Assembly: GCA_017540585.1 (NCBI GenBank)
Contig: JAFYAT010000114.1
Coordinates: 1 to 33,659 of the forward strand
Source: Bacteroidaceae bacterium
Lineage (GTDB): Bacteria; Bacteroidota; Bacteroidia; Bacteroidales; Bacteroidaceae
Reading direction: 5' to 3'
DNA length: 33,659 bases
Positions 1 to 33,659 of the stretch are shown piece by piece. A program made the position numbers and the translations under genes. How positions within the stretch are numbered: the stretch's first letter is position 1; each line of letters starts with the position of its first letter. Under the pieces are notes generated by a model. It made no database searches. It was not told the origin of the DNA and saw only the letters and a list, made by a program, of their open reading frames with translations.

Positions 1-882
1 AATGGTATAGTGCAGATAACCAACTACTATCCATTTGGCGGTATTCTTAATGAATCATTCAATAGAGTTGATTATCAGAATAAGTTGTACAATGGCAAGG
101 AATATGACCGTATGCATGGATTGAATCTTTATGATTACTCTGCTCGTCAGTATGATCCTGCAATAGGTCAGTTTACAAGTATTGACCCACGATGTGAAAA
201 GTACTACCACATCAGTCCGTATGCTTATTGCGCTGGTAATCCTGTGAAGTATGTTGATCCGGATGGAAGGGATGCCGTTGCTGTAATTGATGAACAAAAT
301 AAGATTGTTAGGATAAAAGCGAATTATTATGTTAATACCAAAGGGGTATATAAAAGAGGTACTGATAAATTATTATGTGCTGGGTATTCGCCACAAGATA
401 TAAAATCAATGAACAAAATGATATCAAATCTTAACAAGGAAGGCTACGTGATTAGTAGTGGAGCTTGTAAAGGATTCTCATTGCAATTTGATATGCAATT
501 TGTTGATGGCGGAGATTTCATGAATTGTTCACAAAAAGCAACAAGTGATTATTATAATACAGATAATGGCGATATAAATATTGGAAATGTTATTCAAAGA
601 AATTATGAGACGGATGATGTTGATTTGTCTCCAAAGCCTGATGGTAGTCAAGTTGGAGGGTATACAAAACCGTACAATCTAATAATGATGAATGCAAGCT
701 CTGATTGTAATGGCGACAACTTGGATAATAATACAAATCGATTGCATGAGTTATTTCATACATTAGGTTTTGACGATATGCCAGGAAGTAAAGGTATCAT
801 GGATTACTCTACTTTAAGGATTAATCAGAATGATATAGATTCGATACTCAAATATATAGAACAAATGAATAAACAAAAATAA
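1..882 (+). CDS. RHS-repeat protein, C-terminal part, with zinc metalloprotease toxin domain (5' truncated by window)
   Basis: The reading frame is open to the window edge, so this is only the 3' end of a longer RHS/YD-repeat gene. The first ~88 residues (counted from the GTG at 10) are the conserved RHS core end: YNGKEYD, GLNLYDYSARQYDP, GQFTSIDP and NPVKYVDPDGRD at 77-88. In RHS polymorphic toxins this core encloses a variable toxic tip. The ~200-residue tip carries HELFHTLGFDD: H246, E247, H250, G253 and D256 match HExxHxxGxxD, the metzincin zinc site with Asp as third ligand as in snapalysin, followed by a possible Met-turn GIMDY (M264). I infer a secreted or contact-delivered protease toxin; the target is unknown. 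The next gene starts one base after the stop and is a likely immunity gene. The locus is AT-richer than the housekeeping genes to the right, which suggests transfer. Confidence 0.85.
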   Translation, partial: NGIVQITNYYPFGGILNESFNRVDYQNKLYNGKEYDRMHGLNLYDYSARQYDPAIGQFTSIDPRCEKYYHISPYAYCAGNPVKYVDPDGRDAVAVIDEQNKIVRIKANYYVNTKGVYKRGTDKLLCAGYSPQDIKSMNKMISNLNKEGYVISSGACKGFSLQFDMQFVDGGDFMNCSQKATSDYYNTDNGDINIGNVIQRNYETDDVDLSPKPDGSQVGGYTKPYNLIMMNASSDCNGDNLDNNTNRLHELFHTLGFDDMPGSKGIMDYSTLRINQNDIDSILKYIEQMNKQK

Positions 883-883
883 T

Positions 884-1504
884 ATGTGTACAAAAAAAAT
901 CATTATGCTTTTGTTGTTTGCTGTCATATTTCCTGTTTCTTATGCTCAAGAAAGGGTTGTGACTCATGGCGATATGTATTTTTTTTATGGTATTTTAGGA
1001 GGGAAAAAACATAATGAAAGATTTCAAATATCTTGGCTGATTCCAGGAATGTCTAATCGTAATATCTTGAAAGATATGGATTTTAGTAATGAAGATGATT
1101 TTATATATCGATTTAATGACTTGACATATTATATTGACTATGGTCAGTCTGGTTTAGTAAGATTAATGAAGGAATGGAATGAGTTCGATAATTATTCAAA
1201 GTGGGATTCTATTTATTGGAACGTTAAAGACATTTTTAAGTCCGTAAAAGTTCCTGAATATAAGATTATATTAGGTGATTCAACTGAATTGTATTTGAAG
1301 GTTTACAAGTTAAATGGTGAGTATTGGAAAAATGATAAGTTATTTATCGGTTCCAGAAATCCATATCGCAGTAAATATTATCAAAGTGCAGAATCAAAAG
1401 GTATGTATACTCTTATAAATCTTTATTCTGCAAAAGGAGTGACTTTAAAGAAACGACAAATAAAGCGATTAAAAGGAGTTTTATCATGTTGTTTGGTCGA
1501 GTAA
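884..1504 (+). CDS. Secreted protein, putative immunity protein for the RHS metalloprotease toxin
   Basis: This 206-residue protein is not a family I recognise. It starts with a clear Sec signal peptide (MCTKKIIMLLLFAVIF, cleavage likely after SYAQ), so the mature protein should be periplasmic or surface-bound. There is no lipobox. The rest is rich in aromatic and charged residues with no recognisable catalytic motif. The ATG at 884 lies one base after the stop of the RHS gene, so the two are almost surely co-transcribed. In polymorphic toxin loci the gene directly behind the toxin tip usually encodes the cognate immunity protein. That role is inferred from position only. Export of the partner would fit a toxin that acts in the periplasm. 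Base composition is as AT-rich as the toxin tip. Confidence 0.65.
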   Translation: MCTKKIIMLLLFAVIFPVSYAQERVVTHGDMYFFYGILGGKKHNERFQISWLIPGMSNRNILKDMDFSNEDDFIYRFNDLTYYIDYGQSGLVRLMKEWNEFDNYSKWDSIYWNVKDIFKSVKVPEYKIILGDSTELYLKVYKLNGEYWKNDKLFIGSRNPYRSKYYQSAESKGMYTLINLYSAKGVTLKKRQIKRLKGVLSCCLVE

Positions 1505-1536
1505 CACCTTTTTTTGAAGTCTTTACTATAATGACA

Positions 1537-1583
1537 GCTACTTCCAGTCTCATAAACATCGTGTTTATGAGGCAGGAAGTGGC
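1537..1583 (+). terminator. Strong stem-loop behind the RHS/immunity genes (terminator or repeat end)
   Basis: The arms CTCATAAACA (1549-1558) and TGTTTATGAG (1562-1571) are perfectly complementary around a three-base loop, and ACTTCC / GGAAGT plus GC / GC extend the stem after a small internal loop. It lies 33 bases behind the stop of the putative immunity gene, as expected for a terminator, but only a short T-rich stretch follows, so a repeat or mobile-element end is also possible. Confidence 0.5.
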
Positions 1584-1690
1584 AATTTGTTTTAGTGTTA
1601 AAAATTTATTACTGTCCGCTAAACATGCATTAGAGCCTAAACACACTCGTTTTCTTGTTGGACAAGCCTCTTTAGAAAGGTGTTAATGGC

Positions 1691-1867
1691 TGTCCGCTAA
1701 AAAATCAGCTTGAAAGATGACAAAAGATACACTATAGATTGTTATATTTGTCATTTAGAGCCTCTATTTTGTTGTTTTCCCAATATATTGGGGCATATAT
1801 ATATCCTGTATATCGGCTGTCCGAGGAAATAATATCTTTGAAAACGCTTTCAGATTTTTAGCGGACA
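1691..1867. mobile_element. Small non-coding element with terminal inverted repeats (MITE-like or IS remnant)
   Basis: The left end TGTCCGCTAAAAAATC at 1691-1706 is mirrored by the right end at 1847-1867, whose reverse complement reads TGTCCGCTAAAAATC; the match continues to a shared TGAAAG/CTGAAAG after a few unmatched bases. The 177-bp interior has no gene. It contains a perfect 14-bp palindrome CCCAATATATTGGG at 1779-1792. I see no clear target-site duplication. The size and ends fit a miniature transposable element or an internally deleted insertion sequence; the parent family cannot be named from this sequence. Confidence 0.6.
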
Positions 1868-2008
1868 CCAATATTAAAAATTTTTACATTGTACATTGTC
1901 TCCTAGTATAGACTAAGTACTGACTTATATGAGACTATAATGAACTGTTATCGGAGGCAATTTTGATAATGCCTAATTGTCTTTAGTAGTTATAATTGTC
2001 GTTTAGTG

Positions 2009-2040
2009 TTTGTGTTATTCGGTATTTATTCGTACTTTTG
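2009..2040 (+). promoter_or_regulatory. Bacteroidetes-type promoter of the toxin-antitoxin operon
   Basis: TTTG at 2009-2012 and TACTTTTG at 2033-2040 are 20 bases apart, an exact fit to the Bacteroides sigma-ABfr pattern TTTG, 19-21 bases, TAnnTTTG. Transcription would begin near 2047, so translation cannot use the in-frame ATG at 2006 and must start at 2063. Confidence 0.75.
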
Positions 2041-2062
2041 CAACAATAAAAATGAAATGCTT

Positions 2063-2323
2063 ATGACTGCAATACAATTGAAAGCTGAAGTTATGCATAA
2101 CATAAATGTTGTGGCTGAGGATGAAAACATGTTAAATCGTGTCGCAAAATACTTGCGAAAGTTAGTTGCTGAAAGGCAAACGGATTCAACAGAGATGACC
2201 AAGGAGGCTTTTTTTGCTAAGTTGGAACGAGGAGAGAAAGCTTATGAACGAGGCGAATGTCATGAGATTCTCCCTGGTGAAGATTTGACAACATATCTAA
2301 GACGTAGGGGGTATGACATATAA
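2063..2323 (+). CDS. Antitoxin of a YoeB/Txe-type toxin-antitoxin pair
   Basis: This 86-residue protein begins MTAIQLKAEVMHNINVVAED and is of the kind that precedes YoeB/Txe toxins in Bacteroidales. The N-terminal part is probably the DNA-binding and dimerisation region. The acidic and basic C-terminal part (ERGEKAYERGECHEILPGED) is likely the segment that wraps the toxin. I chose the ATG at 2063, not the upstream ATG at 2006, because a well-formed promoter covers 2009-2040. The toxin gene begins three bases after its stop, which is the usual tight coupling. In this family the antitoxin neutralises the toxin and represses its own promoter. The family assignment rests mainly on the neighbour, so it is less certain than for the toxin. 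Confidence 0.75.
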   Translation: MTAIQLKAEVMHNINVVAEDENMLNRVAKYLRKLVAERQTDSTEMTKEAFFAKLERGEKAYERGECHEILPGEDLTTYLRRRGYDI

Positions 2324-2326
2324 ATA

Positions 2327-2587
2327 GTGAATACTCCTGAAGCTGATGAGGATTTGGTAAGACTCGCCAAGAACGAGCCAAAGGTGTTCCTTAAAGCCAT
2401 GAAGTTTATAGAGGAGTTGCGCGAGCATCCGAAGACGGGAACTGGTCATCCCGAACCTTTGAAGGGTAAGCCAGAAGGACGGTGGAGTCGTGCGTTGACA
2501 AAAAAGCATAGGATGGTTTATCGCATTTTTGCTGAGAAAGTGGTGATATTGATTCTTTCTTCCTATGGTCACTATGATGATAAGTAA
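2327..2587 (+). CDS. YoeB/Txe family mRNA interferase toxin
   Basis: This is an 86-residue RelE-fold toxin of the YoeB/Txe branch, which cuts mRNA on the ribosome when freed from its antitoxin. The core GTGHPEPLKG, WSRALTKKHRMVYR and GHYDDK matches the family. E43, R62, H82 and Y83 line up with the catalytic E46, R65, H83 and Y84 of E. coli YoeB, so it looks active. The start is the GTG at 2327, directly after the antitoxin stop (TAA at 2321-2323); no upstream in-frame start is possible. The N-terminus is a few residues shorter than usual. Transcription comes from the promoter at 2009-2040 and probably ends at the hairpin 2641-2678. Confidence 0.9.
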   Translation: MNTPEADEDLVRLAKNEPKVFLKAMKFIEELREHPKTGTGHPEPLKGKPEGRWSRALTKKHRMVYRIFAEKVVILILSSYGHYDDK

Positions 2588-2640
2588 GGTTCTCGTTTGG
2601 CTATTTGTTTAATCTAATATGTTACTTATTATTGATATAA

Positions 2641-2678
2641 AAGCGGTGTACAGCTAATAATGATGCTATACACCGCTT
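2641..2678. terminator. Bidirectional terminator between the toxin and the S1/P1 nuclease gene
   Basis: AAGCGGTGTA (2641-2650) pairs perfectly with TACACCGCTT (2669-2678), and AGC/GCT adds to the stem inside. The hairpin sits between two convergent genes (stops at 2587 and 2688). T-rich sequence follows on the plus side and A/T-rich sequence on the minus side, so it can serve both. Confidence 0.75.
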
Positions 2679-2687
2679 GTTGGTTGT

Positions 2688-3479
2688 TTAGTTAAATATG
2701 TTGTTGAGTATGTGTGCGAGACGGAGTCCACCATAGAGGAACTGTTGTTCGATGACTGGTGCCCATGTGCGGACATACTCGAATGAGAGGTTGTCTGTTG
2801 TTGATGTACCAGCATATATTGCTTCTGCGTGTACATGACTCTGGCGTGCCCAGTCGAGGAGTGTACCGCTGGTGATGGAAGAAATGAACTGCGGGTCGTT
2901 GTTGATGTCGAGTTCTTCTGCCCATTCTGTATGACTCCAGTCGTGTGCACGACTTGTCAGTTGTCCGTCCCACATAGAGTGGAGTGATGTATCGTGGTTG
3001 AAGAACTTGACACGTACCGTGTTACCACCTTTGTCCTCTGGGTATCCGAGGTGGAGTGGCTGGTGAAGGTCGCCCATGAGATGTGTAATGAACTTGAGCG
3101 CGAGTGCCTTTTCTTCCTTTGAACGGCTGTTGCTCCTCAGTATCTCTATCTGGCTGTTAATGGCGGTGATGACGTTCTCGCAACTGTTGACGAAGTCGGT
3201 TACATCCTTTCCTTTGGCAATGTCAAGGTAGTGCCATGTCTTGGAGTAACGGTACTCTGGCATGTTGCTTGCATCGTCCATCCATGGTGCCCAATATACA
3301 ATGGTACGACCGTCGAGCAGTTCGTTTATCTTCTGCCTTGCCGTTGGTGTGAGGTGTCGCTGTGCAATGGCAGCGGTGATGTCGTGACCTTTCTTGTCCC
3401 ATGAGAAACCTGGTAGAGTGGTCATGGTTGCCGCAATAGTGAGCATTGCGGTCCTCAATACAAATTTAATCTTATTCAT
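2688..3479 (-). CDS. S1/P1-type nuclease, secreted
   Basis: A 263-residue protein with an N-terminal signal peptide ending before W27. The S1/P1 family cleaves single-stranded nucleic acid and 3'-phosphomonoesters using three zinc ions. All nine zinc ligands of nuclease P1 can be placed: W27 (which becomes the mature N-terminus), H32, D68, H83, H133, D137, H143, H167 and D171; the HLMGDLHQPLH stretch is diagnostic. The spacing (for example H133-D137-H143) equals that of P1. It therefore looks intact and likely scavenges nucleic acid in the periplasm or outside the cell. It is last in the minus-strand block, separated from the S41 peptidase gene by a 220-bp palindromic repeat, so it may have its own promoter, though I see no TAnnTTTG box. 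Confidence 0.92.
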   Translation of the reverse strand: MNKIKFVLRTAMLTIAATMTTLPGFSWDKKGHDITAAIAQRHLTPTARQKINELLDGRTIVYWAPWMDDASNMPEYRYSKTWHYLDIAKGKDVTDFVNSCENVITAINSQIEILRSNSRSKEEKALALKFITHLMGDLHQPLHLGYPEDKGGNTVRVKFFNHDTSLHSMWDGQLTSRAHDWSHTEWAEELDINNDPQFISSITSGTLLDWARQSHVHAEAIYAGTSTTDNLSFEYVRTWAPVIEQQFLYGGLRLAHILNNIFN

Positions 3480-3864
3480 TGTTATCCTGAAGTTATATAT
3501 AGTTAATGATTCCTATAGTTTGGGGTGTCGTGTTTGTGTGTTGTATATTGAGGTTTTCAACCTGTGCGTTTAATTTCGTTCTACGAGAATTCGTTTGGTC
3601 GATGATTTTTTGGAAGCCACGAATTACACGAATTTTCACTGACATTTACGTTTTGCTTTGTGCCCTAATTTGTATTACACTAAGAATTGCTCGTGCAATT
3701 ACGAATATCACGAATTCATTTAACCGTCATTTCTCCGGACGGCATTCGTGTCATTCGCTGACAACACGAGTTGTCTTAGTGTAATAAAACAAACAAGAGA
3801 ACTTGAATGTTCGTGTCCATTCGTGTCATTCGTGGTTGAAAAAACGAATTTGACGTACGAAATG
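3480..3864. other. Gene-free interval dominated by a 220-bp palindromic repeat
   Basis: Between the S41 peptidase stop and the nuclease start there is no believable gene. An open frame at 3506-3784 (+) is a by-product of the repeat. The interval is mostly the palindrome at 3617-3835; 3480-3616 is ordinary AT-rich leader sequence of the nuclease gene without a recognisable promoter box. Confidence 0.7.
3617..3835. repeat. Large imperfect palindrome built of CACGAAT motifs
   Basis: The left end CCACGAATTACACGAATTTT (3617-3636) is mirrored by 3809-3835, whose reverse complement begins CCACGAATGACACGAATGG. A second nested pair, 3674-3716 and 3742-3785, shares ATTACACTAAGA, CTCGTG and CACGAAT in mirrored order. 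The centre is a small hairpin CCGTC/GACGG at 3724-3742. The three pairs share nearly the same centre (3726-3733), so the whole stretch can fold as one long interrupted stem. It may be a non-autonomous palindromic element. Confidence 0.7.
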
Positions 3865-5520
3865 TTATTTCTTTTTCTTGCTGCTGGCAATGCCAGTTGG
3901 AGCGACAGGACGGTATTCGCCTTTCTTGAATACGTCTATAGCCTTGAGTACGGTAGCATCGTCACGGTTGAGATATTCGATGTACTCGTTAATGTCGAGC
4001 ATGTAATAAACGATGCCGCTATATACTGCACGTTCAAGCAAGTGCTGTGACGTAAGTATCATGTTGTTGCGACGCTTTACACCCTTGCTGTCGCAGAAAC
4101 GGATGAACTTGTCCATAATCATCTGTTTGCGGAGGTAGTGTATAATCTCGTCTGCAGTCTCCATCTTAGACATTGCTTTTCTGTTTCCATCTGCATACTC
4201 AAAACAGAACTGTGCTATGAGTCCCTTGCTGTTTACCTCTGCATAGTATGCTGTAATCTTTGTTGTGTCTTCTGCCACGAAGAAGTCTGGCATGATACCA
4301 CCACCACCATATACTACACGTCCGATACGTGTGAAGTACTGTTCACCACTCTGGTGGATGCTGTCTTCGTTGAAGAATTCGCCATGTTCATAACGTGTGA
4401 TGAGGTCCATGTCGTATTCGTCACGTGAATGTCCCTTGACGTATGGTTTCTGGATGCAACGTCCTGATGGTGTGTAGTAGCGTGCTACCGTGAGTCGGAG
4501 CATACTTCCATCGGTAAAGTCGATAGGTTGCTGTACAAGTCCCTTACCGAATGTACGACGACCAATGATTACGCCACGGTCATTATCTTGTATTGCGCCT
4601 GAGAATATTTCTGCTGCGCTGGCAGAGAACTCGTCTGTGAGAACGATGAGAGGAATGTCCTCGTATGAGCCTTGTCCGTTGCTGTAGTATTCTTCTTTCT
4701 TAACTCGTCGTCCTTGTGTATATACTATCAGTCGGTTCTTAGGAAGGAACTCGTTAATCATCTGTATTGCAGCATTGAGGTAGCCGCCTCCGTTGCCTCG
4801 GAGGTCAATGACGAGTCCGCGGAATCCTTCTGTCTCCAATTCAGCAAGCGAACTGAGAAGTTCTGCGTATGTTGTCTCACCAAAACTCTTGATCTTGATG
4901 TAGCCAAGCTCCTTGTTAATCATGTATGTGGCATCAATGCTCTTGATAGGGATGTTTCCACGCACGATGGTGAAGTAGAGTGGCTTGGCAGATGTGTCAC
5001 GCAAGATACCGAGCTTAACCTTTGTACCGTTCTCGCCCTTGAGACGGTGCATTGTCTCCTCGTTGGTAACAATCTTACCAACGTAAGGTTCACCATCGAT
5101 GGATATAATCTTGTCGCCAGCGATGAGTCCTACCTTCTCTGAAGGACCGCCCTTGATGATGTTTGTGATGCGCACGGTGTCGGTGCGGATGGTGAACTGT
5201 ACACCTATTCCGCTGAAACTTCCCTTGAGGTCGTCGTTGACGGTCTTTGCTTCCTTGGCACTTATGTATGTGGAGTGAGGGTCAAGTTCCTCAAGGAGCT
5301 TAGGCATTGCCTGTTCCACGATATTAGGAATGTCAACGGTATCGACGTATTGGTCGTCGATGATGTGGAGCAGGTCGTTGAGCTTGTTGCTCGATGTGTT
5401 TATGATGTTCAGACGGTTGCCTGAAAATCTGTTTGCAAAGAATGTTCCTATAATGATTCCTACGACAACACCAAGTGCTGCCACTATTGGAATGTATCTT
5501 GAAGAACGGTTTATATTCAT
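3865..5520 (-). CDS. S41 family C-terminal processing peptidase with PDZ domain
   Basis: A 551-residue periplasmic serine protease of the CtpA/Prc type, which trims or degrades proteins from their C-termini. An N-terminal signal anchor (about residues 10-30, YIPIVAALGVVVGIIIGTFF) is followed by a PDZ domain (about 95-170, GVQFTIR... GLIAGDKIISIDG) and the S41 domain. The catalytic pair is S301 in SASAAE and K326 in FGKG, 25 residues apart exactly as S430/K455 in E. coli Prc. The C-terminal ~150 residues are family-typical tail sequence without a known motif. The ATG at 5518-5520 is the only good start before the signal anchor. The deaminase gene lies 78 bp upstream on the same strand, so they may be co-transcribed. 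It looks complete. Confidence 0.93.
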   Translation of the reverse strand: MNINRSSRYIPIVAALGVVVGIIIGTFFANRFSGNRLNIINTSSNKLNDLLHIIDDQYVDTVDIPNIVEQAMPKLLEELDPHSTYISAKEAKTVNDDLKGSFSGIGVQFTIRTDTVRITNIIKGGPSEKVGLIAGDKIISIDGEPYVGKIVTNEETMHRLKGENGTKVKLGILRDTSAKPLYFTIVRGNIPIKSIDATYMINKELGYIKIKSFGETTYAELLSSLAELETEGFRGLVIDLRGNGGGYLNAAIQMINEFLPKNRLIVYTQGRRVKKEEYYSNGQGSYEDIPLIVLTDEFSASAAEIFSGAIQDNDRGVIIGRRTFGKGLVQQPIDFTDGSMLRLTVARYYTPSGRCIQKPYVKGHSRDEYDMDLITRYEHGEFFNEDSIHQSGEQYFTRIGRVVYGGGGIMPDFFVAEDTTKITAYYAEVNSKGLIAQFCFEYADGNRKAMSKMETADEIIHYLRKQMIMDKFIRFCDSKGVKRRNNMILTSQHLLERAVYSGIVYYMLDINEYIEYLNRDDATVLKAIDVFKKGEYRPVAPTGIASSKKKK

Positions 5521-5598
5521 GTTTTTTAATTATGAATTAATTAAGAATTGAGATTTTGAGCTTTCAAAGGCTCTATGATGTTAGTTTTGAATGACCGA

Positions 5599-6030
5599 TT
5601 AGCCTTTTATTTCCTGATATTCCACGTCGATACCTGCTCTCTTGAGCAGTTCGATGCCGTCTTCGAGTCGGTATTTCTCTGAATAGACGACACGCTTGAT
5701 GCCTGCCTGGATAATGAGCTTAGCACACTCGATGCAAGGTGAGGCGGTGACGTAGAGCGTTGAACCATCGCTTGAGTTGCTTGAACGTGCAATCTTTGTT
5801 ATGGCATTTGCCTCGGCATGAAGCACGTAAGGCTTTGTTGTGTTGTTCTCATCCTCGCACACGTTCTCAAATCCAGAAGGTGTGCCGTTGTAGCCGTCCG
5901 AGATAATCATCTTGTCCTTCACGATGAGAGCGCCAACCTTACGTCGTTCGCAATATGAGTTTTCTGACCAGATGCGAGCCATGCGGAGGTATCGCAGGTC
6001 AAGGTTATGTTGTTTCTCTTTGTCTGTCAT
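5599..6030 (-). CDS. dCMP/cytidine deaminase family protein (ComEB-like)
   Basis: A 143-residue zinc-dependent deaminase. H71-A-E73 (HAEAN) and P98-C99-x-x-C102 form the classical zinc and proton-shuttle site of the cytidine/deoxycytidylate deaminase superfamily. The N-terminal stretch with RKVGALIVKD and SDGYNGTPSGFENVCED is typical for dCMP deaminases, which make dUMP for dTTP synthesis. Allosteric control by dCTP/dTTP is known for parts of this family but cannot be judged here. The gene sits between the DUF4847-like lipoprotein and the S41 peptidase, all on one strand with gaps of 54 and 78 bp. I recall the same neighbours in Bacteroides genomes. The substrate (dCMP rather than cytidine) is inferred from family resemblance. 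Confidence 0.9.
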   Translation of the reverse strand: MTDKEKQHNLDLRYLRMARIWSENSYCERRKVGALIVKDKMIISDGYNGTPSGFENVCEDENNTTKPYVLHAEANAITKIARSSNSSDGSTLYVTASPCIECAKLIIQAGIKRVVYSEKYRLEDGIELLKRAGIDVEYQEIKG

Positions 6031-6084
6031 AGTTATTTGTGTCTATTGTGAATGTTGTTGACTTCTAATGTGTGTAACTTGCCT

Positions 6085-6522
6085 TTATCTTTTTTCACAC
6101 ATTCTTATAAAGTTGTTTTTATCTTTCTTTATTAGTAATACGTTGGCATCGCCTTCGTATGAATTTGCTTTCTGAATAATTTCTATGATTCTGTTGTCAA
6201 GTGCAGAACTGTTTGATTGGGCTTCCACATTATAGAAATGGATTGCCTGTTTCTTGCCGTCTGCTGACCATGCTCCCGTGATGACATTTTGTGGGGAAAG
6301 GGTAGCAATGAACGTGCCGTCGTTGAAAATGATGCGATAGCAATCTTTCCCACTATGAAAGAGAGTTTCCAAGTCCTCTTTTGTTGCTTCCTTTCCTTCC
6401 TTGCAAATGCCGTTGATGTACCAGCATTTGTTGAGGAAAATCTCGTTTATGTCATCTTCCCTCGTACATGATGTGAGGGCGACTATCACAAGAGTTAGTA
6501 TGTAGAGAATATTCTTCATCAT
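6085..6522 (-). CDS. DUF4847-like lipoprotein
   Basis: A 145-residue lipoprotein. The signal peptide is MMKNILYILTLVIVALTSC with lipobox LTSC and Cys19 as the lipid-modified residue; the acidic residues just after (TREDD) are common in surface-exposed Bacteroidetes lipoproteins. The body is a small unknown domain that I believe is DUF4847, judged from its length, the WYINGIC and IIFNDGTF stretches and its position between a Dcp-type peptidase and a deaminase. Function is unknown. Two ATG codons lie in tandem at the start; either may be used. A 7-bp tandem array begins five bases upstream of the ATG. Confidence 0.7.
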   Translation of the reverse strand: MMKNILYILTLVIVALTSCTREDDINEIFLNKCWYINGICKEGKEATKEDLETLFHSGKDCYRIIFNDGTFIATLSPQNVITGAWSADGKKQAIHFYNVEAQSNSSALDNRIIEIIQKANSYEGDANVLLIKKDKNNFIRMCEKR

Positions 6523-6527
6523 CTGAA

Positions 6528-6562
6528 TTAAGATTTAATATTTAAGATTTAAGATTTGATTG
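6528..6562. repeat. 7-bp tandem array just upstream of the DUF4847-like gene
   Basis: Five 7-bp units in register: TTAAGAT, TTAATAT, TTAAGAT, TTAAGAT, TTGATTG. The array starts five bases before the ATG of the minus-strand lipoprotein gene (6520-6522). Its partner array in roughly inverted orientation is at 6625-6659, on the other side of the same gap. Confidence 0.65.
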
Positions 6563-6624
6563 AGTCATTCTTCTTATATATGTGATTGACTGCAAAACCT
6601 CATATCTTATAATTTCTTAACTCC

Positions 6625-6659
6625 ACTTTTAATTTTTAACTTTTAACTTTTAATTCCAT
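6625..6659. repeat. 7-bp tandem array running through the dcp stop codon
   Basis: Units ACTTTTA, ATTTTTA, ACTTTTA, ACTTTTA and ATTCCAT follow each other with an exact 7-bp period. The stop codon of the peptidase gene (6643-6645) and its last codons lie inside the array, so the C-terminal residues GIKS are partly repeat-encoded. Confidence 0.65.
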
Positions 6660-8679
6660 TGCGGCGCAATAGTGCCGCAATGGTTGGTTCTTGTCCTCGG
6701 AATCGCTTGTAGAGTACCATTGGATGCTCTGTACCGCCCTTTGAGAGGACGTTGTCACGGAATGACTGAGCCGTCTTCTGGTCGAAGATGCCGTTCTCCT
6801 TGAACTTGGCGAAGGCATCGGCGTCGAGTACTTCTGCCCATTTGTATGAGTAGTAACCTGCGGAATAACCGCCAGCCATGATGTGGGAGAACTGTACAGA
6901 CATACATGCCTCTGGTACGGATGGGAGAACCTGAGCATCTGCCCATGCTTGTTTCTCGTATTGCTTGATGTCCTCTGTGAGAGGTTCTGTACGAGTGTAG
7001 TATGCCATGTCGAGAAGTCCGAAGCTGACCTGACGCATACAGGCGTATGCTACGTTGAAGTTGCGGCTTGCCACGATTCGTTGGATGAGTTCGTCAGGCA
7101 AAGCCTCGCCTGTTTCGTAGTGTCTTGCAAAGGTGAGGAGGAAATCTTTCTCCACGGAGTAGTTCTCCATGAACTGGGATGGAAGTTCTACGAAGTCCCA
7201 ATATACGTTTGTGCCAGAGAGTGAGCGGTACTTGGTATTGGCAAACATGCCGTGGAGCGAGTGACCGAACTCGTGAAGGAATGTCTCCACCTCGTCAAGA
7301 GTGAGGAGGGCTGGTTTCTCTGCCGTTGGCTTAGTGAAGTTTGTCACGATTGAGACTTGTGGGAGTGAACGTGTTCCGTCCTCTTCCTTCCACTCTTCCT
7401 TGAAGCTTGTCATCCATGCACCCGATTTCTTTGAGGCACGTGGGTGGAAATCGCAGTAGAAGGTGGCGAGAGGAGTGCCGTCCTTATCGTTCACGTCATA
7501 AACCTCCACGTCTGGATGATATACTGGAATCGTGTCATTCTTCTTGAATGTGATGCCATAGAGACGTGTGGCAAGTCCGAAGATGCCTTCCTTCACCTTT
7601 GAGAGTTCAAAGTAAGGACGAAGCATCTCGCTGTTGAGGTTGTACTTCTTCTCCTTCAACTTGTTGGCATAGTAGCCGAAGTCCCAAGGTTCAAGAGTGA
7701 AGTTGTCACCCTCAATCTCCTTTGCAAGTGCCTCTATTGCCTTAACTTCCTCCTTTGCGGTAGGCATGTAAGCGTCGATGAGGTCATGAAGGAGTTTGTA
7801 AACCTTGTTGCTGTTCTCTGCCATACGTCGTTCGAGGATGTAATCGGCGTATGTCTTGTAACCGAGAAGCTGAGCCATCTCCATAGAGAGGTTCACAATC
7901 TTGCGTACGATTTCCGTGTTGTTGTTTGCATTATCGTGAGTACACATAGTGTTGTAAGCCATGTACATCTTCTTGCGAAGCTCACGACGTGCACTATATG
8001 TCATGAATGGAGTCATGCTTGGGTAGTGGAGGGTGAACACCCATCCCTCAATGTTCTTCTCCTTTGCTGCTTCAAGTGCGCCTTCGATGGCACTCTCAGG
8101 TAAGCCCTGGAGGTCATCTTTGTTGGTAAGGTGGAGCATGAAGTCGTTGGTGTCCTTCAGTTTGTTTTGTGAGAACTGAAGACCGAGTATGCTAAGCTCG
8201 GATGAAATGCGACGGAGTTCCTCCTTCTTGTCGTCGGAAAGGAGAGCGCCATTACGTACGAATCCCACGTAGTTGTCCTTGAGGAGTTTCTGCTGTTCAG
8301 CATCAAGTCCCTCAAAGTTCTTTGCCTTGTATCCGTCATAAACAGCCTTGACCTTTGCGAACAGTTGTGGATTGAGAGATATGTTGTTGCTGTGTTCGCT
8401 AAGGATAGGTGACATCTTCTGGGCAAGTTCATCGAGAGCATCATTTGTCTCTGCGCTCAGAAGATTGTAGAAACATTCCTCGACGCGACCAAGAAGGGCA
8501 CCTGTCTTGTCGAGTGCCTCTATGGTGTTTGCAAACGTAGGAGCATCAGGATTTGAAACTATCTGTTCAATCTCCTTGTCCTCCTCTTCGATTCCTCGTA
8601 GAAGGGCTGGCTCATAGTCTTCAAACTTTATCTTGTCGAAAGGTATGTATTTATAATCGGTATAAAATGGATTGTTCAT
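6643..8679 (-). CDS. dcp: M3 family metallopeptidase, peptidyl-dipeptidase Dcp type
   Basis: A 678-residue zinc peptidase, about the length of E. coli Dcp (681). The zinc site is H469-E470-F-G-H473 with E498 (in VYWDFVE) as third ligand, the classic M3 arrangement. The upstream helical region, the PSMTPFMTYSARRELRKKMY stretch and the C-terminal HIMAGGYSAGYYSYKWAEV segment are typical of the Dcp/oligopeptidase A branch. There is no signal peptide, so it should act in the cytoplasm, removing dipeptides from the C-terminus of small peptides. It starts two bases behind the stop of the Crp/Fnr-type regulator, so the two are translationally close and probably one operon. The last codons lie in a 7-bp repeat array. 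Oligopeptidase A-like endopeptidase activity cannot be excluded. Confidence 0.93.
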   Translation of the reverse strand: MNNPFYTDYKYIPFDKIKFEDYEPALLRGIEEEDKEIEQIVSNPDAPTFANTIEALDKTGALLGRVEECFYNLLSAETNDALDELAQKMSPILSEHSNNISLNPQLFAKVKAVYDGYKAKNFEGLDAEQQKLLKDNYVGFVRNGALLSDDKKEELRRISSELSILGLQFSQNKLKDTNDFMLHLTNKDDLQGLPESAIEGALEAAKEKNIEGWVFTLHYPSMTPFMTYSARRELRKKMYMAYNTMCTHDNANNNTEIVRKIVNLSMEMAQLLGYKTYADYILERRMAENSNKVYKLLHDLIDAYMPTAKEEVKAIEALAKEIEGDNFTLEPWDFGYYANKLKEKKYNLNSEMLRPYFELSKVKEGIFGLATRLYGITFKKNDTIPVYHPDVEVYDVNDKDGTPLATFYCDFHPRASKKSGAWMTSFKEEWKEEDGTRSLPQVSIVTNFTKPTAEKPALLTLDEVETFLHEFGHSLHGMFANTKYRSLSGTNVYWDFVELPSQFMENYSVEKDFLLTFARHYETGEALPDELIQRIVASRNFNVAYACMRQVSFGLLDMAYYTRTEPLTEDIKQYEKQAWADAQVLPSVPEACMSVQFSHIMAGGYSAGYYSYKWAEVLDADAFAKFKENGIFDQKTAQSFRDNVLSKGGTEHPMVLYKRFRGQEPTIAALLRRNGIKS

Positions 8680-8681
8680 CT

Positions 8682-9380
8682 TTATTTGTTTTGTTTATTC
8701 ATTTTACCACGGCAGGCACTCAGTTTTGCAAAGTCATAGACCTTGAATCCGTTGCGTTGTTGCATGATGATGTTTTCTTGTGCAAACGTCTTGAGAGTTC
8801 CAGAAACGTTGAGGCGTGTCTCGCCAATCATTTCGGCTATTGTCTCCATCTTTACCCTGAAATGCTTCTCGCCTTTCTGGGTGGTGCATTGGCGTGATAG
8901 GAAGTCGATGACCTTGTCGGTCACGTTATCTGGTTCTGCCTGCATGAGACGTGTCGTCTGTCTTTGCATCATGTTGCATGCCATGTTAAGCATATTTGTT
9001 CGTATGATGGGGTAATCCATCATTTCAGACATGAAGATGCTCTTTGGTATGGTGAGCGTGCTTCCGTCTGTCTCGAAGGTGTAGTCACGCGTGAACCTCT
9101 GTTTCATACCATACATACTGCATGGCTCGATGGCGAGTGGGGCGCTTGTCTCCTCTGTCACAATTAGCGAACCGTCAGGGTTGCGGTATTGTACGGACAA
9201 GGTTCCACTGAGGACGAATATCAGTTTCCTGCATGGTTCGTCCTGTTCCGCTATCTGTTCTCCTGCAAGGTGTTGCTTGAAGTCAAGCCTTATCTTGAAA
9301 ACCATGTTCTCAAGATCCTTGATGCTCATTCCCTGAAGGAGTGGCAACTGCTGGAGTCGCTCAAACATTGTCAGTTCCAT
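8682..9380 (-). CDS. Crp/Fnr family transcriptional regulator
   Basis: A 232-residue regulator with an N-terminal cyclic-nucleotide-binding-like beta-roll (about 10-120, including LIFVLSGTLSVQYRNPDGS) and a C-terminal winged helix-turn-helix (about 165-225: VKMETIAEMIGETRLNVSGT, with the recognition helix around ETRLNVSGTLKTF). There is no Fnr-type N-terminal cysteine cluster, and the phosphate-binding cassette of cAMP-binding Crp is not obvious, so the effector is unknown. It precedes dcp by two bases and may control it or itself. Directly upstream is an exact 8-bp tandem array. A possible promoter box TACTTTTG (minus strand, 9531-9538) lies in the end of apbE, without a clear -33 element. 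Confidence 0.88.
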   Translation of the reverse strand: MELTMFERLQQLPLLQGMSIKDLENMVFKIRLDFKQHLAGEQIAEQDEPCRKLIFVLSGTLSVQYRNPDGSLIVTEETSAPLAIEPCSMYGMKQRFTRDYTFETDGSTLTIPKSIFMSEMMDYPIIRTNMLNMACNMMQRQTTRLMQAEPDNVTDKVIDFLSRQCTTQKGEKHFRVKMETIAEMIGETRLNVSGTLKTFAQENIIMQQRNGFKVYDFAKLSACRGKMNKQNK

Positions 9381-9390
9381 GACTCTACGA

Positions 9391-9470
9391 GAGTTTTTGA
9401 GTTTTTAAGTTTTTGAGTTTATGAGTTTTTAAGTTTTTAAGTTCTTAGGTTCTTAAGTTTTTAAGTTTTG
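9391..9470. repeat. Ten-unit 8-bp tandem array in the leader of the Crp/Fnr gene
   Basis: The stretch reads as ten consecutive 8-bp units of consensus RAGTTTTT (GAGTTTTT, GAGTTTTT, AAGTTTTT, GAGTTTAT and so on) without a register slip. It begins ten bases upstream of the ATG (9378-9380) of the minus-strand regulator and would be in its 5' leader. Copy-number change could alter expression; that is inference. Confidence 0.75.
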
Positions 9471-9480
9471 CCGAATGGCT

Positions 9481-9530
9481 ATTACTCATTACTAATTCCT
9501 CATTCCTCATTATTTTTATTCCTCATTATT
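9481..9530. repeat. 7-bp array across the apbE stop codon
   Basis: Units ATTACTC, ATTACTA, ATTCCTC, ATTCCTC, ATTATTT and then TTATTCC continue with a 7-bp step into the coding end of apbE (stop at 9516-9518). The C-terminal residues NNEE of ApbE are encoded by repeat-like sequence. Confidence 0.55.
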
Positions 9531-10604
9531 CAAAAGTAGTTCCTTCATGTTGTCCGAGTACCACTCTTCTGTCGTGCCGTCATCCTTTGAGAGAATGAAG
9601 AACACACGGAGTTCAGGATGTGCCTTGAGCACCTTCTTTGCCCCGTCAAGACCGAGAACCATGAAGGATGTAGCGTAGGCGTCTGCTGTGGCGCAATCCT
9701 TGGCAAGTACCGTGGATGAAAGAATGGAGTGCTGCACTGGATAACCTGTTCGTGGGTCAATGGTGTGAGCATATTTCTTTCCTCCCTTGACATAGAAATT
9801 ACGGTAGTTGCCAGATGTTGCCATTGCGATGTCTGTTGCCTTTACAACCTGTTGGATGTCTGTGCTTACGTTGAGTGAGTCATCTACAGGCTTGTTGATA
9901 CCTATTGCCCAAAGGTCACCACGTGGGTTGTTGCCACGAAGTCGAACCTCTCCACCTATCTCGACCATGTAGTTCTTTACTCCCATGCTCTCAAGGTAAA
10001 GACCTGCTGCATCCACACCATAGCCCTTGGCTATTGCGCTACAATCAAGCATCGTCTCAGGATGTTCTTTGACGACTTTGCCGTCTGTGAGTGACACCTT
10101 GTTCATACCTACGAACTGACGAAGGCTGTCAACTGTGGCGTCGTTCACATTATTTATATTCTTGAAGCCGAAGCCCCAAAGATTGACGAGTGGCGCTACG
10201 GTAATGTCGAATGCGCCTTCTGTCTCCTTTGAAATCTTCTGTGCAAGCATGAAGACATCCGTAAACATGGTGTTGAGTTCTACGTCATCGCCATTGTTCA
10301 CGGCTGTTATGATTGATTGCTTGTTGAATGGAGAGAGTGAGCGGTCAACCTCGGCAAGTGTTGAGTCAATACCTTTCTGAAGGTCCTTGTCTGACTCGTA
10401 TGTGATGTGATAGAATGTGCCGAAGACTGCACCTTCGTTGCGTTTTACAAGTTCTGAGTCCCATTCCTTTGAGTTGCTCTCAAAGTACTCTGGGTGCTGC
10501 TGGCGTACAATATATATGGTTCCGCAGATGAGTCCTACGAGAAGGAGCCATCCATGCCATTTTATCTTATGTGGTTCTGTATTTTCTTGTAAATTCAATT
10601 TCAT
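9516..10604 (-). CDS. apbE: FAD:protein FMN transferase (ApbE)
   Basis: The protein transfers FMN from FAD to a threonine of target proteins such as the NqrB/NqrC or RnfG/RnfD subunits. From the chosen start it has 362 residues: a short cytoplasmic end, one membrane anchor (WLLLVGLICGTIYIV, about 18-33) and the ApbE domain outside. Family motifs are FNKQSIITAVN, LVNLWGFG, DCSAIAKGYGVD, YMVEIGGEVR and KYAHTIDPRTGYPV. The frame stays open to 10688, but those 28 extra codons overlap the preceding gene and have unrelated composition; MKLNLQENTE at 10604 is 13 bp behind that gene's stop and is the better start. Its neighbours upstream are two unknown envelope proteins, probably in one operon. Confidence 0.93.
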   Translation of the reverse strand: MKLNLQENTEPHKIKWHGWLLLVGLICGTIYIVRQQHPEYFESNSKEWDSELVKRNEGAVFGTFYHITYESDKDLQKGIDSTLAEVDRSLSPFNKQSIITAVNNGDDVELNTMFTDVFMLAQKISKETEGAFDITVAPLVNLWGFGFKNINNVNDATVDSLRQFVGMNKVSLTDGKVVKEHPETMLDCSAIAKGYGVDAAGLYLESMGVKNYMVEIGGEVRLRGNNPRGDLWAIGINKPVDDSLNVSTDIQQVVKATDIAMATSGNYRNFYVKGGKKYAHTIDPRTGYPVQHSILSSTVLAKDCATADAYATSFMVLGLDGAKKVLKAHPELRVFFILSKDDGTTEEWYSDNMKELLLNNEE

Positions 10605-10617
10605 ATTTTGTGCGGAA

Positions 10618-11472
10618 TTATTTGTTCTCGCTGTTTGAGTTCTCCAATATCGGACTTGACTTCTTCTTCTTTCCCCAGTTGAGGTCAAAGATGAGGTTGT
10701 ATGTTCCTCCCCAGCAACTGCCTGTCGTTGTAGTTCCGTAACCAGGGATGTAATATGGATGTGAGCTTCCGTCGTTGGATGATTTCAACTCCCTCTTGTG
10801 TCTTATGCTCCATCCCATGTGGAAGCTGCTCCATACCTTGACCTGACATCCGAAACAGATTTCAAGCCATTGGCTCGTACATGTCACTCCGTTGAGTTTG
10901 AAGTCGTGTTCGCCTCCCCATATTGGGTCAATCTGAGCTGGTCCGTGAACGTCGTAGTTGAATGATGATATTCCGTAGCGGAGTCCTGCAAACAGGCGGT
11001 TGTCCTGACGCTTGTTCTTTAGGATGTTGTAGTCAAATCCTATGCGGAAGTATGGTGCGCTCGTATTGTAGCGTATGCTGGTGTTGTCATCTGTCTTGTC
11101 GCAGTTTGCCACTCCGAGTTCGGCTATCGGGAAGTACGTGTTCTTGAGGTTGAGTCTCAAGGCTGCCTCAAGACTTCCGCTGCTTGACATGGCTCTCATT
11201 CCTGCTCCGAGGATGTCGAATGAGAGTGTGAATCCTTGGAAGAACATGAGCGGTGGCTCTTCCTCTTCCCATGACGGAACCCACTTGGTAGGCTTGCCTT
11301 CGCCTTCAGCAACAACTGTTGAGTCGGTTATCGTAACCTTACCCTCGGCTGTCTCTCCGGTTATTGTCTGTCCCAAAGCGTTCAGAGGAGCGAGTGTGCA
11401 TACGGCTATTGTAAGTATTGCCTTACTCCGCTGTACCATTGAGGTAAATCTTGATATTCTCATTTCCGTCAT
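10618..11472 (-). CDS. DUF6048-like outer-membrane or envelope protein
   Basis: A protein of up to 284 residues with an N-terminal signal peptide (AILTIAVCTLAPLNALGQ). After an acidic linker (EEEEPP), the rest alternates short amphipathic strands (FFQGFTLSFDILGAGMRAM, YFRIGFDYNIL, NRLFAGLRYGISSFNY, WGGTYNLIFDLNWGKK) like a small outer-membrane beta-barrel. I believe it matches DUF6048, a Bacteroidales family found beside DUF6452 proteins; function unknown. The first ATG (11472) would overlap the preceding gene by 50 bp; the ATG at 11439 (residue 12) gives a more standard signal peptide with a 17-bp overlap. Either way the pair is translationally coupled. The C-terminus is polar and lysine-rich. 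Confidence 0.75.
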   Translation of the reverse strand: MTEMRISRFTSMVQRSKAILTIAVCTLAPLNALGQTITGETAEGKVTITDSTVVAEGEGKPTKWVPSWEEEEPPLMFFQGFTLSFDILGAGMRAMSSSGSLEAALRLNLKNTYFPIAELGVANCDKTDDNTSIRYNTSAPYFRIGFDYNILKNKRQDNRLFAGLRYGISSFNYDVHGPAQIDPIWGGEHDFKLNGVTCTSQWLEICFGCQVKVWSSFHMGWSIRHKRELKSSNDGSSHPYYIPGYGTTTTGSCWGGTYNLIFDLNWGKKKKSSPILENSNSENK

Positions 11473-12058
11473 AGTTTACTTTAGGATTTGATATCTCCAC
11501 ATGGTCGATGTGCCTGTCGGTTGACTGGACGTTCCTCAGATAGTGGAAGCGGTATGAGCCGCACTCAGGAAGCTCGACGTAAGGATAGCTGTCGTGCGTA
11601 ACCTTTATCGTGTCTGCCAATGCTATGCTTGAGTACGAAATCACGAGTGTGTCCTCTCCGTTGAAGTAGCTCATAGGCAACTTGAACGTGGATGCCTTTG
11701 TGAGTCGGTTGAGGAGTATCGTGTCGCGACGCACAACCTCTGGCTTCATCGTGTAACCTGCCTTTATCATCGATGAGTCGATGCGCTCTTTGGTGACGGT
11801 CATGTAACCTAACCTGCGGTAGGTGTAAACCGTTTTGTAGCCAGGGAGTAGCGTCTTGACTGTTATGGTGTCAAGTATGGTCACGCTCTTGCCCTCTTGG
11901 TCGTAGAAGCCATAGTTGCAAGCCACGAAGTTCTCCAGCGGACAGTTGTTTGACGAACAAGCTGCCATGATGGCTGCCGTTGCGAGTATGGAAAATATTT
12001 TTTTCAATTTCAAATCTAAGATGTCAAATTGATGCGTCCCGATATGTTCCGGAGGCAT
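11423..12058 (-). CDS. DUF6452-like lipoprotein
   Basis: A lipoprotein with lipobox IMAAC followed by SSNNCPLENFVACNYGFYD; two more cysteines lie close to the lipidated one. The body looks like a beta-sandwich of about 160 residues with LDTITVKTLLPGY and SYSSIALADTIKVTHDSYPY strands. It resembles DUF6452, the usual partner of the DUF6048 gene that overlaps its 3' end; function unknown. The only ATG (12058) puts about 16 unusual residues before the signal peptide. TTG codons at 12013 or 12007 would give a standard lipoprotein signal (KLKKIFSILATAAIMAAC), so a TTG start is quite possible. It follows the glycosyltransferase by about 23 bp. Confidence 0.72.
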   Translation of the reverse strand: MPPEHIGTHQFDILDLKLKKIFSILATAAIMAACSSNNCPLENFVACNYGFYDQEGKSVTILDTITVKTLLPGYKTVYTYRRLGYMTVTKERIDSSMIKAGYTMKPEVVRRDTILLNRLTKASTFKLPMSYFNGEDTLVISYSSIALADTIKVTHDSYPYVELPECGSYRFHYLRNVQSTDRHIDHVEISNPKVNYDGNENIKIYLNGTAE

Positions 12059-12081
12059 AAATTATAAATTTGAGATTCGTA

Positions 12082-13041
12082 TTAAATACTCTTGCTAATC
12101 TGGTAATTGTTTCTCTCCTGTGAGCTGCGGCTGATCATGTCGGCAAGGAAGCCTGTGAGGAAGAGCTGAGTGCCGAGAATCATCATCGTGAGTGCGATGT
12201 AGAAGTATGGCGAGTTTGTCACGAGAGGGTGAGGAGTACCGTTCATGATGGCGTAAAGCTTGATGCCTCCCACGGTTACGACTGAGAAGAAACCGATGAT
12301 GAACATGAGTGTGCCCACGAATCCGAAGATGTGCATTGGCTTCAATCCGAATGTGCTGATGAACCAAAGGCTCAAGAGGTCAAGGTAGCCGTTGACAAAG
12401 CGGTTCCAACCCATGAACTTGCTCTTGCCGTATTTGCGTGCCTGATGGTGAACAGGCTTCTCGCCTATCTTTGCGAATCCTGCATTCTTGGCAAGGTAAG
12501 GAATGTAGCGATGCATCTCGCCATACACTTCGATGTTCTTGACAACCTCGTTCTTGTAAGCCTTGAGACCGCAGTTGAAGTCGTGGAGGTTCTTTATTCC
12601 GCTCACGGCACGTGCTGTTGCGTTGAAGAGCTTTGTTGGGATTGTCTTTGAGAGAGGGTCACCCTGCTTACGGTTCTGCTTGTAGCCGCTCACGAGGTCG
12701 TAATCATCCTCCATAATCATCTTGTAGAGACCTGGTATCTCGTCTGGGCTGTCCTGGAGGTCAGCGTCCATGGTGATTACCACGTCGCCCTCAGCACGGT
12801 CAAATCCGCAGAAGAGGGCAGGGCTCTTGCCGTAGTTGCGACGGAACTTGATGCCGTGAACCTCTGGGTTCTTGCTTGCAAGTTCCTCGATGACCTTCCA
12901 TGACTTGTCGGTAGAACCGTCGTTGACGAAGATTATCTCGTATGTAAATTTGTTTTCGTCCATCACACGCTTAATCCATGCGTGGAGGTCAGGAAGTGAT
13001 TCTTCCTCGTTGTATAGTGGAACGATTACTGAAATGTCCAT
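12082..13041 (-). CDS. Family 2 glycosyltransferase, polyprenyl-phosphate sugar type (GtrB/DPM1-like)
   Basis: A 319-residue GT-A enzyme. It has the nucleotide-binding start ISVIVPLYNEEESLP, VNDGSTD (D41, D45), and the metal-binding MDADLQDSPDE (D92, D94, D97), which in this subfamily uses UDP- or GDP-sugars and a polyprenyl phosphate acceptor on the inner face of the membrane. Two C-terminal membrane helices (about 236-262 and 278-302) match the GtrB/ArnC/DPM1-like architecture. The product lipid-linked sugar probably feeds envelope glycan or lipid A modification; the sugar is unknown. The leader contains a hairpin and 11-bp tandem arrays. A DUF4199 membrane protein gene lies upstream on the same strand, 228 bp away. 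Confidence 0.92.
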   Translation of the reverse strand: MDISVIVPLYNEEESLPDLHAWIKRVMDENKFTYEIIFVNDGSTDKSWKVIEELASKNPEVHGIKFRRNYGKSPALFCGFDRAEGDVVITMDADLQDSPDEIPGLYKMIMEDDYDLVSGYKQNRKQGDPLSKTIPTKLFNATARAVSGIKNLHDFNCGLKAYKNEVVKNIEVYGEMHRYIPYLAKNAGFAKIGEKPVHHQARKYGKSKFMGWNRFVNGYLDLLSLWFISTFGLKPMHIFGFVGTLMFIIGFFSVVTVGGIKLYAIMNGTPHPLVTNSPYFYIALTMMILGTQLFLTGFLADMISRSSQERNNYQISKSI

Positions 13042-13110
13042 TGTCTGTATGTTGTTTTTTACGTTTCTTTATTCTGTTTTTCTGTCTTTGTTCCTTCATG
13101 TCTCCTTCAA

Positions 13111-13143
13111 TTCTCTTAGCATTTGTACAGGATGCTAAGAGAA
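13111..13143 (-). repeat. Perfect 12-bp stem-loop in the leader of the glycosyltransferase gene
   Basis: TTCTCTTAGCAT (13111-13122) and ATGCTAAGAGAA (13132-13143) are exact reverse complements around a nine-base loop. The hairpin is about 70 bp upstream of the ATG at 13041. 11-bp periodic sequence runs outward on both sides, so it is the centre of a larger imperfect palindrome. Confidence 0.65.
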
Positions 13144-13245
13144 ACCTAAGAGCGACATAAGGGAAACATAAAGCAAGCATAAAGGATGAGAGTCACTACT
13201 TAGTCAGTAGTAAGTCAGTACTTAGTCACTAATTAGTCACTACTT
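13136..13245. repeat. Ten consecutive 11-bp units of two types
   Basis: From 13136 five units of the type TAAGRGAAACA (TAAGAGAAACC, TAAGAGCGACA, TAAGGGAAACA, TAAAGCAAGCA, TAAAGGATGAG) are followed without a gap by five of the type AGTCASTACTT (AGTCACTACTT, AGTCAGTAGTA, AGTCAGTACTT, AGTCACTAATT, AGTCACTACTT). The phase stays exactly 11 bp over 110 bp. The second unit type recurs at 23816-23870 upstream of uvrA. Confidence 0.75.
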
Positions 13246-13269
13246 CGACTGATAACCTTCAGCTCTTTC

Positions 13270-13833
13270 TCATGCTTGTATTTTCCTGCTGCTCTTGAGG
13301 GATGCAAGTGCGCCTACTGGCAGGATGAAGAAGAGGCTCGTGTAGAAACTGAATGTGAAGAACGAGCCAGCTTTCTCGTATGGCGAAAGGTTGCCGAACT
13401 GCATGAGCCCTGTCTTTGCCTCGCCATAGAGGTCATTAAGTCCTGCGGTTTTATAGACGTTTGCTATTTCTGGATTGAAATAAATCTTCATGAAGCTATC
13501 CACGAATGTACCGTGGTCGAAGAATGCGAAGTAAGCATATTCGCATGCACCTGTAAAGAGGCTTGCAAACATGAACAGGTTGAATGAGAATAAGCATCCA
13601 CGGAGTATTCCGAGACTTTCGCCCTTGCCCTGAAGCTGCTTGATGCGCCATGCAAACAAGAAAGGGATGATGGCAAGGCTAAGGAAAGCGAAGAATGCAA
13701 GGGTTGCGTATAAGTCGGATGCTGTCCTTATGGTTGCTATGAAAAGGAAAAATACAGCCGTCCACGCAATGCCGAGGAATGTGCCGTACTCCATTGCGTA
13801 AGCTCTGTATGGAAATGCGTTGTTATTGTTCAT
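13270..13833 (-). CDS. DUF4199 membrane protein
   Basis: A 187-residue integral membrane protein with about four hydrophobic helices: GTFLGIAWTAVFFLFIAT, ATLAFFAFLSLAIIPFLFAW, GCLFSFNLFMFASLFTGA and FSFYTSLFFILPVGALAS. The order and the polar loop between helices 3 and 4 fit DUF4199, a Bacteroidetes membrane family of unknown function. I recall that these genes often precede a GtrB-like glycosyltransferase, as here. That suggests a role connected with the lipid-linked sugar pathway, but nothing in the sequence proves it. The start ATG (13831-13833) lies about 70 bp behind a good -7 promoter box at 13904-13911. Confidence 0.82.
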   Translation of the reverse strand: MNNNNAFPYRAYAMEYGTFLGIAWTAVFFLFIATIRTASDLYATLAFFAFLSLAIIPFLFAWRIKQLQGKGESLGILRGCLFSFNLFMFASLFTGACEYAYFAFFDHGTFVDSFMKIYFNPEIANVYKTAGLNDLYGEAKTGLMQFGNLSPYEKAGSFFTFSFYTSLFFILPVGALASLKSSRKIQA

Positions 13834-13903
13834 CTTTGTGCTAATCGATAATTTTTAATTCGAGGGTTATGTACTACGTACATGGTTTCCTCATAAAACG
13901 GCA

Positions 13904-13911
13904 CAAAGATA
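13904..13911 (-). promoter_or_regulatory. Promoter -7 box (TATCTTTG) for the DUF4199/glycosyltransferase genes
   Basis: On the minus strand the sequence reads TATCTTTG, matching TAnnTTTG. No clear TTTG lies 19-21 bases further upstream. It is part of a 10-bp inverted repeat (ATCTTTGTGC at 13832-13841, GCACAAAGAT at 13901-13910) that brackets the gap, and a short palindrome ATGTAC-TAC-GTACAT at 13869-13883 lies in the predicted leader. Confidence 0.5.
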
Positions 13912-13926
13912 CAAAAAAGATTTGAA

Positions 13927-14496
13927 TTATCTGTGTATTTTATCCTGGTTTTTCTTGGCGAAATCTGCCCAAGAGGAAAATTTTTTCTCTGTTTCGGGTT
14001 TACCCATCTGAATGAAGTGGCAATAGGCGGCTCCAACGGCATCTGTAGCATCAAGTTGGACATCCATGTCTTCCTTTGAAATGTGGAGCATCCTCTGTAA
14101 CATTCCTGCCACCTGTTCCTTTGAAGCGTTACCGTTACCCGTTATCGCCATCTTGATTTTCCTTGGCTCATACTCGTGGATAGGGATGTCGCGCATGATG
14201 GCAGCTGTGATGGCAACTCCTTGAGCACGACCGAGTTTGAGCATTGACTGTACGTTCTTGCCAAAGAATGGCGCCTCAATAGCCATCTCGTCTGGCTTGT
14301 ACGACTCTATGATGCTCGTCACACGTTCAAATATCTTGCCAAGGCGCAGATAATGACTCTCATACTTGCTGAGTTCAATCACGCCCATGGCGATAAGCTC
14401 CGCCTTGTTGCCAACAATACGGAGTACACCATAACCCATCACGTTTGTTCCTGGGTCAATTCCAAGGAATATTTTCTCTACTTTTGACTTTATCAT
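13927..14496 (-). CDS. ruvC: Holliday junction resolvase RuvC
   Basis: A 189-residue endonuclease that cuts four-way DNA junctions made by recombination, working with RuvAB. The four acidic catalytic residues are D14 (GIDPGTN), E74 ([10 protein letters not shown]), D149 and D152 ([13 protein letters not shown]), with spacings that match D7, E66, D138 and D141 of E. coli RuvC. The open frame extends to 14556, but those 20 codons encode an unrelated stretch in repeat [13 protein letters not shown] at 14496 puts the catalytic domain at its usual place. Neighbours include an AddB-like nuclease, MutS2 and UvrA, so DNA repair genes are grouped here, though ruvA and ruvB are not in the window. Confidence 0.95.
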
Positions 14497-14519
14497 TCTG
14501 CTTTTTTTGCCGCCAAGCG

Positions 14520-14613
14520 GCCAATTAGAAAAACAAAAGAAAACATAGGAAAACAAAAGAAAACATGTTTTTTCTTGTTTTTGTTCTGTTTCTTTAAGGT
14601 TTTTCTAATTGGC
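14520..14613. repeat. 94-bp palindromic element with perfect 15-bp ends, upstream of ruvC
   Basis: GCCAATTAGAAAAAC at 14520-14534 is exactly reverse-complementary to 14599-14613. Inside, a direct repeat AAAACAAAAGAAAACAT occurs twice on the left and T-rich sequence complementary to it fills the right, so most of the 94 bp can pair. It is in the leader of ruvC and behind the AddB-like gene. It could act as a terminator-like hairpin or be a small mobile palindrome. Confidence 0.7.
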
Positions 14614-14640
14614 ACCTTAGTGCAACTTTTCGTTCGCCAA

Positions 14641-14675
14641 AATCTTAAATCTTAATTCTTAACTCTTAATTCCCC
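14641..14675. repeat. 7-bp tandem array touching the stop codon of the AddB-like gene
   Basis: Units AATCTTA, AATCTTA, ATTCTTA, ACTCTTA and ATTCCCC follow in 7-bp register and end exactly at the stop codon (14676-14678) of the minus-strand nuclease gene. The unit is the reverse complement type of the array at 6528-6562. Confidence 0.6.
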
Positions 14676-17639
14676 TCAGCTCATCCTTCGGCAGAAGCGG
14701 ACGAACGAGCAGTTTGCACATTTGCTCTTGTCCTCACACTGGCGGAAAGGAATGTCGGGGTCAAAGATGTCCTCGATTGTTGACTTGAGCATGGCATGGA
14801 AATCCTCCTCGTAATCTGCAAAGTTGGTCATCTCGCTTCCGTTCACCTTGAAACTGTCCTCACGTTGTGCAAGTGCCTGAGTGACATACATGAGCGACGG
14901 ACGTATTGGCGGAATCTTGCTTGCATCGCCATACTCGCGTTCGAGTACACGACGCATCACGTAGCTGTAATACATCGCCTGACAATGATACTTGGCATCG
15001 CCCGAACTGTTGAAGAGTTTCTCGCTCGTCACGTTCTTCTCTGGTTTTGTACCTGTCTTGTAATCCACTATGCGCAGGTAATCCTGATTGTTCGCAGGGT
15101 CGTTGAGTGTCTCAAATCGGTCGATTGAACCTCCGAGGTGTATTTCGTGTCCCTTGATGACTTCCGTGTGCTCAATCCTCTTCTCAACGTGCACGTTACG
15201 CATAGGGCAACTTTGTGAGTCGAAGAGTAGCTGGTTGCGGACATACTTGCAGAGCACCTTGTGGTTAAGTTTCTGTTCTCCATTGTAGTGCATCACCTCG
15301 TTCTTGTCCTTGTGGAAGAACTCCGTGGCAAAAGCCTCATCCACGATACGTGCAATCTTGACCTTGTCGTTTGCTATTGCCAGGAGATCCTTTGATTGTA
15401 TCTGACGACCAGCAAATGAGCCGTAAATATCCTCCATGCACTTGTGGAAGATTGTACCGAAGGCAGGGCTGTCAACCTCCTCCGTCACCTCGTCCTGATC
15501 CTTGTAGTTGGCTATGTATTTGAAGTAGAAGGCAAGCGGACAACGAAGGTAATTGTTGATGGCGGTAGGCGAGAGTATTCCTGTTTTGAATCGCTCGTCC
15601 ATCTTCTGCATCAGTTCGTCCGTCTTAGGCGCAAAGCAGTCGTTTGGCTTCTGTGCCTCGTTGTCGGCAAGCAACGTCTTGTGTATTATCTTGTTGTCAG
15701 GACCTAATATCTTCTTTGTCTCTATCTCCATCTGCATCATGAAGCGTGACTTCTCACCCTTGTTGAGACCTTCGCTTGATGAGTTGTACATGACGGTTAT
15801 GTTCTCCGCCCTTTGCAGGAGATTGTAGAAATAATATGCGTAGAGGCTCACCTGCTTCTCCATGGTCGTCATGCCGTAGAACTCTCTGAGGTTGTACGGA
15901 ATGAGTGATGCACGATGCACGTTCTTAGGGAGCATGTCCTCGTTGCATGAGAGGAGTATGACGTTCTTGAAGTCGAGGTTACGCGTCTCAAGCACTCCCA
16001 TCACCTGAAGTCCTATGGCAGGTTCTCCGTGGAAAGGAATGGAGTTGCTCGTCATAATCTGTCGTATGAGACGGTTGAGCGTCTCGTTGTTCACGCTTGC
16101 AAGGAGTGGGTTCTCCTCAAGGAGCGACTGTACACGATTGATGACCGTATAAGCTGTGAAGATGGATTCCTTCTGCAGAGCCTCGTTCTTCTCGCCCTTG
16201 TATGATATTCCTATCTTCTTGAGCATCTCGATGACGTATGACGTTATCTCGTGCTTTGAACCTGCGGGTGTGAACAGCTGACGTATAAAGTCCTCTGCAT
16301 AAGGCATAGGCTCTTCATCTTCCTTTGGGTGTGTGAAAGGGTAGAGTATGTCCTTCTCGCTTGGGAACGTGATGTTGCGGCTGTTGAGATGCGAGAGTAT
16401 TGCTACCGACGCATTACCCGACAGGCGGCGTGTGAATGGATGGCGTAGTACGTCTGCCACGTAGCTGTAGCGCCAGTAGCCGTTGTTCGACTTTCCGTGT
16501 ATCTGGAGTTCTAGTAATGCCTGTACATAGCTGTAAGCCAGCGTGTCGCCAAGAGGGAATCCCATGGTGACGTTGAGGAACGTGTGCTTGTCGCTCACGA
16601 GTTCTGTCTGTCCCTCGTCCGAGAGAGTTGATGGAATGGAGTGGAGTACGGAAGGCAAGTCGGCTTCGTTGCATAGCACGATAGCGTTCTCGTTCAGGTG
16701 TGTGCCGTCCTTTATCGTCTCCTCTATCCATTTGCTCACATAACGTGTCTGGGCATTCTCCGTGGTTGCATTCACGAAGGATATGTTCTTCTTCTGCCAG
16801 AGATTCTGATAATACTCAGGGTGGTCGGCAAACCTGTTGCCGAAGTCCTGTATGTCCTGCATGATGAAGCGTCCTGCCTCATCCTTTTCGTATGCCTTGT
16901 CGTAATCCCAGTAGAAGTATGTGTTCTTGTTCTTCTTGAGGAACTTGAAGAGTTGACGCTCCGTCTCGTTGAGTACGTTGAAGCCGACTATGACGTAATT
17001 ATCGCTCTTCAGTCGGTCGATAATCTTCTCAGGCGTATTCTTGAGCGTCTCTATGACCTCTTTCTTCATCATACCCTCATAGCAGAGGTTGTCCTTGGCA
17101 AGCTGTTCCTTGAATGTCTGGTAGGTTGGGGCAAGGGCATCCCATATACTCAGGAACTTGTCCTTGAGACGTGTGCGCTTGTCCTTGTCAAAATTCTCGA
17201 ACACGGTCTTGATGGCAGCCACCTGCTCGTCCGTAAGGAACTCGAATGATGTCATCTCCTGCAATTCGGCGATATTGACAAAGAGGCTTCTTGCTTCAGC
17301 CATGTTGTTGTCAATATCCTCGAAGTCGCTCAGCATCATCTCTCCCCATGAGTAGAACTTGTCGAGTGTCTCCTCTGTCTTTGTCACGCTATGGAACGCC
17401 TCGTAGAGACGGCATACGAGTTGTATCTGGTCAGCCACTATGCGGTCGCTCAGCGAAGCGAACAGGTCGCCTATGGACAGATATTGTGGCGCAAAGACAG
17501 GCGAAGGGCTTATCTTTGCGAGATGGTTGTTGAAGAACAGATTTGCACGCTTGTTAGGGAATATGATGGTTGTCTTGGTGAAGTCTCCCCCAAGTTCCTT
17601 GTACAAGTCGTTTGCTATAAGTTCGAGAAATGTTGTCAT
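14676..17639 (-). CDS. AddB-like PD-(D/E)XK nuclease with iron-sulfur cluster
   Basis: A 987-residue protein that resembles the AddB subunit of the AddAB helicase-nuclease, which processes double-strand breaks for RecA. The N-terminal part looks like an inactivated SF1 helicase fold (TTIIFPNKRANLFFNNHL in place of a Walker A motif; no GKT/S). The C-terminal part is a RecB-type nuclease: GGSIDRFE and IVDYKTG with D859 and K861. Four cysteines, C700 (YLRCPLAFYFKY) and C974, C977, C983 (CxxCxxxxxC near the C-terminus), fit the 4Fe-4S staple of AddB. It appears complete. The AddA/UvrD-like partner that normally neighbours it is not in this window, so it is either encoded elsewhere or this protein works in another setting. 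The start ATG is preceded by an inverted repeat. Confidence 0.85.
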   Translation of the reverse strand: MTTFLELIANDLYKELGGDFTKTTIIFPNKRANLFFNNHLAKISPSPVFAPQYLSIGDLFASLSDRIVADQIQLVCRLYEAFHSVTKTEETLDKFYSWGEMMLSDFEDIDNNMAEARSLFVNIAELQEMTSFEFLTDEQVAAIKTVFENFDKDKRTRLKDKFLSIWDALAPTYQTFKEQLAKDNLCYEGMMKKEVIETLKNTPEKIIDRLKSDNYVIVGFNVLNETERQLFKFLKKNKNTYFYWDYDKAYEKDEAGRFIMQDIQDFGNRFADHPEYYQNLWQKKNISFVNATTENAQTRYVSKWIEETIKDGTHLNENAIVLCNEADLPSVLHSIPSTLSDEGQTELVSDKHTFLNVTMGFPLGDTLAYSYVQALLELQIHGKSNNGYWRYSYVADVLRHPFTRRLSGNASVAILSHLNSRNITFPSEKDILYPFTHPKEDEEPMPYAEDFIRQLFTPAGSKHEITSYVIEMLKKIGISYKGEKNEALQKESIFTAYTVINRVQSLLEENPLLASVNNETLNRLIRQIMTSNSIPFHGEPAIGLQVMGVLETRNLDFKNVILLSCNEDMLPKNVHRASLIPYNLREFYGMTTMEKQVSLYAYYFYNLLQRAENITVMYNSSSEGLNKGEKSRFMMQMEIETKKILGPDNKIIHKTLLADNEAQKPNDCFAPKTDELMQKMDERFKTGILSPTAINNYLRCPLAFYFKYIANYKDQDEVTEEVDSPAFGTIFHKCMEDIYGSFAGRQIQSKDLLAIANDKVKIARIVDEAFATEFFHKDKNEVMHYNGEQKLNHKVLCKYVRNQLLFDSQSCPMRNVHVEKRIEHTEVIKGHEIHLGGSIDRFETLNDPANNQDYLRIVDYKTGTKPEKNVTSEKLFNSSGDAKYHCQAMYYSYVMRRVLEREYGDASKIPPIRPSLMYVTQALAQREDSFKVNGSEMTNFADYEEDFHAMLKSTIEDIFDPDIPFRQCEDKSKCANCSFVRFCRRMS

Positions 17640-17656
17640 AGTTCAAATTCAATGAA

Positions 17657-17777
17657 GACGCACCCTAACCCTCCTACAGGGAGGGGACTGGATAGCCTTG
17701 TTGCTGATAGAATGTATGAAGGTCGCAGCGGACGTGGTAACTAAGCTCCCTCCCTGTAGGGAGGGCTGGGGTGGGTC
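17657..17777. repeat. Inverted repeat pair (CCCTCC...GGAGGG) filling the gap before the AddB-like gene
   Basis: The left arm 17657-17688 and the right arm 17746-17777 are reverse complements with few mismatches: the right arm read backwards begins GACCCACCCCAGCCCTCCCT, the left GACGCACCCTAACCCTCCTA. Each arm is itself palindromic (CCCTCCCTGTAGGGAGGG in the right). The right arm covers two bases of the stop codon of the small upstream gene; the left arm begins 17 bp before the ATG of the AddB-like gene. Such GC-rich paired arms between genes are common in Bacteroidales. Confidence 0.75.
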
Positions 17778-18063
17778 AGATTCTAAACGTAATGACCTCT
17801 CCGTCGCGTGTGTTGCGGATGGCTGGTAGTTCCCAATCCACCATACCAAGCTCGTAGATGTCTTGTCCTGTGTCGGAATACATGCTGTCCGTCTCTATTC
17901 CGATGGTAAGAGTGCCGTAGTCGGTTATCTTCTTGCCGGGATAGAGTGTCTGCAACTTGTCTATTGCGGCTCTGTGGTAGAGCTCCACGTCTTCGTCTTC
18001 CTCGTCAAGCATGAACTTGCGGAATATGAAAACCTGTTCTGCGTTGTTATCTTCGTAATCCAT
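17776..18063 (-). CDS. Small acidic hypothetical protein
   Basis: A 95-residue protein that I do not recognise. It is strongly acidic at the start (MDYEDNNAEQ, LDEEDEDVELYH) and has no signal peptide, membrane segment or metal motif. A predicted mixed alpha/beta body includes YHRAAIDKLQTLYPGK and GTLTIGIETDSMYSD. Coding looks real because the frame fills the space between two repeat structures with normal codon use. It lies between mutS2 (170 bp upstream, through a 23-bp tandem array) and the AddB-like gene (136 bp downstream, through an inverted repeat), all on one strand. No function can be given. The stop codon is inside the right arm of the inverted repeat. Confidence 0.6.
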   Translation of the reverse strand: MDYEDNNAEQVFIFRKFMLDEEDEDVELYHRAAIDKLQTLYPGKKITDYGTLTIGIETDSMYSDTGQDIYELGMVDWELPAIRNTRDGEVITFRI

Positions 18064-18097
18064 ATGCTAAAAATGCAACGTTTTTTTCATCTCAAGA

Positions 18098-18212
18098 ATC
18101 AATCCCGATTGATGTGCCATATCGATCGGGATCGATTTGCCATATCGATCGGGTACGATGTTGCATATCGATCGGGTACGATGTTGTATATCGATCGGGA
18201 ACGATTTCCCAC
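18098..18212. repeat. Five tandem 23-bp units centred on ATCGATCGGG
   Basis: Exact 23-bp units start at 18098, 18121, 18144, 18167 and 18190; four begin ATCGATCGGG, the first is diverged (ATCAATCCCG). Unit 2 contains the near-palindrome ATCGATCGGGATCGAT. There are no spacers, so this is not a CRISPR. The array begins 34 bp upstream of the start codon of the small acidic protein gene and is in its likely leader. A related tail TTGCTTCGGGAATCC follows. Confidence 0.8.
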
Positions 18213-18232
18213 TTGCTTCGGGAATCCTTTTT

Positions 18233-20767
18233 TTACATGAACTCCACAATCGTTATTCCTGCTCCTCCAAACTGTGGATGCTCGTCGTGATAGTTGCTCA
18301 CGGCTGGTATCGTTCCTACATACTGGCGGATGAGTGTGCGGAGTATTCCCGTACCTGTTCCGTGGAGTATTCGCACCCTTGATGCACCAGCCACGAGAGC
18401 GTCGTCGATGAAGTATGTGACTGCCTGTATTGCTTCCTCGCCACGCATACCTCTTACGTCGATGTCCTGAGAGAAGTTGAGTGTCTTCTCGCGTATGTTG
18501 TCCTGCGTCTGGCTGCTTATGAAGGTTGCTGCCATCGTCTCCTTCTTCTTCTGTGGAGCATCTGCTGGTTCAAGGCGCTTGAGCTTCACGTTTGTCTGTA
18601 TTCCTCCAAAGCCAACGAGAGCCTCGTTGCCGTTTATCTTGATAATCTGTCCTGGAGTGGTTGTTCCCTTGAGACGAACCCAATCCTTCTCCTTGAAGAG
18701 TACGGCATCTGTATTTGGCTGAGGAGCGGTGTTGCCTGCGGTCGGAGCAGCTGCTCCGTTCTTGGCAAGCGACTGTCCCTTCTTGCTTTCGCCTTTCTCC
18801 TTACGTTCCTTGCGAGCCTTGACCTTTTCCATCTGGCGACGGATTTTCTCCTCCATCTCCTCTGGATTGATAGCCTTGACCTCTTGCTTGAAGTCGTTGA
18901 AGTCCTGACGTATGCTGCGGGTACGTTCTTTCTCTGCCTGAGCCTCCTTAATCTCACGTATGGTTTGTTCGATACGTGCGTTGGAGTTCTGGAGGAGTTC
19001 TTCTGCGTCAGCCTTTGCCTTGGCGATAATCTCCTTGCGCTCGTCGTGCAGCTTCTTTATCTCTGCCTCGTAACGCTCAATCGTCTGCTCCATCTGCTTC
19101 TCGTGCTGATGAATGGTCTGACGCTTATTCTCCCAGTAACGCTTGTCGCGCACGATGTCCTGCAGATATTTGTCCGAACTGATGTATTCCTGTCCCACGA
19201 GTTCCGAAGCATCGGCTATGATGTCTTCCGGAATACCAATCTTGCGAGCAATCTCCACGGCAAACGAAGACCCTGGGTTGCCAATCTGCAACTGGAAGAG
19301 AGGCGCCATCTGCTGGCGGTCGTAGAGCATGGCTCCGTTAATCATTCCGTCCGTTTCCTGAGCATAATGCTTTAGGTTCTGGTAGTGGGTGTTGATAACT
19401 CCATAGGCATGACGCTTGACGAAACGCTTGAGTACTGCCTGCGCTATTGCTCCGCCAATCTGCGGCTCGGTACCCGTACCGAACTCGTCGATGAGGATGA
19501 GGCTTGCGCCATCGGCACTTCGCATCATGTTCTTCATGTTCAACAGGTGCGAAGAGTAGGTGGAGAGGTCATTCTCCAGACTCTGTTCGTCGCCTATGTC
19601 TATGAATATGCTCTTGAATATTCCGACCTTGCTGCTCTCTGCCATAGGTACGGGCATTCCGCATTGTACCATGTACTGGAGCAATCCTACCGTCTTGAGA
19701 CAAACGGACTTTCCTCCTGCGTTAGGACCAGATATGAGGAGTATGCGTTGCTTGTGGTTGAGCACTATGTCAAGAGGAACGACCTTGCGTCCGTGCTTGG
19801 CAAGCGAGCGTTGGAGCAACGGATGTACAGCCATGCACCAGTCCATCATCTGTTTCTCCTCGATGACAGGCTCTATGGCGTTGGTGGCTATAGAGAACTT
19901 TGCCTTGGCACGTATGAAGTCGATGTCGGCAAGGAACTCGTAGCTGTTCATTATCTCGTGCACCTCAGGGCGTACCGTAGCCGTAAACTCAAGGAGTATG
20001 CGCTTAATCTCGTGACGTTCCTCCGACTCCAGTTCACGTATGCGGTTGTTTGCCTCTACCACTTCGGCTGGCTCTATATATACCGTACGTCCTGAGTCTG
20101 ACTCGTCGTGCACGATGCCTCGTATCTTGCGCTTCATGGCAGGAGCAACAGGTATTACGAGTCGTCCGTCACGCATGGTAGGAGCGATGTCCTTGTCTAT
20201 CACTCCATCGCCCTTGGCAGTCTTCATGATTGACGCGAGGGTACGTGATATGCTTCCTGCCGTACTTGCCAGTTCGCGACGTATCATCATGAGGGTAGGG
20301 GACGCTGTGTCCTTCACCTTGCCGAACTTGTCGAGTATCTGGTCTATACGCCTGACGAGTTGTGGAAATGTCTGCACATCCTTGGTGAGTGCGTTGAGTT
20401 GTACGTAGCAAGGAATCTCGCCTTCTTCATCTATCGACTTGCCGAGGAACGATACAATCTTACATATCGTGTCGAGCGAACGCTGTAGGTCAAAGAGTTC
20501 TCGTTCTTCAAGGAACGTGTTCTCTATCCTTATGCGCTTGAGCGACTGTCGCACGTCGTAGAAGTTCTGGTCAGGGAAATCCTCTTCTTGCAGGATACGC
20601 ATGAACTCCGTCGTCTGTCGTATGCTGCGCTTTATTGTCGAATGGTTGGAGGAGAATGTCATCTCATCCACCCTTTGTTGTCCAAGGGTACAGAGACACA
20701 GCTCCTTCAAGTCCTGTCGTATTATGTCGAATGATATCTTTTGTTCGAAAGTATTCGGATAAATCAT
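18233..20767 (-). CDS. mutS2: Endonuclease MutS2
   Basis: An 844-residue MutS2 protein. It lacks the MutS mismatch-recognition domain and begins with the core/lever region; the ATPase has Walker A GPNAGGKS at 347-354 and Walker B SLILIDEFGTGTEP. A long charged coiled coil (about 520-660, KQMEQTIERYEAEIKKLHDE and following) leads to a KOW-like segment and the C-terminal Smr nuclease domain (763-844) with DVRG and LHGTGTG motifs. The family suppresses recombination and, in some bacteria, splits collided ribosomes. The protein is complete and the length is usual for Bacteroidetes. Its start ATG is nine bases behind a 7-bp tandem array that fills the gap to uvrA; the two repair genes may be one transcript. 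Confidence 0.95.
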   Translation of the reverse strand: MIYPNTFEQKISFDIIRQDLKELCLCTLGQQRVDEMTFSSNHSTIKRSIRQTTEFMRILQEEDFPDQNFYDVRQSLKRIRIENTFLEERELFDLQRSLDTICKIVSFLGKSIDEEGEIPCYVQLNALTKDVQTFPQLVRRIDQILDKFGKVKDTASPTLMMIRRELASTAGSISRTLASIMKTAKGDGVIDKDIAPTMRDGRLVIPVAPAMKRKIRGIVHDESDSGRTVYIEPAEVVEANNRIRELESEERHEIKRILLEFTATVRPEVHEIMNSYEFLADIDFIRAKAKFSIATNAIEPVIEEKQMMDWCMAVHPLLQRSLAKHGRKVVPLDIVLNHKQRILLISGPNAGGKSVCLKTVGLLQYMVQCGMPVPMAESSKVGIFKSIFIDIGDEQSLENDLSTYSSHLLNMKNMMRSADGASLILIDEFGTGTEPQIGGAIAQAVLKRFVKRHAYGVINTHYQNLKHYAQETDGMINGAMLYDRQQMAPLFQLQIGNPGSSFAVEIARKIGIPEDIIADASELVGQEYISSDKYLQDIVRDKRYWENKRQTIHQHEKQMEQTIERYEAEIKKLHDERKEIIAKAKADAEELLQNSNARIEQTIREIKEAQAEKERTRSIRQDFNDFKQEVKAINPEEMEEKIRRQMEKVKARKERKEKGESKKGQSLAKNGAAAPTAGNTAPQPNTDAVLFKEKDWVRLKGTTTPGQIIKINGNEALVGFGGIQTNVKLKRLEPADAPQKKKETMAATFISSQTQDNIREKTLNFSQDIDVRGMRGEEAIQAVTYFIDDALVAGASRVRILHGTGTGILRTLIRQYVGTIPAVSNYHDEHPQFGGAGITIVEFM

Positions 20768-20776
20768 TTACCTTTT

Positions 20777-20853
20777 AATTCATAATTCACAATTCATAAT
20801 TCATAATTTTCAATTCATAATCCATAATTTTCAATTCATAATCCATAATTGTT
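20777..20853. repeat. Eleven-unit 7-bp array in the leader of mutS2
   Basis: Eleven 7-bp units of consensus AATTCAT (with AATTCAC, AATTTTC and AATCCAT variants) follow each other in register and start nine bases upstream of the mutS2 ATG (20765-20767). The mirrored array is at 20884-20911, across the uvrA stop. Together they could form a long A/U-rich stem-loop in an RNA covering uvrA and mutS2. Confidence 0.75.
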
Positions 20854-20883
20854 CCTCTCAACCGTGTTCGGGTGTCTATAATT

Positions 20884-20911
20884 ATGAATTATGCATTATG
20901 AATTATGAATT
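20884..20911. repeat. Mirrored 7-bp array (ATGAATT) across the uvrA stop codon
   Basis: Four units ATGAATT, ATGCATT, ATGAATT, ATGAATT are the reverse complement of the units at 20777-20853. The uvrA stop (20903-20905) and its last codon are inside the array. Confidence 0.7.
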
Positions 20912-23758
20912 GCTTTCAAGTTCGTCCTTGATGAACTTCCATGTGATGCCCTTCTTTGCCTTGACAACCTCCTCAGGAGTACCCGTTGCCATGACCTGTC
21001 CACCACCACGTCCGCCTTCAGGACCCATGTCGATGATGTAGTCGGCAATCTTTATCACGTCGAGGTTATGCTCTATCACGATGACCGTGTTGCCCTTATC
21101 CACAAGTCGCTGGAGCACGCCCATGAGTACACGGATATCCTCAAAGTGGAGTCCTGTAGTCGGTTCATCAAGTATATATACCGTCTTACCCGTATCACGC
21201 TTGGAGAGTTCTGTGGCAAGCTTGACTCGCTGGCTCTCTCCTCCAGAGAGGGTGGATGAAGGCTGTCCGAGTTTGATGTAGCCGAGACCGACGTCCTGTA
21301 TGGTCTTAATCTTGTTGAGGATGCTTGGCTGGTTCTCGAAGAACTCAACCGCCTGGTTGATGGTCATGTCGAGCACGTCAGCTATTGACTTACCCTTGAA
21401 GCGTACCTCAAGCGTCTCACGGTTATAGCGTTTGCCGTGGCACGTCTCGCAAGGAACGAGTACGTCAGGCAGGAAGTTCATGGCTATCGTCTTGTAGCCG
21501 TTGCCTCCACACGTCTCACATCGTCCTCCGCTCACGTTGAACGAGAAACGTCCTGGCTTGTAGCCTCGCATCTTGCTCTCTGGCATCTCGACGAAGAGAG
21601 AACGGATGTCGGAGAATACGCCCGTGTATGTTGCCGGGTTGCTACGTGGAGTACGTCCGAGAGGCGATTGGTCAACATTCACAACCTTGTCAATATTCTC
21701 TATACCCTCGAATGACTCATAAGGCATAGGGTCCTTGAGTGAACGGTAGAAATGTTGTGAGAGTATCGGCTGCAACGTCTCGTTGATGAGGGTTGACTTG
21801 CCGCTTCCGCTCACTCCCGTCACGACGGTAAGCGTGCCGAGTGGTATCTTGACGCTCACGTTCTTCAGGTTATTGCCCGTGGCGTTGATGATGCTTATGT
21901 ATTTTCCATTACCCTTACGTCTCTCGGCAGGAATCTCTATCTGCTTCAGACCGTTAAGGTAACGAGCTGTGAGTGTGTCCTTGGTGAGCATCTCCTTTGG
22001 AGTACCCTGGAACACGACTTCGCCTCCCTTTCTTCCTGCCATAGGACCCATATCCACTATGTAGTCGGACTCAAGCATCATGTCCTTGTCGTGTTCAACC
22101 ACGATGACCGTATTGCCCTCGTCGCGAAGAGTCTTGAGCGAGTTGATGAGACGCACGTTGTCCCTCTGGTGAAGTCCGATGCTTGGCTCGTCGAGTATGT
22201 AGAGCACGTTCACGAGTTTGGAGCCTATCTGTGTGGCAAGCCTTATGCGCTGGCTCTCTCCACCCGAAAGACTCATGGATGAACGGTTGAGACACAGGTA
22301 TTCCAGTCCCACGTCGAGGAGGAATGACAGACGTGCACGTATCTCCTTTATTATCTCGGCTGCAATCTTCTGTTGCTTGCTCGACATCTTTTCCTCTACC
22401 GTGTTTATCCACTCGTACAGCTCGCCAAGGTCCATGTTGGCAAGGTCGTTGATGTTCTTGTCAACAATACGGAAGTGGAGTGCCTCCTGATTGAGGCGTG
22501 CTCCGTTACACTTAGGACAAGCTGCCTGCTTGTCGAACGACTCCACCCATTTCTGTGCCGAAGCAGATGTCTCTGTCTCGGCTAACTGATGTATGTACTT
22601 TGCCAGTCCTTCGTATTCGGTATAGAAGTCGCTTGATGTCTTTATGAGTTCAGCCTTTATCTTGATTCGTTCCTGACAGCCGTATATTATCTCCTGCTTT
22701 GCGTCCTCAGGTAGGTCGCTTATCTTTGTCTTGAGATTGCAACCGTCATAGCGTGAGAGTACGGCATCCAGTTGCCAGAATATCATCGTGTTCTTGAACT
22801 TGCCAAGTGGCGCAAGTCCTCCCTCGTAGATAGACAGGGATGCGTCTGGTATAATCTTTTCCTCGTCGATGAGACTCACCATGCCGAGTCCCTTACAGTA
22901 TGGACATGCTCCCTGTGGTGAGTTGAACGAGAAATTGTTAGGCGCAGGCTCATGGTAACAGATACCTGTGGTAGGGCACATGAGTCGTTTGGAGAAATGC
23001 TTTACGGCACTGCTTCTGAACTTGTGGCTCTCTTGACTGTCGGCATCTTTGTCGAGCACCATTATCTGACCCTCGCCCAGCTTCATGGCTGTAGCAAGGC
23101 TCGCCTTCAGACGGTCGGCATCCTTGTTGCTCACGGCAAGCTTGTCCACTACCACCTCGATGTTGTGGTTCTTGTAGCGATCCACCTTCATTCCTTCGGT
23201 AACATCTACCACGGCTCCATCCACACGTGCGGTAAGGTAGCCCTTCTTGCGTATGCTCTCAAAGAGCTCGCGATAATGTCCCTTACGGCTCTGCACGAGA
23301 GGGGCAAGGATGAATATGCGCTTGCCGTCATACTGCTTGAGGAGAAGGTCAAGCACCTGCTCCTCCGTGTATTTAACCATCTTTTCACCAGTCTCATAAC
23401 TGTATGCCTCGCCTGCACGGGCATAAAGGAGACGGAGGAAGTCGTATATCTCGGTTACAGTACCCACGGTAGAACGTGGGTTCTTGTTCGTTGTCTTCTG
23501 CTCGATGCTGATTACAGGACTCAAACCTGTAATCTTGTCCACGTCAGGACGTTCCATGCCGCCGAGGAAATTGCGGACGTAGGCAGAGAATGTCTCTATG
23601 TATCGTCGCTGTCCCTCAGCAAATATTGTGTCAAATGCCAAAGAGGACTTACCGCTTCCGCTCAGTCCCGTAAAGACGGTAAGACTGTTGCGCGGAATGG
23701 TAACATCCACGTTCTTTAGATTATGTACTCTTGCTCCTTCTATTGTTATATTGTTCAT
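20903..23758 (-). CDS. uvrA: Excinuclease ABC subunit A (UvrA)
   Basis: A 951-residue DNA damage sensor of nucleotide excision repair; as a dimer it loads UvrB on lesions. Two ABC ATPase modules are visible: Walker A GLSGSGKSS at 31-39 and a second GVSGSGKSTLINE in the C-terminal half, each with an LSGGESQR signature. The C-terminal zinc module is intact (CETCGGNG and CETCHGKRY). The first is unusual: C261 and C267 are five residues apart instead of two, followed by a normal C285-x-x-C288; as far as I recall this is common in Bacteroidetes UvrA. Length is normal. The gene probably leads a transcript with mutS2. Its leader holds an 11-bp tandem array and its 3' end a 7-bp array. Confidence 0.97.
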   Translation of the reverse strand: MNNITIEGARVHNLKNVDVTIPRNSLTVFTGLSGSGKSSLAFDTIFAEGQRRYIETFSAYVRNFLGGMERPDVDKITGLSPVISIEQKTTNKNPRSTVGTVTEIYDFLRLLYARAGEAYSYETGEKMVKYTEEQVLDLLLKQYDGKRIFILAPLVQSRKGHYRELFESIRKKGYLTARVDGAVVDVTEGMKVDRYKNHNIEVVVDKLAVSNKDADRLKASLATAMKLGEGQIMVLDKDADSQESHKFRSSAVKHFSKRLMCPTTGICYHEPAPNNFSFNSPQGACPYCKGLGMVSLIDEEKIIPDASLSIYEGGLAPLGKFKNTMIFWQLDAVLSRYDGCNLKTKISDLPEDAKQEIIYGCQERIKIKAELIKTSSDFYTEYEGLAKYIHQLAETETSASAQKWVESFDKQAACPKCNGARLNQEALHFRIVDKNINDLANMDLGELYEWINTVEEKMSSKQQKIAAEIIKEIRARLSFLLDVGLEYLCLNRSSMSLSGGESQRIRLATQIGSKLVNVLYILDEPSIGLHQRDNVRLINSLKTLRDEGNTVIVVEHDKDMMLESDYIVDMGPMAGRKGGEVVFQGTPKEMLTKDTLTARYLNGLKQIEIPAERRKGNGKYISIINATGNNLKNVSVKIPLGTLTVVTGVSGSGKSTLINETLQPILSQHFYRSLKDPMPYESFEGIENIDKVVNVDQSPLGRTPRSNPATYTGVFSDIRSLFVEMPESKMRGYKPGRFSFNVSGGRCETCGGNGYKTIAMNFLPDVLVPCETCHGKRYNRETLEVRFKGKSIADVLDMTINQAVEFFENQPSILNKIKTIQDVGLGYIKLGQPSSTLSGGESQRVKLATELSKRDTGKTVYILDEPTTGLHFEDIRVLMGVLQRLVDKGNTVIVIEHNLDVIKIADYIIDMGPEGGRGGGQVMATGTPEEVVKAKKGITWKFIKDELESNS

Positions 23759-23815
23759 CTTCTTTTCTTGAAGGTCTCTCGCCGATGTTTCTGTTCCTTT
23801 TGAGATATTTTTCAG

Positions 23816-23870
23816 AGTCTCTACTTAGTCAGTACTTCGTCTCATGTTCGTCAGTACTTAGTCACTACTT
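23816..23870. repeat. Five 11-bp units upstream of uvrA
   Basis: Units AGTCTCTACTT, AGTCAGTACTT, CGTCTCATGTT, CGTCAGTACTT and AGTCACTACTT follow in exact 11-bp register. Two are identical to units in the array at 13191-13245. The array starts 57 bp upstream of the uvrA ATG and lies in its likely leader. Confidence 0.7.
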
Positions 23871-23932
23871 TGTTTCTATTGCGATTTAACCTTTATGTAT
23901 GCTTTTATTGATATGGGATAAGCTTGCCTGAG

Positions 23933-24049
23933 TTAAAAATTAAAAGTTAAAAATTAAAAGTTGAGTTTCTGAGTTTGGAGTTTCTAAGTGAAGCTTTGTA
24001 TATGAGTAATCTCCAATTTTTAATTTTTAATTTTTAACTTTTAATTATT
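23933..24049. repeat. Mirrored 7-bp arrays between the CHU_C gene and uvrA
   Basis: Left: TTAAAAA, TTAAAAG, TTAAAAA, TTAAAAG at 23933-23960. Right: three AATTTTT units, AACTTTT and AATTATT at 24015-24049. The arms are reverse complements and enclose about 54 bp, so an A/U-rich hairpin is possible. The right arm covers the stop codon (24045-24047) of the upstream gene. Confidence 0.7.
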
Positions 24050-24797
24050 TTTGCTCTGTGTCCTCGTTGAATCCCTTGATTACGTTGATTGCCTTCTTTT
24101 CCTTGTACTCCACACCGTCGCTTCCCTTGGCATAGAGGTTGAGAAAATAGACACCATCGTTCACGTACTTGCCTCCGTATCTGCCGTCCCAAAGGTTGAT
24201 GTAGAACGTACCATTCTCCATATAACCGTCTGTCAGGTTGCTCAGCTCCTTGGATGCCATCTTCTTGCCCCATCGGTTGAAGATGGAAGCCGACAGCTTG
24301 ACTATTGACTTGCATGAGATGCGGAGCACGTCGTTCTTGCCGTCGTCGTTAGGCGAGAAGGCATTAGGACATTTCAGCTCCGACTCGCTTATGACGATGG
24401 TCATTGGGTCGGGCGTGACCTCCTCTATCGTGCCGTCACTCTTGGTGAATGTGGCAAACAGCCTGACGCTGTAGCTGCCCGAAGCCGTGAGCGTGTATGA
24501 CGTGTTCTCCTCAAATCGTGTTAGGAAAGGGCTGTCCTCTCCCTTCTGCGTGTCGAAGAAACGCCACTCGTATATTGCCGTCCATCCTTCAGGGACGTCG
24601 GCATTCGCCTCGCAGAACAGTTCGAGAGGTGCCTGTGCTGTCTGCGAGTCGCCAGGTGAAACCGTTATGCTGTCGCCACTCTCTGATGTGGTGTCAACAT
24701 ACCTTATCTTTGGTGATGCTGTCTGAGAAAAAGCCGTGGCGTTCACCATCGTTGCGAGTATGGCAGTCACCACGAGTCTCATTATGCTTTTGTTCAT
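24045..24797 (-). CDS. Secreted protein with gliding-motility-type (CHU_C) C-terminal domain
   Basis: A 250-residue secreted protein. The signal peptide ends after about residue 25 (ATAFSQ). The middle (about 45-145) looks like an immunoglobulin/PKD-like beta-sandwich (AIYEWRFFDTQKGED, TLTASGSYSVRLFATFT). The C-terminal ~95 residues are the gliding-motility-associated domain: CPNAFSPNDDGKND, IFNRWGKKM, LWDGRYGGKYVNDGVYFLNL. In Bacteroidetes this domain is the type B signal for export by the type IX secretion system (T9SS) or marks surface proteins. No T9SS component is in the window. The gene is divergent from the LysM gene, with a 246-bp shared upstream region, and has a -7 box at 24827-24834. 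Confidence 0.88.
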   Translation of the reverse strand: MNKSIMRLVVTAILATMVNATAFSQTASPKIRYVDTTSESGDSITVSPGDSQTAQAPLELFCEANADVPEGWTAIYEWRFFDTQKGEDSPFLTRFEENTSYTLTASGSYSVRLFATFTKSDGTIEEVTPDPMTIVISESELKCPNAFSPNDDGKNDVLRISCKSIVKLSASIFNRWGKKMASKELSNLTDGYMENGTFYINLWDGRYGGKYVNDGVYFLNLYAKGSDGVEYKEKKAINVIKGFNEDTEQK

Positions 24798-24826
24798 GAT
24801 TTGCTTATTTTGCGTGGATAATTGTG

Positions 24827-24834
24827 CAAATGTA
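24827..24834 (-). promoter_or_regulatory. Promoter -7 box (TACATTTG) for the CHU_C-domain gene
   Basis: Read on the minus strand the bases are TACATTTG, a match to TAnnTTTG, about 30 bp upstream of the ATG (24795-24797). No TTTG is seen at the -33 distance, so the assignment rests on the -7 box and position. Confidence 0.45.
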
Positions 24835-24919
24835 GTTATTATCAGCGAGAAAAAACACGCATTTTAATTTTATTCACATATTTTATTATTAAAAGAAATG
24901 CAGAGTGCCGAATTTTTCC

Positions 24920-24927
24920 TAATTTTG
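24920..24927 (+). promoter_or_regulatory. Promoter -7 box (TAATTTTG) for the LysM operon, with long leader
   Basis: TAATTTTG matches TAnnTTTG; the -33 position has no TTTG. A start near 24934 would give a leader of about 110 bases. In it GTGGT (24982-24986 region) can pair with ACCAC just before 25020, with further AGC/GCT and GG/CC pairs inside, so a weak stem-loop may form before the ATG at 25044. Confidence 0.4.
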
Positions 24928-25043
24928 TACCTTGATTTGGCGTGTGCATGGCGCATGTCGATTCCTTGAAGATAATTCATAGTGGTCATAGCAGGTGCTT
25001 AAAGCCGCTTGTCACCACAGCCCAATAATTTAATCCAGAGGTA

Positions 25044-26756
25044 ATGAAAAAACTCTTTATTGTTATTGCAATGGCACTCTTCTCAGGTGCCACATTTGCA
25101 CAACAAAATGTTTTTGCGCATAAGGTAAGAGTAGGAGAAACTCTCTACTCTATCTCACAGATGTATGGTGTCACAGTAAATGACATCAAGAAGGAAAATG
25201 CAGGATTGACTGACAACATCATGGCGGGACAGTCAATCAACGTTCCTCAGTCGCCAACTGGCGAGCTCCACTATACCATTCAGGCAGGTGAGACACTCTA
25301 TTCCATCTCAAAGAAGTTCGGAGTGACATCCAAGGTTATCACGGATGCCAACCCTGGCCTTTCTGCAACAAACTTCAAGTCGGGTACACTCATCGTCATT
25401 CCTCGTGGAGTATATTCGACTGCTGACCAGCGTAAGCAGGACATAGCAGCTCCAAAGGAGCGTACAGGCTGCAAGCTTACTCACCTTGTTGCCAAGAAGG
25501 AAACCGTATATTCCATCAGCAAGTTGTATAACGTGACACAGGCAGATCTCATAAAGGCTAACCCTGTGCTTAAGGATAGCAAACTCAAGAAGGGTATGAC
25601 GCTCTGCATCCCTTATCCACAGGACGAGCGTTATTACACTCCTACGGATAGCGAGGTGTTCAGCGAGATTGCCAAGCAGAAGGGAGTGAAGTACGACCGC
25701 ATCAGGGTGGCTGTCATCCTTCCTTTCAGCCTCGATAAGCGTACCAGCGAGGGCAACAAGATGACAGACCTCTACAAGGGCTTCCTCCTTGCCGTTGACT
25801 CCATCAAGGATAGTGGCGCAAACATCGACATATATGCGTATGAGGAGAAGGGTAGCGATGCTGCTTCTATCCAAGGCATACTCGACAATCCAGAGATGAA
25901 GGAGATGAACCTCATCGTCGGTCCTGTACGTCCTGAACATATTGATGCCGTGGCTCAGTTTGCTCATGTCAACAATATCGTTAACGTCATTCCTACTTCT
26001 ACCAAAGTGAATGCCGTAAACAGTCATAAGACTTCGTTTCAGGTGAACTCCCCACAGAACTATACCAACAGCTTTGTGTATGAGAAATTCCTTGAACTCA
26101 ACTCGGGTGCAAACGTCGTCTTTGTCAATATGTCTGACAAGAGCGACTATGCTGACTATCTCTGGGGCTTCAAGAAATATCTTGAGTCAAAGAATGTGTC
26201 TTTCGTAAGCATGCAGTATTCTGCTATTGAGAACATAGCCAAGCACCTCAAGAAGGGAACACGTAACATCATCATCCCTTCAGCTTCGTCTGCTGCGGCT
26301 TTTGAGCAGCTCGTCAACGAGTTCAATACGCTCAACCTTTTGGATAACTTCCAACTCTCACTTTTCGGTTATCCTGACTGGCAGACATTCTCCGACAACA
26401 ACGAGAAGATGCTTGACAAGTACAAGTGCTCATACTATACGACATTCTTTAGCGATGAGGCTAAACAACGTGTAGCCAACTTCAACTACCGTTTCCGTCA
26501 CAACTTCAAGAAGGCACAGATAGCAAGCTGTCCTAAGTTTGGCGAACTCGGCTACGACATAGGCGCATTCTTCGTGGGCGGCATCAACAACTTTGGTGGC
26601 GGTTTCATGCAGAATGTGGATAAGGTGAAGTACACTTCGCTTCAGAATCCTTTCAACTTTGTTCGCAAGAACAACTGGAGCGGTTTTGAGAATACTGTTG
26701 TCATGTTCATCAACTATAAGGGTAATGACATGATTGAGATACAACGATACGAGTAA
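25044..26756 (+). CDS. Secreted LysM protein with type 1 periplasmic-binding (PBP1) domain
   Basis: A 570-residue exported protein: signal peptide (MKKLFIVIAMALFSGATFAQ), then three LysM modules at about 25-68, 76-120 and 146-190, each with GETLYSIS/KETVYSIS and a closing INVPQ/IVIPRG/LCIPYP strand. LysM binds peptidoglycan glycan strands. From about 215 on the protein looks like an ABC-transporter substrate-binding/PBP1 fold (RIRVAVILPFSLDKRT, GPVRPEHIDAVAQFAHVNN, VNVIPTSTK). The combination suggests a cell-wall-attached sensor or scaffold, not a transporter, because no permease or ATPase is near. It forms an operon with the barrel protein that starts six bases later. The ligand is unknown. 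Confidence 0.88.
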   Translation: MKKLFIVIAMALFSGATFAQQNVFAHKVRVGETLYSISQMYGVTVNDIKKENAGLTDNIMAGQSINVPQSPTGELHYTIQAGETLYSISKKFGVTSKVITDANPGLSATNFKSGTLIVIPRGVYSTADQRKQDIAAPKERTGCKLTHLVAKKETVYSISKLYNVTQADLIKANPVLKDSKLKKGMTLCIPYPQDERYYTPTDSEVFSEIAKQKGVKYDRIRVAVILPFSLDKRTSEGNKMTDLYKGFLLAVDSIKDSGANIDIYAYEEKGSDAASIQGILDNPEMKEMNLIVGPVRPEHIDAVAQFAHVNNIVNVIPTSTKVNAVNSHKTSFQVNSPQNYTNSFVYEKFLELNSGANVVFVNMSDKSDYADYLWGFKKYLESKNVSFVSMQYSAIENIAKHLKKGTRNIIIPSASSAAAFEQLVNEFNTLNLLDNFQLSLFGYPDWQTFSDNNEKMLDKYKCSYYTTFFSDEAKQRVANFNYRFRHNFKKAQIASCPKFGELGYDIGAFFVGGINNFGGGFMQNVDKVKYTSLQNPFNFVRKNNWSGFENTVVMFINYKGNDMIEIQRYE

Positions 26757-26762
26757 GCCGCT

Positions 26763-27476
26763 ATGAAGAGTATAAAGGTATTATTGCTTGCACTTGCTCT
26801 CATTCCTGACGCTCTTATGGCTCAGGTGGGCGAGCATCGTAACGACTTTGCTATCGGAGGCTCCATCGGTTATACGCTCAACTCAGTCAACTTTGTTCCT
26901 ACCATTAAGCAGAAACAGAAGGGCGACATGATGTTCGGCTTTGCGGCACGCTACACGTGTGAGAAATATTTCACGGCAATATGTGGTGTGCAGGCAGAAG
27001 TCAACTTCTGGAACCTTGGTTGGGAAGAGAATATTGAAGACGGAACGAACAACACCTATCGCCGCAGCCTCAACTATGTTCAGGTGCCTATACTCATGCA
27101 GATGGGTTGGGGACGTGAGCGCAGAGGCATGAAGTTCATCTTCGAGGCAGGTCCTCAGCTTGGCTACTACCTTGGTGGCAGCAGCGAGAAAGGTGGAGGA
27201 GTATGGGACATTTCCCATCGTCCAAATAACGTCACCTTCCAGTACGACAACGAACCGTACAACAAATTCGACTATGGTATCGCAGCCGGTATCGGAGCAG
27301 AACTGAGTACGGCTGTTGGACACTTCATAGTGTCAGGCAGATATTATTATGGTCTTGCCGACATCTTTGACAATAGTAAGAAAGGTGTCTTTGGACGTTC
27401 AGCCAATGCAACGATATGTGCTAAGTTGACATATCTCTTCGATATTGTCAAGACAAAGGATGACAAGATTAAATGA
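26763..27476 (+). CDS. PorT-like small outer-membrane beta-barrel protein
   Basis: A 237-residue protein with a signal peptide (SIKVLLLALALIPDALMAQ) and alternating amphipathic strands with glycine and aromatic girdles, such as DFAIGGSIGYTLNSVNF, MMFGFAARYTC, VQVPILMQMGWG, FIFEAGPQLGYYLGG, FDYGIAAGIGAEL and FIVSGRYYYGLADIF. This is the pattern of the eight-stranded OMP_b-brl_2/PorT-type barrels common in Bacteroidetes. It follows the LysM/PBP1 gene by six bases, so the two products may link the outer membrane to peptidoglycan; that is inference. No enzymatic motif is visible. The last residues (KTKDDKIK) are polar and probably periplasmic. Confidence 0.85.
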   Translation: MKSIKVLLLALALIPDALMAQVGEHRNDFAIGGSIGYTLNSVNFVPTIKQKQKGDMMFGFAARYTCEKYFTAICGVQAEVNFWNLGWEENIEDGTNNTYRRSLNYVQVPILMQMGWGRERRGMKFIFEAGPQLGYYLGGSSEKGGGVWDISHRPNNVTFQYDNEPYNKFDYGIAAGIGAELSTAVGHFIVSGRYYYGLADIFDNSKKGVFGRSANATICAKLTYLFDIVKTKDDKIK

Positions 27477-27523
27477 ATTATCGTTCTCAATAGTATTTCG
27501 AACCTAAGATAAAAAGAATTTAG

Positions 27524-28759
27524 ATGATATTGAAAAAGATTTTTCTGTGCTTGACCCTCATGCTCGTTGCAGGCGAGGCAATGTATGCAAGGTCACCTAT
27601 GGCTGTGGATTCCATCATAGCACAGAGGATGCACGAAAGAAATATTCCCGTTCTTGATGGCAACTCCGTGAAGTTCTTCACCAGCGGCCATGACAAGTTC
27701 GTTGACCTCTTTGACGCAATACGTAATGCAAAGTCCTCTATCCACCTTGAGTATTTCAATTTCAGAAACGACTCAATAGCAGGGCTGCTATTCAAGCTCC
27801 TCGGACAGAAGGTGCGTGAGGGAGTAGAGGTGAGGGCTATGTACGATGCTTTTGGCAATCTGTCCAACAATTCGCCTATATCTAACGAGATGCACGACTC
27901 CATACGTATGGAGGGTATTAACCTCATTAAGTTTGACCCTGTACGTTTTCCTTGGGTCAACCACATCATCCCTCGTGACCATCGCAAGATTGTGGTCATC
28001 GATGGTAAGATAGCATATACGGGCGGCATGAACGTGGCAGACTACTATATAACAGGTATAAAAGGTATAGGCGATTGGAATGACCTCCACATGCGTATCG
28101 AAGGACCTGCGGTAGAAGAACTTCAGAAGGTATTCTGCGATATGTGGGCAAAGGTGACAGGCGAATTCCTCGTGGAACAGAAATATTTCCCACGACTTCA
28201 GGACGAAGGCTATTCACGTATGTCTATTATCAATCGTGCTCCGGGCAATACGTCCGATGCCATACGTGATCTTTACGTCACTATGATAGACAACGCACAT
28301 TTCACCATACGAATCATCAATCCTTATTTCGTTCCAACACATCGTGTGCGTGCCGCACTCAAGCGTGCTGTTGACCGTGGTGTCAGGGTAGAGATTATTC
28401 TCTCTGAGAAGGGTGATATTCCGATGACTCCTCAGGCTTCGCACTATGTGGGTAACAATCTGATGAAGCGTGGGGCTGTGGTCTATCTCTTCCGTGGGGG
28501 ATTTCATCACACCAAGATGATGATTGTGGATGATGTATGCTGTACGGTTGGCTCAGCCAATCTTGATGCACGCAGTCTCCGTTGCGACTATGAGATAAAT
28601 GCTCTCATCCTTGATAAGGAGGTGACACAGGAACTTGTCGGCCATTTTGAACGACAGAAGGAGAGCTCATATCTCATGTACCGTGGTTGGTATTCACACC
28701 AGAGCATAAAGAACCGTTTCTCAGGATGGCTTGGCAACCTGCTCACTCCTGTGTTGTAG
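27524..28759 (+). CDS. Secreted phospholipase D-like / cardiolipin synthase family protein
   Basis: A 411-residue enzyme with two HKD phospholipase D motifs: H153-x-K155-x4-D160 (HRKIVVIDGKIAYTGGMN) and H329-x-K331-x4-D336 (HTKMMIVDDVCCTVGSANLD). Two such motifs form one active site in cardiolipin synthases, which join two phosphatidylglycerols, and in other phosphatidyl transferases. Classical ClsA has two N-terminal membrane helices; here there is a cleavable-looking signal peptide (MILKKIFLCLTLMLVAGEAMYA), so the enzyme should be in the periplasm. The gene is 47 bp behind the barrel gene and may be in the same transcript. Nuclease activity, also known in this superfamily, cannot be excluded from sequence. 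Confidence 0.88.
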   Translation: MILKKIFLCLTLMLVAGEAMYARSPMAVDSIIAQRMHERNIPVLDGNSVKFFTSGHDKFVDLFDAIRNAKSSIHLEYFNFRNDSIAGLLFKLLGQKVREGVEVRAMYDAFGNLSNNSPISNEMHDSIRMEGINLIKFDPVRFPWVNHIIPRDHRKIVVIDGKIAYTGGMNVADYYITGIKGIGDWNDLHMRIEGPAVEELQKVFCDMWAKVTGEFLVEQKYFPRLQDEGYSRMSIINRAPGNTSDAIRDLYVTMIDNAHFTIRIINPYFVPTHRVRAALKRAVDRGVRVEIILSEKGDIPMTPQASHYVGNNLMKRGAVVYLFRGGFHHTKMMIVDDVCCTVGSANLDARSLRCDYEINALILDKEVTQELVGHFERQKESSYLMYRGWYSHQSIKNRFSGWLGNLLTPVL

Positions 28760-28846
28760 GATTGCCCACTCACCACTTCAATGTGGAAGGGGAGAGATTA
28801 CAGTAGCTTGTAATAATCAAACAAGATTTTTTATAAAGATGACTAT

Positions 28847-30352
28847 ATGAAAAAAGTATTGTTCGCTTTATCGTTGATGTTATCACTCACACTCATGGCT
28901 CAACAGCAGCCAAAGCGTGAGTTTCGTGGCGCATGGATTCAATGTGTCAATGGTCAGTTCATTGGCAAGACACCGAGCCAGATACGCCTATATCTTGGTA
29001 CGCAGCTTGACGACCTCGCTTCGGCAGGTATAAATGCCATATTCTTTCAGGTGCGTCCAGAGGGTGATGCCCTGTACCGCTCCAAGTTTGAGCCTTGGAG
29101 CCGTTACCTTATGGGTGAGCAGGGCGTAGCTCCTGCCGATGGCTGGGACCCACTTGAGTGGATGGTGGCACAATGTCATGAGCGTGGCATGGAGTGCCAT
29201 GCCTGGATTAACCCCTACCGTGCCAAGACCAAGGGAACGACGGAGCTGCACCCATCGCATCAGGTCATCAAGCACCCGGAGAGAGTGTTCGACTATGCCG
29301 AGCTGAAGATATTCAATCCGGCACTTGAGTCCAACCGCCTCTACACCTGCATGGTGGTGGAAGACATCATACGCAACTACGACGTGGACGGCATACACAT
29401 GGACGACTACTTCTACCCTTACCCTGTGGAAGGGGAGGAGATACCGGACGAGAGCTATTTCCGCAGAAACCCACGAGGCTTCAGCGACATCGACGACTGG
29501 CGTCGCGACAATGTGAACCTGCTCATTCGCAACCTCCACGACATGATACGTGAGATTAAGCCTTGGGTTAAGTTTGGCGTGTCTCCGTTCGGCATCTACC
29601 GCAACTCACCAACGGGCACCAACTGCCGTGAGGGTAGTGCCACCTCAGGACTCCAGAACTACGACCAGTTGTATGCCGACGTGGTGCTGTGGCAGAAGGA
29701 GGGATGGGTTGACTACACCGTACCGCAGATATACTGGAACGTGGGCACGGCTGCCGCCGACTACGAGGTGCTCTGCCACTGGTGGAACGACTACTGCAGT
29801 GACCGTCCTCTCTTCATCGGACAGGACGTTGACCGTACCGTAGCTGGTGTTGACCCTAACGATTCCACACGCAACCAACAATGTCTCAAACTTGACATAC
29901 AGCGTAGTCTTCCAAACGTGCAAGGCAGTTGTATGTGGTATGCGGCAGCCGTTGCTAACAATACTGGTGGCTATCGTGACGTTCTTGAAGAAGACTATCA
30001 TCGTTACCCAGCTCTTCAGCCACAGATGAAGTGGTTGGACAATAAGGCACCGAAGTCTCCAACGCGTCTCCGTCTTGTCGGCCACAATGGTAAGGTGTTC
30101 CTTGTATGGAATGCTCCAAAAGCAAAGAAAGAGCTTGACAAGGTCTGTCAGTTTGTTGTCTATCGTTTCCTTCGTGGTGAAAAGGTTGATATTAACGACC
30201 CTTCCCACATCGTTGAAATCACGCCACGTGACCTCGATGCCCGTGGTGGCACATTCATACTCGACGGCGACCCGTATGGTGAGACATATGTCGTCACCTC
30301 CCTCGACCGTCTCGGTAATGAGTCAAAAGGAGCAAAGCTGAAGATAAGGTAA
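28847..30352 (+). CDS. GHL10-type (family 10-like) glycoside hydrolase, secreted
   Basis: A 501-residue protein with a signal peptide (MKKVLFALSLMLSLTLMAQ) and a TIM-barrel domain of the GHL10/DUF187 type: FRGAWIQCVNGQF, GINAIFFQVRPEGDALY, AWINPYRAK, YDVDGIHMDDYFYPYP, FGVSPFGIYRN and VPQIYWNVG. The DGIHMDDYFYP motif carries the likely catalytic acids. The last ~90 residues (after KAPKSPTRLRLVGHNGK) are a fibronectin III-like module. The family is thought to act on envelope or extracellular polysaccharide; the substrate is not known. It lies 87 bp behind the phospholipase gene and ends at a strong terminator. Third-position C/G use rises visibly in the middle (about 29150-29830) compared with both ends. 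Confidence 0.9.
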   Translation: MKKVLFALSLMLSLTLMAQQQPKREFRGAWIQCVNGQFIGKTPSQIRLYLGTQLDDLASAGINAIFFQVRPEGDALYRSKFEPWSRYLMGEQGVAPADGWDPLEWMVAQCHERGMECHAWINPYRAKTKGTTELHPSHQVIKHPERVFDYAELKIFNPALESNRLYTCMVVEDIIRNYDVDGIHMDDYFYPYPVEGEEIPDESYFRRNPRGFSDIDDWRRDNVNLLIRNLHDMIREIKPWVKFGVSPFGIYRNSPTGTNCREGSATSGLQNYDQLYADVVLWQKEGWVDYTVPQIYWNVGTAAADYEVLCHWWNDYCSDRPLFIGQDVDRTVAGVDPNDSTRNQQCLKLDIQRSLPNVQGSCMWYAAAVANNTGGYRDVLEEDYHRYPALQPQMKWLDNKAPKSPTRLRLVGHNGKVFLVWNAPKAKKELDKVCQFVVYRFLRGEKVDINDPSHIVEITPRDLDARGGTFILDGDPYGETYVVTSLDRLGNESKGAKLKIR

Positions 30353-30357
30353 CATAA

Positions 30358-30406
30358 GACATCACCGCCATGATGCAGACGCATCATGGCGGTGATGTCT
30401 TTGTTT
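30358..30406 (+). terminator. Intrinsic terminator behind the GHL10-type hydrolase gene
   Basis: A perfect 19-bp stem (30358-30376 with 30381-30399, loop AGAC) begins five bases after the stop codon and is followed by TTTGTTT. This is the best terminator in the window and closes the plus-strand envelope gene group. Confidence 0.92.
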
Positions 30407-30586
30407 AGTATCATGTCTTGTTATGGATTTAATTTGTTTGCAGGTAATGCCCTTTTTTAAAAAGACCAAATGATATGACAGTCATATGTATATTCTGAGG
30501 GTTGATACAATAATTCTGGAGTTGATGCGTTATTATGTGTGTGGGAAAACATAATACATAAATTATCCATGCAAATCATACCATAT

Positions 30587-33499
30587 ATGAAACAAAATAA
30601 AACGAATCGATTCATCTTGATTATTATCTTCCATCTAATCACCATGCAATCCTGGGGACAAACAGATAGTATTAAGTTAAGAATGACCACATTGAACTCT
30701 TTTACACGAGAGTCCATCAAGAGTACTATTACGTTTATGGATAATGACAGTACTATTCTCAAGACAGACACAATAAGGAAATATAGTGAATGGCTGAAGT
30801 TTCATTACCTATGGGCAATCTTGCCGTACAGACCTTCGTATATCCTGAAAGCGGAATGCGAAGGATATGAGCCGACATTTGTCAATGTAACAATGGGTAA
30901 AGATGAAAAAAGGAAGATTCTGAAAGATATCCTGATGAATCGTGATGTCTCTTTTATGTTGAACGAGGTAACTGTCAAGGCTTCAAAGGTAAGGATGGTG
31001 TATGATGGAGATACGATAACGTATAATGCACAGGCTTTCAAATTGTCAAACGGTTCGTTGCTGGATGACCTTGTACGAAGTCTTCCTGGTGTAGAACTGG
31101 ATGATAATGGTGTTATCTCTGTCAATGGTGAGAGGGTTAGCGAATTGTTGGTAAATGGCCGTAACTTCTTCAAGGGTGAGCCTGTTGTAGCATTGAGGAA
31201 TCTTCCTGCATATTATGTTGACAAGATCAAGTCATACCATAAGGTTACGACGTATAAACAGTTCCTGTATGGAGATTCCGTAAAGGCAGACGCAAACAAA
31301 GACCCTCTTGTTATGGATGTTATCCTGAAGCGTGACTATAATGAGGGATGGATTGCCAATGTCGAGGCTGCAAGGGGTACAGACGATTTGTATCTCTACA
31401 GATTGTTTGCCATGAGATACACCAAGCACTCAGGTCTGTTTGCATACGGCAACATTAATAATATAAACGATGCACAGTCTGCCAATAGAAGCGGGCTGTG
31501 GGGTAACAACAAATGGAAAGAAGGATTGACATCATACAAGATTGGTGGAATAAATTTCAACTGGGATGACAAGGTGACGAAATCAGAACTGGACACAAAG
31601 TTGAAAGTCTCTTATTATGACGGCAAACTTGAACAGAAGATTTCGACAGACACATATCTCGCAGGAGGCGACAACTATGCCCGTGTTCATTCTTTTAATG
31701 AGGACAAGACTACAGACGTGAACTGGGATGCAGAGTTCACCTATCCTGGACGTGACACAAATCTGTACTTCAGGTTCAAGCCATACTTCAACTATTCAAG
31801 GCATAGAAGCAATGGCTTTAGCCATACAGTCAACATGGATGTGTGTCCAACAGAATCATACATAGGTGCGACAGTGGATAGTGTGTTCTCTGGAGCGTAT
31901 GACATGGAGTCAATAATCAACCGACAGGAAGCGTATTTCTTCAACAAGACGGACAGGACGGAATGGGGCGGTTCGTTTAATGGCTCATGGAAGTACAAGG
32001 TTGGCAAGGCAATTAATTTTTCCGTTAGCGGTAGTTCTGTTTCTGATAAACATGAATCATCCTCTGTTGACGGTGTGAGGTACAACCAACATAAAAAGAA
32101 ACTTGATGATGACTTGCGTAATAACTGCTCTGATATGCCGTCGGCTTCATCAAAAATTAATGTAAGTGTCTCATCAAGATTACTTAGAAGTATAGATTCT
32201 TTTATGGATTTTAACATAAAATATGATTATGGTATGAATAGCACTTCCAATAAAAGAAACTTGTACAGACTTGACAAATACATTGCCGATGACAGCAGGT
32301 ATGGTAGTTTTGGTCACATGCCATCCACATCCGATTCACTTCAGATGGCAATAGATATAAAGAACAGTTTTGATACATCAATATCTGAGTATTCGCATAA
32401 ACTATCTTTTCATCCAGCTTTTATGATACATAAGCTATCAGTCAGTATGGAAGTTCCTGTTAAACTCATCAACCAAAAGATAGAGGACTATAGGGACAAC
32501 CTGCCAAAGACTTATTCGCACAAAAAGATTACTTGTGAGCCGGAGCTTACATTTAACTGGATAATGCAGAAAGACGGGAATTATAAAGATGCTTTATTTA
32601 TGATAAAATACAGGGAGGACTTAATCCCGATGCTTTACTATCTGGAGCGTCGTGACACATCCAATCCATTGAGTATCTCACTGGGAAATGCGAATCTCAA
32701 GAAACCAAATAACATTGAAGTTTGGTTGAACATAAGTAATAAAGGCAACAATTCGGGATATCAAAGTAGATTTGAATGGACTTATACACTTACTAAAAAT
32801 GCAATAAGTATGGGAAGAACATACGAAAGCGCATCAGGAAGAAGCATATATAAGCCACAAAACATAGATGGTAACTGGAATACTTATCTTGGATATAACG
32901 TGTCGTTGCCTCTGAACAAAGCGAAGGACTTCACAATTGCTAATAACACTTCCATTTGGTATGTAAACAGTTGTGACTACCTTACCGAAGTAAAGGATTT
33001 GGACGTGGATTGTGAACCAGTAAAGAATACAGTAAGGAATTTGCGAATAACAGAGAACGCTTCTGCAAAATGGTTATTGAACTCTTTGACTTTACTGGCA
33101 AATGGAAAGATTACATATAGTCATTCATACTCTTCAAACCTTGCAAGCCAGATAGCCGGAGTGTATGATATTAACTACGGACTTACTGCCACAAAGGGAA
33201 TAACCAAAGACATTGACATCAAAGTGGAGAGTTCGATATTGATGCACAGAGGATATGCGGATAAGAGCATGAATACAAACGAGTTCATAACCAATATCGA
33301 TTTGTCATACGCTTGTCTGAAGAACCGCCAGTTAATTCTGAAGCTCATTTGTCACGACCTGTTCAATCAGATTAACAGCGTGTATTATTCCCTTAATGCA
33401 CAGGGAAGAGTTGAGAAGTGGTACAATACCTTACATTCGTACTATATGCTCAGTGCAACGTATCGATTCAACAAAAAACCGAAGAAGAATGTTTCATAA
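30587..33499 (+). CDS. TonB-dependent-receptor-like outer-membrane beta-barrel protein
   Basis: A large outer-membrane protein (970 residues from the chosen start). After a signal peptide (MKQNKTNRFILIIIFHLITM, cleavage near SWGQ) comes a carboxypeptidase-like regulatory (Ig-like) domain, then a plug-like region with LLDDLVRSLPGVELDDNG, NGERVSELLVNGRNFF and LPAYYVDKIKSY, and a long C-terminal barrel ending YYMLSATYRFNKK. This is the OMP_b-brl_3/receptor-like type without an adjacent SusD partner; the transported ligand is unknown. The frame begins at a GTG (30539), but the ATG at 30587 places the signal peptide at the N-terminus. It is AT-richer than the genes before it and stands alone after a terminator, so it may be acquired. 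I see no TAnnTTTG promoter upstream. Confidence 0.88.
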   Translation: MKQNKTNRFILIIIFHLITMQSWGQTDSIKLRMTTLNSFTRESIKSTITFMDNDSTILKTDTIRKYSEWLKFHYLWAILPYRPSYILKAECEGYEPTFVNVTMGKDEKRKILKDILMNRDVSFMLNEVTVKASKVRMVYDGDTITYNAQAFKLSNGSLLDDLVRSLPGVELDDNGVISVNGERVSELLVNGRNFFKGEPVVALRNLPAYYVDKIKSYHKVTTYKQFLYGDSVKADANKDPLVMDVILKRDYNEGWIANVEAARGTDDLYLYRLFAMRYTKHSGLFAYGNINNINDAQSANRSGLWGNNKWKEGLTSYKIGGINFNWDDKVTKSELDTKLKVSYYDGKLEQKISTDTYLAGGDNYARVHSFNEDKTTDVNWDAEFTYPGRDTNLYFRFKPYFNYSRHRSNGFSHTVNMDVCPTESYIGATVDSVFSGAYDMESIINRQEAYFFNKTDRTEWGGSFNGSWKYKVGKAINFSVSGSSVSDKHESSSVDGVRYNQHKKKLDDDLRNNCSDMPSASSKINVSVSSRLLRSIDSFMDFNIKYDYGMNSTSNKRNLYRLDKYIADDSRYGSFGHMPSTSDSLQMAIDIKNSFDTSISEYSHKLSFHPAFMIHKLSVSMEVPVKLINQKIEDYRDNLPKTYSHKKITCEPELTFNWIMQKDGNYKDALFMIKYREDLIPMLYYLERRDTSNPLSISLGNANLKKPNNIEVWLNISNKGNNSGYQSRFEWTYTLTKNAISMGRTYESASGRSIYKPQNIDGNWNTYLGYNVSLPLNKAKDFTIANNTSIWYVNSCDYLTEVKDLDVDCEPVKNTVRNLRITENASAKWLLNSLTLLANGKITYSHSYSSNLASQIAGVYDINYGLTATKGITKDIDIKVESSILMHRGYADKSMNTNEFITNIDLSYACLKNRQLILKLICHDLFNQINSVYYSLNAQGRVEKWYNTLHSYYMLSATYRFNKKPKKNVS

Positions 33500-33659
33500 T
33501 TTTCGATGTAATAGAATATAAGTAGGTGTGCAAAATTATTTTTATAATGATTGTATTGATTAATGATGTAGGTTCAGCGCATAAAATAAATGAGTGTAGT
33601 GACTCCTACTCGATTGTTTTTAGGCGGTGAAGATGCGCAGTAGGCGGTGCAAGGATTGT
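33500..33659. other. Window end without a recognisable gene
   Basis: The last 160 bases are AT-rich and contain no supported gene. Near the edge TAGGCGGTG occurs twice (about 33621 and 33641), 20 bases apart, followed each time by a GCAAGG/AAGATG-like stretch. Whether this is the beginning of a repeat cannot be judged here. Confidence 0.4.

What the first reader, a model, noticed from the sequence alone, without database searches (positions are those of the whole stretch)
1..1504. RHS toxin with HExxHxxGxxD metalloprotease tip and a secreted partner
Seen: an RHS core end (NPVKYVDPDGRD) followed by ~200 residues with H246, E247, H250, G253, D256 and a possible Met-turn at M264, then one base later a signal-peptide protein of unknown family. 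Known: polymorphic toxins place the immunity gene right after the toxin tip; metzincins with Asp as third zinc ligand occur in the snapalysin group. Inferred: a metzincin-type RHS effector with a periplasmic immunity protein. Peptidase toxins are less common than nuclease tips, and immunity by an exported protein implies a periplasmic target. This is the best candidate for an undescribed toxin-immunity pair in the window.
Basis: partly seen in the sequence, partly recalled or inferred. Interest (0 to 1): 0.72.

Follow-up and report, generated by a model that had tools for sequence, protein, structure and literature searches.

The report
Exported protease toxin and its antidote
A gut-type Bacteroidota bacterium carries what looks like a zinc-protease weapon at the end of an RHS gene, followed by a secreted antidote gene, and related bacteria keep copies of the antidote without the weapon; no laboratory test was done here.

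Summary
The contig opens inside an RHS gene whose last ~204 residues carry HELFHTLGFDD and GIMDY; one base later a 206-residue secreted-type protein begins. Neither matches Pfam alone.

Relatives explain most of it. I found 19 intact tips in Bacteroidota, the window's included; each is followed within about 20 bases by a 167-228-residue protein, 18 of 19 with a strongly hydrophobic start. Most partners link into one fast-evolving family, and tip and partner similarities correlate (r 0.77, 17 pairs). Partner genes also occur alone; one in the window's genus is 69% identical to the window's partner and looks kept by selection. That is how immunity genes behave.

The tip links by profile to other RHS tips whose short, motif-centred PDB matches are metzincins in all 60 rows shown. 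The third zinc position is Asp in three of 17 members, window included, and His in seven; seven lack the metzincin Gly and Met.

Best reading: a Sec-exported metzincin-like toxin with a periplasmic immunity protein. New variant of a known kind (RHS metallopeptidase toxins).

The parts
1..267 (+). End of the RHS-associated core, cut by the contig edge (match to TIGR03696 at nt 25-267)
   Evidence: TIGR03696 E 2.4e-18 over residues 9-89; the genome search with that family gives 25-267
268..882 (+). Toxin tip, 204 aa plus stop; metzincin-like zinc-protease domain (fold inferred)
   Evidence: Family alignments A2, A3; hhalign link to A5, and A5 to metzincins; weak Astacin matches in 6 of 17 members, not in the window's
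745..777 (+). HELFHTLGFDD: HExxHxxGxxD zinc motif
   Evidence: Position computed; HExxH also kept in relatives found without the motif
793..807 (+). GIMDY, candidate Met-turn
   Evidence: G, I and Y the same in 17 of 17 rows; Met in 10, Gly in 7
884..1504 (+). Partner, 206 aa, secreted-type: predicted periplasmic immunity protein
   Evidence: 24.7 bits against a partner profile built without it; best shuffled copy 7.4; solitary homologue 69% identical
884..946 (+). Signal-peptide-like N terminus of the partner (about 21 aa, boundary judged by eye)
   Evidence: Most hydrophobic 9-mer 3.46; sequence

Best explanation
A toxin-immunity pair at the end of an RHS gene. Inferred steps: the RHS protein is exported by Sec, as its relatives appear to be; the RHS shell carries and releases its C-terminal tip; the tip folds as a small metzincin-like zinc peptidase (the two His of HExxH, Asp259 as third ligand, Glu250 as base) and cuts an unknown envelope protein of a competing bacterium. 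The gene one base downstream makes a secreted protein that binds and blocks the tip in the periplasm, protecting producer and kin. Shown: motif, conserved pairing, co-divergence, solitary partners, distant profile relation to metzincins. Not shown: fold, zinc, proteolysis, binding, delivery, target.
For: Motif and pair in the sequence. Tip family: 16 loci confirmed among 369 pattern-matching stretches of genome contigs, all with Bacteroidota titles. 19 of 19 intact tips with a neighbour ORF at -17 to +20 nt. Partners: phmmer links 16 of the 19 tip partners to at least one other; the window's, unlinked there, scores 24.7 bits against a profile of 12 others, shuffles at most 7.4. Mantel r 0.77 for 17 pairs, 0.82 for 16, p 1e-4 in 10,000 permutations. 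Solitary partners: five genes at four loci in three genomes, no tip or RHS-core motif in those 4.9-8.5-kb loci; no tip in genome G1122 at E up to 1. Window partner against its solitary homologue: 69% identity, dN 0.21, dS 1.78. Metzincin link: A3 to A5 99.5% probability, 98.8% without the RHS end, 0.1-0.4% in five column shuffles; A5 against the PDB: the 60 rows shown of 191 are all enzymes I recall as metzincins, best E 3.9e-4, 1c7k (recalled as snapalysin) among them. Signal-peptide-like starts on relatives of the toxin.
Against: The family's own profiles reach no metzincin in the PDB (A3; A6); the Astacin matches are weak and absent for the window's tip. The A5 matches to PDB chains are short and centred on the motif (about 24-58 positions), and A5 members were picked because the tip profiles hit them, so the A3-A5 score is partly by selection. 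Seven of 17 members lack the metzincin Gly and Met. Much of the HExxH invariance in L008-L023 is by selection, as one search pattern held it. The window tip has a long branch, 2.24, and keeps 19 of the 24 columns that are invariant in the other 16 rows, the most losses of any row. L024's partner does not match the partner profile; L019's and L023's score only 4.0 and 5.3 bits and join through L020. Co-divergence can come from linkage alone. Genome G1122 is only 65% complete.
Confidence: 0.7

Rival explanations
1. The tip is a zinc hydrolase toxin but not a protease: it cuts peptidoglycan cross-links or another envelope bond. Pair and immunity logic stay the same.
For: HExxH is conserved but its surroundings vary by clade, with Gly and Met lost in 7 of 17; a periplasmic meeting place would fit a wall target.
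Against: The linked group A5 matches only metzincin peptidases among the 60 PDB rows shown (short matches), and Astacin is the only Pfam model hit by more than one of the 17 tips.
Confidence: 0.15
2. The partner is not an antidote but a chaperone, export helper or second toxin subunit.
For: It follows the tip in 19 of 19 intact cases and both are export-type.
Against: It occurs without the tip in three genomes of the same family, once inside an array of other small secreted-type genes, and a solitary copy shows dN well below dS. A helper has no obvious reason to stay alone.
Confidence: 0.1
3. The HExxH domain releases or matures the RHS protein instead of poisoning a target.
For: PVC-type toxins carry releasing metallopeptidases (PMC3482391, passages).
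Against: The domain is the extreme C terminus, after the RHS core, with no further domain to release; it appears with its partner behind different RHS ends, as a cassette.
Confidence: 0.05
4. This particular copy is a displaced or dying cassette: the family is a toxin family but the window's tip is no longer used.
For: The 5' part lies off the contig; the branch is long; five of 24 columns invariant in the other 16 rows are changed here, more than in any other row; a broken cassette exists in a relative (L005).
Against: The frame is intact, and H249, E250, H253 and the Gly, Asp and Met positions of the Asp group are kept; the partner frame is intact too.
Confidence: 0.15

Closest known systems
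Tox-MPTase1-5, RHS-linked metallopeptidase toxins (Zhang et al. 2012, PMC3482391, passages seen)
   Same: HExxH domains at the C terminus of RHS proteins, families 1-3 also in Bacteroidetes, with Sec (T2SS) or TcdB/TcaC-type export among their routes.
   Different: Their table rows give HExxH plus a few residues and no immunity family ('-'). Tox-MPTase2 (PF15638) matches none of G000, G047, G075, and no Tox-MPTase model appears in hmmscan of the tip or of 17 members. I found no model of Tox-MPTase1, so identity with it is not excluded.
VgrG2b C-terminal domain and PA0261 (Tpe-Tpi; PMC6899460, passages seen)
   Same: Zinc metallopeptidase toxin acting in the periplasm, small downstream immunity gene with a signal peptide, immunity proteins that vary strongly, some predicted lipoproteins.
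   Different: A thermolysin-like gluzincin with Glu as third ligand, on a T6SS spike; here an RHS tip with an HExxHxxGxx(D/H) site linked to metzincins; no TssC seen, but without a positive control.
Serralysins with their periplasmic inhibitors; snapalysin (recalled; PDB names)
   Same: Metzincins; snapalysin uses Asp as third ligand and serralysin producers carry an adjacent periplasmic inhibitor (both recalled).
   Different: Those are not RHS tips; the partner profile finds no PDB chain at E below 0.1.
Orphan immunity in Bacteroidales (rAID; PMC12247911, abstract and outline seen)
   Same: Immunity homologues kept without the toxin, in arrays.
   Different: The ones studied there act against T6SS effectors and have SUKH domains; here a signal-peptide family with no Pfam match below E 0.05 in 17 members.

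Membership tests
RHS polymorphic toxin | RHS-associated core directly before a variable C-terminal tip | tested here: met
   TIGR03696 at residues 9-89, then the tip; N-terminal RHS repeats are off the contig
RHS polymorphic toxin | Immunity gene right after the tip | tested here: inconclusive
   A gene is there, one base later, and in 19 of 19 intact tips including the window; immunity activity itself not tested
Metzincin (MA(M) clan) | HExxHxxGxx(H/D) | tested here: met
   Window HELFHTLGFDD; 10 of 17 members keep it, 7 do not
Metzincin (MA(M) clan) | Met-turn below the zinc site | tested here: inconclusive
   Met 14 residues after the second His; Met in 10 of 17; geometry unknown
Metzincin (MA(M) clan) | Sequence relation to known metzincins | tested here: inconclusive
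   Direct profile search of the PDB negative; indirect through A5 positive but with short, motif-centred PDB matches; Astacin hits in 6 of 17, best 1.1e-4, none for the window
Metzincin (MA(M) clan) | Metzincin fold | not testable with these tools
Tox-MPTase2 (PF15638) | Match to the Pfam model | tested here: not met
   0 of 3 genomes at E up to 1; none in hmmscan of the tip or of 17 members
Tox-MPTase1 (Zhang 2012) | Match to that family's alignment | not testable with these tools
   No model of it was identified in the libraries
VgrG2b/Tpe metallopeptidase | Match to DUF4157 | tested here: not met
   No DUF4157 among the Pfam hits of the tip or of 17 members
VgrG2b/Tpe metallopeptidase | Glu third ligand on a later helix (gluzincin) | not testable with these tools
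   No structure; Asp or His sits at motif position 11 in 10 of 17, which argues against it for those

The most novel reading that the evidence does not exclude
One exported toxin family has passed through three zinc-site designs (His, Asp, and a form without the metzincin Gly and Met) while keeping one fast-evolving antidote family, and solitary antidotes have spread as defence among Bacteroidota. It would be an active-site arms race within a single metzincin-derived bacterial weapon.
Probability: 0.35. Interest if true: 0.7.

Novelty: new variant of a known kind. Interest (0 to 1): 0.55.

Why it matters
RHS tips are best known as nucleases (recalled), and the published table of RHS metallopeptidase toxins lists no immunity partner for Tox-MPTase1-5 (PMC3482391). 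Here a metzincin-like tip comes with an exported partner family and with solitary partners, so a small, ordinary co-expression test could show an envelope-targeting protease weapon and its antidote in Bacteroidota, and what the protease cuts would become directly testable.

Tried and rejected
Single-protein searches gave little: Pfam and NCBIfam with the window proteins (RHS core only), PADLOC (one weak 'Effector' match to the partner, E 0.01, residues 5-65, its signal-peptide part and beyond, not followed), PDB with either protein (best E 0.68 and 1.9) and with the L017 tip (none), PHROGs with four proteins, plasmids and phages, viral contigs, and genome contigs with the single tip. Partner search with the single sequence found only the window's own genome (1 of 399); the alignment was needed.

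Rejected: a TonB-like C-terminal part in the long solitary partner of L048, which I suspected by eye; Pfam shows nothing at E up to 0.01. SprA of the type IX system in the window's genome: the weak 57-position hit lies in a 717-aa frame that does not look like SprA; SprA is full-length in G047 and G075. T6SS TssC: 0 of 3 genomes, but no positive control rang, so nothing follows. Terminator scan of 1-2600: none found; promoter-like sites as many as in shuffles.

Recounted against the other 16 rows it keeps 19 of 24.

L025 and L030-L037 were met as looser hits of the tip profiles. I kept them out of the family counts; seven of them make alignment A5. Left out of A5: L036 (my script gave a wrong start), L037 (match to model positions 1-31 only) and the second tip in L025.

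Full report
What is there. The window is contig C37 of a 3.62-Mb, 149-contig, 86% complete assembly and begins at its base 1. Its first ORF is open at the contig edge and codes 293 aa to the stop at 882; the next starts at 884 and codes 206 aa. Residues 9-89 match the RHS-associated core at E 2.4e-18. The remaining ~204 residues carry HELFHTLGFDD (H249 to D259; nt 745-777) and GIMDY (nt 793-807). Neither protein matches Pfam.

Relatives of the tip. A search with the tip found 4 of 399 genomes of the same family, the window's included: two intact tips in G047, one in G075, and a broken piece in G393 (L005) that has lost the first His of the motif and is still followed by a partner. With the four-row alignment A2, genome contigs gave 16 loci among 369 pattern-matching stretches, all titled as Bacteroidota taxa, including Prevotella, Flavobacterium davisii, Bizionia, Flammeovirga and Sediminibacterium. 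Two of these, L008 and L011, are the named records of tips already found (L003 and L006; L004). A2 in a phylum sample gave 3 of 395 genomes: the window's, L024 (clear family member) and L025 (looser). A3 in a class sample gave 8 of 395, the window's included; the other seven hold eight looser matches, L030-L037. No relative was confirmed in viral contigs, plasmids or phages.

A caution on conservation. One of the two peptide patterns contained NR[IL]HE[IL]FH, so part of the HExxH invariance in L008-L023 is by selection. Tips found without that pattern keep HExxH as well: L003, L004, L006, L024, and the looser L025 and L030-L036 (sequences).

The partner. I counted 19 intact tips: the window, two in L008, one each in L009 to L023 (15), and L024. 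In all 19 an ORF of at least 80 aa starts between -17 and +20 nt of the tip's stop (the script looked from -30 to +200 and took the first) and codes 167-228 aa (L018's runs off its contig). L012 and L015 carry identical tips and partners in one chromosome, and L020 and L022 are close kin in one assembly. Eighteen of 19 partners have a strongly hydrophobic segment (9-mer mean at least 2.4) near the start; the exception, L021 (1.76), has a longer frame with a hydrophobic stretch further upstream. L016 carries a strict lipobox pattern and L017 a loose one.

The partners diverge so fast that the window's, used alone, finds only its own genome among 399. Most are nevertheless linked. At E 0.01 phmmer links 16 of the 19 to another partner (in a set of 21 sequences); the window's, L008b's and L024's are unlinked there. 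A profile of 12 others scores the window's partner at 24.7 bits against at most 7.4 for its shuffled copies. L008b is weaker, 7.1 against 5.2, but matches the window's partner at 5.6e-5 in a 20-sequence set. L020 scores 15.4; L019 and L023 only 4.0 and 5.3, joining through L020; L024 scores -3.0 and is not shown to belong. Pairwise similarity of tips and of partners is correlated: r 0.77 (rank 0.61) over 17 pairs, 0.82 without L022, p 1e-4. Linkage alone could produce this, so it shows that they travel together, not that they bind.

Partners without tips. The partner alignment found matches in 2 of 21 near relatives and 6 of 379 genomes of the family, the window's own included in both. Solitary partners lie in G1122 (two adjacent), G178 and G023 (two loci); the 4.9-8.5-kb loci fetched hold no tip or RHS-core motif. 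G1122 has no tip at E up to 1, though it is only 65% complete; G178 and G023 are not among the matches of the tip search. The match in G039 is weak (E 8.2e-4, one stop) and was not followed. One G1122 gene is 69% identical to the window's partner over 197 residues, with dN 0.21 and dS 1.78: purifying selection, with synonymous sites near saturation. One G023 copy sits in an array of other small secreted or lipoprotein-like genes, judged by eye; the other lies near a restriction-modification gene, and the G178 copy near an Abi_2 gene on the other strand. This is the pattern of immunity genes kept as defence; orphan immunity arrays are described in gut Bacteroidales (PMC12247911, abstract).

What the tip is. 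Six of 17 members hit Pfam Astacin weakly (best 1.1e-4), and four hit LegP, a zinc metalloprotease model, in NCBIfam (best 0.0018); the window's tip hits neither. Profiles of the family itself reach no metzincin in the PDB. The link is indirect. A second set of Bacteroidota RHS tips with HExxHxxG[LI]xH (A5, seven sequences) aligns to the family at 99.5% probability, at 98.8% when the shared RHS end is removed, and at 97.8% for the N-terminal part alone without RHS end or HExxH; five column-shuffled controls and the partner alignment give 0.1-0.4%. These A5 tips had been found with the family's own profiles, so the score is not independent; the first hits had E 3.4e-13 to 4.1e-5 per genome. The A5 profile hits 191 PDB sequences at E up to 10; the 60 shown are matrix metalloproteinases, serralysins, ADAM and ADAMTS enzymes, archaemetzincins and 1c7k (recalled as snapalysin), best E 3.9e-4, mostly over some 25-50 positions around the motif. 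Six of the seven A5 members also hit Pfam Peptidase_M10 (best 3.7e-5). I take the tip as metzincin-like with about 70% confidence.

Variation of the zinc site. On the tree, three members have Asp at motif position 11 (window, L008b, L009), seven have His, and seven have F or Y instead of the Gly and GIG instead of GIM. The His group and the third group each need one change; support is 83/81 and 94/98. The Asp group is weakly supported (47/70) and the window's branch is long, 2.24. The window keeps 19 of the 24 columns invariant in the other 16 rows, the zinc-motif His and Glu among them; the five changes are the most of any row. Asp as third ligand is known from snapalysin (recalled). What serves as third ligand in the third group is open.

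Export. The two other RHS-core genes in the genome are long (2004 and 2085 aa frames) and begin with signal-peptide-like segments. Of six relatives whose tip ORF may be complete at the 5' end, five begin with such a segment by eye, four of them in open frames of only 319-335 aa; L018 is unclear. So toxin and partner probably meet in the periplasm. Exported partners are common for other tips in the same loci (7 of the 9 with a next gene, out of 11), so this is a feature of the cassette class. How the toxin reaches a neighbour is unknown: SprA is full-length in G047 and G075 but not seen in the window's genome, and a TssC search found nothing without a positive control.

Known kinds. RHS-linked metallopeptidase toxins are described (Tox-MPTase1-5; PMC3482391, passages), without immunity families in that table. 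The best functional parallel is VgrG2b-PA0261, a periplasmic metallopeptidase toxin with a secreted, variable immunity protein (PMC6899460, passages); it is a gluzincin on a T6SS spike. The TANFOR paper (PMC7073777, outline and passages) describes another Bacteroidetes toxin class; words beginning with metallo, protease or peptidase do not occur in its text. The listings of my searches (titles and abstract starts only, beyond the papers named) showed no RHS metzincin toxin with this partner; subscription papers are mostly absent from that library and only listed rows were seen.

Noticed in passing
window 2063-2587 (+): A small gene (2063-2323, no clear Pfam match) followed by a YoeB-type toxin gene (2327-2587; Pfam YoeB_toxin 4.4e-16): probably a type II toxin-antitoxin pair just downstream of the finding.
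   Followed up: partly
window 2688-3479 (-): S1/P1 nuclease family protein (PF02265, 2.5e-57).
   Followed up: no
window 1505-1900: Stretch after the partner with a 22-nt inverted repeat (arms 1537-1558 and 1562-1583) and several direct and inverted copies of a CTGTCCGCTAAA-like element; may be remnants of a mobile element or a terminator.
   Followed up: no
L025 898-1275; L034 2175-2594; L032 lipoprotein-like gene next to its tip: Some HExxHxxG[LI]xH RHS tips are followed by a small exported protein that in L025 carries a carboxypeptidase regulatory-like domain (PF13715, 7.5e-9); L034's matched no Pfam family and L032's was not scanned, though they look alike by eye. Possibly a separate immunity family for related tips.
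   Followed up: partly
L025 1736-2335: A second RHS tip, cut by the locus end, with HEILHTMGLMD: another HExxHxxGxxD motif in a different tip.
   Followed up: no
L038 (G000:C111), end of the 2004-aa RHS frame on the minus strand: Another RHS tip of the same genome carries HEYGH, so a second HExxH tip may exist in this genome.
   Followed up: no
L058 whole (G023:C26): An array of about eight small lipoprotein-like or secreted-type genes (by eye) around a solitary partner, looking like a bank of immunity genes.
   Followed up: partly
L048 2829-4130 (-): A 434-aa protein that matches the partner profile (29 bits), with a long extension of no Pfam family.
   Followed up: partly
L012 and L015: Two copies of the cassette with identical tip and partner about 7 kb apart in the Flavobacterium davisii chromosome, between repeated flanking genes: probably a recent duplication.
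   Followed up: partly
L032, minus strand, frame of 313 aa: A neighbouring RHS tip with SHSMGG, a lipase-like motif, next to a lipoprotein-like gene.
   Followed up: no
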